The notes under the pieces are model-generated. The model did not search any database and had not been told where the DNA came from. It saw only the letters and a list, made by a program, of their open reading frames with translations. The position numbers and the translations under genes were made by a program. DNA of 53,794 bases from Gemmatimonadaceae bacterium (GTDB taxonomy: Bacteria; Gemmatimonadota; Gemmatimonadetes; Gemmatimonadales; Gemmatimonadaceae): contig JALHNZ010000020.1 in the NCBI GenBank assembly GCA_022843265.1, positions 1 to 53,794 on the forward strand, in the 5' to 3' direction. Shown in pieces: positions 1 through 53,794 of the stretch (positions are counted from its first letter, which is position 1; each line of letters begins with the position of its first letter).

Positions 1-13
1 GCTCTTCCGATCT
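1..13. other. Illumina adapter remnant at contig end
   Basis: The first 13 bases, GCTCTTCCGATCT, are the 3' end shared by Illumina sequencing adapters; the reverse complement is the usual trimming sequence AGATCGGAAGAGC. It is not genomic. It marks the true left end of the assembled contig, so biological sequence starts at base 14. Confidence 0.95.
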
Positions 14-47
14 AAACCGGTGCCTTCAGCCTCTCGGCCATCCCTCC
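14..47 (-). tRNA. tRNA-Ser, 5' half only (cut by contig end)
   Basis: On the minus strand from base 47 the sequence reads as a 5' acceptor strand GGAGGGA, then T8, then the D-arm GGCCGAGAGGCTGAAGGC that is typical of serine tRNAs, then the 5' side of an anticodon stem (CCGGT) followed by TT. The adapter begins where the anticodon should be, so the isoacceptor cannot be read. The apparent AGA after TT belongs to the adapter. The anticodon 3' arm, the long variable arm and the T-arm are missing because the assembly ends, not because the gene is broken. Confidence 0.8.
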
Positions 48-131
48 TTAACGGTGTCGGCAGCAATTGCTCACTGCGTAACCGGCCGTTCTGTGATGCA
101 ACCTTCAATCTGACGGCACGAGGCGTCCGGG

Positions 132-956
132 TCAACCTGTGGGAAGCGAACGAATGAGTACACCCAGCTCGAACGCCACAAAGGTCCCATGCGCAATCAA
201 CGCCAGGCCCAGACCGCGCCCGCGTTTGCCGCGAATGGCGATGATTCCCAGCACCATCCCGAGCACCGTGGCGATGCCCGCCCGTTGCAGCGACGGTATC
301 GGCGAGGCGATGACGGCCGTGAGATATGTGGCGCCGAAAAGTACGCCGGAAATCGCAACCGCTTTGAACCAGACGAGACCGCGCTGCAGCAGATATTCGA
401 CCACCGCAAAGCGAAAGAACAGTTCGGTAATGAGCGGTACGATCAAACAGGCACAAATGAACCACAGGCCGAGTGCGAGATAGTGTTCGCTCGCAACAAA
501 CTGCGTAATCAAGACGCCCGTCTGCGGCGCAGTCGATGCCCACGCCCACGGCCACAACTCAGCGCGACCCAGGAGCAGCGCGACGCCTGCCGATGCCGCA
601 AGCGTGACCCACGATGCGATGACACTGGGTTCGAGCAGTCGTTCATGCGCACGTGGCAACCATCGACGTGTAAACGCGAACGTCAACACCAGCTGTCCAA
701 GCAGCCACGGGAAAAAACTCGCCGCCACCACGAACAACGTTTCCTGCGGCGTCGCGCCCGCGAGCGTTGCGGGCAACCAGCGATCGAGGAGCAATGGACC
801 GAGACTCAGCACATGCGCTACGACAACCGTTGCCGCGACGGCAAATACACTTCGTAGCTCGCGCGCATCGGGGCCTGCATGCGCCCGCGACATTGGAGCG
901 GCAGACGCGTTGACTACCGGAGCGCCAAGCGGAGGAGAAGTTGATGGAGCCGTCAT
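132..956 (-). CDS. CPBP-family intramembrane protein with degenerate active site
   Basis: A membrane protein of about 274 residues with several hydrophobic segments and the layout of the CPBP (CAAX protease / bacteriocin-processing) family. Canonical family motifs are EExxxR, FxxxH and HxxxN/D. Here the first reads TELFFR (first Glu replaced by Thr), the second reads FGATY (His replaced by Tyr) and the third keeps only the His (HGTFV). The fold is therefore probably conserved, while protease activity is doubtful. The ATG at 956 (MTAPST) is preferred; the reading frame stays open further upstream but there lies antisense to the toxin gene. It sits 82 bases downstream of the toxin gene on the same strand and could be cotranscribed. 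Compare the intact CPBP motifs in the protein at 26810-27790. Confidence 0.75.
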   Translation of the reverse strand: MTAPSTSPPLGAPVVNASAAPMSRAHAGPDARELRSVFAVAATVVVAHVLSLGPLLLDRWLPATLAGATPQETLFVVAASFFPWLLGQLVLTFAFTRRWLPRAHERLLEPSVIASWVTLAASAGVALLLGRAELWPWAWASTAPQTGVLITQFVASEHYLALGLWFICACLIVPLITELFFRFAVVEYLLQRGLVWFKAVAISGVLFGATYLTAVIASPIPSLQRAGIATVLGMVLGIIAIRGKRGRGLGLALIAHGTFVAFELGVLIRSLPTG

Positions 957-1038
957 GCGGGATAGGATCGTCGCGATGTCGCGTTTTGGCAACCAGCTCG
1001 TGGCAATGAGCGAGTGTGATGCGCTGCCAAGTCCGTGG

Positions 1039-1452
1039 CTAGAGATCGCGCGGATACAACTTGGGACGACCAAGCAACGACAGCGTGCCGAAGACGCGAA
1101 GGTCGAGTGTGGCAATGGCGGAGGCGCGCAACCGTTCCGCGGTGGCTGCGACCACACTGTCAACAAGCCCGAGCTCAAGCGCGGCGTACTGGGCGCGCAG
1201 CTCGGCTGCACGCTGCAGGTCGCGATCCTCACCCCATTCGACCGTGAACGCGCCGTGCGCCAGATCATTCATGAAAGATGTCGCCACCGCATCGCCGAGA
1301 TATTTCACAATGAGGTGGTCGACCTCTGGAAGAATCGCCCACGGGATAACCCACGCGGTCGGATCTCTCTCGAACAGCTCGGCAATCTCGGCGTGATGCC
1401 GGTCATCACGGTCGACCAAGGCAATGATGGCGCCAGTGTCCGCGACAATCAC
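1039..1452 (-). CDS. vapC: PIN-domain ribonuclease toxin (VapC-like)
   Basis: A 137-residue PIN domain, the usual VapC size. The acidic metal-binding residues are visible: Asp in VADTG near residue 5, Glu/Asp in LPEVD, Asp in GLVDSVVAATA and Asp in IATLDLRVF. VapC toxins are Mg/Mn-dependent endoribonucleases that cut tRNA or rRNA when released from their antitoxin; the RNA target cannot be predicted here. The start is GTG at 1452. It overlaps the antitoxin stop as GTGA, so translation should be coupled to the antitoxin. The ribbon-helix-helix gene immediately upstream makes a type II toxin-antitoxin assignment strong. Confidence 0.88.
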   Translation of the reverse strand: MIVADTGAIIALVDRDDRHHAEIAELFERDPTAWVIPWAILPEVDHLIVKYLGDAVATSFMNDLAHGAFTVEWGEDRDLQRAAELRAQYAALELGLVDSVVAATAERLRASAIATLDLRVFGTLSLLGRPKLYPRDL

Positions 1453-1688
1453 TCGTCGCGGCCCATACCGTCGAGCAGCGATTCGGCACGCGTTGACAGG
1501 TCTCCGCGGCCGCTGCTGCCGGCCCCGATACTCGAGGCGAGTACGGGCGCGGCGTGTCGCAGGGCATACTCAGACACGGCCTCTCGCACCAATGCCGCGG
1601 TGGGTCGCCCCTGCGCCTTGGCCAGCGCTTTGAGGCGCCGATAGTCGACCGGGTCGAGGTAGACGGTGGTTTTCGCGGGTTCGGACAT
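1449..1688 (-). CDS. vapB: Ribbon-helix-helix antitoxin (VapB-like)
   Basis: A 79-residue protein whose N-terminal half is a ribbon-helix-helix DNA-binding domain. A short strand (KTTVYLD) is followed by two helices (DYRRLKALAKAQG and TAALVREAVSEYALR). The C-terminal tail (about residues 45-79) should be the toxin-neutralising part. RHH antitoxins bind palindromic operators as dimers and repress their own operon; a near-perfect palindrome overlaps this start codon. The ATG at 1688 is chosen because the -10 element lies only 6 bases upstream, which leaves no room for a Shine-Dalgarno site. Its stop overlaps the toxin start by 4 bases. Confidence 0.88.
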   Translation of the reverse strand: MSEPAKTTVYLDPVDYRRLKALAKAQGRPTAALVREAVSEYALRHAAPVLASSIGAGSSGRGDLSTRAESLLDGMGRDE

Positions 1689-1723
1689 ATGGTTACCATA
1701 TAAGTTTTGTTCGGCGCGTTCAA
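1687..1723 (-). promoter_or_regulatory. Leaderless toxin-antitoxin promoter with operator palindrome
   Basis: On the minus strand, a -35 TTGAAC (1718-1723) is followed after exactly 17 bases by a -10 TATGGT (1695-1700). The antitoxin ATG begins 6 bases after the -10, so transcription should start at or within a base of the start codon, giving a leaderless mRNA. Bases 1687-1701 form an interrupted palindrome: ATATGGT, one central base, ACCATAT. It covers the -10, the inferred start point and the start codon. Binding of the RHH antitoxin here would block RNA polymerase. Sequence and spacing are seen directly; the function is inferred. Confidence 0.65.
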
Positions 1724-1760
1724 GCGTCGGTCGTGCCGAGATCCGCTCGGGACTCACGGC

Positions 1761-1806
1761 AAAACAAAACAGCCCGAGTCCGCGTGGGCGGAGACTCGGG
1801 CTGTTT
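1761..1806 (-). terminator. Rho-independent terminator of tRNA-Ser
   Basis: A perfect 14-bp stem (1767-1780 pairing with 1793-1806, core AGCCCGAGTC) with a 12-base loop lies 14 bases downstream of the tRNA-Ser 3' end. On the minus strand it is followed by a T-rich run (TTTTGTTTTG). The other flank is weakly T-rich too, but the minus-strand reading is clearly better. It separates the tRNA from the toxin-antitoxin operon. Confidence 0.9.
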
Positions 1807-1820
1807 ATGGTACGCATATA

Positions 1821-1907
1821 CGGCGCGGGTGAGATTCGAACTCACGAGACCCTTTCGGGTCCGCCGGTTTTCAAGACCGGTGCATTCAACCACTCTGCCA
1901 CCACGCC
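1821..1907 (-). tRNA. tRNA-Ser (anticodon UGA)
   Basis: An 87-base gene with a 7-bp acceptor stem (GGCGTGG against CCGCGCC, one G-U pair), a serine-type D-arm (GGCAGAGTGGTTGAATGC), an anticodon stem-loop CCGGT-CTTGAAA-ACCGG giving anticodon TGA, the long variable arm of class II tRNAs (GGACCCGAAAGGGTC), and a T-arm with GTTCGAATC. The discriminator base is G, as serine tRNAs have. CCA is not encoded, so a CCA-adding enzyme is needed. A strong terminator follows. Confidence 0.97.
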
Positions 1908-1917
1908 AACTGCACCG

Positions 1918-1947
1918 AACTTAGCGATAGGGCCCCGCGTGGGACAA
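1918..1947 (-). promoter_or_regulatory. Possible tRNA-Ser promoter
   Basis: On the minus strand TTGTCC (1942-1947) and TAAGTT (1918-1923) are 18 bases apart, and the -10 ends 10 bases before the tRNA 5' end. Spacing and position fit a sigma-70-type promoter. The hexamers are only fair matches. Confidence 0.35.
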
Positions 1948-1959
1948 CGGTACATGCAA

Positions 1960-1995
1960 CGTCGCATGGACCGTCGCATGGCGCGTCGCATGGCG
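1960..1995. repeat. 12-bp tandem repeat, three units
   Basis: Three consecutive units of cgtcgcatgg followed by ac, cg, cg (1960-1971, 1972-1983, 1984-1995), with a decayed fourth copy after them. They lie between tRNA-Ser and the stop of the M28 peptidase gene. No gene is assigned here. The period matches the unrelated 12-bp array at 5700-5795. Confidence 0.75.
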
Positions 1996-2021
1996 CGTCG
2001 TACCGTCGTCCCGCTGGTTCG

Positions 2022-3740
2022 TCAGGGCGTGGCCTTCGCCAACGATGCATCACGCGCCGCTTTGAACTCGGCACCCGCGCTCCACGTGGGCCATGTGCGC
2101 ATATGTGCCACACGCCACCCCACTTCGAGCAACGCGCGCGCATCATCGGCGGCACCACTCAAGTCCCAATCCGCCTTGATGTCATCGCTCGGTTTGTGAT
2201 AATCGTTGGCCACGTATTCGTCGCGCTTTGTTTTGCCAAAACCTGCGGGCTTATCGATGAAGTCACTGCCCGCGTTGATGTACAGGGCGGGGACTCCCTT
2301 CTTGGCGAACTCGAAGTGGTCGCTGCGAAAGAAGTAGCCTTTCGAGGGTTCCGGGTCTGGCGAGAGCGTGCGATTCGCAGCGGCCGCGACCGAGCGCAAC
2401 ACATCATCGAGCGAGCTGTTTCCAAGCCCAACCACCGTCATGTCGCGTGTGCGCCCCCACTGATTCGCGCCATCCATATTGATGTTGGCCACGGTTTTCG
2501 TGAGCGGGTACAGTGGATTCTCCGCATACCACTTTGCACCGAGCAGCCCTTGCTCTTCGGCGGTGAGTGCAATGAACAGCTGTGATCGCGGGGCACGCTC
2601 GGGAAGCGATGCCAGCGCACCAGCGATTTCAAGCAACGACGCGGTACCGGTGCTGTTATCGAGTGCGCCGTTAAAGATCTGATCGCCCTGGTGCATGGTA
2701 TCGCGGCCGAGGTGATCCCAGTGCGCGGTGTACACCACATACTCGTCTTTCAAAACAGGGTCTGAACCTTCGAGTTTCGCGACCACGTTGCGTGACTGGA
2801 CTTCACGCACGCTGTTGGTGATGGTGAAGTTCGCCGTTGCCTGCAGCGACACGGGAGCGAACTCCTTGGTCGCCGCCAACGTTTTCAGTGAATCAAAGTT
2901 GAGACCGGCGTTGGCAAAGAGCGTATCGGCGTAGCTGCGGGAGATCCATCCTTCCACCTGCACACGACCAGCGGGACCGCCCTGCACATTCACATCAAAG
3001 TTTTCACGACCCCAACTGTTGATCACGGTGAGATACGGATAACCCGCGGGCTCCGTCTCGTGCACGATGAGCGCGCCCGCGGCGCCGCGTGCTGATGCCT
3101 GTTCGAACTTGTACGTCCAGCGGCCGTAATAGCTCATGGCGTCGCCTTTGAAGATCGCGGCATCAAGAGAGTCACTGCCCGCGACTTTGATCGGCGGATC
3201 ATTCACCAGAATCACCACGGTCTTGCCCTTCAGATCCACGTTCTTGAAGTCGTCCCAGTCGAACTCGGGCGCGGTGACGCCATACCCGACAAACACCAGC
3301 TCACTGTTCTGCAGGGTTACGGTGGGCTGCGGGTACCGTGAGCCCACCACATAATCCATCGGAAAGCGCAGCCGTGTGCTCGCGCCGTTCTGTGTCACGT
3401 CGCCCTCTGGGCGCGACGTAATGCCCACGAGGCTTACGTTCTGGATGTACGTGCCGTCCGGATTGCCGGGGGCGAGTCCGAGCGCTTTGAACTGTGCTTC
3501 CAGATAGCGTACTGTGCGCTCTTCGCCTACGCCTCCAGGTGCACGGCCTTCCATGGAATCGTCGGCGAGCACGCGCACGTGCCGCATGAGTCCCTCGGCG
3601 GTCAGCGCGTCGCGAGCTGGCGCGACCTTGTTTGCATCGGGCACACCGTCGTCACCGGTGGCGCCACCGCACGCGATGAAGAACAAAGCGGCCGCGCTCA
3701 GCACAACGGTTCGGCGTACAGAAGACAGGGGAGTGGTCAT
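2022..3740 (-). CDS. M28-family metallopeptidase, lipoprotein, with PA domain
   Basis: A 572-residue exported zinc aminopeptidase-like protein. The N-terminus is a lipoprotein signal (hydrophobic AALFFIAC, Cys about residue 24), so it is probably anchored to a membrane facing the periplasm or outside. The middle part (about residues 140-260) looks like a protease-associated insert. The C-terminal half carries the M28 metal ligands in order: His and Asp in YTAHWDHLG, Asp in NGALDNSTG, the Glu pair in TAEEQGLLG, Asp in NINMDG, and His in FRSDHFEF. It is the last gene of the long minus-strand directon, 41 bases after the bestrophin gene. The substrate is unknown; scavenging of peptide N-terminal residues is the family role. 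Confidence 0.9.
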   Translation of the reverse strand: MTTPLSSVRRTVVLSAAALFFIACGGATGDDGVPDANKVAPARDALTAEGLMRHVRVLADDSMEGRAPGGVGEERTVRYLEAQFKALGLAPGNPDGTYIQNVSLVGITSRPEGDVTQNGASTRLRFPMDYVVGSRYPQPTVTLQNSELVFVGYGVTAPEFDWDDFKNVDLKGKTVVILVNDPPIKVAGSDSLDAAIFKGDAMSYYGRWTYKFEQASARGAAGALIVHETEPAGYPYLTVINSWGRENFDVNVQGGPAGRVQVEGWISRSYADTLFANAGLNFDSLKTLAATKEFAPVSLQATANFTITNSVREVQSRNVVAKLEGSDPVLKDEYVVYTAHWDHLGRDTMHQGDQIFNGALDNSTGTASLLEIAGALASLPERAPRSQLFIALTAEEQGLLGAKWYAENPLYPLTKTVANINMDGANQWGRTRDMTVVGLGNSSLDDVLRSVAAAANRTLSPDPEPSKGYFFRSDHFEFAKKGVPALYINAGSDFIDKPAGFGKTKRDEYVANDYHKPSDDIKADWDLSGAADDARALLEVGWRVAHMRTWPTWSAGAEFKAARDASLAKATP

Positions 3741-3781
3741 GTGCCTTTCCGGGCGGGGGTGAAAGAGCAGGTCGGACGTGT

Positions 3782-4639
3782 CTAGCGTAGCAGCGTTTGT
3801 ACGTCGACGGCAATGCGCGCGCCGATCTGTTCGAGCGGGAGGTCGTTGCGATCTGTGCCAAACGGTTCCTCAATTTCGCCAGCGAGCAACTCGAGACCCA
3901 TCGTGGCGAAGAAGGTGAACATGCATGCGATGACCGTGCCGTATCCGAACTCGCGCACGAGGCCAAACGGCATGATGATCGCGTAGAGCAGCACAAACTG
4001 TTTGATGTATGAACTGTATGAAAACGGAATCGGGGTGTTGCGAATACGCTCGCACGCGCCGGTGACATCGTCAAACGCAGTCAGCAGCGGCTGCAGCGCA
4101 ATGCGTGCTTCCGTGGGCAGCGCTCCCGCCGCGACATCCTGCGCCACGGCACGGTGCATCTGTTGCACAAGTCGATTCGGTTCGTGCTCGGCAGATGGTC
4201 GCGGTGCGGGGGTACCATCCTCTGGTGGCACCGCGCGCGGTGCCCTGAGATGTGCGGCCAACGCGGGTGGAAACGCGACCAGCAACTGTGCGTATCGATC
4301 GCGTCGCACTTGGTCAGACGCTTCGAGCTGCGCATCAAGCGCGTGCGCGAGGCCGCGTGAAATGTTTACCAGCTGTCCCCACAGCTTGCGACCTTCCCAC
4401 CAGCGGTCGTACGCCGTGTTCGTGCGGAACACGAGCAGCAAGCCGAGAATGATGCCAAGGATGGAAAGAAAGCTCGGCCCAAGCGGTACGGCCACGCGGA
4501 AGTAGTCAGTCTCAATCCAGACGATAAAGGCCGCATACACACCAGCGCCTACGACATCGAGGAACAGCGTGCGAAAGACGGGGCTGCGTGGAAAATCGAG
4601 GAGTACTCGAAACCAGTTTTTCGGATCATAGGAAATCAT
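3782..4639 (-). CDS. Bestrophin-like anion channel protein
   Basis: A 285-residue integral membrane protein of the bestrophin / UPF0187 family. Two N-terminal hydrophobic segments (about residues 22-42 and 52-72) are followed by the family signature FRTNTAYDRWWEGRKLWG near residues 73-90. A conserved second transmembrane pair lies near residues 210-250 (including FVLLYAIIMPFGLV and FTFFATMGLELLAGEIEEPFG). Bacterial homologues form pentameric ion channels in the inner membrane. The length is normal for prokaryotic members. It starts at ATG 4639, 6 bases after the stop of the YCF48-like gene, and is probably cotranscribed. Confidence 0.88.
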   Translation of the reverse strand: MISYDPKNWFRVLLDFPRSPVFRTLFLDVVGAGVYAAFIVWIETDYFRVAVPLGPSFLSILGIILGLLLVFRTNTAYDRWWEGRKLWGQLVNISRGLAHALDAQLEASDQVRRDRYAQLLVAFPPALAAHLRAPRAVPPEDGTPAPRPSAEHEPNRLVQQMHRAVAQDVAAGALPTEARIALQPLLTAFDDVTGACERIRNTPIPFSYSSYIKQFVLLYAIIMPFGLVREFGYGTVIACMFTFFATMGLELLAGEIEEPFGTDRNDLPLEQIGARIAVDVQTLLR

Positions 4640-4645
4640 GCGCGC

Positions 4646-5821
4646 TTACCAGTCGAGTCGCATCATGCGGCCACGTCCACCCACCCACGCGGTTTTGCCC
4701 ACCGCATCAACGCCGGCGAACCCCTGATCGGTGTGCGTGGTCCAGCTGCGTCCGCCATCGGTGCTGCTGAACACTCCGCCAAAGCCGGCAGCCACAACCG
4801 TTTCCACTCCAGCATCCGGCACCCAGGTGATGCCGGTGAGCGCACCGGGAAGCGGCGGGCGTTGTCGCAGTGACCAGGTGCGTCCGCCGTCTTGCGTGAC
4901 CGCGACAACGGCGGCGGCCGTATCACCGCGCAAGTTTGTCATATCACCGGCAACGCCGATGCCAACATTCGCATCGCGAAAGGCAAGTCCACTGGTACCG
5001 GAACTCGCGCTTCGCACAAACGGCGTTTCCCGCACGGAGAACGTGGCACCACCGTCATCGCTCACGAAGAGTCGCGAGCCCGGGCCACCGGTGGCAACGA
5101 ACACGCGATCGCCGCCGTGCACCACACACCGTCCGCTGGCGGCGTACGCGCCCTCTCCGGCGAGTGGTGCGGGAACCGAGGCGTCGGGAAGCAACGCCCA
5201 CTGCGCGCCGCCGTTCGTGGTGCGCAGAATGTGCGTGCGCCCGTGCGCCGCATCGCCGAATACGATGCCGCGCTGACTGTCGAGAAAGGTGAAACAATCG
5301 TAGAATGCGGCGCTGTCGCGATTACGAAACTGCTCACGCCACGACGCACCGCCATCGGTTGTCTGATAAATGCGTGACGCTTCGCCGTTGCCAATGGCAA
5401 GCGCAAAGGCAGTGTCTGCGCCGAACGCGTGAATGTCGCGGAACTGGAGCGAGTCGCCGCCCGGGACCGGACGTGTGTGCCAGGAAGTGCCGCCGTCTAC
5501 GGTTCGCAGAATGGTGCCGCCTGTGCCGGATGCCCACACCACGTTGTTCGATACAGCGTGAACGGCGAAGATCAGCGCGTTCCCGCCGAATGATTGTGTG
5601 GTCACGCGCGGCAAAGCAGGCGTTTGTGCATTGGAGCGCAGCGGCGTGGCAACGAGTGCCAGCGCACTCGCTGCAAACATCGCACGTGTGGTTGATCTCA
5701 ACGTGGATTTCAAACTGGATTTCAACGCGAACTTCATCGTGGGTTTCAACGTGGGTTTCAACGTGGATTTCAACGTGGATTTCATCGCTGACGTCATGTT
5801 GTCGCTCATGCTGGCGCTCAC
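4646..5821 (-). CDS. Exported YCF48/BNR-type beta-propeller with repetitive N-terminus
   Basis: A 391-residue protein with repeated propeller blades of the BNR/YCF48 kind (SxDGGxSW-like motifs: TVDGGTSWHTR, TTDGGASWREQ, TTNGGAQWALL, TQDGGRTWSLR, STDGGRSWTTH). Plant and cyanobacterial YCF48 assists photosystem II assembly; here only the fold is claimed. A signal peptide (MFAASALALVATPLRSNA, then Gln at residue 66) is preceded by about 47 unusual residues made of KSTL/KPTL repeats, encoded by a 12-bp tandem array. The GTG start at 5821 overlaps the stop of the upstream gene as GTGA. Internal ATGs at residues 5, 9, 13, 29 or 48 are alternatives, and the last would drop the repeat altogether. Confidence 0.78.
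   Translation of the reverse strand: MSASMSDNMTSAMKSTLKSTLKPTLKPTMKFALKSSLKSTLRSTTRAMFAASALALVATPLRSNAQTPALPRVTTQSFGGNALIFAVHAVSNNVVWASGTGGTILRTVDGGTSWHTRPVPGGDSLQFRDIHAFGADTAFALAIGNGEASRIYQTTDGGASWREQFRNRDSAAFYDCFTFLDSQRGIVFGDAAHGRTHILRTTNGGAQWALLPDASVPAPLAGEGAYAASGRCVVHGGDRVFVATGGPGSRLFVSDDGGATFSVRETPFVRSASSGTSGLAFRDANVGIGVAGDMTNLRGDTAAAVVAVTQDGGRTWSLRQRPPLPGALTGITWVPDAGVETVVAAGFGGVFSSTDGGRSWTTHTDQGFAGVDAVGKTAWVGGRGRMMRLDW
5700..5795. repeat. In-frame 12-bp tandem repeat, eight units
   Basis: Eight consecutive 12-base units with consensus aacgtggatttc. The units at 5700, 5760 and 5772 are identical; those starting at 5712, 5724, 5736, 5748 and 5784 are variants. Read on the minus strand in the frame of the propeller gene, each unit encodes four residues (K-S-T-L or K-P-T-L/M type). 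Copy-number change would lengthen or shorten the protein without a frameshift. Confidence 0.9.
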
Positions 5822-8172
5822 GGCGAATGTGAGGCGGGCGTGTCGACGGGTGGTATACTCTCTGGTAGTGCGCGGGGACCAACCGGTGCATCGGCGGGCA
5901 CACGGTCGAGGTTCAACCGGTCAAGACCAAACACCCGTTCGCGTCGCATGGCTCGTGCGATCGCGCGAGACTGTTCGAACACACTGTCTGATTGCGCCAG
6001 CTTCCCGGCGTTGGCAAGCGCCTCCGAGATGGTGAGTCCGGTAATCACGTACAGATCCGGAATGCCAACGGACGCGTCGTCTACCCAGCCGTTGCGCGCG
6101 GCGAGCGAGTGCCGCGCGTCGAAGGCGTCACGCCAGAGTGCGGCGCTACGCGTGACGTCCACGTAACCTTCGCCTTGGACAACGATCACATCGGCACTCG
6201 GCACGACTGGTGTCTCATTCACGCGTCGTGCCAGTCCCTGTGCCACAAGATACGGTTCAAATCCAAGCGTGACAGGCAAGCCGCCCGCCGTGCGACTGAA
6301 ATACATCGGGCGCTCAGGCCACGAATCGCGCATCAGGAAATACAGCAGCACGTCGGAACGCATGAGCGAACCGCCGCGCGCGGTGGCCACCAGTTCGTTC
6401 TTCTGAAATGTACGTTGGTCACCAAGTTCGACGTACAGCGGAATCGCGTCCGCTTCGTCGAACGTGATGCGCAGCGCGGAGCCCTCAGGCTTTTTCCAAC
6501 TGCGGTTACGATACACGGCCGGCCCTGCCACGCTGTCGTATGCATAGACCGGTCGGCGAATCAGCTGCCGGGTGTACCAGTCGGTGTTGAGCAGCGACGT
6601 ATTGACCACGAGCACATCGCGCCGCACGCCTTCCACTTCTTGCGCGTACCAGAGTGGAAACGTGTCGTTATCGCCAACCGTGACGAGCATGCCGTATGGT
6701 TCAACGGAGTTGAGCATGTCGCGCGCAAAGTCCGCCGTGTCGGTTTGCGCGCCGCGGGACGCTTGATTCCAGTTCCCAACGGCCGGCAAACAGGCCACCA
6801 GCAATAGCGGCGATGCAAGGAGAAAGTTGCGCGGCGACGGAATCGCGAGTGTTTCGCGACCGTGCTTCACATATTCTGTGCCGATCAGGCTGGCCACGGA
6901 TTCCCAGAGGTACACCAGCCCAAGCGCCGCCCACACGCTCCACGCGGAAAATGCCCAGAGATAGAAATAGTCGCGATCGCGCACTTCGCGATCCACGCTG
7001 CCGCCAAGTGCGGGCGCTTGAGAGTATCCGTACTTGAAGTTGAGATAGTAGATCAGGCCCAAGGTCATGATGAACACCAGCGGACCAAAGTACCAGAAGC
7101 TGCGTCGATCACGCTGGAAGTGTACCCATCCACCTAACAATCCGGTGATCAAAAAGAACACTGCGAGCGCGTTCTGCAGTTGTGGTCGCTCGCCATACGC
7201 GTCACGCCAATACTGCCATTTGAAGTACAGCCAGTACATGCCAACCTGCGCGGTGATCGGCGCCTGACGCTCGGTGAGCTCCGGCTTGCCGTACTGTCCG
7301 CGGTTGAAATTGTACATGAAGCGATCGTACGTCAGTGTACTGAACGTGCAGTCGACCGCAATTTCTGTGACGCACCCGGTGGGCTCGCCTTCGTTGATCG
7401 CGGGAAAGTGCGCCGCGCGAATGGGCTGCGTGGCGAATGGCGTGATGCCGAAGAGCAGCGCAACGCTGCACGCCAGCAGCAACTTCCATTTCAGAAACGT
7501 GCGCGGACTGCGCACGAGCACGGCCAGGCCCACGGCGGGCGCGGCCAGCATGCCGGCCATGTGGTTCGCGTAACCCAGCCCGAGCAGGTACGCCACAAGC
7601 ACCAGCAAGCGATCGGCGCCCGCATCGTCGGGATCATCGCACCAGCGCACCGTCAGCCACGAAATCGCCGCGATGCCGAGCAGCGACACCGTGTACACCT
7701 TTTCGTTTACCACCGACTGGTTCCATACGGTGAACGCGGTGGAGCCAAGCACCGCCGAAAGCGCGGCGCCGGTCAGTCGCTGCCAGCGCTGCGTGAGCAT
7801 GCTCACGAGCACACGTTCCGTAATCAGAAACCAGAAGAAGGCCGACGCGGCACTCGACAACGCCGCTAGCACATTGATGCGCATGGCCACCGATGGTGCC
7901 AACGGGAGCAATGCGAACACGCGTCCGATCAGCACGAACAGTGGATTACCAGGCGGATGCGGAATTCCCACCCCGTACGCAGCCGCGATGTACTCACTCG
8001 TGTCCCACATGCTGGTGGTCGGAGCGAGCGTAACGATGTACAGCAACATGACGGCCGCCGCCGCGAGACCGGCGGCGCGATACGACGGCGTATAGTCGAG
8101 TTCCGTGTGCGTACCGGGCGTCGATTGCAGCGCGCTACGCGAGTCGGATACGTTCTGTGCCGGAGCAGTCAT
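5818..8172 (-). CDS. DUF2723 multi-pass membrane protein (TMEM260-like)
   Basis: A 784-residue polytopic membrane protein. The first 450 or so residues contain about ten hydrophobic helices. The opening signature (LYIVTLAPTTSMWDTSEYI, then GIPHPPGNPLF) is that of the DUF2723 family, with an Asp/Glu-containing loop as in GT-C glycosyltransferases. The eukaryotic relative TMEM260 is an O-mannosyltransferase, so a lipid-linked sugar transferase acting on exported proteins or lipids is plausible but unproven here. The C-terminal 300 residues form a soluble region (with VTVGDNDTFPLWYAQ) that should lie on the outer face. It starts at ATG 8172, 19 bases after purH. Its stop overlaps the start of the propeller gene. 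Confidence 0.85.
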   Translation of the reverse strand: MTAPAQNVSDSRSALQSTPGTHTELDYTPSYRAAGLAAAAVMLLYIVTLAPTTSMWDTSEYIAAAYGVGIPHPPGNPLFVLIGRVFALLPLAPSVAMRINVLAALSSAASAFFWFLITERVLVSMLTQRWQRLTGAALSAVLGSTAFTVWNQSVVNEKVYTVSLLGIAAISWLTVRWCDDPDDAGADRLLVLVAYLLGLGYANHMAGMLAAPAVGLAVLVRSPRTFLKWKLLLACSVALLFGITPFATQPIRAAHFPAINEGEPTGCVTEIAVDCTFSTLTYDRFMYNFNRGQYGKPELTERQAPITAQVGMYWLYFKWQYWRDAYGERPQLQNALAVFFLITGLLGGWVHFQRDRRSFWYFGPLVFIMTLGLIYYLNFKYGYSQAPALGGSVDREVRDRDYFYLWAFSAWSVWAALGLVYLWESVASLIGTEYVKHGRETLAIPSPRNFLLASPLLLVACLPAVGNWNQASRGAQTDTADFARDMLNSVEPYGMLVTVGDNDTFPLWYAQEVEGVRRDVLVVNTSLLNTDWYTRQLIRRPVYAYDSVAGPAVYRNRSWKKPEGSALRITFDEADAIPLYVELGDQRTFQKNELVATARGGSLMRSDVLLYFLMRDSWPERPMYFSRTAGGLPVTLGFEPYLVAQGLARRVNETPVVPSADVIVVQGEGYVDVTRSAALWRDAFDARHSLAARNGWVDDASVGIPDLYVITGLTISEALANAGKLAQSDSVFEQSRAIARAMRRERVFGLDRLNLDRVPADAPVGPRALPESIPPVDTPASHSP

Positions 8173-8191
8173 GCAAGGCGCTCGCGAGCGA

Positions 8192-9724
8192 TCAGTGACG
8201 GAACAGTCGCTGGCCCGTGAACACCATGGTCATACCGTGTTCGTCTGCTGCTGCAATCACCTCGGCGTCACGCACCGATCCACCGGGTTGCACGAGCGCC
8301 GTCACTCCAGCCGCTGCGGCATGGTCCACGCCGTCACGGAAAGGAAAGAAGGCATCGGAGCCGAGCGCCGCTCCCGCCGTGAGATGTCCGGCGAGTTGCG
8401 CTTTGTGCACCGCCAGGAAGCTTGCGTCGACCCGCGACATTTGTCCGGCCCCAATGCCAATCGTTGCGCCGTCACGCGCCAGGACGATGGCATTCGACTT
8501 GACGCAGGCAACCGCTCGCCAGGCGAACGCCAGGTCGCGCTGTTCCGCGGCCGTTGGTTGACGTTTGGTCACGACGTTCCAGCTCCTTTCCAGTGCCGGT
8601 ACCGTCATGCGATCCTGCACAAGGAGTCCGCCTCGCACACGCTTGTAGTCCATATCGCCCGCGGCCCAGCGGGCGGTGCCTTCCAGAACACGCAGATTCT
8701 TCTTGCGTCCGAGAATCTCAACCGCGGCATCGCTGAATGCGGGTGCCACAATGCACTCGACAAACAAACTGGCAATGGCTTCTGCCGCGGCTTCATCGAT
8801 CGGTACGGTAAACGCGATCACGGAGCCGAACGCGGACACGGGATCGCACGCCAACGCGCGCTTGTAGGCGTCGAGTGCATTCTCGCCAATGGCCAGTCCG
8901 CACGGCGTGGTGTGTTTGATAATGGCGCAGCACGGCTCATCACCAAAGGGCTCGGTGGCGAGCATCGCGCCTTCGAGGTCGAGCAGGTTGTTAAAGCTGA
9001 GTTCTTTTCCGCCTTTCTGCACGAGCGCGCCGAGTCCGCGAGTGCTTGCCTCAACGTAGAACGCGGCGCGTTGGCTTGGATTCTCGCCATAACGCAACGA
9101 TTGCCGCTTGGTGAACGCGAGCGGATACGTTTCCGGGAATGGTTCGTCTCGGCGCATGGCAAACCATTGCGCGATGGCGGCGTCGTAGCTGCTCGTGTGC
9201 GCGTATACTTTTTCCGCCAGTAAACGACGCAGTGGCTGATCGTCACCGCCACCAGCAATCACGTCGAGCACACGCGTGTAGTCGGACGGGTCTACGAGCA
9301 CCCACACCGCCGCGTGATTCTTTGCGGCGGAACGCAACATGGAGGGACCACCAATATCGATATTCTCGATCGCGAGTTCATCGGTGACATCCGGACGTGC
9401 AACGGTTTCGCGAAACGGATACAGATTGACGCACACCAAATCGATTGGTGCGATGTTGTGCTCACTGAGTGCCTGCATGTGTTCGGGCACATCGCGGCGC
9501 GCCAGCAATCCGCCGTGCACCACCGGATGCAGCGTTTTTACCCGACCGTCGAGCATTTCCGGAAATCCTGTCACGTCCGCCACGTCGGCCACGTGCAAAC
9601 CAGCGTCGCGCAGCGCGCGTGATGTTCCGCCAGTTGAAATCAGGTCCCAGCCGAGTGACGCGAGTCGCGTGGCAAGTTCAACAACACCGGTTTTGTCGGA
9701 TACGGAGAGCAGAGCGCGAGGCAC
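8192..9724 (-). CDS. purH: Bifunctional AICAR transformylase / IMP cyclohydrolase
   Basis: A 510-residue PurH, the usual length. The N-terminal MGS-like IMP cyclohydrolase domain (ALLSVSDKTGVVELATRL, about residues 1-190) is followed by the AICAR formyltransferase domain with the catalytic motif KHTTPCG (Lys-His) and FNNLLDLEGA. The enzyme performs the last two steps of purine synthesis: formylation of AICAR using 10-formyl-THF, then ring closure to IMP. The start is GTG at 9724 (VPRALLSVSDK), 17 bases after purN. Placement directly behind purN, another 10-formyl-THF user, supports a purine operon. Confidence 0.97.
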   Translation of the reverse strand: MPRALLSVSDKTGVVELATRLASLGWDLISTGGTSRALRDAGLHVADVADVTGFPEMLDGRVKTLHPVVHGGLLARRDVPEHMQALSEHNIAPIDLVCVNLYPFRETVARPDVTDELAIENIDIGGPSMLRSAAKNHAAVWVLVDPSDYTRVLDVIAGGGDDQPLRRLLAEKVYAHTSSYDAAIAQWFAMRRDEPFPETYPLAFTKRQSLRYGENPSQRAAFYVEASTRGLGALVQKGGKELSFNNLLDLEGAMLATEPFGDEPCCAIIKHTTPCGLAIGENALDAYKRALACDPVSAFGSVIAFTVPIDEAAAEAIASLFVECIVAPAFSDAAVEILGRKKNLRVLEGTARWAAGDMDYKRVRGGLLVQDRMTVPALERSWNVVTKRQPTAAEQRDLAFAWRAVACVKSNAIVLARDGATIGIGAGQMSRVDASFLAVHKAQLAGHLTAGAALGSDAFFPFRDGVDHAAAAGVTALVQPGGSVRDAEVIAAADEHGMTMVFTGQRLFRH

Positions 9725-9741
9725 AGGCAGAATGGATAAGG

Positions 9742-10479
9742 TCAGCGAGCAAACAGGTGAGCGACGTCTTCCGCGAATGTTTCGCGGTCCTGCGGTTGTT
9801 TTGTGGGCGAGACGGTGGCGTTTCCTGCGAGTTGAAAGCGTCGCGCGCGCGCCGACGACGCGGCGAGACCACCGATCTGGCCAGCGACGCGACCATCGGA
9901 TGCAAGCGAAAATGCACCCGACGCCACGGCTTCCACAACGAGCGGCAACAGCTGATGTTCAATGCCGAGCACACGCTGCGCAAGCGCGGCGGGCGTATCG
10001 TCGAGGTACACGGGCACGGGCCACTGCGCGGCAATGGTGCCGCGATCAAAGTGCTCATCCACAAAGTGCACTGTGGCACCCGACACGCGGACACCCGCGT
10101 TGATCACCGCCGTATGCACTCGCATACCGTACATGCCGGCTCCCCCGAACGCGGGTAGTAGCGACGGATGCACGTTCAACAAACGTCCGGGCCAGGCAGC
10201 AACGACTTCGGTTGGCACCAGCTTGAGATAACCGGCGAGCACGACGAGATCGATGTGTGCGTCGTGCAACACGGTACGGAGCGTTACACCGTCGCGCGGA
10301 TCGGCAATCACGTGCGTGGCAACGCCTCGCGCGGCGGCGCGGGAGAGGGCGCCGGCCTCCGCATTGTCGGACGCGACCAGTGCGATGTTGCCAGCGGATG
10401 CGGCGCTCGCCTGCGCAAAGTGCGCCAGCAGCGATTCCAGATTGGACCCACTGCCCGAGGCGAGCACCGCGATGCGCAT
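9742..10479 (-). CDS. purN: Phosphoribosylglycinamide formyltransferase
   Basis: GAR transformylase uses 10-formyl-THF in the third step of purine synthesis. The N-terminus MRIAVLASGSGSNLESLL is the PurN start motif. The catalytic triad region is present: Asn/His in NVHPSLLPAF and Asp in VDEHFDRGTIAAQ. ATG 10479 is preferred because it gives the canonical N-terminus. An in-frame GTG at 10503 overlaps the stop of gmhB as GTGA and would add eight residues (VNAHHIGP), so coupled initiation there is possible. About 50 residues after the catalytic core (ending at residue 245) are longer and less conserved than in short PurN proteins. Confidence 0.95.
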   Translation of the reverse strand: MRIAVLASGSGSNLESLLAHFAQASAASAGNIALVASDNAEAGALSRAAARGVATHVIADPRDGVTLRTVLHDAHIDLVVLAGYLKLVPTEVVAAWPGRLLNVHPSLLPAFGGAGMYGMRVHTAVINAGVRVSGATVHFVDEHFDRGTIAAQWPVPVYLDDTPAALAQRVLGIEHQLLPLVVEAVASGAFSLASDGRVAGQIGGLAASSARARRFQLAGNATVSPTKQPQDRETFAEDVAHLFAR

Positions 10480-10499
10480 GGGGCCGATGTGGTGAGCGT

Positions 10500-11063
10500 T
10501 CACGCGGAGGTGTTCAGGGTGGCAAGAAAATGTCGAACGGCATCGCCGAGGGACGGCATGACATAGGCCTGAGCGCGCGCGGCGTCGATGTCGTCCTGGC
10601 TGGTGTCAACACTCGGAATCAGCACGCCAAGTCCCCCGGTTTCCACCGCTGGACTCACATCCCGCCAACGATCGCCAATGTACGCCGAACGCGCGAGGTC
10701 GAGGCCATGCTCGGCGGCGGCGCGAACATACATACCGAGACCCGGCTTCCGACAATCGCACGGCCCCGTAATCTCAGCCCAGTGCGGGCAGTGGTAGGTG
10801 GCGTCCACACGCGCCCCGGCGGCCGAGAGATCGTCTTCGACCCGCGCGCGCACTTGCTGGTACTGCCGCTCCGTAAGCAATCCGCGCGCAATGCCGGATT
10901 GATTCGTGACTACGATGACCGGCACCTGCGCCGCATTGCACAACGCGAGCGCGTCGGCAACTCCGGCGATCAGTCGAACGCGATCGGGATCTGACGGATA
11001 GTGCGTATCGATCATCAGCGTGCCATCGCGGTCGACAAAACAGGCCGGCTTGCGCGCGTTCAA
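10500..11063 (-). CDS. gmhB: D,D-heptose 1,7-bisphosphate phosphatase
   Basis: A 187-residue HAD-superfamily phosphatase of the GmhB type. Motif I is FVDRDGT (nucleophile Asp and acid/base Asp), motif II is VTNQSGIARG, and the zinc-binding loop is CPHWAEITGPCDCRKP, with the C-x-H and C-x-C ligands that mark GmhB/HisB-like phosphatases. Motif IV is AYIGDRWRD. GmhB removes the C7 phosphate when making ADP-heptose for LPS inner core, consistent with a diderm cell. The start appears to be TTG at 11063, forming TTGA with the stop of the upstream gene and with no Shine-Dalgarno site, so it is probably translationally coupled. Confidence 0.88.
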   Translation of the reverse strand: MNARKPACFVDRDGTLMIDTHYPSDPDRVRLIAGVADALALCNAAQVPVIVVTNQSGIARGLLTERQYQQVRARVEDDLSAAGARVDATYHCPHWAEITGPCDCRKPGLGMYVRAAAEHGLDLARSAYIGDRWRDVSPAVETGGLGVLIPSVDTSQDDIDAARAQAYVMPSLGDAVRHFLATLNTSA

Positions 11064-12442
11064 CGTCGCGGTACCGTGTCGGGCGGCGTGGTCACGCGCC
11101 GGACGGTTGTGTCTCTCGGCGGCGTTGAGTCTCGAGGTGGTACCGGGTCCGCTTTGGGTGTGAGAATCGTTCGTGTGGCGCTGCCTCGCACACCGCTTAG
11201 CGACTGCAGATCGCGCGTCTCCAGCAGGTATCGCGTATTGGGCGCGAGTGGCGCGTCGAGCACCACCAGCATTTCCGATGTTGGTACCGGACGTGACATT
11301 TTGGGCGGCGGCGTCGTATCGACTGGCGTGATGGGACGTCCGCCGCGCAGGGTGAGCAGACGACGGGCTTCGCGCTGCGCAATTTCCGCGGCGGCCAGGC
11401 TATCTCGACGTCGCGCCCGCGCTACGCTGTCCGCGCGGGCCAAGGCGGCACTATCGGGCTTAATGGTGTCACGCGCCGCACGCTCCGCGGCGGCGGAATC
11501 GGCTTTCTGTTTGCGGCTCAGCGAATCCAGAACCAGCTGTTCTTCTTTTGTTCGTACAATGACTACGCGCTGCGCCGCTGGTGCCGAATCGGGCATGGTT
11601 CGCAGTGAAAACTGCGGCGGCGTAAACGCCTGGCCGATGGCCAGCGGTTTGTCGAACGTCAAACGCAGTCGCCGGCCGCTGTCCTGGATGGCGATTTCCG
11701 AGATGCGCACGGGCAGGGTGTCGTGAATAAACGAATACAACTCCACGTTCGCGCTGTCTCGCAGCGGAATGCGCACCGTGTCCCACAACTCCGTTCGTTC
11801 GAGCGCGCGGTTGCCATTGCGATCCAGAAATCCGCGCACGATGTACTGACCGGGCGGCACGTAACGCAGCGCAAAACGACCGGCGGTATCGGCAACGCCG
11901 ATATACGCGAGTGTCGTATCCACTACGGAGATTGCTTCCACGAGCGCGGCACGCGCGCCCTTGCCAGCCGGCCAGTCAAACACTACACCGGCGATGGTTG
12001 TGTTCGGAATCGGGCCGCGCGTAGAAAACACGAGCGTCGTGGCCGTGTCAATCGAGTTGTTGCGCAGGTCCTGAAGACCCGGTCGCATGATCACCGTATA
12101 AACAGTGCTGTCGCGAAAGCCATCTTTGGCTTTGATCTCCAGACGCGACCGCTTCCAGTCTACCTGGACATCGCCGCTTCGCGGACTAATCAGGAACAGT
12201 TCAGCGAGTGAGGTCGCGCCTTTGGGTGCTTCGTTGATCACTTCGTCGAACTGCAGGGTGATTACTTTGGGGCGAACGGAGGTGTCACCGTTCTGCGGTG
12301 TGACACGGAGCAGCTCGGGCGCGAGTTCGTCCGGTGGTCCACCGGTGGGCGCAATCGCATTCGCGCACGCCGCGGCCAACCATGTGCCGAACGCCACGCA
12401 TGCAATGAGCAGCGCCGGACGCCGCACCGACTGTTCGCGCAT
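11060..12442 (-). CDS. Exported lipoprotein with N-terminal Ig-like domain
   Basis: A 460-residue protein starting at ATG 12442, overlapping the valS stop as ATGA. The N-terminus is a lipoprotein signal (GTWLAAACANA, Cys about residue 26). Residues about 37-140 form a bacterial Ig-like domain with the typical opening (PELLRVTPQNGDTSVRPKVITLQFDE) followed by VYTVIMRPGLQDLRNN. The middle contains a SdrD/CarboxypepD-like beta region (GRFALRYVPPGQYIVRGFLDRNGN). Residues about 300-370 are a highly charged Ala/Arg/Asp-rich stretch, probably a long helix. The C-terminus is low-complexity Pro/Thr/Asp. The function is unknown; an envelope-anchored surface protein is the most that can be said. Confidence 0.75.
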   Translation of the reverse strand: MREQSVRRPALLIACVAFGTWLAAACANAIAPTGGPPDELAPELLRVTPQNGDTSVRPKVITLQFDEVINEAPKGATSLAELFLISPRSGDVQVDWKRSRLEIKAKDGFRDSTVYTVIMRPGLQDLRNNSIDTATTLVFSTRGPIPNTTIAGVVFDWPAGKGARAALVEAISVVDTTLAYIGVADTAGRFALRYVPPGQYIVRGFLDRNGNRALERTELWDTVRIPLRDSANVELYSFIHDTLPVRISEIAIQDSGRRLRLTFDKPLAIGQAFTPPQFSLRTMPDSAPAAQRVVIVRTKEEQLVLDSLSRKQKADSAAAERAARDTIKPDSAALARADSVARARRRDSLAAAEIAQREARRLLTLRGGRPITPVDTTPPPKMSRPVPTSEMLVVLDAPLAPNTRYLLETRDLQSLSGVRGSATRTILTPKADPVPPRDSTPPRDTTVRRVTTPPDTVPRR

Positions 12443-15195
12443 CAGCTCCCCAACCGTGTAATGCGCTCGAGCAACTGCGCGTGCCGCGACCGCCACTCTT
12501 CGGCTTTCGCACGCTCCGCCTCCACCAATGCCGGTGGCGCTTTGGCCGTGAACTTTTCGTTCGCGAGTCGGCCGTCGAGTGCCTGAAGTTGCGTGTACAG
12601 TTGTTCCGCCTCGGCTTGCAGACGACGCCGTTCCTTGTCGAGATCCACCATACCCGCGAGCGGCACGATGAGTTCAAAGCCGTCGCGCAGTAACGCTTGC
12701 GCCGCGGCGCCCGAAGGTACGTCGGCCGAGAGCGTCATGCGTGAACGCGACATGGTACCCGCGATGCTTGCGAGCTGCGAAAACTCCGCCACACGATCGG
12801 CGGGTGCGATCAGCGTGGCATCCACCGGTTGACCGGGCGGCACATTGTATTCGGAGCGAATCTGGCGAAGCGCCGTGACGGACAGCCGCACGATTTCGAA
12901 ATCATCCCCACCGCCGAGGCGTGCATCTGCGGCGCGTGCGGTTGGCCACGGCGCATTGGCGCAGTACGCCGACGGGCGCGCCAACGGAATACGCTGCCAC
13001 AACTCTTCGGTAATGAACGGAATCACCGGGTGCAGCAACCGCAGCGCCGTGTCGAACGAATGCGCCAGCACGGTGCGCGCCACTTCGCGGTCGTCACCTT
13101 CAACGGCGAGGCGCGGCTTCACCGATTCGAGATACCAGTCGGCCAGTTCATTCCATACAAAGCGACGGGCTGACTCCGCATATTCCGCCAGTCGCATGCC
13201 GCGCAGCCGTTCCGCGTCGGTCCAGGCCTCGTTGTATGGGCGCGCAGGGCCGAGTGCGGCGTCACAATCCTTCACGGCTTCGTCGAGGCGATCAAGAATC
13301 CAGCGATCGGCCGCAGTGAGTCGCGCCGCATCGATCTGATCGAGCGGCGTCACGGCGGCTGAGCCAACGCGCGACAACAGGAAACGACCGATATTCCACA
13401 GCTTCGTGCAGAAGTTGCGACCGGGTGCGAACGATTTGTCCAGATCGTCGGGATCGAGCATGACGTCAACGCCGAGTCCCAGTCCGGCGATCACCGTCCA
13501 ACGCAGCGCATCGGCGCCATAATCGCGCACCACATCGAGCGGGTCGATGCCGTTGCCGAGTGACTTGGACATTTTGCGGTGCTGCATATCGCGCACCGTG
13601 CCGTGCAAATACACGGTGTGAAACGGTGACTTGCCCATGAACCATTCGCCGGCCATCACCATGCGTGCCACCCAGAAGAACAAGATCTCCGGGGCGGTCA
13701 CGAGCATATCGCTCGGATAGAACGCCTTCAGGTCGGCCGATTCTTCATTCGGCCAACCGAGTGTGCTCATGGGCCAGAGCCAGGAGGAGAACCACGTGTC
13801 AAGCACGTCTTCGTCCTGACGAACGGCTCCGCCGCACTTGCTGCAGGCGGTGATGTCATCACGACTGACAATGGGATCGGTGCCGCACGTGTCGCAGTAC
13901 CACACGGGAATGCGATGGCCCCACCAGAGCTGCCTGGAAATATTCCAGTCGCGAATACCCTCCAGCCAGTTCACATACACCGCTTCCCAACGCTCGGGAA
14001 GAATGCGCAACTCGCCGGTGCGCAGTGCGGCCAGCGCTTTGTCGGCGAGCGGCTGCATGCGCACAAACCACTGGTCAGACAATCGCGGTTCAACCACGGT
14101 GTCGCAGCGATAGCAATGACGCACACTGTGATCATGGGCGTCGATCTTTTGCAGCACACCGTTTTCCTTGAGCAGCGCCACAATCTGCTTGCGTGCTTCA
14201 AAACGATCCAAGCCACGCAGCGCTTCGGGCACGCGTCCATCCGCATCGGTGACCTCGCGCAGCACGCCTTCCGCGTCAATAATCACTGGCATCGCGAGCG
14301 CGTGCCGCTTGCCCACTTCAAAATCGTTCGCGTCGTGCGCTGGCGTAATTTTTACCGCACCAGATCCGAACGCGGGATCCGTGTACGGATCCGCGATCAC
14401 GGGAATGCGAACGTTGGAGAGCGGAAGCAGCAACTGCTTGCCCACCAGATCGCGGTACCGCGCATCGTCGGGGTGCACGGCCACAGCCACGTCACCCAGC
14501 ATCGTTTCAGGGCGCGTGGTGGCCACCGTGATGCCACGCGTAGGATCGTCCGCCAGCGGATAGCGCAGGTGGTACAGCTTGCCGGCCGTATCGTTGAACT
14601 CCGCTTCTTCATCAGACAGCGACGTGCCGCAGCGCGTGCACCAGTGAATGACGCGGTGTCCCTTGTACACAAGCCCGTCTTCATGCAAGCGCACAAACGC
14701 TTCACGTACAGCGCGTGAGAGTTCGGGCGAGAGCGTATACGCGGTGCGTGTGAAGTCAGCCGACGCACCAATCGACTTGAGCTGCTGCAGAATGGTCCCA
14801 CCGGTTTCCGCGACGAACTGCGCCGTGCGCGCCACAAAGGCCTCGCGCCCCAGATCAAATCGCGTCTGCCCGTCACGCGCGACCAGCTTTTCCACGACGT
14901 TTTGCGTCGCAATGCCGGCGTGGTCGGTGCCCGGCATCCAGAGCGCTTCGTCACCGGCCATGCGACGCCAGCGCACGAGCACATCCTGCACGGAGTTGTT
15001 CAGCCCGTGTCCCATGTGCAGCACGGCCGTCACGTTGGGAGGCGGAATCATGACAACGAACGACGGGCGCGTGGCCGTACGAGCGGGATCGGCAATGAAC
15101 ACGCCATCGGCGGTCCATCGATCGTACCAGGTGCGTTCCATGGCCGACGGCTCGAAAGTCGCCGGCAATTCGTCGAGGTTGGTGTATCCGGTCAT
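12442..15195 (-). CDS. valS: Valine--tRNA ligase
   Basis: A 917-residue class I aminoacyl-tRNA synthetase. The HIGH signature appears as HMGH (VLHMGHGLNNS), the KMSKS loop as RKMSKSLGN, and the CP1 editing domain carries TTRPETMLGD. The C-terminal coiled-coil arm typical of ValRS is present (LDKERRRLQAEAEQLYTQL, last 70 residues). It charges tRNA-Val. ATG 15195 gives MTGYTNLDELPATFEPS and agrees with family length. It is the first gene of the minus directon reaching down to 2022. Confidence 0.97.
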   Translation of the reverse strand: MTGYTNLDELPATFEPSAMERTWYDRWTADGVFIADPARTATRPSFVVMIPPPNVTAVLHMGHGLNNSVQDVLVRWRRMAGDEALWMPGTDHAGIATQNVVEKLVARDGQTRFDLGREAFVARTAQFVAETGGTILQQLKSIGASADFTRTAYTLSPELSRAVREAFVRLHEDGLVYKGHRVIHWCTRCGTSLSDEEAEFNDTAGKLYHLRYPLADDPTRGITVATTRPETMLGDVAVAVHPDDARYRDLVGKQLLLPLSNVRIPVIADPYTDPAFGSGAVKITPAHDANDFEVGKRHALAMPVIIDAEGVLREVTDADGRVPEALRGLDRFEARKQIVALLKENGVLQKIDAHDHSVRHCYRCDTVVEPRLSDQWFVRMQPLADKALAALRTGELRILPERWEAVYVNWLEGIRDWNISRQLWWGHRIPVWYCDTCGTDPIVSRDDITACSKCGGAVRQDEDVLDTWFSSWLWPMSTLGWPNEESADLKAFYPSDMLVTAPEILFFWVARMVMAGEWFMGKSPFHTVYLHGTVRDMQHRKMSKSLGNGIDPLDVVRDYGADALRWTVIAGLGLGVDVMLDPDDLDKSFAPGRNFCTKLWNIGRFLLSRVGSAAVTPLDQIDAARLTAADRWILDRLDEAVKDCDAALGPARPYNEAWTDAERLRGMRLAEYAESARRFVWNELADWYLESVKPRLAVEGDDREVARTVLAHSFDTALRLLHPVIPFITEELWQRIPLARPSAYCANAPWPTARAADARLGGGDDFEIVRLSVTALRQIRSEYNVPPGQPVDATLIAPADRVAEFSQLASIAGTMSRSRMTLSADVPSGAAAQALLRDGFELIVPLAGMVDLDKERRRLQAEAEQLYTQLQALDGRLANEKFTAKAPPALVEAERAKAEEWRSRHAQLLERITRLGS

Positions 15196-15264
15196 GTGGC
15201 GTAAGCTAGGCGGCCGGCCCGAGTGCGGGGTGCACGGGACCGGCCGAAGGACAGGCGCAGAGAG

Positions 15265-15951
15265 TTAATCAGCGCGCGGCGGAGATGCCGCATTCAGGGG
15301 ATCGGCGGGCGGTCGTGCGTCGGTGGCGCGCCGTGCCCGGACAGGCTTGCGAACGGTCAGCTGATCAACCACGTGAAACACATCGGGAACGCCACGCGCG
15401 ATCGTAATCGCGTGCTCGACCTCCGCATCCGAGTGCACCCAGCCGGTCAACTCAATCACGCCGGTGGCGATGGCGCCGATATCAATGGCGCGTTCACGGA
15501 GCACCGGATCATGATGGTAGGCCTCAAGCACCCGCGCTTCCAGTGTGAGCACATCGGGAGCCGATGCACGTTGCGCCGCTGACGCACCGCCATGGCGGAC
15601 CGTCCGGGCGTCGGCGCGACTTTGTCCCACGTGCAGATGTGCCACGGACTCCGGCGACAGATCGTCGTCGTGCTCGTCCTCATCATGCTCGTAGTCCAGA
15701 TCGTCGTGGTCCTCGTTTGCGTCTTCGTAGCCGCCATCAGCGTCGTGCAGGCCATACGGCAGCTCCAGCGTCTCCTCGGTGCTCTCCGTTCCGCCATTCC
15801 GTAGTGACGCGCGGCCGCGCTTGACGAGGCGCTCGAGGCCGCCGAAACGATCGGCCAGCAGAGCGCCGGCCACCGCACCCGCGGCCACGCCGAGGGAGAG
15901 CAGGAGCAGACTATGGGACGGCGAGGACTTACGCATGGTTGGACGGGGCAC
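15265..15951 (-). CDS. Membrane-anchored BON-domain protein with acidic linker
   Basis: A 228-residue protein with one N-terminal transmembrane segment (about residues 13-33). A strongly acidic stretch follows (residues 69-98, almost only D, E, H, Y, G, N). A BON domain occupies about residues 134-200 (VLEAYHHDPVLRERAIDIGA, VIELTGWVHSDAEVEHA, GVPDVFHVVDQLTV). BON domains occur in envelope-stress and membrane-binding proteins such as OsmY. The GTG start at 15951 is chosen because AAGGAG lies 7 bases before it; the next ATG (residue 6) has no such site. It diverges from thrS. Confidence 0.82.
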   Translation of the reverse strand: MPRPTMRKSSPSHSLLLLSLGVAAGAVAGALLADRFGGLERLVKRGRASLRNGGTESTEETLELPYGLHDADGGYEDANEDHDDLDYEHDEDEHDDDLSPESVAHLHVGQSRADARTVRHGGASAAQRASAPDVLTLEARVLEAYHHDPVLRERAIDIGAIATGVIELTGWVHSDAEVEHAITIARGVPDVFHVVDQLTVRKPVRARRATDARPPADPLNAASPPRAD

Positions 15952-16120
15952 GGAGACACTCCTTCATTGTGGCGCTGTACATTCATGAACGATAACTTGG
16001 CTACAGGCGCGGGGCGACTCTCAAACTGTTGTCCGGCGCAAACTTCGATACCCCGCTTCGCCCCGTTTCGTCCCCCGATCGCCTGTCGATTGGGTGGACG
16101 CTCCTCTGTCCGTGTCCCGT

Positions 16121-18109
16121 ATGTCCGATTTGAGCACCGCTGCCGCTGACCTGATTGTTCTCACACTCCCCGATGGAAACACGCGTGAAGTGCCCGCTGG
16201 CACGCTCGCGCGAGACGTTGTGGGCTCAATTGGCGCGCGTTTGCTCAGCGCCTCGGTCGCGGTAGCCGTGGATGGCGAAGTCGTCGACCTGATGACTCCG
16301 CTGCGGAAGAGCGGTGCGTTTGTGGTCATCACCGACAAGGATCCGCGAGCGCTGGAGGTACTGCGGCACTCGGGCGCCCACATTCTGGCCACCGCGGTTC
16401 GACGGTTGCGTCCGGACGCGGCGATCGGTTTTGGACCGGCCATTGATGATGGCTTCTACTACGACTTTGATGTGGAGAAGCCGTTTACGCCCGACGATCT
16501 GGCCGCGTTCGAGGCCGAAATGCGCAAGGTGGTGGCCGAGAAATATGCGTTCGTGCGTGAGGAAGTCTCGCTCGAAGAGGCGCGCGCGCGTTTTGCCGGC
16601 GATCCGCTCAAGATGGAGCGTCTGGCGGACTTTGAAGGCAGCGACGAAGTGATTTCCGTGTACACCGATGGTCCGTTCGTCGATCTCTGTCGCGGACCGC
16701 ACGTGCCGGATACGTCGTATCTCAAGCATTTCAAGCTGCTCTCGATTGCCGGCGCGTACTGGCGCGGTGATGTGAAGCGCCAGATGCTGCAGCGTATCTA
16801 CGCCACGGCCTTCTGGAAAAAAGACGAGCTGGAAACACATTTGCACCAGCTCGAAGAGGCCAAGAAGCGCGATCATCGCGTCCTTGGTAAATCGCTCGAT
16901 CTGTTTTTCTTCAGCCCGGTCTCACCGGGCGCGGCGTTCTGGACGGAACGCGGCACGGTGATTGTGAATGAGCTGCAGGCGTACCTGCGCGACCTGCAGC
17001 GCGACGGTTATCAGGAAATCCGTACGCCGCTTCTGTACAACAAGTCGTTGTGGGAAACGTCAGGACACTGGGGCAAGTACCGCGAAAACATGTTCCTGGT
17101 GCTCGACAACGAGACGGGTGAGCACGATATGTCGCTCAAGCCCATGAACTGCCCGTCGCACTACGTGATGTACGCGTCGAAAAAACATTCGTATCGTGAG
17201 TTGCCGCTGCGATTCAACACCTACGATGTGCTGCATCGCAATGAAGTGACGGGCGCGTTGTCCGGGCTCACACGCGTGCGTCAGTTTCAGCAGGATGATT
17301 GTCACATCTTCCTGATGGAATCACAGATCGCGGATGAAGTGCGGCAACTGGTGCAGTTCATTCTGTCGTACTATCGCACGTTTGGTCTTACGGCCACGCT
17401 CAAGTTTGCCACGCGCCCGGCCACGCGCATTGGCAGTGATGACATGTGGGATCAGGCAGAGGCCGCGCTCCGCGGAGCGCTGGAAGCCACGGGCTTGCCG
17501 TATGAACTCAAGGAAGGCGACGGCGCGTTCTACGGTCCCAAAATCGATTTTGATGTGCACGATTCCATTGGTCGTGCGTGGCAGTTGGGCACGATTCAGC
17601 TCGACTACGCCGCGCCGGAACGGTTTGATCTGTCCTACACGGGCGAAGACAACAGTGCGCACCGTCCGGTGATCATTCACCGTGCAGTGTCCGGTTCATT
17701 CGAACGCTTCACCGCAATTCTGATTGAACACTTTGCGGGTGCGTTTCCCGTGTGGCTCGCGCCTGAGCAGATTCGTGTGATCCCGATTGCCGACGACTAT
17801 CGCGAAACGTGTGAAGCGCTGGTGGCGCGCTTCCGCGCCAAGGGATTGCGCGCCACCGTTGATGCGCGAAATGAAACGCTGAACTACCGCGTGCGCGATG
17901 GTGAAATGCAGAAGGTGCCGTATATGGCGGTGGTCGGAAAGCGCGAAGCGGAGGAGTCCACGGTCGCGCTCCGGGTTCGTCACACGGGCAAGAAGCAGGA
18001 GATTCTCTCGGTGGATGCATTCGAAGCCCGTGTACTCGATGAAGTGCGCACCCGTGCGCTGACTCCAATGCCTGTCGCGGCAACCACCACCGAAGAGGCC
18101 AGCGCGTGA
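16121..18109 (+). CDS. thrS: Threonine--tRNA ligase
   Basis: A class II synthetase of about 662 residues. Domains in order: TGS (VLTLPDGNTREVPAGT), editing domain with the HxxxH zinc motif in HSGAHILATAV and the distal Cys/His in LCRGPHVPDTS, catalytic domain with zinc ligands (MNCPSHYVMY and AHRPVIIHRA), and the anticodon-binding domain at the C-terminus. ATG 16121 gives MSDLSTAAADLIV; an in-frame GTG at 16094 would add nine residues and cannot be excluded. No T-box or obvious attenuator is visible in the 170 bases shared with the divergent BON gene. Confidence 0.95.
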   Translation: MSDLSTAAADLIVLTLPDGNTREVPAGTLARDVVGSIGARLLSASVAVAVDGEVVDLMTPLRKSGAFVVITDKDPRALEVLRHSGAHILATAVRRLRPDAAIGFGPAIDDGFYYDFDVEKPFTPDDLAAFEAEMRKVVAEKYAFVREEVSLEEARARFAGDPLKMERLADFEGSDEVISVYTDGPFVDLCRGPHVPDTSYLKHFKLLSIAGAYWRGDVKRQMLQRIYATAFWKKDELETHLHQLEEAKKRDHRVLGKSLDLFFFSPVSPGAAFWTERGTVIVNELQAYLRDLQRDGYQEIRTPLLYNKSLWETSGHWGKYRENMFLVLDNETGEHDMSLKPMNCPSHYVMYASKKHSYRELPLRFNTYDVLHRNEVTGALSGLTRVRQFQQDDCHIFLMESQIADEVRQLVQFILSYYRTFGLTATLKFATRPATRIGSDDMWDQAEAALRGALEATGLPYELKEGDGAFYGPKIDFDVHDSIGRAWQLGTIQLDYAAPERFDLSYTGEDNSAHRPVIIHRAVSGSFERFTAILIEHFAGAFPVWLAPEQIRVIPIADDYRETCEALVARFRAKGLRATVDARNETLNYRVRDGEMQKVPYMAVVGKREAEESTVALRVRHTGKKQEILSVDAFEARVLDEVRTRALTPMPVAATTTEEASA

Positions 18110-19356
18110 CGCCGGACGGATTGCTCGATCTCTTTGTGCTCTCGCCCGTCGGTATGGTGGCGATGAACGACGAGGGTGAGGTGGAGGTCGCCAATCCGTC
18201 AGCCAAACGGCTGCTGCATCCGTTTCTTCGCAGCGGGGATCTTTCGCCTTTCTTTGACGTGCTGGCGCCGTGGGTTGGTGACCTGGGCAGCCGTGCGCGT
18301 GCGTTTGAAGAGCCGCGCGGTGTCGTGCTGGAGGGGCTAACCCTGCTCGTGCCGAGTTCGCGCGGTGAAATGCAGGCGTTGCTGCTGTCGTTGGTGAAGC
18401 GAGGTCCGGGACAGTTCATTGCACTGGTCACGGATGCGTCGCGTGTGGCCGAGCTTGATGCTGAAGTGAATGTGCTCTCGGCGAGATTGCGCGCCGTGGA
18501 TCAGGGGGTGCGAGACTACGCGCTGTACCTGGTAGACGGCGATGGCATTGTGCAGTCGTGGAGCGAGTCGTCGGAGCGTGTGCATCAGTGCGCGGCGAAC
18601 GACATCGTGGGGCAGTCCATGTCTGTATTGGCGCCCTCCGACTCAGGCGGCGAGGAACACGTACGCGATCTGTTGCACGCAGCCGAGCAGAACGGCTGGA
18701 GTGAAGAAGAAGGCATGCGACTTCGGCGTGACGGCACGCCCTTCTGGGCAACAACGGTCGTGGCCACGTTGCATGTGGGAGACGGTGCCAAGCAGTTTCA
18801 GGTGATTACGCGTGATCTGTCCGAGCGTCGTCGTCTTGAAGATCTGGTGCGTGAGGGCGTGGGTACGTCTACCGACGATCTCACGGGCGTGGCCACGCGT
18901 CGCGGGTTCTACGATGTCGCGTCTACGGAAATTGCGCGTGCGCGGCGTTACGGGCAGCCGCTCACTGTGCTGCTGGTTGACCCCGACAAGTTCCGCGATC
19001 TGAACGAAGCGCACGGCACCGAGTTCGGTGACGAGTGTTTGCGTGCGATCGCGTGGGTATGTCGTCAGGAGTCGCGCACGACCGACGTAATCGGACGTGT
19101 GGGCGGGGAAGAGTTCGCCGTGTTGTTGCCAAGCACCGAACTGCCCGGTGGACTCGTGCTGGCCGAACGTATTCGCGAACGCATGCAGCGCCATGTGTTT
19201 CCCGGTGCGCACAGCGGTGTGCGTTGCACACTGAGTGTGGGTGTGGCCGAGTTGCACGAGGAGGCCAGCACGGTGGATGGCTTGCTGGCCATGGCGGACA
19301 CGGCCGTGGCGCGTGCCAAGCAGGCGGGGCGGAACCTTGTGGTGGGGCTCGACTAG
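18106..19356 (+). CDS. PAS-GGDEF diguanylate cyclase
   Basis: A 416-residue sensor enzyme without clear membrane segments. Two PAS-like regions (about residues 8-110 and 140-240) precede a GGDEF domain (about 255-414) with an intact active-site GGEEF (333-337). An RxxD allosteric inhibition site (RTTD, 324-327) is also present, so the cyclase should be active and product-inhibited. It would make cyclic di-GMP from two GTP in response to a PAS ligand or redox cue. The GTG start forms GTGA with the thrS stop, so it is translationally coupled to a housekeeping synthetase, an unusual pairing. Confidence 0.9.
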   Translation: MTPDGLLDLFVLSPVGMVAMNDEGEVEVANPSAKRLLHPFLRSGDLSPFFDVLAPWVGDLGSRARAFEEPRGVVLEGLTLLVPSSRGEMQALLLSLVKRGPGQFIALVTDASRVAELDAEVNVLSARLRAVDQGVRDYALYLVDGDGIVQSWSESSERVHQCAANDIVGQSMSVLAPSDSGGEEHVRDLLHAAEQNGWSEEEGMRLRRDGTPFWATTVVATLHVGDGAKQFQVITRDLSERRRLEDLVREGVGTSTDDLTGVATRRGFYDVASTEIARARRYGQPLTVLLVDPDKFRDLNEAHGTEFGDECLRAIAWVCRQESRTTDVIGRVGGEEFAVLLPSTELPGGLVLAERIRERMQRHVFPGAHSGVRCTLSVGVAELHEEASTVDGLLAMADTAVARAKQAGRNLVVGLD

Positions 19357-19373
19357 AAGGAGTCCGTGCGCCG

Positions 19374-19892
19374 TCAGCTCGCGTACCGCGCCGCCGCCAT
19401 TCCGATCGCACTGAGCACCACCAGCACCATGGCCGCTGCGCTCGCACGCACCGTCAGCACCCGTGCGCGGCCGAGCCGCGCACTGATCGTTTCGTGATCG
19501 CTGGAGGCGCCGGGCTCCTGCAACATCGCCGCCAACCGCAGCGCGCGCGCCGACGCGGGCCGAATTACCAGCATCGCCACCAGAAACGCCGCGATGCCAA
19601 ACAGTGCGGACCAGGCAAGCATTCGCCCCATGGGCAACGTGAAGTACGTGCGCGAAAAACCGCCCGACGTGATCCACATCAGCCGCGCCCCCGACGCGAT
19701 GGTCAGCACGCCGATCGTTGGCAACACGGTGAACAACCGGCGCGCCTGCAAACCGGCCATCACCGTGGACGCGGTAGACTGACCCGCACGCATAAGCACC
19801 GGTGTGAGAAAGAGCACCGTGAACAGGCTCGATCCCACCCAGAACATGCCGCACAGAATGTGCACCACGCGAAGCAGCAGCGGCTCAATCAT
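19374..19892 (-). CDS. Four-helix integral membrane protein (CopD/DUF2269-like)
   Basis: A 172-residue protein with four predicted transmembrane helices (about residues 5-32, 52-74, 86-112 and 147-168). The opening LLRVVHILCGMFWVGSSLF, with His and Trp in the first helix, resembles CopD/DUF2269 membrane proteins, some of which bind haem or copper. The function is not known. It is a single gene convergent with the diguanylate cyclase (17 bases between stops) and divergent from the esterase gene. Confidence 0.7.
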   Translation of the reverse strand: MIEPLLLRVVHILCGMFWVGSSLFTVLFLTPVLMRAGQSTASTVMAGLQARRLFTVLPTIGVLTIASGARLMWITSGGFSRTYFTLPMGRMLAWSALFGIAAFLVAMLVIRPASARALRLAAMLQEPGASSDHETISARLGRARVLTVRASAAAMVLVVLSAIGMAAARYAS

Positions 19893-20004
19893 GCGCTATG
19901 AGTAATGGACGGTACGGCAACGCGCACAGGGTCAGACGTACCAGATCAGCATTGGGAGGTGCCGCTGGCTGGACGACGAGGGGCCCAGACCACAGCTTTT
20001 CCTC

Positions 20005-21558
20005 ATGATTACTCGCGCAACTACACGCCGCCTCGCGGTGGGATGTCTCATTATTGGCTCGGCGACGGTCGCCAGCCTTGTGTCGGCGCAGGCGCCGACC
20101 GGTCTCCTGTCGCTCAGCGTGCGGCACAATACGCTCAAGAACACCGCGCGTCCCACGGGTGAAATCAAGGCGCAGGTCGATTCGCTCGACCGACTGATCG
20201 CCCAGGCGAATCGGCTGGGACGCTCGGCGGAGGTGCGTCGACTGTACGCGCACGCCAATACGTTGCTGACACGCCGTCAGTGGACGGCGGAGACAGAGTA
20301 CGCGGCATCACTGGTGCTGCGCACCGATCGGCAGGTCGTCGATCCGTCCGTGCGTTGGCCGGTGCGGGTGGAGCAAATTTTCGCACCGTCAATCGAACTC
20401 ACTCGACCGCTCACGGCTCGCATCACGCTTCGGCAGCGCGCCGCCGGTACCGCGGCCAACGCGCCACTCGCGGTCGTGAAAGAGCTCGGCACATTCGACG
20501 GCGTGCCGCGCGATTTGCGTGACGCACCGTTCGTGATCGATGCGAACTTGCAGGGCATCGCAGACGGCACGTACCAGGTGTCCGTCGACATGCTCGACAG
20601 CGCGCGCACACTTGGCAGTGCCTCACTAAGCATTGTGGTGCGAAATGGACTCAACACCACCGTGGCGCGACTGCAAGAAGCCGCAGACGCGGCGAGCGAA
20701 CCGCTGCGTTCCGATCTGTTGTTTCCGGTGGACCGTTTGCGTCACGTGAACAACAGCCGCATCGCCCTGGGCACGTTCAACGCCGCACGTGCATTTGCGG
20801 CGGCCGAATCGTTGCTCGTGCGCATGAAAGCGTCACGCGATCCGTGGGCGGGTCGCACTGGTGACCTCAAGCGACACTATCTGCTCGAGGGTGCAGGCGA
20901 GATAATGCCATATCGTCTCTATATCCCGAAGTCGTACAAGCCCGGCACCGCGATGCCACTCATTATTGCGTTGCACGGACTTGGCGCGACAGAAGATTCG
21001 TTCTTTGATGCGTACGGACGTGTGTTACCGAAGCTCGCGGAAGAGCGCGGATACATTGTGGCTGCGCCGCTGGGTTATCGAGTCGACGGCGCGTACGGTG
21101 TGTCGCTCACCGGAAGTCGTGATGCGGCCACACAGCGTGTGCAGGCGCTGAGCGAGCAGGATGTACTGCAGGTTTTTGAGCAGGTCAAGGCACTCTACTC
21201 CGTAGACGCAGACCGGGTATTTCTGATGGGTCATTCCATGGGCGCCATCGGCACGTGGGGCATGGCGGCCAAACGTCCGGAGCCCTGGGCGGGGCTCGGC
21301 GCCTTCTCCGGTTTTGGCGTGGCGAGTACGGCGTCAACCATCAGGTCGATTCCGCAGTTTGTGGTGCATGGCGACGCGGATCCCACGGTGGCCGTGAGTG
21401 GTTCGCGCACCATGGTGGCCGCGCTCAAGGAAGTGGGCGCCAACGTGCGCTACATCGAAGTACCGGGCGGTGATCACTCGAACGTGGTCGCGCCTCATTT
21501 GCCCGCGATGTTCGATTTCTTTGATGCGATTCCGCGACGCACGGCCAGCCCGCGATGA
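20005..21558 (+). CDS. Exported alpha/beta-hydrolase esterase or peptidase
   Basis: A 517-residue secreted protein. The signal peptide ends ...ASLVSA with Gln at residue 29. The N-terminal 290 residues have no recognised domain. The C-terminal half is an alpha/beta hydrolase of the PHB-depolymerase/S9-like type: oxyanion region LIIALHGLGATEDSFF, nucleophile elbow GHSMGAIG (Ser), acid Asp in VVHGDADPTV and catalytic His in GGDHSNVV. It probably cleaves an ester or peptide outside the cytoplasm. It starts at ATG 20005, and its stop overlaps the start of the SBP56-like gene as ATGA, so the two are coupled. Confidence 0.82.
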   Translation: MITRATTRRLAVGCLIIGSATVASLVSAQAPTGLLSLSVRHNTLKNTARPTGEIKAQVDSLDRLIAQANRLGRSAEVRRLYAHANTLLTRRQWTAETEYAASLVLRTDRQVVDPSVRWPVRVEQIFAPSIELTRPLTARITLRQRAAGTAANAPLAVVKELGTFDGVPRDLRDAPFVIDANLQGIADGTYQVSVDMLDSARTLGSASLSIVVRNGLNTTVARLQEAADAASEPLRSDLLFPVDRLRHVNNSRIALGTFNAARAFAAAESLLVRMKASRDPWAGRTGDLKRHYLLEGAGEIMPYRLYIPKSYKPGTAMPLIIALHGLGATEDSFFDAYGRVLPKLAEERGYIVAAPLGYRVDGAYGVSLTGSRDAATQRVQALSEQDVLQVFEQVKALYSVDADRVFLMGHSMGAIGTWGMAAKRPEPWAGLGAFSGFGVASTASTIRSIPQFVVHGDADPTVAVSGSRTMVAALKEVGANVRYIEVPGGDHSNVVAPHLPAMFDFFDAIPRRTASPR

Positions 21559-22865
21559 AACGCAACACGGCGTGTGTGACGAGGTCTGCCAGCGGACCCG
21601 CGAGTGTTCGCTCGAGTGCGCATCGCGTTCGCCGCTTCGGCGCGCTTGCGCTCTCCGTGTTCGTATCGGCGTGCACACAAACTGCCGACGCACCGCAGCT
21701 CGATGGCGCCGCCGCCGAAGCAAGTAATCGGGACTACTTGTACGTGTGGACGGCCGCTGCAGACACCACGCAAGCTGATTTCCTGACCGTGCTCGACGTG
21801 ACGGAAACTGCGGCACGCTACGGTTCACTTGTCACGACGCTGCCGGTGCCAGGCCTCAAGAACGGTCCGCACCATACCGAACATGAGATGCCGGCCGATG
21901 CGCAGTTGTTTGCGAATGGGTTTGCGTCCGGGCAAACGGTGGTGTTCGATCTGCGCAATCCCACGACGCCGCGCATTGCCACCACGTTCGGCGATGTTGC
22001 AGGGTTCGCGCATCCGCACTCGTTCGTGCGAATGCCTGGTGGCAACGTGCTCGCCACGTTCCAAATGCAACACGATTCCGCCGGCATGAAACCGGGTGGT
22101 CTTGTGGAGCTGACGCCGGCCGGTGGATTGGTGCGAAGCCGCTCGGCCAACGCCCCAGGCATTGATCCGGGGCTGCGCGTGTACAGCGCGGCGGTGGTGC
22201 CACCGTTGGATCGTATCGTGACAACCACGAGCGACATGATGGCGGACTCTCCGGCCTCAAGAAACCTTCAGCTGTGGCGACTGTCGGACATGTCGCTGTT
22301 GCACACTATCACGCTGCCTAACGGTCCGCGCGGTGATGAGTCGGGTCTCACCGCCGAGCCGCGTGTGCTCGCCGATGGTCGCACCGTGCTGGTGTCCACC
22401 TTCAACTGCGGACTCTATCTGCTTGATGGTCTCGACACGGACTCACCGTCCGGGCGTCTGGTGGCGTCATTTCCGCGCATGGAAGGGGAGTACTGTGCCA
22501 TCCCGGTAATTGTTGGACGCTACTATCTGGTAACCGTGCCTGCGTGGAACGCGGTGGTGAGCCTCGATATTTCCGATCCAGCCGCGCCGCGCGAAGTGAG
22601 TCGACTCACGCTCGGCGAGAAGGATATTCCGCACTGGATTGCGGTGTCGCCCGATCAGAAACGCGTGGTGATCACCGGGTACGCCTCGCTGGAGCACCTG
22701 GTTCAGATCGCGACGTTTGACGCCGCGAGCGGGCAACTCGCACTCGATGAAAGATTTCGCGAAGCCGACAGTCTGCCGCCGGGATTTCGGATGGACAACA
22801 AGACCTGGCCGCACGGCGGGTCCACGAAAGGTGTTCCGCACGGCGCGGTATTCAGTCGGCGGTAG
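21555..22865 (+). CDS. SBP56 / methanethiol-oxidase-like lipoprotein
   Basis: A 436-residue exported lipoprotein (lipobox VFVSAC, Cys about residue 40) with a beta-propeller that resembles the selenium-binding protein 56 family. Family-like stretches are DFLTVLDV, LPVPGLKNGPHHTEHE (His 106, 107 and 110), GFAHPHSFVRMPGGNVLATF (His 153 and 155) and IPHWIAVSPDQKRVVITGY. Characterised SBP56 proteins, including bacterial methanethiol oxidase and human SELENBP1, use copper and oxidise methanethiol. The His clusters here fit a metal site. Activity on a thiol is inferred from family only. It sits between the esterase (ATGA overlap) and a copper oxidase 54 bases downstream. Confidence 0.7.
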   Translation: MKRNTACVTRSASGPASVRSSAHRVRRFGALALSVFVSACTQTADAPQLDGAAAEASNRDYLYVWTAAADTTQADFLTVLDVTETAARYGSLVTTLPVPGLKNGPHHTEHEMPADAQLFANGFASGQTVVFDLRNPTTPRIATTFGDVAGFAHPHSFVRMPGGNVLATFQMQHDSAGMKPGGLVELTPAGGLVRSRSANAPGIDPGLRVYSAAVVPPLDRIVTTTSDMMADSPASRNLQLWRLSDMSLLHTITLPNGPRGDESGLTAEPRVLADGRTVLVSTFNCGLYLLDGLDTDSPSGRLVASFPRMEGEYCAIPVIVGRYYLVTVPAWNAVVSLDISDPAAPREVSRLTLGEKDIPHWIAVSPDQKRVVITGYASLEHLVQIATFDAASGQLALDERFREADSLPPGFRMDNKTWPHGGSTKGVPHGAVFSRR

Positions 22866-22919
22866 GAAAGAAGGGTGAACGTCTCGTAGTTCAACTACCA
22901 GCAGCAATCAGGAGCGCGC

Positions 22920-24836
22920 ATGTCAGGTGCCGTTACCGCTCTGCTCAGTGTGGTGCTCAATGCACAACTTTCGGCCACGCTCCCGCGCGTGCCGCTGCCC
23001 AAGGCTGCGCCGAGTGTTGCGCGCGCGATCACACATCAAAATCGCACGGCCGCTGGTACGCTGAGCGGCAACACGTTACGCGTGGCCATCGATGTGCTTG
23101 AAAGTGCGTGGAAGCCTGAAGGCAACAATGATCCTGAAGTGCCGATTCTGGCCTTCGCCGAGCGTGGCAAGAGCCCGTCTGTGCCCGGCCCGCTGGTGCG
23201 GGTAGCAGTCGGCACCGAGGTCGTACTCACACTGCGTAACCGCTCCGATTCGGCACTCACCGTAAGCGGTTTGCGGCCTGGGGCTGGCGTGATCGCGGAT
23301 ACCGTGCACCTCGCGATTGGCGCAACGCGCGAACTTCGCTACGTGATGAAGGAAACCGGAACGTTCTACTACTGGGGAGCCTTCGCGGGCAACACCATGG
23401 GCGATCGCTTCTGGAAAGACAGTCAGCTCAACGGCGCGATCGTAGTTGACGAACCGGGCGATCGAATGCGTGACGAGATCCTCGTCATGAGCGAGTGGTT
23501 TCTCGACTATCCCGACGGACGACCGTTTGAAGTGGTGTCGGTGATCAACGGCAAAGGTTGGCCGCACACCGAGACCATTCAACTACAGCAAGGCGATTCC
23601 ACGCGCTTCCGCGTGGTCAATGCAACCGTGCTCCATCATCCGCTCCACCTGCACGGCTTTTTCTACAACATTGAGTCGAAAGGCGACGGCTATTCGGACA
23701 AACAGGTGCCGCGCGAGCAACGCCATTTGTCGAACACCGATCTGATTAATCCGAGTGGCACGGTGACATTTGCGTTTGTGCCGAACACGCCGGGCAACTG
23801 GCTGTTTCATTGTCACTTTGCATTTCACGCCGACGAAACCACGTCGCTCGTTGGTTCGCCGGCCGATTCGGCCGCGGCAGCGCAGATGCACGCGTTGCAC
23901 ACCCCGGGCCGGGCAGGAGACCACGCGATGGCTGGTCTTGTGATCGGCATCAAGGTGTCCCCGAGTGCTGATTACATCGAAACACGCACTGCGAACGCGC
24001 GTGCGATGCGACTCTTTGTACAAAAGAGTCCCGGAAAACTATTCACCGGCGAACCCGCGATTGGCTTCGCATTGCAATCCGGTGACAGCGCGCCGGCTCG
24101 CGATTCGGTGGCGCTTCCCGGGCCTGTGCTTGAACTGCGTCGCAACCAACCCGTGCGCATCGTGGTGCGGAACAATCTCGACGAGCCGACTGCCGTGCAT
24201 TGGCATGGGCTCGAGATTGAAAGTTTTCCCGATGGGGTGCCGCACTGGAGCGGGCTCGGCGATCGAGTTTTCAAGGAGATCGCACCCAACGATTCGTTCG
24301 TTGCCGAGTTCGTGCCGACACGCTCGGGAACGTATCCGTACCACTCGCATCTCAACGATCGGCACCAGATCAACTCCGGTATGTACGGCGCGCTGCTGGT
24401 CACCGATGGACCGCGTGACCTCACACGGGATCACCTGATCGTCACGGGTGGCGGCGGCCCCGAGGTACGTCGCAAATACGAAAGTCCGTTCGCCCTTGTG
24501 AACGGAAGTCGCAATCCTCGACCCCTTCGTTTAACCGTGGGCGAGACGCATCGGTTGCGTATTGTGACCATTCACCCTGACTGGCGCGTAGCGTACACCC
24601 TCAAAACCGATTCGACCGTGGCGCAGTGGCGAGCCATCGCCAAGGATGGCGCGGATTTGCCGCGCTCGCTCACCACGATGCGCAACGCGCACGTGGTGAT
24701 GGGGCCCGGCGAAACGTCAGACTTTGAGTTCACACCGACCCACATTGGCGAGTGGCGTCTCGAAGTGCGCACCGTAGATCCGGGCTGGTACATCCCGCTC
24801 ACGGTGATCGTGGTGCCGAAAACAGGCTCGCCCTAG
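22920..24836 (+). CDS. Four-cupredoxin multicopper oxidase with swapped copper-site order
   Basis: A 638-residue exported oxidase. AGGAG lies 7 bases before the ATG, and a short signal peptide ends at LNA with Gln 16. There are four cupredoxin-like segments. Canonical oxidases have HxH motifs HWHG and HSH in the first domain, and HPxHLHG and HCHxxxH in the last. Here HHPLHLHG (239-246) and HCHFAFH (297-303) are in the second segment, while HWHG (427-430) and YHSH (474-477) are in the third. The first segment has TVSG (114-117) and YYWGAF where HWHG and YHSH should be. The fourth has RLEVR where HCH should be. All eight trinuclear-cluster histidines are thus present, but split between internal domains. 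The axial type 1 ligand position is Thr 308. Confidence 0.88.
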   Translation: MSGAVTALLSVVLNAQLSATLPRVPLPKAAPSVARAITHQNRTAAGTLSGNTLRVAIDVLESAWKPEGNNDPEVPILAFAERGKSPSVPGPLVRVAVGTEVVLTLRNRSDSALTVSGLRPGAGVIADTVHLAIGATRELRYVMKETGTFYYWGAFAGNTMGDRFWKDSQLNGAIVVDEPGDRMRDEILVMSEWFLDYPDGRPFEVVSVINGKGWPHTETIQLQQGDSTRFRVVNATVLHHPLHLHGFFYNIESKGDGYSDKQVPREQRHLSNTDLINPSGTVTFAFVPNTPGNWLFHCHFAFHADETTSLVGSPADSAAAAQMHALHTPGRAGDHAMAGLVIGIKVSPSADYIETRTANARAMRLFVQKSPGKLFTGEPAIGFALQSGDSAPARDSVALPGPVLELRRNQPVRIVVRNNLDEPTAVHWHGLEIESFPDGVPHWSGLGDRVFKEIAPNDSFVAEFVPTRSGTYPYHSHLNDRHQINSGMYGALLVTDGPRDLTRDHLIVTGGGGPEVRRKYESPFALVNGSRNPRPLRLTVGETHRLRIVTIHPDWRVAYTLKTDSTVAQWRAIAKDGADLPRSLTTMRNAHVVMGPGETSDFEFTPTHIGEWRLEVRTVDPGWYIPLTVIVVPKTGSP

Positions 24837-24840
24837 CGAG

Positions 24841-25428
24841 CTACCCGAATACTTCGGACACCGGCAGGCGGAAGCCTGGAAGCACCGCCTCGCCGTCAAT
24901 GACATCATTCCGGGAGAGCGCGGAAACGGTACCATCAGCGCGGTGCACGCGAACTTCCTTTGCCTTTGGGTCGACAACCCAGACGAGTTCAGTGCCAGCG
25001 GCGAGCCAGGACGCGACTTTTCGTACCGAACGCACTCGGCTCTCTGACGGCGACAACACTTCGACAGCCAGATCCGGTGCCATCTCGGCGTACCCAATCA
25101 CGGGCTCACTCGGCCAGCGGCTGGCGCGTACAAACGCCACATCCGGTCCGCGGACCGTGTCGGGATTTCGCTCGAGTGTGAAGCCCGTTTCAGCAGCCAG
25201 CGCACGCCCCAACTTTTCCTTTCGCACGAAACTGCCGATGGTGATGAGAAGCTGCGCGGCAAGGTCGCCGTGCTCCAGCCCGGCGGGCTCGCGCACGAAG
25301 AGTCGCCCGCGCACAAGTTCGGTGCGTGCGTTGTCGATCGGGTAGGAGAACAGCTGCTCCGCAGTGAGCAGAGCCGTTGAGAACGGTCGCACGATGAACA
25401 TCCGGCGCGCTGCACGTTTGGGTCGCAT
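24841..25428 (-). CDS. Uma2-family putative nuclease (DUF820)
   Basis: A 195-residue protein of the Uma2/DUF820 family, a PD-(D/E)xK restriction-endonuclease-like fold. The pattern is visible: ELVRGRLFVREPAG, then HGDLAAQLLITIGSFV, then GPDVAFV (catalytic Asp), then DLAVEVLSPSES (Glu-x-Leu replacing E-x-K), and a C-terminal VWVVDPKAKEVRVH. Family members are widespread and mostly uncharacterised. It is a single gene, convergent with the multicopper oxidase with only 4 bases between stops. Confidence 0.85.
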   Translation of the reverse strand: MRPKRAARRMFIVRPFSTALLTAEQLFSYPIDNARTELVRGRLFVREPAGLEHGDLAAQLLITIGSFVRKEKLGRALAAETGFTLERNPDTVRGPDVAFVRASRWPSEPVIGYAEMAPDLAVEVLSPSESRVRSVRKVASWLAAGTELVWVVDPKAKEVRVHRADGTVSALSRNDVIDGEAVLPGFRLPVSEVFG

Positions 25429-25520
25429 GGCCTCATCCTACGCGACGGCGTCAATTTTCCGTCACCGCGACCACCCGTAAGAATACCGATAATTGGCCGC
25501 CGAGTCCATGCCGCTTGCGA

Positions 25521-25552
25521 CCCGCCGCGAAAGCGCAAGGCGTCGCGGCGGG
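25521..25552 (+). promoter_or_regulatory. GC-rich stem-loop in the leader of the thiolase operon
   Basis: A perfect 10-bp inverted repeat (CCCGCCGCGA at 25521-25530 against TCGCGGCGGG at 25543-25552) with a 12-base loop lies 50 bases before the thiolase ATG. No T-run follows, so it is not a standard intrinsic terminator. It may be an operator or an mRNA leader structure. Confidence 0.45.
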
Positions 25553-25601
25553 CGGAGCCGTGAGATTACCTTTCGCGGGCTACCCCTAAATCCCGGAATC
25601 C

Positions 25602-26813
25602 ATGACCGACCTCATCCGAACACCCGTCATCGTGGGTGCGGCTCGCACCCCGATTGGACGATATCTTGGCGGCCTTGCGTCGCTCTCCGCGCCGCAACTC
25701 GGCGCTCTCGCAATTAGAGCGGCGCTCGAACGCTCGGGTGTCGCGCCTGCTGATGTGAATGAAGTCATCATGGGCAATGTGCTGCAGGCCGGGGTTGGTC
25801 AGGCACCCGCGCGTCAGGCGATGTTGCTCGCGGGCGTTCCGAGCACCGTGTCGGCTGTGACCATCAACAAGGTGTGCGGCTCTGGACTGAAGGCGGTCAT
25901 GCTGGCCGCGCAGGCCATCAAGGCCGGCGATGCGCAGGTGATTGTGGCGGGCGGCATGGAGAGCATGTCGAACGCGCCGCACTACGTGCTTGGTATGCGC
26001 GGCGGTGTGAAGATCGGCAACCAGACCATGGTGGACGGCATGATCCATGATGGGTTGCATTGCTCCAGCTGTGACGTGCACATGGGGCGACACGCCGAGC
26101 ACACGGCAGCGAAGGGTAAAGTCACGCGCGAGCGACAGGATGCGTTTGCCGCGCAGTCGCATGCACGCGCCGTGGCGGCGCAGCAGGGCGGAGAGTTTGA
26201 CGCCGAGATCGTGCCGGTTGAAGTCCCGGGGCGAAAGGGTCCGACGATGGTGTCGCAGGATGAGGGCCCGCGCGCTGATACCACCGCTGACACACTGGCC
26301 AAGCTGCGCCCGGCGTTTCCGGGCAGTGACAAGAGTGAAGCACTCTCTGTCACCGCGGGCAACGCATCATCGCTCAATGATGGCGCGGCGGCCGTTGTGG
26401 TGACGAGCGAAGCCTACGCCTTGCAGCACAACCTCACGATTCTCGCGCACATCACATCGTACGCGACGGGCGCCGGTGATCCGCAAGAGCTGTTCTTTGC
26501 GCCGATTACGGCGGTGCAGAATCTGATGGCCAAAGAAGGCACGTCGATTGCGGACTACGATCTGATCGAAGCCAACGAAGCGTTCGCGGCCCAGGCGCTG
26601 GCCGATGGCGATGGTCTTGGCTGGGATGAAGCCCGCGTGAATGTGCGCGGCGGCGCGATTGCCCTTGGGCATCCGATTGGTGCGAGCGGTGCACGCGTGC
26701 TCGTCACGCTGTTGCACGCGCTGCGCGATCGCGGCGGTCGCAAAGGACTCGCGACGCTGTGTCTTGGTGGCGGAGACGCCGTCGCCTTGGCTGTGGAGCG
26801 TCGTACGGCGTGA
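25602..26813 (+). CDS. Acetyl-CoA C-acetyltransferase (thiolase)
   Basis: A 403-residue thiolase. Catalytic residues are in place: nucleophile Cys in [11 protein letters not shown], His in [13 protein letters not shown], and the distal Cys in [11 protein letters not shown] (the usual final motif is CxGGGxG; here GGGDA). It condenses two acetyl-CoA to acetoacetyl-CoA or runs the reverse thiolysis. The following 3-hydroxybutyryl-CoA and acyl-CoA dehydrogenase genes put it in a short-chain acyl-CoA cycle (beta-oxidation or hydroxybutyrate synthesis). It starts at ATG 25602 and its stop overlaps the CPBP gene start as GTGA. Confidence 0.94.
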
Positions 26814-27790
26814 CCAGCCGCCCGCCGCGGCTCACGTGGTCACGACCCGCGCGCGAGGTGCGCGACGGGTCTCCGTGGTTCGTGGCATCCACCGGGATGT
26901 TGCGCGCGCCGTGGCGACTTTCGGTGTTCGTGGCGGCGTTTGTCATGGCCTGGGTGCTGTCCAACAGTTTTCTCTACCCGTTGCTCACGCTGGCCACGAG
27001 CGGGTTGACCACGCCGCCGCCACTGTATCCGTGGTTGATGCTGGTGGCCACGTTGGCGGCGATTGTGATTGCGCTTCGCAAAGTCGACGAGCAGGAGTGG
27101 AGCGAGATGGCCGCGGGTGCGGCGTCGTGGAGTGCATCGCGCCTGTCGCGCGGTTTCATGCTTGGGGCGCTGGCCATCGCCAGCACACTCGCACTGCTGC
27201 TGGCCACGGGCGGCGCGGCATTTGAGGCGACCGGCGCACCCGGCGCGACAACGGCGTGGGCCAGCACGGCGGTGCGAGCCGCTTTGTTGCTCGCGCCGGC
27301 CGCGCTCTGGGAAGAGCTGATGTTTCGCGGTTATCTCTGGCGTGTTGCTGAACAGAGCGGCGGTCCGCGCACGGCGTTGGTGTTCACGAGTGTTGCCTTT
27401 GGACTCGTACATGTGCTGAATCCGGGTGCCAATGTGCGCACGCTTGGCCTTGTGATGCTCGCCGGTGTGTGCCTTGGGGTGGTGCGTATGATCACGAACA
27501 GTGTGCCCGCCGCGTGGCTCGCGCACTTCGCATGGAATTTTGTGATGGCCGCCGTTGTGCACGCGCCGGTGAGTGGCTTGCCGTTTGATGCGCCTGGCTG
27601 GCAACTGGTGCCCAGAGGCCCCGCGTGGTGGAGCGGCGGTGCGTGGGGGCCGGAAGGTGGGGTGGCGTCGGCGTTGGTGTTGTGCAGTGCATTAGGCGCG
27701 TACGCGGTGCTGACGTCACGCGCGCGAACAGCACACTCTTCGAACATACGTGCGCAGTCGCTCGCGACGGCGCCTTCAGGGAGCAGATAG
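26810..27790 (+). CDS. CPBP-family intramembrane metalloprotease
   Basis: A membrane protein of about 326 residues with around eight hydrophobic segments. All three CPBP motifs are intact: EELMFRG (EExxxRG), FGLVH (FxxxH) and HFAWN (HxxxN). It is therefore predicted to be an active glutamic-type intramembrane protease of the Abi/CAAX-like family. The start is GTG 26810, overlapping the thiolase stop; an open frame continues upstream inside the thiolase gene but is disfavoured. Its placement between thiolase and 3-hydroxybutyryl-CoA dehydrogenase, with 1-base and overlapping junctions, means it is cotranscribed with acyl-CoA genes. The reason is unknown. Confidence 0.87.
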
Positions 27791-27791
27791 C

Positions 27792-28646
27792 ATGGCCGAT
27801 CGGATTGCGGTGATTGGGGCGGGGCAGATGGGCAACGGTATCGCCCATGTGTTCGCTGTTGGCGGACACGAGGTCACAATGATTGATGTGAGCAGCGATG
27901 CGCTCGAACGCGGACGCGGCACGATTGCCAAAAATCTTGAGCGTCAGGTGAAAAAGGGCGGCATCGATTCTGGTGCCGCCGAGTCAGCACTCGCCCGCGT
28001 CTCGGTGAACACGTCGCTTGATGCACTCGCCACTGCGGATCTCGTAATCGAAGCGGCAACGGAACGACGCGATCTGAAGTTTCAGATCTTTGCGGACGCT
28101 GATCGCATTGCGCCGGCGCACGCGATTCTGGCGTCGAACACGAGTTCGATCTCCATCACGGAAATCGCCGCGCGGACAAAGCGGCCAGAGCAGGTGATTG
28201 GCATGCACTTCATGAATCCGGTGCCCGTCATGCAGCTCGTCGAAGTGATTCGTGGTCTGGCCACGAGTGACGACACGACCACGCGCGTGATGGAGTCAGC
28301 GCGCGCGTTGGGCAAGACACCGGTTGAAGCGAACGACTATCCGGGTTTTGTGGCCAATCGCATTCTCATGCCGATGATCAACGAAGCGATCTATTGCGTG
28401 ATGGAAGGCGTGGGTACACCCGACGCGATCGACACCGTGATGAAGCTGGGCATGAATCACCCCATGGGTCCGCTCACACTCGCGGACTTTATCGGTCTCG
28501 ATACGTGCCTGGCCATTATGGACGTGCTGCATGAGGGCATGGGCGACTCCAAGTATCGCGCGTGCCCACTGCTGCGAAAGTATGTGGCTGCGGGATGGCT
28601 GGGTCGCAAGAGCGGCCGTGGCTTTTACGATTACCGGACCGCCTGA
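27792..28646 (+). CDS. hbd: 3-hydroxybutyryl-CoA dehydrogenase
   Basis: A 284-residue NAD(P)-dependent dehydrogenase. The Rossmann motif is [15 protein letters not shown]. Family residues include [11 protein letters not shown], the catalytic His in [15 protein letters not shown], and the dimerisation region [15 protein letters not shown] with [16 protein letters not shown]. It interconverts acetoacetyl-CoA and 3-hydroxybutyryl-CoA. ATG 27792 gives the canonical start [12 protein letters not shown]. The stop overlaps the next ATG by one base (TGATG), indicating coupling with the acyl-CoA dehydrogenase. Confidence 0.95.
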
Positions 28647-29836
28647 TGTCGCTTCTCCCCTATACCGAATTACAGCGCGATATCCAGCGCACCGCGCGCG
28701 AGTTTGCGCAGCGTGAGTTGGCGCCGATCGCTGCCGAACTCGACCGCGAAGCACGATTTGAACACGCGCTCGTGAAACGACTCTCGGAACTCGGCTTTCT
28801 GGGCATGCTCATTCCCGAGCAGTGGGACGGACTCGGGCTTGATGCCGGCTCCTACCTGCTGGCGCTGGAAGAAATTGCGGTGGCCGATGCGTCGGCGGCG
28901 GTGCTCATGAGTGTGCACAACTCGTTGCCCACGCAGATGCTGCTCCATTACGGCAACGATGCGCAGCGCGAGCAGTTTCTCAAGCCCATGGCGCGTGGCG
29001 AAATGCTCGGTGCCTTTGCGCTCTCGGAGCCCGACGCGGGCAGTGACGCGGCGGGACTGCGCACGCAAGCGGTGCGCGACGGTGATCACTACGTGCTGAC
29101 GGGCACCAAAGCGTGGGTGTCGCATGGCACGCACGCCGATGTGATTCTGGCCATGGCGCGAACCGACGCGAGCGATGCGCGCGCGGGTGCCAAAGGCATT
29201 TCAACCTTCGTGCTCACACCAGACCTTCCGGGTTTCAGTGTCGGCAAGAAGGAAGACAAAATGGGTTTGCGCTCGTCGCCCACCGTGCAGATCAATCTTG
29301 ATGCCTGCCGAGTGCCGGCCGATCGCTTGCTCGGCGAAGAAGGGCGCGGCTTCATGTACGCGCTCGCGTCACTTGATCACGGACGATTGGGCATTGCGGC
29401 GCAAGCCATCGGTATCGCGCGTGCGGCGCTCGAGGCGGCGGCGAAGTACGCCACGGAGCGCAAACAGTTCGGCGAAGCGATTGCGAATTTTCAGATCATT
29501 CAGTTCAAGCTGGCCGATATGGCCACGCGTATTACTGCGGCGCGTACCCTGTTGCACGCTGCGGCCGCCGCAAAAGAGCGCGGCGAACGGGTTACCCGTT
29601 TCAGCTCCATGGCCAAGCTGTTCGCCACGGAGACTGCCATGTGGGTTACGTCCGAAGCCATTCAGATTCATGGCGGCTACGGCTACGTGACCGACTATCC
29701 GGTTGAACGCCACTTCCGCGACGCCAAGGTGACGGAGATTTATGAAGGCACCTCGGAGATTCAGCGGATTGTGATTGCGCGCGACCTTCTTGCGGCCGTG
29801 TCTTCGGGCGACATCGACGGCCACCTCACCGACTGA
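28646..29836 (+). CDS. Acyl-CoA dehydrogenase (short-chain type)
   Basis: A 396-residue FAD enzyme. Signatures: AFALSEPDAGSDAA, the middle beta-domain WVSHGTHADVILAMA, and the C-terminal QIHGGYGYVTDYPVERHFRDA followed by the catalytic Glu in IYEGTSEIQR. This is the butyryl/short-chain arrangement. It introduces the C2-C3 double bond of an acyl-CoA and passes electrons to ETF; ETF genes are not in the window. ATG 28646 is chosen by the TGATG junction with hbd. With thiolase and hbd present, only an enoyl-CoA hydratase is missing from a full cycle in this operon. Confidence 0.94.
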   Translation: MSLLPYTELQRDIQRTAREFAQRELAPIAAELDREARFEHALVKRLSELGFLGMLIPEQWDGLGLDAGSYLLALEEIAVADASAAVLMSVHNSLPTQMLLHYGNDAQREQFLKPMARGEMLGAFALSEPDAGSDAAGLRTQAVRDGDHYVLTGTKAWVSHGTHADVILAMARTDASDARAGAKGISTFVLTPDLPGFSVGKKEDKMGLRSSPTVQINLDACRVPADRLLGEEGRGFMYALASLDHGRLGIAAQAIGIARAALEAAAKYATERKQFGEAIANFQIIQFKLADMATRITAARTLLHAAAAAKERGERVTRFSSMAKLFATETAMWVTSEAIQIHGGYGYVTDYPVERHFRDAKVTEIYEGTSEIQRIVIARDLLAAVSSGDIDGHLTD

Positions 29837-29848
29837 TACTCCCCCCTT

Positions 29849-30925
29849 ATGCAATTCTTCGAAACCATCGCTGACATGGGCCACGAGCAGCTGGTCATGT
29901 GTCATGACCGCGCCAGCGGCTACCGCGGCATCATCGCGATTCACGATACAACCCTCGGTCCGGCGCTCGGCGGCTTGCGCTTCTGGAACTACAAGACGGA
30001 CGAAGAAGCGATTGTGGACGCCCTGCGTTTGTCGCGCGGCATGACGTATAAAAATGCCGTGGCCGGACTCAATCTTGGCGGTGGCAAGGCCGTGATGATT
30101 GGCGACAACCGCAACGCCAATCGCGAAATGCTGTTTCGCGCCCATGGACGGTTTGTGGACTCGCTCGGTGGTCGGTACATCACGGCCGAGGATGTGGGAA
30201 CCAGCGTGGAAGACATGGACTTCGTGCACATGGAAACGAAACATGTCACCGGCATTGGCTCGAAGTCGGGCGATCCGTCCAGCGTGACGGCGCACGGTGT
30301 GTTTCGCGCGATTGAAGCGTCGGCGCATGAACGCTGGGGCAGTGATTCGTTGCAGGGCAGGCGCGTGGCCATTCAGGGGTGCGGCAACGTGGGATTGCAT
30401 CTGGCCAAGGAGCTGTACGCTGCGGGTGCAACACTTGTGGTCACGGACATCGATGAGTTTCGCATCAAGCGTGTGGTCGACGCGACGGGGGCCGAAGTCG
30501 TGGCACCAGACGCCATTTACGGTCAGCAGGCGGACATCTTCGCGCCGTGCGCGCTGGGAGGCGTGATCAATGACGCCACCATTCCGCAGCTTCGGGTGGA
30601 GATCGTGGCGGGCGCTGCGAACAACCAGCTGCTTGAAGATCGCCACGGTGATGAACTTGCCGCCAAGGGCATCCTGTATGCTCCCGACTACGTGGTGAAT
30701 GCAGGCGGTGTGATCAATGTGTACAGCGAACTCACGGGATGGTCGCGTGATCGCGCGCTTCGCAAGGCCGATGAAATTTATGAGACGGTGTTGAGCGTGT
30801 TTGGCCTGGCCAAGCGCGACGGCGTGCCAACGTATCGCGCCGCCGATCTGGTCGCGGAGCAACGCATCAGTGCGGTGCGTGCCATGGTGCGGCAGTGGCC
30901 GCAGTACCCCAACAAGGAGACCTGA
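29849..30925 (+). CDS. Leu/Val/Phe-type amino acid dehydrogenase
   Basis: A 358-residue member of the Glu/Leu/Phe/Val dehydrogenase family. The active-site region is RGMTYKNAVAGLNLGGGKAV, with catalytic and substrate-binding lysines. The NAD-binding domain starts at GCGNVGLHLAKEL, and Asp/Asn residues in VNAGGVINV are conserved. The length fits leucine or valine dehydrogenase, which reversibly deaminate branched amino acids to 2-keto acids. Its position behind acyl-CoA genes suggests branched-chain amino acid breakdown feeding acyl-CoA, but no keto acid dehydrogenase is nearby. The exact substrate cannot be fixed from sequence alone. Confidence 0.88.
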   Translation: MQFFETIADMGHEQLVMCHDRASGYRGIIAIHDTTLGPALGGLRFWNYKTDEEAIVDALRLSRGMTYKNAVAGLNLGGGKAVMIGDNRNANREMLFRAHGRFVDSLGGRYITAEDVGTSVEDMDFVHMETKHVTGIGSKSGDPSSVTAHGVFRAIEASAHERWGSDSLQGRRVAIQGCGNVGLHLAKELYAAGATLVVTDIDEFRIKRVVDATGAEVVAPDAIYGQQADIFAPCALGGVINDATIPQLRVEIVAGAANNQLLEDRHGDELAAKGILYAPDYVVNAGGVINVYSELTGWSRDRALRKADEIYETVLSVFGLAKRDGVPTYRAADLVAEQRISAVRAMVRQWPQYPNKET

Positions 30926-30944
30926 GCTTACGCTCGGGACAGAC

Positions 30945-31430
30945 ATGACCGAACGCATCCCGATCGCCTCGGATCACGCGGGCTTTGAGCTCAAGGAACG
31001 ACTGCGCACGGTGCTGTGCGACCTTGGTTTTGATGTCGATGACATTGGAACACACGGTACAGCCAGTACGGATTATGCCGACTACGCGCACCCGTTGGCG
31101 CAGCAGGTGTCTGATGGCAAGGTGCAGCGTGGTGTGCTGCTCTGTGGCACGGGCCTCGGGATGTCGTATACCGCCAATCGTTATCCCGGCGTGCGTGCCG
31201 CGGTCGCCTGGAGTCCCGAAGTGGCGGAGTTGGCGCGCAAGCACAACGATGCCAACGTGCTGGTGCTGCCAGCGCGATTTCTGTCAGACGAAGATGGCAT
31301 CGCCATTTTGCAGCGATGGTTGGACACAGCGTTTGAAGGCGGTCGACACGAGGGTCGCGTAGCCAAGATTGAGCGCGACGACCAGTCATCAGAGTCAGCA
31401 GATGATGCGTCTGCAGGAGTGAGTGCATGA
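30945..31430 (+). CDS. rpiB: Ribose-5-phosphate isomerase B
   Basis: A 161-residue RpiB/LacAB family sugar isomerase. Motifs: [12 protein letters not shown] at the N-terminus, [12 protein letters not shown], and the catalytic Cys in [10 protein letters not shown], followed by [16 protein letters not shown]. It interconverts ribose 5-phosphate and ribulose 5-phosphate. ATG 30945 is chosen because it gives the conserved start. The C-terminal tail after [10 protein letters not shown] is an extra Asp/Ser-rich stretch. The stop overlaps the glyA start as ATGA. Confidence 0.94.
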
Positions 31431-32779
31431 GTGGGCACGCAGTGAACGGTGGCGCGAGCACGGAGCTGCTCAGCCACGAAGTGCACGACGCGACGCGTTG
31501 GCCGGAATGGGATCGTTGTCCGCCGGGCGCAGCGCTGCGGGCCACCGATCCGGCCATCGCGCAGTTGCTGGACGAAGAAATTGTGCGTCAGGGCGAGGGG
31601 CTCGAGCTCATCGCCAGCGAAAACTTTGTCTCGCCCGCGGTCATGGAAGCCATGGGCTCGCCGCTGACCAACAAGTACGCCGAGGGGCTCCCCGGAAAGC
31701 GATACTACGGTGGCTGCGAGGTGGTGGACAAGATCGAGCAGCTGGCGATTGATCGCGCGAAGCAACTCTTCGGCGCCGATCACGCCAACGTGCAGCCGCA
31801 CTCGGGCGCGTCGGCGAATGCGGCCGTGTTTCTGGCGTTCCTGAAACCTGGCGACACGTTCCTGGGCATGGACCTGTCGCAGGGCGGTCACCTTACACAC
31901 GGCTCACCGGTGAACTTTTCCGGTCTGTTGTACAAGGCGGTGTCGTACGGCGTGACCGACGAAGGCTACATCGATTACGACACCATGCGTGCGCAGGCTC
32001 GTGCGCATTCGCCCAAAATGATCATCGCGGGCTACAGCGCGTATTCGCGCGTGATCGATTGGGCTGCGTTCGCGGATATTGCAAAAGAAGTGGGCGCGCT
32101 GTTCATGGTCGACATGGCGCACTTTGCGGGTTTGGCGGCAACGGGTGTCTATCCTTCGCCGGTGCCTTTTGCAGACATCGTGACCAGCACCACGCACAAA
32201 ACGCTGCGCGGTCCGCGCGGCGGCATCATTCTGTGCAAAGCGGAACATGCGAAGGCCGTTGATAAATCGGTGTTTCCCGGCATGCAGGGTGGTCCGCTTG
32301 AGCATGTGATCGCGGCCAAGGCGGTCGCATTTCACGAAGCATTGCAGCCGGCGTTCACCGACTATTGCGCGCGCGTGGTGAAGAACGCGCAGCACCTGGC
32401 GTCGGCGTTGATGGCGCGCGGGTTCAATGTTGTGTCCGGCGGCACGGACAACCATCTCATGCTGGTCGATCTTCGGAATCGTGGTCTCACGGGCAAGCTC
32501 GCGGAGGCGGCCCTTGACCGTGCGGGCATCACGCTCAACAAGAACACCGTCCCGAAAGAGACGCAGTCTCCATTTGTCACGAGCGGTGTGCGCATTGGCA
32601 CGCCAGCGGTGACAACACGAGGCATGGACGAAGCGGCCATGGACCAGATTGCATCGCTGATTGATCGTGTCCTGCTGGCGCCAGACGACGAGTCGGTGTT
32701 GCACGCGGTCAGGGCGGATGTGCGTGCGCTCGCGGGGCAATTTCCGCTGTATCCGATGGTTGGTGGACACGGTCGCTGA
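31427..32779 (+). CDS. glyA: Serine hydroxymethyltransferase
   Basis: A 450-residue PLP enzyme that interconverts serine and glycine and loads one-carbon units on tetrahydrofolate. The PLP lysine is in [14 protein letters not shown]. Other marks are [35 protein letters not shown] and [12 protein letters not shown]. It carries about 35 extra N-terminal residues ([11 protein letters not shown]...) compared with typical 415-420-residue bacterial enzymes. An internal start nearer [13 protein letters not shown] would restore the usual length, but the ATGA overlap with rpiB favours the long form. It supplies folate one-carbon units used by purN and purH elsewhere in the window. Confidence 0.95.
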
Positions 32780-32922
32780 CCGGAAGCACTATTCCGCGCC
32801 CGCGCAAGGCATTGTGAGCATCGGCGCGGGGCCACATCTTTTCAGCTGGCGAGTTTGGGATAGATGCTCCGCGGTACGGAGCCGATTGGTAGGCGTGCCA
32901 CAGTAATTTCTGGAGCGGGTGA

Positions 32923-33309
32923 GTGACGGAGCTGGCCTTTCGTGATGGCATTATGGAGCAGATCCGCTTGCGCGAGCAGCGGTTCGACGAGCGCGCCTAT
33001 CTGTTTGTGTTGGCGGCGCTCGAGTATTGCCAGGGCCGATTGACGGAGCGTCGTCACATTACCGGACCCGAGCTGGCGCACGCGTGTCGCACGCTGGCCA
33101 TGGAGCGTTTTGGTGTCACGGCGCGTCTGGTGCTCGATCATTGGGGCGTGCGCACCACGCAGGATATTGGCGACATTGTGTTCACGCTGGTGGAACTCGG
33201 TTTGCTGATCAGTCAGCCGCAGGATCGTCGCGAAGATTTTCAGGATGTGTTTGACTTCGCGCAAACATTCGAACGCGAATATCCCTGGAGTGCCGCGCAG
33301 CTCGTCTGA
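32923..33309 (+). CDS. Minf_1886-family conserved protein
   Basis: A 128-residue soluble protein matching the uncharacterised Minf_1886 family: FDERAYLFVLAALEY, RHITGPELAHACRTLAMERFG, VLDHWGVRTTQDIGDIVFTLVE and a C-terminal EDFQDVFDFAQTFE. No catalytic motif is visible. Family members are often found near housekeeping genes in several phyla. The GTG start at 32923 has a GGAG-containing stretch about 8 bases upstream. The 143 bases separating it from glyA contain no recognisable terminator. Confidence 0.8.
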   Translation: MTELAFRDGIMEQIRLREQRFDERAYLFVLAALEYCQGRLTERRHITGPELAHACRTLAMERFGVTARLVLDHWGVRTTQDIGDIVFTLVELGLLISQPQDRREDFQDVFDFAQTFEREYPWSAAQLV

Positions 33310-33343
33310 GCGGCGCGCACCGTTCCCGATTCTTTCTTGTCCC

Positions 33344-33541
33344 ATGGTTCCAGTCCACGCATTGCCCGCCTGTGCCAAATGCGGGACCGGCACATTGCTC
33401 CCGCTCAGCGACTACGGCCGCGACGGCGCGCCCATCACGTACAAGGCGTGGGTCTGCTCGAATGCCACGTGCGGATTCAGCGTGCGCATTGACAACGGCG
33501 AGATTGGATACGGGCGCATGGTCGGCGTAAGCCAAAAATGA
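33344..33541 (+). CDS. Small zinc-ribbon protein
   Basis: A 65-residue protein with a C-x2-C (Cys 10 and 13) and a C-x4-C (Cys 38 and 43) pair, a zinc-ribbon arrangement, with TYKAWVCSNATCGFSVRIDNGE after the knuckle. No other domain is present. ATG 33344 is used because it gives a compact ribbon. It starts 34 bases after the Minf_1886 gene and could be an RNA- or protein-binding accessory factor. The partner is unknown. Confidence 0.72.
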   Translation: MVPVHALPACAKCGTGTLLPLSDYGRDGAPITYKAWVCSNATCGFSVRIDNGEIGYGRMVGVSQK

Positions 33542-33565
33542 CCGGTGTGTGTGCGGTGGACGCGC

Positions 33566-35365
33566 GTGCCTGACGGCGTGCGTGTCACCACCGCCGCGGA
33601 AGCGGCCGCGTGCGACGCGCAGGCGATCGCTGCGGGCACGCCGTCCTTCGACCTGATGGTGCGCGCGGGCACCGCGGCTGCCGCGCACATTGTTCGTCTC
33701 GCGCCGCATCGATTGGCGTTTGGCGTGCACGTGTTCACCGGCTCCGGCAACAACGGGGGTGACGGGTACATCGTGGCCGCGCAGCTCTGTCGATTGGGCG
33801 TGCGCGTACTCCTGCATGACATCGCATCACCGCGTACGCCGGACGCGATTGCCGCCGAGCAGCTGGCACGCCGTCACCTGACCGCCGAGCAGTTCGTGTC
33901 GATTGATGCGACACCTGGCGCCGCTGGCGCGCTGCACACAATCCCGAACGTCGCCAATGCGCTATTGGTCGATGCGATGCTCGGCACGGGCGCCAATGGA
34001 CCGCTGCGAAACGGTGTTGCGCGCGCCGCGCAAGACTTCCGGCGCGCGCGTGCCACTGGCGCCCTCATCGTGTCGCTCGATGTTCCGACAGGTCTTGATG
34101 CAAGTAGTGGCGAGTTGGCGACGGGTCATGTCATCGCGCACCACACGCTGGTCTTCGGTACGTGCAAAGCTGGTCTGTTATCGGCGCGTGCCGCGAGCGG
34201 TGAGATCACGGTGCTCGACATCGGGCTGGGAGCGCACGCGATCGGCACGACTGCCGCGAGGCTCGCCGACGCGCGTTCACTGCGCGCCACCGTGCCCGCG
34301 ATCGCGTGGGACGCCCACAAAGGCACGCGTGGGCGTGTGCTCATCGTTGGTGGCGCTCAGGGCATGGCCGGCGCTGTGCACTTTGCGGCGCGCGGTGCGC
34401 TCGCGTCCGGCGCGGGCCTTGTGCGTGCCTGCGTTCACCCGAACAGCGTGCCGGCACTGCAAGCGAGCACACCCGCGGTGGTTTGTGTACCGTGGAATCA
34501 AACCCGGTCTGCGACGAGCGCGTGGGACAGCCAATCCGTCAGGGGATCGCTTGATCCATCACTTGACGAAACCATCTCGTTGCGTGAACACCACGCACAG
34601 TTCGCGGCGCGCACAGACGACGTGGCGAACTGGGCGCATGTCGTCGCGATCGGTCCGGGGCTCGGACGCGACCGCGTTGCCACACGTGTTTTGCAAGACA
34701 CCATCGAGCGGATGAGCGAGGGCCACGCGTCGCTGGTGCTCGATGCCGACGCGCTCACGGTGCTCGGTTCCGTACTCTCGGCGCACGCACTCGTCCGTCT
34801 CGCTGCGTCGCGCTGCGTGGTGCTCACGCCGCATGCGGGCGAGTTTGCGACACTCGCACATCGCTTCGGCGTTGCGGTCGACACGGGATCCAACGCGTTC
34901 AAGCATGATCTGACCGTGCGAAGAAACAGCGCGGCCGCGCTCGCCGAGCGAACAGGTTGTGTGGTGCTGCTCAAGGGCACGCCCACCGTGTGTGTCGCGC
35001 CACACGGTGAAGCGTGGATCGTGCCGCGCGGAACGTCCGCGCTGGCTACCGGCGGTACGGGCGATGTGCTCACCGGTGTGATCGCGTCACTGCTGGCCAC
35101 GCGCGTGGCTGCGCAGCCAGCGCACCGCGCGTCGTTCGGCGCACATGCCCCGATTGGCAACGACGCTGCGAGCTGTGCGTTGGCCGCAACCGCCGCGTGG
35201 GTGCACGGTGTGGCCGGCGAGCATACAACGGCGCGCATCGGCGTGCGCGGCAGTACGGTCGAAGATCTTGTTCGCGCACTGCCCGCTGCATGGCGGGCGA
35301 TGACCACGCCACCTGCGTTTCCACCGGATGTGCTGACCGTGCTGCCGCCATGCGTCGACGCGTAA
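33566..35365 (+). CDS. nnr: Bifunctional NAD(P)HX epimerase / dehydratase
   Basis: About 600 residues. The N-terminal YjeF_N epimerase domain has FTGSGNNGGDGYIVAAQL and VSLDVPTGLDASSGE. The C-terminal ADP/ATP-dependent NAD(P)HX dehydratase domain has HKGTRGRVLIVGGAQGM, VVAIGPGLGRD, VLTPHAGEF and ALATGGTGDVLTGVIASLLA. Together they repair hydrated NADH and NADPH. The start is uncertain: GTG 33566 or GTG 33578 both give the expected N-terminus (VRVTTAAEA), while GTG 33545 would add about seven residues. Insertions relative to short homologues occur around PALQASTPAVVCVPWNQ. Confidence 0.92.
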   Translation: MPDGVRVTTAAEAAACDAQAIAAGTPSFDLMVRAGTAAAAHIVRLAPHRLAFGVHVFTGSGNNGGDGYIVAAQLCRLGVRVLLHDIASPRTPDAIAAEQLARRHLTAEQFVSIDATPGAAGALHTIPNVANALLVDAMLGTGANGPLRNGVARAAQDFRRARATGALIVSLDVPTGLDASSGELATGHVIAHHTLVFGTCKAGLLSARAASGEITVLDIGLGAHAIGTTAARLADARSLRATVPAIAWDAHKGTRGRVLIVGGAQGMAGAVHFAARGALASGAGLVRACVHPNSVPALQASTPAVVCVPWNQTRSATSAWDSQSVRGSLDPSLDETISLREHHAQFAARTDDVANWAHVVAIGPGLGRDRVATRVLQDTIERMSEGHASLVLDADALTVLGSVLSAHALVRLAASRCVVLTPHAGEFATLAHRFGVAVDTGSNAFKHDLTVRRNSAAALAERTGCVVLLKGTPTVCVAPHGEAWIVPRGTSALATGGTGDVLTGVIASLLATRVAAQPAHRASFGAHAPIGNDAASCALAATAAWVHGVAGEHTTARIGVRGSTVEDLVRALPAAWRAMTTPPAFPPDVLTVLPPCVDA

Positions 35366-37056
35366 CGCACTTCGCGATCGGGCTTTTTGCCGTGGCGTGC
35401 GCCACCTCTGGTGGACCCGGCGGCGGTGCGGTGCGCAGCGTGCCGTTGGGCGTTGATGACCGCATTGTGGTGCGCAGCTACGCCGATGTGTTCAGCGTCA
35501 GCGCGTCACAGCGATTTGTCTTCGCACTCACCACCGGCGGATTGATCACGTACGATCGCACGTTCGGCCGTTGGCAACCGATTTCTGCACGCAGTGAAGA
35601 AGAGCTGCAGCTGGTACGCATTGATCGCGCCCGCCCGCCGATCATGAGAGCGGATGTGATTGACGACGCCGTCTGGATTGGCACGAACGGCGCGTTGCTG
35701 CGGTACCGCCCGCAGCTCGATCAGGTACAGCGTTTCACCGTGCCGGGACAGGTGAGCGCCCTACGCCTCGGTCGCGATGGCGCCTATGTGAACGCCTCCG
35801 GTCAATGGTTCAGCGTATCGCGCGGAGGATTTGTCGCTCCGATCGCTGGTGGTATTGGCGGAGTGGCGCTGGCCTTCGATCCAGATCTCGAGGCCGTGTA
35901 TCAAGCGCACCCCTCACTGCGCGGACAACTTGAGTTTTTGCTGCGCGATGCAGCAGCGGGCACTGCGGGAGGCGGAGTGTTCGCGCGCGTGATTGCCGGC
36001 ACGTACTCGCCAGACCGCACCGGAGAAATCTGGATCGGCACGCTCGGTGACGGTCTCTGGAATGTGGACGTAAACTTTCTGCAGGCCACACCACTGCGGT
36101 ACGGAGTGCTGGAGGACGCGATTGGCGCGCTGGGCGTGACCGCAGACGGCGTGGTGAGCGCAGGGCAGGGCACACGACGTGGCGCAGGCATTTCCGTGGT
36201 GCATCGCGATCTGCAGCTGTTCAAATGGATCACGAGCGCGACCGCGTCACCGCTCGACGGCGCACGCGCGACGGCGCTCGCAACACGTGGCAGCAACGTG
36301 TGGGTGGCGACCGATCGTGGTGTGGTGCGCGTCAGGCTCGGTGAGTCTGCTGCATTTACGCAGTGGAGCGCCATCCATGGTCTGCCCACCGACCAAGCGC
36401 TGAGTGTGGTGGCGGTGGACGACGGCGCCTGGGTGGGCACATCGCGCGGACTCGTGTTCATCCACGACTCCAGCAGCAACGCCGCCGTACGGGGGCACGT
36501 CACACCGGCCGGTTTCTCCGGTGAGCCGGTGCGCACCCTGTTGCGTGTGCGAGACCAGCTGCTTGTAGGCACACATCGCGGATTGTTTGCGCTCCCTGCC
36601 ACTGCGATCGGCGCCGCGCCGCAAAGCAGTGCGCCGCAGCGACTGCTCGGTGGCAACGCGATCTTTGTGCGACCCGTGCACGCCGCCGCGTGGAGTGATT
36701 CGGCGCTGCTGCTGGTCACCGATCGACGAGCGCATCTGCTCTCGCTGGACCGCACGCTGCAGGTCACCAACGATTCCACTGCCGCCAGCGCGTCAGACAG
36801 CGTGTTCAGTGAGTTTGATCTGCAAACGATTGGACCAGTTCACGCGGCCGCGATCGATGCGCGCGCGCTCTGGATTATTGGTCGGAGTGGCGTGCTCACC
36901 CGGTCTCGTGTGAACGGCGCCACGCGCGTGCTGCGTGTCGGTGTTGATCTGCCCGCGAACGTCACCGCCATTGCCTTGGCCGACCGCTGGGCATGGATTG
37001 GTACGGATCAAGGCCTTGTTCGGGTAAAGCGGGCGACGGACGGCGGATTACCATGA
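35350..37056 (+). CDS. Beta-propeller lipoprotein
   Basis: A 568-residue exported protein. The N-terminus is a lipoprotein signal (FAIGLFAVACATSG, Cys about residue 16). The rest is a series of propeller blades of the two-component-regulator-propeller kind with repeated IWIGT-type cores: DDAVWIGTNGALLRYR, GEIWIGTLGDGLW, NVWVATDRGVVRV, GAWVGTSRGLVFI, WAWIGTDQGLVRVKR. No kinase or enzyme domain follows. It overlaps the end of nnr by 16 bases and its stop overlaps thiL as ATGA. The role is unknown, probably binding or scaffolding at the envelope. Confidence 0.78.
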   Translation: MRRRVTHFAIGLFAVACATSGGPGGGAVRSVPLGVDDRIVVRSYADVFSVSASQRFVFALTTGGLITYDRTFGRWQPISARSEEELQLVRIDRARPPIMRADVIDDAVWIGTNGALLRYRPQLDQVQRFTVPGQVSALRLGRDGAYVNASGQWFSVSRGGFVAPIAGGIGGVALAFDPDLEAVYQAHPSLRGQLEFLLRDAAAGTAGGGVFARVIAGTYSPDRTGEIWIGTLGDGLWNVDVNFLQATPLRYGVLEDAIGALGVTADGVVSAGQGTRRGAGISVVHRDLQLFKWITSATASPLDGARATALATRGSNVWVATDRGVVRVRLGESAAFTQWSAIHGLPTDQALSVVAVDDGAWVGTSRGLVFIHDSSSNAAVRGHVTPAGFSGEPVRTLLRVRDQLLVGTHRGLFALPATAIGAAPQSSAPQRLLGGNAIFVRPVHAAAWSDSALLLVTDRRAHLLSLDRTLQVTNDSTAASASDSVFSEFDLQTIGPVHAAAIDARALWIIGRSGVLTRSRVNGATRVLRVGVDLPANVTAIALADRWAWIGTDQGLVRVKRATDGGLP

Positions 37057-38042
37057 GCGAACGTGGGCCGCGCGATACGTCAGGGCACGTGCCGATGAGT
37101 GGTGGCGCCGAATTCGACGCCATTCGCACGATGCTCGCACGCTGGGGCGCGCTGGCCCAAGGCGTGGGTGACGACGCCGCGGTGCTCACGCCACCGCCAG
37201 GCGAACAGCTGGTGTTCTCCACCGACGCGAGTGTCGAAGGCATCCATTTTCGCACGGCGTGGTTGTCGCCCGAAGAAATCGGCGCGCGCGCGACAACCGC
37301 GGCGCTGAGCGACCTGGCCGCGATGGGCGCCCGCGCGCTCGCCGTGCTGGTCGCCCTCGAAGTCCCGGCGTCGTGGCAATCGCATTTGTTGGAACTGGCG
37401 GACGGGATCGGTGGGGTGGTCGAGCAGGCGAACGCCCGTATCATCGGCGGCAACATGACGCGGGGGGAGCGCCTGTCGATGACGCTGACCGTAATTGGCG
37501 CCACCGATCGTCCCGTATATCGACGCGGCGCGCGGGTCGGCGACGCGCTCTGGGTCACCGGACGACTGGGTGGACCGAAGCACGCGTTGGACGCCTGGAT
37601 CGCCGGCACCACGCCTGCACCGGAAGCTCGCGCCCGCTTCGCCGCGCCTGTGGCGAGGCTACGGGAAGGCGCCTGGCTGGCCGCTGTGGGCGCCCGCGCC
37701 ATGATCGACCTATCAGATGGTCTCTGGGCCGATGCCGGCCATCTGGCCGCAGCCTCGAACGTGCAGTGCGAGCTCTGGCTGGAGGCGTTGCCAACGATTG
37801 GCGCCGGTACACCGTTGGACGCGCTTAGTAGTGGGGAAGAGTACGAACTGCTGGTGGCGACCGACCCGGATCTGGACGCGGACGGATTTGCGAGACGCTT
37901 TGGTGTGCCGCTCACGCGAATCGGCGTCGTACGCGCCGCGGCGGAGCAGGCGGGTCCGAAGGTGGTGCTGCGGGAGTCGGAGCACGCGCCGTCGCTGCTT
38001 CGCGTTGATCTTCCGGGCGGGCACGACCACTTTTCAGCGTGA
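37053..38042 (+). CDS. thiL: Thiamine-monophosphate kinase
   Basis: A 329-residue ATP-dependent kinase that makes thiamine diphosphate from thiamine monophosphate, the last step of thiamine cofactor synthesis. Motifs: GVGDDAAVL, STDASVEGIHF, LSDLAAMGA, GGNMTRGERLSMTLTVIG and IDLSDGLWADAGHLA, in the order of the AIR synthase/ThiL fold. The ATG at 37053 overlaps the propeller stop. No TPP riboswitch is seen near it. Confidence 0.93.
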   Translation: MSERGPRDTSGHVPMSGGAEFDAIRTMLARWGALAQGVGDDAAVLTPPPGEQLVFSTDASVEGIHFRTAWLSPEEIGARATTAALSDLAAMGARALAVLVALEVPASWQSHLLELADGIGGVVEQANARIIGGNMTRGERLSMTLTVIGATDRPVYRRGARVGDALWVTGRLGGPKHALDAWIAGTTPAPEARARFAAPVARLREGAWLAAVGARAMIDLSDGLWADAGHLAAASNVQCELWLEALPTIGAGTPLDALSSGEEYELLVATDPDLDADGFARRFGVPLTRIGVVRAAAEQAGPKVVLRESEHAPSLLRVDLPGGHDHFSA

Positions 38043-38830
38043 TGCGGACTCTTTACGCGAAGCTTGTGGTCGCACTGGCGACACTGTGGTGCGGCACGAT
38101 CGTGATCGGTGCTGAGCTTCTGCGCGTGAAACATGGTCGACACTCACTCTTCGAGCGCACCACACGACGGTGGGCTCGGTGGATCGCGAAGGGCGCCGCC
38201 ATGCGTGTCATTCCGCACGGCATGGATGCCATCGACGCGAACACGCCGCACGTGTACGTGGTGAATCACGTCAGTATCATGGACATCCCGGCGATCCTGC
38301 TGGGTGTGCCGGCGCACGGATTTGTGGCCAAGCGTGAACTGGAGCGGGTGCCGTTTTTCGGCGCCGCGGCGCGCGCTGTTGGCGTGGTGTATATCGATCG
38401 CGAAAACAGAAAGTCCGCGTTTGCGGCGTACGAAGAAGCCGCTGAAAAAGTGCGGGACGGTCAATCGGTCATTGTATTTCCCGAAGGCACACGCGGCGCG
38501 ACGTACGCGTTGCGCCCCTTCAAGAAGGGGCCGTTTGTGCTTGCGATTCGCGCGGGTGTTCCGATTGTGCCCGTGGTGATGCACGGGACAATTGAGGTCA
38601 CGCCCAACGGAACACTGAATGTCACGCCCGGCACAGTGAACGTGCATCTGCTTCCCGCCATTGAGACGACCGGTCTGACCTACGGCGATCGCAACGCGCT
38701 CGCTGATCGTGTTCACGAAAGCATGGTGCGCGCGCTGTCGTCGTTGTATGAGGTTCCCCCGCTGGCTGCGCTGCCGCCCTCCCCGCGCAGTGGGGCGGCG
38801 CCGCCAACGGATAACAAAATGTCGGCCTGA
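38042..38830 (+). CDS. plsC: 1-acylglycerol-3-phosphate acyltransferase
   Basis: A 262-residue membrane-associated acyltransferase. An N-terminal hydrophobic helix (KLVVALATLWCGTIVIGAEL) is followed by the catalytic HX4D motif NHVSIMD, the motif near residues 95-110 (RVPFFGAAARAVGVVYIDRE), and the EGTRG motif (FPEGTRG). It adds the second acyl chain to lysophosphatidate in phospholipid synthesis. ATG 38042 shares one base with the thiL stop; a GTG three bases upstream is also possible. Confidence 0.92.
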   Translation: MRTLYAKLVVALATLWCGTIVIGAELLRVKHGRHSLFERTTRRWARWIAKGAAMRVIPHGMDAIDANTPHVYVVNHVSIMDIPAILLGVPAHGFVAKRELERVPFFGAAARAVGVVYIDRENRKSAFAAYEEAAEKVRDGQSVIVFPEGTRGATYALRPFKKGPFVLAIRAGVPIVPVVMHGTIEVTPNGTLNVTPGTVNVHLLPAIETTGLTYGDRNALADRVHESMVRALSSLYEVPPLAALPPSPRSGAAPPTDNKMSA

Positions 38831-38839
38831 TGTTCCTGA

Positions 38840-40162
<1,323 letters not shown>

Positions 40163-40199
40163 ACTGCGCCCGGAATTGTAAACGTCAGCGTGCACACCA

Positions 40200-40556
40200 A
40201 TGACCGTTGCCCGTGACAGCAAGACGCGCCGTGCACAGCAGCTGGCACGGCGCGTTGCGGTACGCGTAGGGATAATCGTGGGCGCGATTGCTGTGCTGTT
40301 CTTTGCATTGGAGGGCGGTGAATACGGCACTCGCGATCTATTGTCTCGCACGAGCCGCCGTGCGGCGCTTGAGCTCGACGTACAGCAGCTGCAGCTGGTA
40401 GTTGATTCATTGCAACGTGAAACGCGCGCGGTGGCGACGGATCCTGGCACGCTTGAACGAATCGCGCGCGAAGAGTACGGCATGGTCAGGGGAAACCGTG
40501 AGCTGTTGTATCGATTCGCCGAGGATATGGAAGCGGCTGGCGACACGGTGCGCTAG
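40200..40556 (+). CDS. ftsB: FtsB/DivIC-like septum formation initiator
   Basis: A 118-residue bitopic membrane protein: a short basic cytoplasmic tail, one transmembrane helix (about residues 21-42, VRVGIIVGAIAVLFFALEG), then a coiled coil (RRAALELDVQQLQLVVDSLQ) and the FtsB-type end ERIAREEYGMVRGNRELLYRF. FtsB forms a divisome complex with FtsL and FtsQ. The eno-ftsB order supports the call. It is the last gene of the plus-strand directon and converges on the PilB-like gene with 23 bases between stops. Confidence 0.88.
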   Translation: MTVARDSKTRRAQQLARRVAVRVGIIVGAIAVLFFALEGGEYGTRDLLSRTSRRAALELDVQQLQLVVDSLQRETRAVATDPGTLERIAREEYGMVRGNRELLYRFAEDMEAAGDTVR

Positions 40557-40579
40557 CCGCATTCTTCTTCTGCCGTACG

Positions 40580-42946
<2,367 letters not shown>

Positions 42947-43122
42947 GGGAGGGAGACGTGCCTGGCGGCATCGTAAGGCATGCGGTGCCTTTGAGTGTCG
43001 GTATTGCTTTCAGGAACTTGACAGGAGGCTTTATAGTCGGAACCGGGCCGCCACGCGGAACGGCCGTTACGCGATCGCCCGGTGAGAACGGTGGGCCAGC
43101 CGTGTTTGCGCGCCTGCAGGGG

Positions 43123-43151
43123 TTGACTTGATACCGCATCGGGGTGATGTT
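43123..43151 (+). promoter_or_regulatory. Promoter of initiator tRNA
   Basis: TTGACT (43123-43128) and GATGTT (43146-43151) are separated by 17 bases. The -10 ends 10 bases before the tRNA 5' end, so the primary transcript would have a leader of only a few bases. The -35 is a 5/6 consensus match; the -10 is weaker. Confidence 0.6.
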
Positions 43152-43161
43152 GATGGACTGA

Positions 43162-43235
<74 letters not shown>

Positions 43236-43242
43236 TTGGTTA

Positions 43243-43274
43243 AACGGCCGGTCCTCACGGGCCGGCTGTTTTTC
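43243..43274 (+). terminator. Terminator after initiator tRNA
   Basis: A 12-bp stem with two G-U pairs (43243-43254 against 43259-43270), a 4-base loop TCAC, and a T-run ending the structure (TGTTTTTC). It lies directly behind the initiator tRNA and separates it from the second CAU tRNA. Confidence 0.85.
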
Positions 43275-43347
43275 GTTCGGCGCGCATCACTGGGCGGCAC
43301 GGTTGCAGGTCCCGGGATGGCACGAGCAGCGTTTGTTTGGTTGAGAT

Positions 43348-43421
43348 GGCAGGGTAGCTCAGCTGGTTAGAGCACGGCACTCATAATGCCGGGGTCGCGG
43401 GTTCGAGTCCCGCCCCTGCTA
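43348..43421 (+). tRNA. tRNA-Met (CAU), elongator type
   Basis: A 74-base cloverleaf with acceptor GGCAGGG/CCCTGCT (G1-U72 wobble), D-arm AGCTCAGCTGGTTAGAGC, anticodon stem-loop CGGCA-CTCATAA-TGCCG, variable GGGGTC and T-arm GCGGG-TTCGAGT-CCCGC. The full acceptor pairing and the absence of GGG/CCC in the anticodon stem rule out an initiator. The GAGCAC...CACTCATAATG...GGGGTC pattern resembles elongator Met. A lysidine-modified tRNA-Ile(CAU) is the alternative. CCA is not encoded. Confidence 0.92.
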
Positions 43422-43447
43422 CTTGCGGTCAACACATGACACATCAC

Positions 43448-43484
43448 AAAGCGCTCTTCGGCCTCGCCGACGGAGCGCTTTTGT
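43448..43484 (+). terminator. Terminator after tRNA-Met
   Basis: A 9-bp stem AAAGCGCTC/GAGCGCTTT (43448-43456, 43473-43481) with an inner CGGC/GCCG hairpin, followed by a short T-run. It starts 26 bases after the tRNA. Confidence 0.75.
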
Positions 43485-43574
43485 GCATTGCGGTTCGGCA
43501 GGATCGCCAGCGGAACCGCTGGGTATATTGTGAAGCTCGTCCCACCCTTCTGTCCCCATTCGGAGCACATCCTG

Positions 43575-44351
43575 ATGATCCGACTGTTGTTCGCCTTGGT
43601 TTTCGTTGGCAGCGCGTCGCTCAGCGCGCAGGATGCACGAACTGTCATCCGCATCTTCGACAACTCGGCCAAGCCGGTTCCGTATGCGCTCGTCAACTTG
43701 CGAGACGGAGTCTCACGCGTGGCCGATGATTCGGGTCGAGTGGCCTTTAACGAACCGCCCAAAGACTCGCTTCGCATTCAGGTACGGCGCCTCGGATTTG
43801 ACCCGTTTTACGGTTGGGTGACGCGCGTTCCGGAAACCGGTGAATATCCCGTGCTGCTCCGCCTGTTGCCGCAGTCCATTCAATCGGTGCAGGTGACCGC
43901 GCGTGCGAACACGCCGCTTGGACGCTCCGGTTTTTACGATCGTGTGCAACGCGTGCAAGCGGGTGCGTACTCGGCGCGCATGATCACGCCGGAAGAACTG
44001 GATCAACGCAATCCCATTCGGCTCACGCAGATGCTGCAGGGCGAAAATGCCGTGCGCATTCAGCGTCTCGACCAGAATCGGTCCATGATTACCGGTCGCG
44101 GCGGCCAGTGTGGCTATTCGATTCTGCTCGACGGCAATCGTGTGACAGGCACGTACGAAGAGTTGTTGACGAACAAGACCAATCCGCCACCGGTGACCAG
44201 CTTGATTGGCGTTGACGAGTTCATCACGATCAACAGCGTGGCGGCCATTGAGATTTATTCGAGTGCCGCGTCAATTCCCGCGGAGTTGCAGCGTTCGCTC
44301 GGCGGCGGATCGTGTGGCTTGATTGCGATCTGGACGGGACGCCGTCGTTAA
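43575..44351 (+). CDS. Exported CarboxypepD-like plus TonB-plug-like protein, no barrel
   Basis: A 258-residue secreted protein. The signal peptide ends SASLSA with Gln 19. Residues about 22-95 form a carboxypeptidase-regulatory-like beta domain (VIRIFDNSAKPVPYALVNL, LRIQVRRLGFDPF). Residues about 100-258 resemble the plug domain of TonB-dependent receptors (VQVTARANTPLGRSGFYDR, MITPEELDQRNPIRLTQML, YSILLDGNRVTG, VAAIEIYSSAASIPAEL). No beta-barrel follows, and the stop is not a late frameshift: the next gene is convergent and unrelated. Two late Cys residues may form a disulfide. The role is unknown; a periplasmic or surface adaptor is possible. The ATG at 43575 gives the signal peptide. Confidence 0.78.
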   Translation: MIRLLFALVFVGSASLSAQDARTVIRIFDNSAKPVPYALVNLRDGVSRVADDSGRVAFNEPPKDSLRIQVRRLGFDPFYGWVTRVPETGEYPVLLRLLPQSIQSVQVTARANTPLGRSGFYDRVQRVQAGAYSARMITPEELDQRNPIRLTQMLQGENAVRIQRLDQNRSMITGRGGQCGYSILLDGNRVTGTYEELLTNKTNPPPVTSLIGVDEFITINSVAAIEIYSSAASIPAELQRSLGGGSCGLIAIWTGRRR

Positions 44352-44402
44352 AGTTCCGGTGCGCGCGCTTGGCACGCGTGTGCGCTGCTGCACTGGTGAG
44401 GA

Positions 44403-45815
44403 TCAGGGCGCGCGAGTGGCCGGTGTCATGGACGCCGTGAAAAAGAACCCGTCGTACACGGCCGGCCAGTTGGCCGCGAACTGCTGATAGCCAATTGCGC
44501 GGGCTACGCGTCGACCAAAGATCCACGCATTTTCCTGGGTTGCGGGGCGACGCAGATGCAGAAACGCCAGCGGTTTGCCCGTGGCCAGAAACAACCCGTC
44601 CCAGCTTTCGGGCAGCGGCGTGACCAGAGGACGCACCGGCGTTACGGCCGGGGGATCGAGTGGGCCGTACGTGCCGGATCCCGCGAGAAAGCCCAGCGAG
44701 TACATCACATCACCAAGGGTCACGCGTGCAATCTGCCCAAAGATCGCACGGCCGTGACCCTGTGCTACACCACCAACGCTGTACAACTCATTGGGTGTGC
44801 GCATGACCTGCGTGGCTGTGCTCCAGACAATCAGTTTGCGCCCCGGATACACGGTTTGCGCGAGCCACACCAACGAGTTCGACAAGGACGAGTCGCGAAT
44901 GCCGGCGGCCAGTTCGGGCAGGTTCTGCTGACGCAACGCCACCGATCGACCGTGTGCGTTGAGCGCCAGTGACATCGTGACCCAGAATGATGCCTCATCA
45001 GCAGGCGCCACATTCACGAGTCGGTTGCTCTCGGACATCAACTGTTCCGCGCCGGTCGCGAATGTCGCACGTTCGGCGTTGGTGAACGGAGCGGCGTCGT
45101 AATACCGGCGCGCCAGACGATCGACCACCGTGCGAAACGCCGGCCAATTGCTGCCGCGACGAATTGGTGAATCGTACCGGTCGAGGTAGGTGTCGAGCGC
45201 GTTCAGAAACGGCACGCTGGTGCCGCCACCAACCGGTCCGGTGAACTGCGGATCAATACCGGCGAGCGCGAGCGGCCGCGAAGTATTCGCTCGTGTTCCA
45301 ATGTACGCGAACAACTGCGACAGTTCCGTACTGTTGCTCCACACGGCGTCAATCGACGAGCGCGCCGCAGCGACCGCATCCGTTCCCGATTGCACCTGAC
45401 GCCATGCTTCGCGCACATCGTACACGCCTGATTCGAAAACCAATACATCGAACCCCATCTGCTCGTGAAGAAAGCGAACGAGCCGGGCTTTGGCTTGGAA
45501 CGTCGTACCGTCGTAGCGCGATTGCTCGCCGAGCAGCACGACGCGAGACTCACCGATCGCCGTGCGCAGCGCCTCAAGATCGCTGAAGTTGGTGTCGGTA
45601 AATGCCAGTGAACGAACGGTGGTCGCGTTGGCGGTGAGCCAGGTGAGCGGATCGGTGACCACCGGCGGAGGCGTGGTATCGATCGGGGTTGTTGGCAATC
45701 CGAGACCGACGTCTCCCCAATCACAACTCGTCGCCGACGCGACCGTGACCGCGAGGGCGATCAGGCGGAGCGTCGAGAGGGAGCGAGCAACACGGCTCAC
45801 GCGAGTATGTGTCAT
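44403..45815 (-). CDS. Erythromycin-esterase-family protein, active-site histidines lost
   Basis: A 470-residue exported protein of the EreA/EreB superfamily fold: VVLLGEQSRYDGTTFQAKARL (split motif), FDVLVFESG (Glu 128 kept) and KLIVWSTATQV. Active enzymes have His in GE..HG and two His in WAHNxH. Here those positions are Arg 100 and Thr 333/Gln 336, so hydrolysis of macrolide esters is unlikely. The N-terminus (LIALAVTVASATSC, Cys 31) looks like a weak lipoprotein signal followed by a Pro/Thr-rich linker. ATG 45815 is chosen for this signal. On the minus strand a TATACT sequence about 50 bases upstream may be its -10. Confidence 0.82.
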   Translation of the reverse strand: MTHTRVSRVARSLSTLRLIALAVTVASATSCDWGDVGLGLPTTPIDTTPPPVVTDPLTWLTANATTVRSLAFTDTNFSDLEALRTAIGESRVVLLGEQSRYDGTTFQAKARLVRFLHEQMGFDVLVFESGVYDVREAWRQVQSGTDAVAAARSSIDAVWSNSTELSQLFAYIGTRANTSRPLALAGIDPQFTGPVGGGTSVPFLNALDTYLDRYDSPIRRGSNWPAFRTVVDRLARRYYDAAPFTNAERATFATGAEQLMSESNRLVNVAPADEASFWVTMSLALNAHGRSVALRQQNLPELAAGIRDSSLSNSLVWLAQTVYPGRKLIVWSTATQVMRTPNELYSVGGVAQGHGRAIFGQIARVTLGDVMYSLGFLAGSGTYGPLDPPAVTPVRPLVTPLPESWDGLFLATGKPLAFLHLRRPATQENAWIFGRRVARAIGYQQFAANWPAVYDGFFFTASMTPATRAP

Positions 45816-45947
45816 GGGCCAACAGGAAAGGGCAACGGCGGAGGACCTGCGCTGTGAAGTATACGCGAAAGCAGGGTGCACGGATCCGTCGCGCCTTGGC
45901 CACGATACTGCTGGTGCATCGTTGCACCACGCGTTACCGTCTGCGGT

Positions 45948-46988
45948 GTGATTCGCACGCTTGGCCTGATCTGCCTGCTTGGCATCGCCACATCGGTCCT
46001 GTCCGCGCAAAGCGGCCCGGCGCCGCTCCGCGATTCGACTCCCGCGCGTGCTGCTGAAGCACTCGATTCCACATCGGCGCGCGTGCAAGTGGAGCGCATC
46101 ACGCGCGTCTTGCTCGACAATGACCTGTTTGCACTGCGCGATAGCGGTGCGGCCACCGATTTTGACTACACCCACGGCATGGGTGTGGAGCTGCACTGGG
46201 CGAGTGCGCCCGCATGGATGCGCGCCCGGCTACACAATGCACCAGGCTGTGAAGATGCGGCATCCCGCGCTGCGGGCTGCGCGATGTTTACACTGGCGGC
46301 GCGACAGGCCATCTATACACCGGCGAGTAACCGCAGCGTGCCCGTTCCGGGACAACGTCCGCACGCAGGGTATCTGGGCGTCAGCGCGCGTGTGTCGCAC
46401 GCAACCGCAACGCGATTGCGGTCGTCGCATGTTGAAATTGGCACCACAGGAAAACCCGCGTTGGCGGAGCCGTTACAGCAGCTCATTCACGCGCTCACTG
46501 GTACGGCGCGAGAACTCGGCTGGCGAAATCAGATCGGAACGCGGCCGACCCTTTTGCTTCGCTATGACGATGCCGTGATGCGCGAGGTACACGCGGGCCC
46601 GGCGTTTCTGCGCAGCAAGGCCCTCGCGGCACTGCAGCTGGGTAACGTGCGCACCTCGGCGCTCGCAGGCGCCGAGTTTCACCTGGCCATGCATCGGGCC
46701 CGTTTCTGGACGCCGTACGACGGCGGAAGTGCGTTGCCACTTGGACCATACATCATCGCCGGCGTTCAGCAGGAATACGTGGCGCGCGATGTATTTGTCG
46801 ATGGACACTTCGGCGACGAGTCGATTACGTCGGTGCGCCGGCCACACGTGTCAACAACGCTCGTTGGCTTCGGCTGGCGTTTTCCCGGCGGCACGAGTGA
46901 GTATCGCTACGTTCGCCGAGGCAAAGAATATGCGGCGCAAACGGCCGTGCATTCACACGGCGCGTTTGCGTTCACGTTCTTTCGCTAG
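45948..46988 (+). CDS. lpxR: LpxR-family lipid A 3'-O-deacylase
   Basis: A 346-residue outer-membrane protein of the LpxR (DUF2219) family. The signal peptide (LGLICLLGIATSVLSA) is followed by Gln 21. The active-site strand LLDNDLFAL keeps the Asn-Asp pair, then DFDYTHGMGVELHW, PGQRPHAGYLGVSARV, the QQLIHALTG region with the putative catalytic His, and a C-terminal beta-strand ending in Phe-Phe-Arg. LpxR removes the 3'-acyloxyacyl group of lipid A in a Ca-dependent reaction at the cell surface. The GTG start at 45948 is inferred from the signal peptide; the frame is open further upstream (GTG 45876). Confidence 0.85.
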   Translation: MIRTLGLICLLGIATSVLSAQSGPAPLRDSTPARAAEALDSTSARVQVERITRVLLDNDLFALRDSGAATDFDYTHGMGVELHWASAPAWMRARLHNAPGCEDAASRAAGCAMFTLAARQAIYTPASNRSVPVPGQRPHAGYLGVSARVSHATATRLRSSHVEIGTTGKPALAEPLQQLIHALTGTARELGWRNQIGTRPTLLLRYDDAVMREVHAGPAFLRSKALAALQLGNVRTSALAGAEFHLAMHRARFWTPYDGGSALPLGPYIIAGVQQEYVARDVFVDGHFGDESITSVRRPHVSTTLVGFGWRFPGGTSEYRYVRRGKEYAAQTAVHSHGAFAFTFFR

Positions 46989-46992
46989 TTGA

Positions 46993-47856
46993 TCAGCGAC
47001 AACGCGGCACCGTGGGCGCAGGAGGCACGCGGCACGCAGCAGTCGTGCACAGTCTTCGTGCTCGCGCAATACGGTCGGCCAGTCGGCCCACGGTGAAGCG
47101 TGGATGCATCCCGTTGTCCGACACATCCGTGGCGGCATCGAGCTGGCGGCGAATTGTGGTGCCCGCCGCGACATTGCGCACATTCTTGCTGGCGGGATCA
47201 AGATAGAGACGCGCCAGATCGTGCAGTGCCCAGTAGTTGCCCGGACGCACCATGGATGTGGTGACCGTTGTGTCATCACCCGTGGCCAGACGATCGGCAA
47301 TGGTCCGCGCAGACGTGAGACTGTAGAGCGCGCCACTGCGACTGCTGTTGGCCACCTGAATCTCGGCCAATCCCAACAGGAAGTTCACACTTTCACGGGT
47401 GACGGTCCGTGGCACTTCGTTTTCAATTGCTGCGTAGGCCCGCGCGTGCAACGCACGAGCGCTTGCATGATCGCCGCGCCGCGCGAGCCAGAGCACGTAA
47501 GCATCGGCGGCGGCGTAGTCACCTTCCGAGGTGAGCTGTACCGCGTCTTCGTAGGCTGCGCGCGCGGAGTCCCGACAGTTGCGCCATACGTCCCACACCT
47601 CGGCCATGCCCAGACGTGCCGCGCTCGCCAGTTCGGCGTCGCGATCCTGTCGGGCCAGGCGCAGCGCCTCCGTGTACGACGCGAGCGCCTCGTCGGCTCT
47701 GCCCGCGAGCGCGGCGGTTTGACCGGCCCGCCAGGCGCGGTCGCCGTCACTCTGCGCGCTGACCGCGCGTAGCGGCGCACCCCACAGCGCGAGCAGCGTC
47801 ACCACGAGCGCAAGGTGCGCCGGTCGGCGCTTTGCCCGTGAGCGTCTGTCTCTCAT
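46993..47856 (-). CDS. Exported TPR-like helical protein
   Basis: A 287-residue secreted protein. A basic N-region and hydrophobic core (LALVVTLLALWGAPLRAVSA) are followed by Gln 35. The rest is helical with TPR-like periodicity (TAALAGRADEALASYTEALRL, ARAAYEDAVQLTSEGDYAAAD, WLARRGDHASARALHARAYAA). No catalytic motif is seen. ATG 47856 has GGGAG about 7 bases before it. Two Cys pairs (WRNCRDS and LCTTAAC) may form disulfides in the periplasm. It converges with lpxR with 4 bases between stops. Confidence 0.72.
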   Translation of the reverse strand: MRDRRSRAKRRPAHLALVVTLLALWGAPLRAVSAQSDGDRAWRAGQTAALAGRADEALASYTEALRLARQDRDAELASAARLGMAEVWDVWRNCRDSARAAYEDAVQLTSEGDYAAADAYVLWLARRGDHASARALHARAYAAIENEVPRTVTRESVNFLLGLAEIQVANSSRSGALYSLTSARTIADRLATGDDTTVTTSMVRPGNYWALHDLARLYLDPASKNVRNVAAGTTIRRQLDAATDVSDNGMHPRFTVGRLADRIARARRLCTTAACRVPPAPTVPRCR

Positions 47857-47997
47857 GCATTTACTCCCAGTCCAATGAATACGCTTGCGCGAACCCTGTT
47901 CGCCGACGCTGCACACGCTCGTCACGGGGACCCACGGACGCAAGACGTTTCGCTGAATATTAGGTATCGCCGCGGTGATGCAGCGCACCAGAACTCA

Positions 47998-48011
47998 CGC
48001 GAAATTTCGCG
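47998..48011. promoter_or_regulatory. 14-bp perfect palindrome in a divergent intergenic region
   Basis: CGCGAAATTTCGCG is self-complementary over its full length and lies between the divergent TPR-like gene (start 47856) and receiver-like gene (start 48107). Size and position fit an operator for a dimeric regulator. An AT-rich patch at 47957-47969 nearby may hold promoter elements. No regulator gene is adjacent. Confidence 0.4.
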
Positions 48012-48106
48012 AACTGTTCCGCGGCCTCGTGCATTGGTCCTGAGCATGACCGCATCGGCAAACCATTCGTGGGTTGTACCCTCGGACCTTTAGCGTGTGC
48101 ATCGGT

Positions 48107-48580
48107 ATGACAGACTTCAGCGCTCAGCGCGATCAGGCAGAGCTCCATGGAAGCCGTCTCACGGCTCTGGTGATCGAACCCGACGTCATTCTGCAGCAGT
48201 TTCTGCGGCGCTTGTTGGAGCGACACGGCATTGAAGCGCGACTGGCCTTCACGATGGAGCAGGGCGAGCGGCTGGCTCGCGACGAGCACGCGATCGACGT
48301 GGTGCTGCACGCCTCGGGCGCTGGGTCGGGGGCGGTGCACGCGTTTGGCGGGTCGAGGGCGCCTCTCCCCGTGGTCAAGTTCGGCGGCGTCATGTCGCCC
48401 CGAGTGAGAGGACCTCGCCGTGCGGGCTCGTCAGGGCGAGCCGATACCGGCGAGATCCCGCTCGATGCAGAGGTCCTCGTGCAGACGATCCTGGACGCGG
48501 TCAGGCGCGAGGCACCCCGAAAGGCGCGACTGGAAGCCCCGCGCGACGCGAAGACTCAGCCAGTTCGCCGCAACTCCTGA
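48107..48580 (+). CDS. Degenerate response-regulator-receiver-like protein
   Basis: A 157-residue protein. Residues about 15-70 look like the first half of a receiver domain (LTALVIEPDVILQQFLRRLLERHGIEARLAF, split for length, then DEHAIDVVLHAS). The phospho-acceptor Asp is not at the expected strand end (LHAS instead of a D), and the acidic pocket is reduced to Glu-Pro-Asp. The C-terminal 70 residues are basic and low in structure. It is probably a non-phosphorylated pseudo-receiver, or a diverged hypothetical. ATG 48107 is the best start. Its end overlaps the convergent downstream gene by 25 bases. Confidence 0.55.
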   Translation: MTDFSAQRDQAELHGSRLTALVIEPDVILQQFLRRLLERHGIEARLAFTMEQGERLARDEHAIDVVLHASGAGSGAVHAFGGSRAPLPVVKFGGVMSPRVRGPRRAGSSGRADTGEIPLDAEVLVQTILDAVRREAPRKARLEAPRDAKTQPVRRNS

Positions 48581-48945
48581 TTGGCCGAATGACCGGCCCC
48601 GTGCACCGCGGCGTGAACGGCCAGCATCACATCGGCCGGCAGTGGCGCGCCCGGCGCCCGCTGTACGGCCTGCACGACCAACTGCAGGACTCGCGACTGT
48701 TCGGCGAAGGATGCCAGCAGCGCGCCGCCGGCCCCGGGCGTGGCGGCAATGTCCTGCGCCAGCAGCTCCAGCTCGACGGAAAGGGCGCGGGCGCTATCGT
48801 GGCCCGCGAGGGCGGCGGCCACTTCCGTGGCCGCGTCATCCGGGCTTTCGGGAAGGGCCGTAACGAGTGCTTCCTGCACGCGCTGGTTACTCATGGCCAT
48901 GGACGCCAGCCGGCGGCGGGCCACGTGCGAAGATTCAAATCCCAC
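48556..48945 (-). CDS. Hypothetical helical protein
   Basis: A 129-residue protein with no recognised domain. Composition is Ala/Glu/Leu-rich and helical throughout (VQEALVTALPESPDD, AATEVAAALAGHDS, VLQLVVQAVQRAPGAP). High G+C at third codon positions supports real coding. The GTG at 48945 is preceded by GAGGAG at 9 bases. Its promoter would face the divergent gene at 49245. No signal peptide or membrane helix is seen. Confidence 0.55.
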   Translation of the reverse strand: MGFESSHVARRRLASMAMSNQRVQEALVTALPESPDDAATEVAAALAGHDSARALSVELELLAQDIAATPGAGGALLASFAEQSRVLQLVVQAVQRAPGAPLPADVMLAVHAAVHGAGHSANQELRRTG

Positions 48946-48977
48946 TCTGACAGTCTCCTCAGCCGCGAACTGTACTA

Positions 48978-49027
48978 TTGACAGAATCGCGTTTGTGACA
49001 TAAATGCGACGCGCGCTTTGTAAGCGC
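48978..49027 (+). promoter_or_regulatory. Consensus -35 promoter with downstream inverted repeat
   Basis: A perfect -35 TTGACA (48978-48983) is followed after 17 bases by TAAATG (49001-49006, partial -10 match). At the expected start site lies an inverted repeat GCGCTT-TGT-AAGCGC (49013-49027), which could be an operator. The transcript would run about 230 bases before the gene at 49245. The rest of the 299-base divergent gap (48946-49244) shows only a weak hairpin near 49150-49172. Confidence 0.5.
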
Positions 49028-49244
49028 ATGAATTACTTTCTGTTGCAGTGATCAGGATCAGCAGCACGCCCCGAGCAGGCAGGCGTACCGGATCTCCGGG
49101 TCAGCCTTGTCCGCTCGGGACCGGTCGTCGTGTTGATCGGTAGCACGTAACGTGGCGGGTATCCTGCCACGGGCGGCCAGTCGCCGCCCACGCGCTCCCG
49201 ACGCGGCGATCGTCAACCTCGAACGCTCGAGGGGACATCGCGTT

Positions 49245-50189
49245 ATGCACGTCCTTGCGAATCAGTCCGACCGCACTCTCGACCAGCGTGATTTGCTGGC
49301 CGTCGCGCGAGCGACTCTCGACGAACATTGGGCCGTCTCCGCGGTCCCGCAGGAGCGACGAACGCTGCTCCTCGAACGCGCCGACGAAGCCGCCGTCGCG
49401 GCCGGCGAGGGACTCGGGGAGCCCATCGCGGACGGCTTGGCGCTGCTCGGCACAGCCTACGAACTCGCCGCCCTCGGGCAGCTTGAAGCGGCCCTCGACA
49501 GCGCCCCGACCGCGAACCGGGACCTTGCCCGAGCCGTGTTGATTCTCGGGGCATCCCGCGCCTACCGCTGCGGTGCCGCGCTTCGCCCCCCCAGCGACGA
49601 CGGCGACGCCGCCCTCACCTGGGCCCTGCGACTCGGCGCGCTGGCCATGGTCAGCGGCCAGACGGATGTCTACGCCGACTGGTGGCAAAAACGCGAAGGC
49701 ATCGCGGCCGCCGTGGAGAGCTACGGCAAATCGCTCGACTCGCTGCCCTGGGAGCAGTACGCGCGAGGCACCCTCTGGTTGGCCTGGCTGGGGCTTCTGG
49801 GGGCCCCGCTGAGCGCTCCGATCCCGGAGGAGGGGGAAGTTGCACCGCGACCGCTGGTGGCCACCAGAACACGCCTGGCGGCCTTCCGTGAGCGTCGAGC
49901 TGCCCACGGCACCACCGGCGATGCACCCGTGCTCAGCACCGCCGCGCTGCGCGCGCGCATGGCGGAGTTCGCGATTCGCCACCTGGCGGACGCGACCGAG
50001 TTGCTCACGATCGCAGTGCTGCGTCGCACGCTCCCCGATGTGTCGTCGGAGTTCAAGCTGCGACTGAGCGCGGCGCGCTCGGCGATGGCCGGGGATCACG
50101 GGCAGGATGTGCTACTGGCGTGGTTGCAGGCAGCCGGCGTTACGCTGGCAGGCGGCGTGACCGCCCAGCTCGAACTCCCAGGATTCTAG
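49245..50189 (+). CDS. Hypothetical helical protein
   Basis: A 314-residue protein without recognised domains, signal peptide or membrane segments. It is helical, Ala/Leu/Glu/Arg-rich, with weak helical-repeat character (GLALLGTAYELAALGQLEAALD, LTWALRLGALAMVSGQTDVYADWW). Third codon positions are strongly G/C, which favours this strand over the long open frame antisense to it. ATG 49245 is preceded by a weak AGGGG. Its 3' end overlaps the convergent gene at 50140 by 50 bases. Confidence 0.6.
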   Translation: MHVLANQSDRTLDQRDLLAVARATLDEHWAVSAVPQERRTLLLERADEAAVAAGEGLGEPIADGLALLGTAYELAALGQLEAALDSAPTANRDLARAVLILGASRAYRCGAALRPPSDDGDAALTWALRLGALAMVSGQTDVYADWWQKREGIAAAVESYGKSLDSLPWEQYARGTLWLAWLGLLGAPLSAPIPEEGEVAPRPLVATRTRLAAFRERRAAHGTTGDAPVLSTAALRARMAEFAIRHLADATELLTIAVLRRTLPDVSSEFKLRLSAARSAMAGDHGQDVLLAWLQAAGVTLAGGVTAQLELPGF

Positions 50190-50535
50190 TCCGACCCAAC
50201 CGCTCGGCGCCCTTCACGCGCCACACGCGGAACACGGTGCGTCCGGCCGACCCCGCTGGAAAGGCGACGCCGCCACGGCGCTCGCCGCCGTCGGCGACCA
50301 TGCCAGCGACTCCGGCGCGCAGTGCCTGCGAGGCCATGTCCGCCTCCGCCCCCGACTCGATCCGGAACCAGCGGCTCGAACCCGCCACATCCTGAGCGCG
50401 CACGTAGTATGCGTCGTCTGCCGCCCAGAAGCCGGAGAGCTGTGCCGAGCTATCGTCGGTGGACGCGATCGGCAGCGAGGTCAGCGGCGCGGGTTCGATC
50501 GCACCAATCGGTGCGGCGCAGGGAATGACGTTCAT
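50140..50535 (-). CDS. Hypothetical protein
   Basis: A 131-residue protein not matched to any family. The central part (SGFWAADDAYYVRAQDV, SSRWFRIESGAEADMASQALRAGVAG, AGRTVFRVWRVKGAERLG) has a beta-rich look. Codon third positions are G/C-rich over its length. ATG 50535 (MNVIPCAAP) is preferred, because upstream in the same frame the sequence becomes the AT-richer DnaA-box region. No Shine-Dalgarno site is evident. Confidence 0.5.
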   Translation of the reverse strand: MNVIPCAAPIGAIEPAPLTSLPIASTDDSSAQLSGFWAADDAYYVRAQDVAGSSRWFRIESGAEADMASQALRAGVAGMVADGGERRGGVAFPAGSAGRTVFRVWRVKGAERLGRTRILGVRAGRSRRLPA

Positions 50536-50652
50536 GGGGAGTGGGCGACAGGATCGGAGAATCGTGATCGACACAGCGCGAGGCCGTGTGTCGGGCGAGC
50601 ATTGTACGACGATCCGATCGCACACGCAATACGAGGTGAATGTTGTAAGTTG

Positions 50653-50682
50653 TTGACATTGATGTGGATACGCGTTCATAAC
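50653..50682 (+). promoter_or_regulatory. Promoter embedded in DnaA-box cluster
   Basis: A perfect -35 TTGACA (50653-50658) and CATAAC (50677-50682) are 18 bases apart. One DnaA-box-like sequence (50663-50671) lies in the spacer and the perfect one (50685-50693) covers the expected start site. Transcription would run toward the ATP-grasp operon with a leader of about 290 bases. Confidence 0.5.
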
Positions 50683-50839
50683 GTTGTGGATAACTCGCCA
50701 AGTGTCACATTCCCAACGCGTCCACATGTTGTTTGTTGTGGAAAACACACCTTGTGATATCTGGTCATCGTCGGCGGCACGGGGGCAAGTTTTCCACACG
50801 CGGCGCAGTCACAAATCTTGTCTTTGCTGACAATCCACA
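50663..50839. other. DnaA-box cluster (candidate oriC or DnaA-regulated region)
   Basis: The 446-base gap 50536-50981 has six sequences like the DnaA box TTATCCACA within 177 bases. They are a perfect one on the minus strand (TGTGGATAA, 50685-50693); three with one mismatch (TGTGGATAC 50663-50671, TGTGGAAAA 50737-50745, TTTTCCACA 50790-50798); and two weaker (GCGTCCACA 50718-50726, CAATCCACA 50831-50839). Orientations are mixed. The local composition is AT-richer than the surrounding genes. The clustering is direct observation. Function as replication origin, titration site or DnaA-controlled promoter is inference. The usual oriC neighbours dnaA, dnaN and gyrB are not in the window. Confidence 0.6.
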
Positions 50840-50906
50840 CGGGTCGATCGGCCTTGTCTGCGCAAAATTCCTTGCGTTTCGAGCCGGATTCCGAGCCTCG
50901 CCCCAT

Positions 50907-50920
50907 GGCGCAATTGCGCC
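50907..50920. promoter_or_regulatory. 14-bp perfect palindrome upstream of ATP-grasp operon
   Basis: GGCGCAATTGCGCC is fully self-complementary and lies 62 bases before the first ATP-grasp start codon, between the DnaA-box cluster and the gene. It is a candidate operator for a dimeric regulator. Confidence 0.4.
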
Positions 50921-50981
50921 CCTTTCGACATGATGGCGCGATACTCGTCACCCTCGATTTCCCGCTCTCTGGAGTTGCCTG

Positions 50982-51965
50982 ATGGTTGAACCGCGAATCG
51001 GCCTGATTGTCGGGCGCGAGTGGTCCTTTCCGCCCGCGTTCATCGATGCGATCAAGCAGCGCCGAGCCGGCGTTGTGGCTGAATACGCGTCGCTTGACGC
51101 GACAAAAATGGCGCAGCCGGTGCCTTACACGCTGCTCATCGACCGCATTTCGCACGAGGTGGGCTTCTACCGCACCTACCTCAAGCACGCGGCCATTCAG
51201 GGCGCCACGGTCATCAACAACCCGTTCATGTGGTCGGCCGACGACAAGTTCATCGACGCCACCCTCGCGGTGCGCCATGGCGTGGCCCATCCCAAAACAA
51301 TGGTGCTGCCCAACAAGGATTACATCCCGGGCATCTCTCACACGGAGTCGCTGCGCAACCTGGCCTATCCGCTGGACTGGCGCGGTGTGGCCGAACACAT
51401 CGGCTTTCCGTGCGTGCTCAAGGACGCCCACGGGGGCGGCTGGCGCGATGTGTACATCTGCCATTCCATGGAAGAGCTGATCCAGCACTACAATGGCAGC
51501 GGGCTGCTCACCATGATCGTGCAAGCCTTCGTGAAGTGGGAGCAGTACGTGCGGTGCATGGTGCTGGGACGCGAACATGTGCTCGTGATGCCGTACGATC
51601 CGCGCGAGCGAAAGTACATCACAGACGAAGGCTACCTGCCCAAGGCGCTGCACGATCGCATCGCGGCCGATGCACTCACGCTGTGCCGCGTGCTCGGCTA
51701 CGACATGAACACCGTCGAGTTTGCGGTGCAGGACGGCATACCGTACGCGATTGACTTCATGAATCCGGCGCCGGACATGGATATCAACTCGCTGACCCCG
51801 TCGTATTTCGAATGGGTGGTTGAACACATGGCGGATATGGCGATTCGTCTGGCGACGTTGCCTCACAACGCGGTGCGCCCCGAAACGGCAATCCCGCCGC
51901 TTGTGCAGGCTGATGCGTCAGCCGCGGCGACGGTGGTGCCTCTCGTGGCCCCAGCGAGCAAATGA
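50982..51965 (+). CDS. RimK-like ATP-grasp ligase
   Basis: A 327-residue ATP-grasp protein. An N-terminal pre-grasp domain (PRIGLIVGREWSFPPAFIDA) leads to VINNPFMWSADDKF, the glycine-rich nucleotide loop KDAHGGGWRDVY, a central EQYVRCMVLGREHVLVM and the metal-binding end VEFAVQDGIPYAIDFMNPAPDMD. Such enzymes activate a carboxylate as acyl-phosphate and join it to an amine (or thiol). The substrate is unknown. The start ATG is preceded by GGAG at 8 bases. The stop forms ATGA with the next gene, so expression is coupled to a second ATP-grasp protein. Confidence 0.85.
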   Translation: MVEPRIGLIVGREWSFPPAFIDAIKQRRAGVVAEYASLDATKMAQPVPYTLLIDRISHEVGFYRTYLKHAAIQGATVINNPFMWSADDKFIDATLAVRHGVAHPKTMVLPNKDYIPGISHTESLRNLAYPLDWRGVAEHIGFPCVLKDAHGGGWRDVYICHSMEELIQHYNGSGLLTMIVQAFVKWEQYVRCMVLGREHVLVMPYDPRERKYITDEGYLPKALHDRIAADALTLCRVLGYDMNTVEFAVQDGIPYAIDFMNPAPDMDINSLTPSYFEWVVEHMADMAIRLATLPHNAVRPETAIPPLVQADASAAATVVPLVAPASK

Positions 51966-53347
51966 GTCACGCGGCTACTGGGCTGGGAGACGATCCGGTC
52001 GCCGCGGAGGCGATCGCCCGCTATCACGACGGACTCACTGACGACATCGCCGAGTCGTCGATGCACATGCTGACGACACGGTTGCGCAGCGACGGTCTCT
52101 ATTTTGGCGAGCGTCCGCTGTGCAGTGTGATTCGGCCACGCTTTTTCACCATGGCGCAGTACAAGCATGTGGGGCGGGCGTCACGCCTCGTGGTGTCGGC
52201 CATGGAAAAGGTGCGTGTGGCCGCGATGGCGGACAGCGCGCTGCGTGCGCAGTTCCGGTTGCTCGACTGGGAGGAGCGACTGATTCATGCGGACCCGCGA
52301 TTGCCCGTCGCGAGCCCCACGTCACGTCTGGATGCGTTTTTTGCTCCCGGACCTGACGGGCTCAAGTACACGGAGTACAACGCGGAAACGCCAGCCGGTG
52401 CGGCCTATAACGATTCGCTGGCGGCCGCGTTTATGGATCTGCCCGCCATGGCCGCGTTTCGCAAACACTACATCGCGCTCAACGTGCCGGCGGGTGCGAG
52501 CGTGGTGCAGGCGCTGCTCGAGTCGTATTACAGCTGGCGCGGCGTGCGCGACACACCCAGCGTGGTGATTCTCGACTGGAAGGAAGTGCCCACGTACAGT
52601 GAGTTCGTGCTGTTCGAACGGCTGCTCAAGGATCTTGGGATTCCGGTCATGATTGGCGACCCGCGAGACGCTGAATATGCGAACGGAGTGCTGACCATTG
52701 CCGGCACCCCGGTCACGCTGATTTACAAGCGCGTGCTGATCGACGAACTGGTGTTGCAGTGCGGGGAAGACTCGCCGGTCGTGCGAGCGGTGCAGGACGG
52801 CGCGGTGTGCATGGTCAATCCGTTTCGCTGCAAGCTGCTGCACAAAAAGGCGAGCCTCGCGGTGGTGAGCGACGAACAGCAGGCGCATTTGCTGACCGCC
52901 GAGGAGCGCGCCGTTGTGGCGGCGCATGTGCCGTGGACGCGCGTGGTCGAGGAGCGCCAGACACAGCACGAAGGACGCACGGTGGACCTGCTGCCCTTTA
53001 TTCGCGAGAACAAGGACCGGTTGGTGTTGAAGCCGAATGACGACTACGGCGGCAAAGGAATCGTGCTGGGCTGGACCGTGTCCGATGCGGAATGGGCGAC
53101 CGGGCTGATGACGGCGCTGGCGAACCCGTATATCGTTCAGCAGCGCGTGGTCCTGCCATCGGAGGCATTTCCAGCGTGGGTAGACGGGCGACTGCACATT
53201 GCCGACCGGATGGTCGACACCGCCCCCTTCCTCGTGCAACAGGCGGTCGTGGACGGGTGCCTCACACGCATCGCGACTGATCCGTTGCTGAACGTGACCG
53301 CTGGTGGGGGCTCGAACGTCCCCACATTTCTGGTGGAGAACCGATGA
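51962..53347 (+). CDS. Circularly permuted ATP-grasp protein
   Basis: A 461-residue protein resembling the circularly permuted ATP-grasp / glutathionylspermidine-synthase-like group. Marks are KYTEYNAETPAGAAYND (metal-binding Glu/Asn in the first half), CMVNPFRCKLLHKKASLAVV, and DRLVLKPNDDYGGKGIVLGW (nucleotide-binding lysine and glycine loop) placed after it, the permuted order. A small beta domain ends the protein (EAFPAWVDGRLHIADRMVDT, GGGSNVPTFLVEN). It is predicted to form an amide bond in the same pathway as the upstream ligase. ATGA overlaps at both ends tie three genes together. Confidence 0.82.
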   Translation: MSHAATGLGDDPVAAEAIARYHDGLTDDIAESSMHMLTTRLRSDGLYFGERPLCSVIRPRFFTMAQYKHVGRASRLVVSAMEKVRVAAMADSALRAQFRLLDWEERLIHADPRLPVASPTSRLDAFFAPGPDGLKYTEYNAETPAGAAYNDSLAAAFMDLPAMAAFRKHYIALNVPAGASVVQALLESYYSWRGVRDTPSVVILDWKEVPTYSEFVLFERLLKDLGIPVMIGDPRDAEYANGVLTIAGTPVTLIYKRVLIDELVLQCGEDSPVVRAVQDGAVCMVNPFRCKLLHKKASLAVVSDEQQAHLLTAEERAVVAAHVPWTRVVEERQTQHEGRTVDLLPFIRENKDRLVLKPNDDYGGKGIVLGWTVSDAEWATGLMTALANPYIVQQRVVLPSEAFPAWVDGRLHIADRMVDTAPFLVQQAVVDGCLTRIATDPLLNVTAGGGSNVPTFLVENR

Positions 53348-53794
53348 GTGAGACGCCGTACCGGCCGACGATTGGCCTGACCACACAAACGCTGCATTCC
53401 ATTGACGGCATTCCGCCGGCACTGCCGTCGTCGTGGGTCATGAATCAACGCTATTTCATGGCCACCACGATGGTGGGCGGTGTGCCTTGGATGATCCCGT
53501 TGCTCGACGATGACCTGCCCACGCTGCGGGCGATCTACGAGCGGTTGGACGGGCTACTGATTCCGGGCGGCGTGGACATGGACCCACGTCAATACGGTCA
53601 GGAAATCGAACCGTACTGCGGGAATCTGGATCCGTCGCGCGATCGGACCGAGCTGCAACTCGCACGATGGGCAATCGAAGACGGCAAGCCCGTGTTCGGT
53701 CTCTGCCGCGGCCTGCAGATCATCAACGTGGCGCTCGGCGGCTCGCTCTGGCAGGATCTTGCGACGCAGCGTCCTGAGCTGGCCAAGCATGACT
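53344..53794 (+). CDS. Class I glutamine amidotransferase / C26 peptidase (3' end beyond window)
   Basis: The first 150 residues of a gamma-glutamyl-hydrolase-like protein (PuuD/C26 group); the window ends before the stop codon. Visible: PTIGLTTQTLHS, VPWMIPLLDDD, LIPGGVDMDPRQYG, and the nucleophile elbow FGLCRGLQIINVALGG with the catalytic Cys. The His-Glu part of the triad would be beyond the edge. Family enzymes hydrolyse gamma-glutamyl amides (for example gamma-glutamyl-GABA). With two amide ligases upstream, a glutamylated intermediate being trimmed, or use as ammonia source, is plausible. Confidence 0.85.
   Translation, partial: MSETPYRPTIGLTTQTLHSIDGIPPALPSSWVMNQRYFMATTMVGGVPWMIPLLDDDLPTLRAIYERLDGLLIPGGVDMDPRQYGQEIEPYCGNLDPSRDRTELQLARWAIEDGKPVFGLCRGLQIINVALGGSLWQDLATQRPELAKHD

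Follow-up and report, generated by a model that had tools for sequence, protein, structure and literature searches.

Can a multicopper oxidase (MCO) in which each half of the chain has lost part of its copper ligands still bring together one complete active site, and how would such a protein arise? The question is raised by one uninterrupted reading frame of 638 codons on the forward strand (positions 22920-24836) of a 53,794-nucleotide stretch of DNA from a Gemmatimonadaceae bacterium (contig JALHNZ010000020.1, assembly GCA_022843265.1), which we call the window. A ribosome-binding-like GGAG lies directly 5' of the ATG. The product consists of four cupredoxin domains, D1 to D4.

A four-domain oxidase with one complete set of copper ligands

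Pfam profiles match the protein at residues 207-307 (Cu-oxidase_2) and then at 399-496 (Cu-oxidase_3). Against the curated NCBIfam models for CueO, CopA and ascorbate oxidase it scores far under the cut-offs, the best being TIGR01480 with 122 bits against a required 479. Judged by its hydrophobic N-terminus, a putative signal, the protein is probably exported; the N-termini of homologues are likewise hydrophobic, and two of them have a Cys in a lipobox-like setting. The gene and its domains are as follows.

22920..24836 (+), gene of the four-domain MCO, 638 aa; upstream GGAG, 106 aligned homologues
22923..22973 (+), hydrophobic stretch at the N-terminus (residues 2-18), probably an export signal; helix at 2-18 in the AlphaFold2 (AF2) model
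23019..23459 (+), D1, N-type cupredoxin with trinuclear ligands lost; its profile matches D3 at 98.4% and also N-type domains from two-domain MCOs
23469..23966 (+), D2, C-type cupredoxin carrying the type 1 copper and one half of the trinuclear site; Cu-oxidase_2, second domain of two-domain MCOs at 99.5%
23991..24419 (+), D3, N-type cupredoxin with the other half of the trinuclear site; Cu-oxidase_3 at residues 399-496, N-type profiles at no less than 99.7%
24420..24827 (+), D4, C-type cupredoxin without copper ligands; D2 at 97.3%, second domain of two-domain MCOs at 97.4%

The copper-binding motifs and their remnants were located by aligning 107 family members, the window protein among them.

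23253..23273 (+), relic of HWHG in D1, residues 112-118, ALTVSGL (mostly TLTVHGL in the family); Gly117 in 104/107
23358..23381 (+), relic of GTxxYHSH in D1, residues 147-154, GTFYYWGA; Tyr151 in 107/107, His lost
23634..23657 (+), HHPLHLHG in D2, residues 239-246, with type 1 His240 and trinuclear His243 and His245; placed by the 107-member alignment
23808..23828 (+), HCHFAFH in D2, residues 297-303, with trinuclear His297 and His299 and type 1 Cys298 and His303; invariant in 107/107
24198..24209 (+), HWHG in D3, residues 427-430, with trinuclear His427 and His429; His in 107/107
24339..24350 (+), YHSH in D3, residues 474-477, with trinuclear His475 and His477; His in 107/107
24762..24770 (+), E615-V616-R617 in D4 where HCH is expected; D2-D4 profile alignment

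All eight trinuclear histidines, forming four HxH motifs, fall within D2 and D3. The window protein has the full ligand set of the MCO superfamily (eight trinuclear His together with the type 1 Cys and two His), and these eleven active-site positions are kept across the 107 members with one exception, a single row at position 243 (His at 240 and 245 in all 107, at 243 in 106). Their counterparts in D1 and D4 are variable. The D1 consensus retains outlines of the missing motifs, reading TLTVHGL where HWHGL would stand and GTYYYW where GTFIYHSH would stand, and His still occupies position 116 in 43 of the 107 sequences; HCH is absent from D4 in every one of them.

Re-reading the protein residue by residue reproduced exactly the motif positions given in the original prediction, both the substitutions in D1 (T114/S116 and W152/A154) and the intact HHPLHLHG, HCHFAFH, HWHG and YHSH. 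The loss of the late site in D4 also holds, V616 and R617 standing opposite Cys298 and His299 in the D2-D4 profile alignment. The same pattern recurs across the 107 members, in agreement with the proposal that the complete trinuclear site comes from the two central domains, C-type then N-type.

The type 1 axial ligand and an inserted His-rich loop

Thr308 had been put forward as the axial ligand of the type 1 copper. That assignment fails: Thr308 lies in the column where three-domain controls carry Met (Cys+10), and across the family this column holds A, V, L, S, Q, R, T and others. A better candidate lies further along the chain.

23928..23930 (+), Met337, probable type 1 axial ligand; Met in 106/107
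23829..23927 (+), inserted His-rich loop, residues 304-336, between His303 and Met337, probably disordered; pLDDT <50 at 312-335

Met337 is followed by Gly339 (107/107) and Leu340 (104/107) and then by the last strand of D2 (341-347). The resulting MxGLV motif has its equivalent in same-phylum two-domain enzymes, where MxGMV occupies the same place before the strand; the two-domain type of this phylum reads HGMFGMV at the position matching Met337, and in the solved two-domain laccase 8aip the HCH motif leads to a Met-Ser-Gly-Val-Phe run. On the basis of this conservation and the equivalent Met-containing motif, the axial ligand is very probably Met337, an assignment by motif and topology within a poorly predicted loop. 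Among two-domain MCOs of Gemmatimonadota, L141, L145, L147 and L149 carry His at Cys+10 and Met at Cys+12 (HAESEHGMFGMV); this may be a variant form of the type 1 axial loop.

Across the family the loop between His303 and Met337 has a median length of 27 residues (range 9-49). His makes up 10.6% of its residues vs 1.7% in the remaining chain; 106 of 107 loops contain at least one His and 102 at least two. A flexible His-rich segment near the type 1 site weakly suggests a part in capturing metal ions (copper, manganese or iron) or in copper loading.

Predicted packing of the central domains

AF2 run on the full-length chain with a 39-row alignment returned one confident fold (pLDDT 89.4, pTM 0.89), and D2-D3 modelled alone gave a pTM of 0.84; AF2 was trained on many MCOs and may favour canonical packing. 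The best PDB matches to the full model in Foldseek are six-domain proteins, namely factor V, ceruloplasmin, factor VIII and MnxG (9bxa_A). Among the first 22 rows TMq is 0.55-0.63; three-domain laccases reach 0.31-0.34, low values that we attribute to their different domain order.

VIA-align superposes the D2-D3 model on human ceruloplasmin 195-561 (Z 19.4, 3.2 Å, 268 residues), on bilirubin oxidase over the chain range 36-476 (Z 16.4, 3.7 Å, 227 residues), on MnxG 626-1032 (Z 13.4, 3.5 Å, 273 residues; this range may not be the copper-bearing pair), and also on CueO and laccases. The pseudo-twofold symmetry of the interface makes the mapping of D2 and D3 onto individual reference domains ambiguous in these superpositions. 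Single-domain matches in the same listing align about 125-135 residues. Because the 227 residues aligned with bilirubin oxidase exceed one domain and the matched range runs from D1 into D3 of that enzyme, we infer that D2 and D3 are packed as a domain pair of the kind that forms a trinuclear site. The predicted structure is in this respect consistent with the expectation that the four HxH motifs meet at one interface.

Relationship to known multicopper oxidases

Reviews divide MCOs into two-, three- and six-domain classes (PMC7036934, PMC13151041). Two-domain MCOs form homotrimers, and every trinuclear site in them lies where D2 of a subunit meets D1 of the adjacent one (PMC13151041). The window protein has four cupredoxin domains and so falls outside their definition of exactly two, but it shares much with the type B members (SLAC/Ssl1, CjMCO): a unit of one N-type and one C-type domain, the latter with the type 1 copper; a trinuclear site between a C-type domain and the N-type domain of the next unit; and an MxG[LM]V axial motif. 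Whereas those enzymes assemble separate chains into a homotrimer that has three sites, the four-domain MCO has two fused units and one site, as well as the His-rich loop (median 27 residues) before the axial Met. Three-domain laccases, CueO, CotA and bilirubin oxidase share the ligands and the kind of domain pair that makes up the trinuclear site; they are arranged, however, as N-type, linker and C-type domains with a D1/D3 site, and they have no N-type copy of a second unit. Ceruloplasmin, hephaestin and factor VIII are also chains of N-type/C-type pairs, and ceruloplasmin D2-D3 packing superposes on the model (Z 19.4), but they have six domains and a D1/D6 trinuclear site.

The closest precedent for the placement of the site is found in larger proteins. 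An analysis by Vasin et al. (PMC3600357) of six-domain oxidases, the algal Fox1/Fox2 and the bacterial MnxG-like enzymes, put the trinuclear site in domains 2 and 3, and the type 1 site of the bacterial MnxG-like enzymes in domain 2. The four-domain MCO resembles MnxG-like oxidases and Fox1/Fox2 in having a D2/D3 trinuclear site and type 1 copper in D2, but these have six domains and the bacterial ones are 1217-2681 aa long (PMC3600357), compared with about 600-650 aa for four-domain MCOs. Of the original proposal that a reversed motif order may mark a distinct subclass, the order itself stands and its novelty does not, given the six-domain precedent (PMC3600357). What is new here is the four-domain size class, not the D2-D3 placement of the site. 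No description of a four-domain MCO class was found in the open-access literature searched.

A family centred on Gemmatimonadota

Relatives at E <= 1e-60 occur in 53 of 150 genomes sampled from Gemmatimonadota, and a D2-D3 profile search of the same genomes again gave 53, the agreement marking a family with a clear edge. Named relatives belong almost entirely to this phylum, with some in assemblies labelled Acidobacteria/Terriglobia, Rokubacteriota and Steroidobacter. Sampling the phylum of a Terriglobia member yielded 4 carriers among 149 genomes, and that of the Rokubacteriota member 1 among 95, the centre genome included in each case. The family is common in Gemmatimonadota and rare in the other phyla sampled. 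Cultured Gemmatirosa kalamazoonensis has one family gene, carried on a 1.1-Mb plasmid. The source genome of the window encodes a second four-domain MCO (L036:1124-2989), 41% identical to the first, and other genomes have up to five copies, which suggests lineage-specific expansion. Chance and an assembly or frameshift artefact were considered and rejected, as dozens of independent assemblies carry this architecture in one unbroken frame.

Every four-domain member has C-type before N-type motifs, the reverse of the three-domain order; all remaining MCOs with recognisable motifs in the same genomes (two- or three-domain) have N-type before C-type. No second HCH or HWHG was found in the long open frames of the family loci. 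In a tree of order-normalised copper domains the four-domain proteins are monophyletic (UFBoot 100), so that the expectation of a separate clade of same-order homologues is borne out. Two-domain MCOs are their sister group at 87, a placement from a single tree in which the branch is long (1.14), the sample limited to the phylum and six-domain sequences absent.

Flanking genes differ from locus to locus: no Pfam family occurs in more than 2 of the 75 upstream or 69 downstream neighbours. Transcription of the gene is therefore probably monocistronic or in contexts that vary between loci, and the neighbourhood gives no hint of a substrate. In the window it is flanked by the following genes.

20005..21558 (+), secreted-looking alpha/beta hydrolase, Abhydrolase_2, PHB-depolymerase-like
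21555..22865 (+), upstream SBP56-like gene (methanethiol oxidase family), Pfam score under cut-off
24841..25428 (-), Uma2-family (PF05685) gene, convergent with the MCO gene, 4 bases between them

The last four bases of the hydrolase gene are shared with the start of the SBP56-like gene, which suggests that these two form an operon. SBP56-like relatives are present in 22 of 81 Gemmatimonadota genomes, beside a four-domain MCO in only one other contig (L028/L094); elsewhere the two are unlinked, and the SBP56-like gene was not retained as a guide to function.

Origin of the four-domain architecture

The ancestry of the four domains can be read from their profiles. In hhalign comparisons D1 pairs with D3 (98.4%) and D2 with D4 (97.3%); the other combinations give 29.7% (D1-D4), 21.0% (D3-D4), 47.0% (D1-D2) and 84.5% (D2-D3). 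Against same-phylum reference domains, D1 and D3 go to N-type domains and D2 and D4 to the second domain of two-domain MCOs. For D4 the match is 97.4% to the latter vs 93.8% to the second domain of three-domain enzymes, which the D1 profile matches at 3-32%. This pairing points to a tandem two-domain unit rather than a permuted three-domain laccase; at the level of sequence profiles, the four-domain MCO is a tandem duplication of an N-type, C-type unit. Together with ligand conservation it agrees with the earlier description of two fused two-domain halves with reciprocal site loss.

We consider it likely that this exported protein originated when two copies of a type B-like two-domain oxidase were fused head to tail. 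With two subunits joined, exactly one trinuclear contact would become intramolecular, the one where the second domain of the first copy (D2) meets the first domain of the second (D3). At this interface the eight His would have been retained, as would the type 1 copper next to it (His240, Cys298, His303 and probably Met337), and the outward D1 and D4, facing no partner, would have lost their copper sites; the lack of a partner after fusion would explain why exactly these two decayed. By analogy with established MCO chemistry, electrons from the substrate would enter at the type 1 copper in D2 and pass over the His-Cys-His bridge to the trinuclear site between D2 and D3, where O2 would be reduced to water. 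The analysis shows the sequence pattern, how well it is conserved, the domain homologies, the clade and the predicted packing; copper loading, this electron path and oxidase activity are inferred.

Other histories would give a similar arrangement. The protein could derive from a six-domain MnxG/Fox1-type oxidase (site in D2-D3) by loss of domains 5 and 6, a reading to which the identical position of the trinuclear site and of the D2 type 1 copper (PMC3600357) and the six-domain proteins heading the Foldseek list, MnxG 9bxa_A among them, lend some weight. Yet no six-domain relative turned up among the MCO loci of the genomes examined, the family loci hold no second HCH or HWHG, and the tree, built without six-domain sequences, sets the family beside two-domain MCOs (87); we regard such a truncation as unlikely. 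Circular permutation of a three-domain laccase, its D1-D2-D3 duplicated and trimmed to D2-D3-D1'-D2', would produce the series empty, C-type, N-type, empty in one event, with outer domains that never carried copper, and D3-D4 is indeed structurally like D1-D2 of three-domain oxidases (6vow 1-268, Z 25.1). It predicts, however, that D1 should resemble D4 and the three-domain D2, and the observed values (29.7% and 3-32%) contrast with 98% for D1-D3; moreover, D1 bears HWHG and YHSH relics and D4 is nearer to the two-domain D2 (97.4%) than to the three-domain D2 (93.8%). This origin is highly improbable.

Two further readings concern what the protein does with its ligands. Its active site might form between chains, from D2 of one molecule and D3 of another, in the manner of the two-domain homotrimers to which it is related (PMC13151041), but the AF2 models of the single chain and of D2-D3 alone both show a confident intramolecular pair that matches known trinuclear-site pairs, and we find this arrangement improbable. 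That the protein is a non-catalytic copper-binding or scaffold protein with an MCO fold is hardly credible: half of this fold has already lost its sites, but the type 1 and trinuclear ligands are kept in essentially all 107 aligned members. SufI and factor V are examples of MCO folds whose function was lost; scaffold homologues, in contrast to this family, lose their copper ligands.

Implications

In the most far-reaching interpretation, which we offer as speculation with the odds against it, these proteins would constitute a fourth structural class of MCO (four-domain, D2-D3 site), a surviving relative of the intermediate in the fusion of two-domain trimers into six-domain MnxG, Fox1 and ceruloplasmin, and a dedicated metal oxidase by virtue of the His-rich loop. 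As a common and monophyletic group, the four-domain MCOs close a gap in the path that has been proposed to lead from two-domain trimers to larger enzymes made of one chain, and they show directly which sites survive when one subunit contact remains. As a small single-chain protein with MnxG/Fox1-type site placement, the four-domain MCO may be easier to study than the large enzymes, and its presence in cultured Gemmatirosa kalamazoonensis makes the family experimentally testable.

Follow-up and report, generated by a model that had tools for sequence, protein, structure and literature searches.

An array of DnaA boxes in the 53,794-nucleotide stretch of DNA analysed here (the window, contig 20 of a 211-contig Gemmatimonadaceae draft genome, G000) is real and conserved within the family, and stands at a near-constant distance from a predicted promoter that points away from it and towards a linked gene encoding 131 amino acids (Table 1). 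We favour gene regulation as the role of this array because it is constantly paired with a promoter; judged from sequence, the evidence leans modestly toward DnaA regulating the small-gene promoter through the array, which would act as an upstream control region. A sequence-only reading of the same stretch had proposed a replication origin away from dnaA, or a DnaA titration region. The conserved array of consensus DnaA boxes beneath that proposal stands, but the unlinked origin does not.

Table 1. Features of the array region, in window coordinates.
Feature	Coordinates	Strand	Remarks
Converging ORF, 345 aa	49152..50189	+	runs toward the small gene; neighbour in most genera
Small gene, 131 aa, downstream of the predicted promoter	50140..50535	-	aligned in 24 genomes
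Predicted -10 element TACAAT, 17 bp from the -35	50601..50606	-	read from sequence
Predicted -35 element TTGCGT, promoter facing the small gene	50624..50629	-	position of TTG shared by 8 genera
DnaA-box array, whole conserved element	50645..50835	+	model R1, 108.6 bits; the window's own array is among the 24 training sequences of this sequence-only model
Conserved motif TCAACAACTTAG (window version TCAACAACTTAC), between promoter and box 1	50645..50656	-	
DnaA box 1, GTATCCACA, one mismatch	50663..50671	-	conserved form across the alignment is NTATCNACA
DnaA box 2, TTATCCACA, perfect	50685..50693	-	mismatch scan and 24-genome alignment
Conserved word (T/C)AAGT, past box 2	50698..50703	+	24-genome alignment
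DnaA box 3, TTTTCCACA, one mismatch	50737..50745	-	mismatch scan and 24-genome alignment
Conserved word GTGAT, past box 3	50754..50758	+	24-genome alignment
DnaA box 4, TTTTCCACA, one mismatch	50790..50798	+	TTNTCCACA invariant in 24/24 genomes
Conserved word TCACAAA, past box 4	50809..50815	+	24-genome alignment
Weak box CAATCCACA, two mismatches	50831..50839	+	unconserved in the alignment
ATP-grasp-like gene, weak RimK-family match	50982..51965	+	on the array's other side; neighbour only in g1 and g30

Six DnaA-box-like sites had been counted in the array. One perfect box and three with a single mismatch were recovered as described, but the fifth site has two mismatches, and a sixth was not found in the array at two or fewer mismatches. 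The four stronger boxes (at most one mismatch) fall within 136 bp, where the simulated maximum was two (300 windows, trinucleotide content kept), and to this extent the cluster does exceed chance, as had been supposed. The description of its surroundings also held: the array is AT-richer than the window (49.8% versus 62.9% G+C) and sits in a 446-bp gap between divergent genes, the 131-aa ORF, which had gone unnamed, and an ATP-grasp-like gene. Box starts are separated by 22, 52 and 53 bp, arithmetically about 2, 5 and 5 helical turns at 10.5 bp per turn.

The same cluster, when sought in related genomes, was present. Its gap-free alignment spans 24 genomes and 207 columns, 43 of them invariant. 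Because the aligned sequences were picked by matching box spacing, that spacing in part reflects how they were chosen; the intervening words played no part in the choice, and those that proved invariant or nearly so are TCAACAACTTAG (minus strand), AAGT, GTGAT and TCACAAA. A search with the sequence-only model detected the complete array in g1, the genus of the window, and in g30; in six further genera (g3, g4, g17, g22, g28 and g34) it detected the first half, with per-genome E values of 1e-8 to 7e-4. Weaker hits in g44 and g48 (E about 0.005-0.01) were treated as chance.

Placement of the predicted promoter follows the array closely. A TTG-bearing -35-like element lies 12-16 bp past the TCAACAACTTAG motif, and a -10-like hexamer comes 17 bp further on in nearly all sequences. 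This promoter-like pair, TTG-N17-(TA-rich), was seen in g1, g30, g22, g28, g3 and g4/g34, with looser spacing in g17; the -10 element varies by genus (TACAAT, TAACAT in g30, TAGGTT, TACCCT), and some versions are poor matches. The boxes keep a conserved spacing to the promoter, itself called from sequence, and about 190 bp separate the outermost box from the predicted start site.

The small gene is found just downstream of the predicted promoter in six of the eight genera (g1, g30, g22, g28, g3 and g17), and its homologues in the 24 genomes are 46-75% identical to the window copy. In the other two genera, g4 (three genomes) and g34 (one genome), the array core and the promoter-like sequence are kept and the small gene was not detected. 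One genome, G021, has two copies of the gene, about 6 kb apart; the second (L365, G021:C37:52582-52785) is diverged, and the region upstream of it preserves a degenerate form of the same layout: a TTATCTACA box, GTAACAACTTGG, then TATTGCGC. A homologue in G028 is preceded by diverged box-like sequences only. Within the searches made, the gene is known only in this family; the protein found no NCBIfam match, and its predicted fold (a poor model, mean pLDDT 60) had no PDB match at E <= 0.001.

The ATP-grasp-like gene on the array's other side is conserved together with the 131-aa ORF in g1 and g30. In g3, g4, g17, g22, g28 and g34, the array lies next to the small gene, the converging ORF or both, and the ATP-grasp gene is not adjacent. 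As it is no neighbour outside g1 and g30, this gene is not what anchors the array. A role for the array in controlling the ATP-grasp gene is likewise weakened, since other genera have the gene without the array, and the array, too, is found without the gene.

Were DnaA to control the small gene, a sigma-70-type promoter would read from the array into it (50535-50140, minus strand), with DnaA occupying the four boxes at the spacings given above. As these spacings are near whole helical turns, the bound DnaA molecules would lie on roughly the same face of the DNA. A second protein may recognise TCAACAACTTAG, AAGT, GTGAT and TCACAAA and assemble with DnaA upstream of the -35 element, and the resulting complex would tune transcription by the amount or the nucleotide state of DnaA. 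We infer DnaA as the binder, the role of the second protein and the transcriptional response, whose sign might be up or down. Supporting such control are the array's conservation without gaps across 24 genomes, the promoter-like pair 12-16 bp from TCAACAACTTAG across genera, and the small gene downstream in six genera together with the degenerate layout at the second G021 copy. DnaA of the window's genome retains the box-reading signature PRQ...GGRDHSTV, and the gap between dnaA and rpmH in that genome holds one perfect TTATCCACA; both lend further support. Against promoter control stand g4 and g34, which keep the array core and promoter-like sequence with the small gene undetected, and the distance of about 190 bp from the outermost box to the predicted start, which is long for simple control. 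A DnaA-box-like cluster at dif, described below, also counts against it, as it lies between converging genes, where a promoter is not expected.

DnaA-box clusters outside oriC and next to promoters are already known. Bacillus subtilis has conserved clusters of this kind, often beside promoters; the array is like them in being conserved, away from the origin and next to a predicted promoter, and unlike them in its sequence layout and neighbours. In E. coli, mioC has five boxes in or near its promoter (PMC4585315), and a Caulobacter study describes DnaA as doubling as a transcription regulator (PMC3193534). The array shares with the E. coli mioC and dnaA promoters the presence of several DnaA boxes, strong and weak, beside a predicted sigma-70-type promoter. 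Unlike in those promoters, its boxes precede the -35 element, near whole turns over about 130 bp, and do not overlie the promoter, and extra invariant words accompany them. The array's layout, its small gene and its occurrence in this lineage are, as far as we searched, undescribed; a search of open-licence papers on Gemmatimonas DnaA and oriC returned no description of the array.

Because the contigs of the window's genome cannot be ordered, the chromosomal position of its array was taken from relatives. Three single-contig genomes of one genus (G034, of 4,636,964 bp, G059 and G106) carry the same array. We computed GC skew in G034 from 20-kb samples amounting to about 36% of the genome, with the origin and terminus zones covered in full; the cumulative curve has its minimum at dnaA (0-50 kb) and its maximum at 1.926-1.936 Mb. 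The E. coli-type dif pattern gave no match at three mismatches, and a dif-like site at 1,930,289 was located by reading the sequence at the skew maximum. The array, at 1,630,514, lies 300 kb before this site, and the corresponding distances are 302 kb in G059 and 401 kb in G106. These positions are 84, 86 and 82% along the dnaA-to-dif arm (G034, G059 and G106, respectively), an agreement that gene-order conservation would give likewise.

Positional agreement of this kind bears on the main rival to promoter control, a putative non-coding DnaA-control site of the datA/DARS or titration type. Such a site would bind or remodel DnaA away from the origin; its copy number would set initiation timing, and the promoter and small gene would be companions. 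We regard this as a tentative possibility. Members of the datA/DARS class need IHF or Fis sites for their activity, and they promote either the release of ADP from DnaA or the hydrolysis of its ATP. The array is like E. coli datA, DARS1 and DARS2 in being intergenic, multi-box and off oriC, with boxes in several orientations and, here, conserved words between them, and its relative position is similar among the three single-contig genomes, just as the E. coli sites keep their relative distance from oriC (PMC4585315). However, three related genomes are few, and gene-order conservation alone could fix the position. Survival of the array in g4 and g34, where the small gene was not detected, and the sibling cluster in the convergent gap at dif, would also suit a non-coding site, whereas the near-constant promoter spacing in eight genera and the degenerate copy upstream of the second small gene are unexpected for a free-standing one. 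The array further differs from the E. coli sites in its coupling to a predicted promoter and gene, and no tightly packed core of three boxes, as in DARS, was recognised in it. Promoter control and a datA/DARS-type or titration function could both be true.

The cluster at dif was present in all 12 genomes tested, from both genera tested (loci L304-L315; G000:C141:432-453 in the window's own genome). Within about 7 bp of dif comes GTGGATAA(C/G)TGTGG..AA, with TCAC and TCCACAT further downstream. The genes flanking this gap both point inward, and one of them, recognised by eye from sequence, is dapF-like. The array has GTGGATAA, TCAC and TCCACA in common with the dif-side cluster, a likeness of short words only, because the array model gives no detection there. 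These shared words, the terminus-side location of the array in the three relatives, and the weaker boxes of the probable oriC itself might suggest that another protein reads the cluster, for example a terminus-organising factor with a DnaA-box-like site. We consider this doubtful, as the sites hold to TTNTCCACA while leaving the third base free, which is what DnaA boxes should do, and four genomes have a perfect box upstream of dnaA. Rather unlikely, too, is a two-site terminus-side DnaA system that combines the promoter-linked array with a DnaA-box-like cluster fused to dif; if it did exist, the two sites together would let DnaA signal to a small family-specific regulator that replication has passed or ended.

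An unlinked or secondary chromosomal origin at the array is highly improbable. Like an oriC with boxes and trios, the array has several boxes clustered in A+T-richer intergenic DNA, but it is far from dnaA, off the skew minimum and free of DnaA-trios: the longest run after any tested box was two, where we looked for at least three within 16 bp. The sequence-only reading would have placed the skew minimum at the array; in the relative G034 it falls at dnaA instead, with the array 1.63 Mb away, 300 kb short of both dif and the skew maximum. For G059 and G106, the origin argument rests on the positions of dnaA and dif. A basal unwinding system consists of a DnaA box followed by DnaA-trios (PMC8287927), and it is the dnaA-dnaN gap that matches this layout. 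In G000, G034, G059 and G106, the gap contains a degenerate box (AAG[TC]CCACA), a 4-bp spacer, 3-6 DnaA-trios and then A+T-rich sequence; the module in the window's genome (G000:C12, about 43650-43977; L255) includes an A+T-rich inverted repeat. Three trios in a row have a probability of 11% per random site (0.5% for at least five), so it is the recurrence in four genomes at a spacer of 4 that carries weight. The dnaA-dnaN gap is likely to be oriC in these four Gemmatimonadaceae genomes, and skew, dif position and DnaA-trios together are the grounds for rejecting the array as an unlinked origin.

Chance assembly of the cluster has a negligible probability: the window's overall box total is indeed unremarkable (seven sites with at most one mismatch against about 3.7 expected, a number reached in 10 of 100 shuffles), but the simulations of 136-bp density and above all the conservation of the array in 24 aligned genomes, with its core in eight genera, already refute it.

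Taken as a candidate for control by DnaA, the small gene offers a concrete, putatively DnaA-linked gene in a phylum where the cell cycle has received very little study. The same analysis yields a conserved dif site and, for four Gemmatimonadaceae genomes, a likely oriC. It also urges caution, since strong boxes occur far from the origin and the boxes of the probable oriC are weak, so that a box cluster alone is no mark of an origin.

Elsewhere in the window's genome, a 652-aa protein carrying a tandem pair of Bac_DnaA ATPase domains (L257:11709-13667, G000:C83) adjoins an MglA-like GTPase; in relatives, the tandem protein is encoded 62-107 kb from the array. Three DnaA boxes, one of them perfect, lie within a short-chain dehydrogenase gene (L003:1293-1376, G000:C21). 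The window itself also carries two successive tRNA-Met genes (43162-43235 and 43348-43422), about 110 bp apart.
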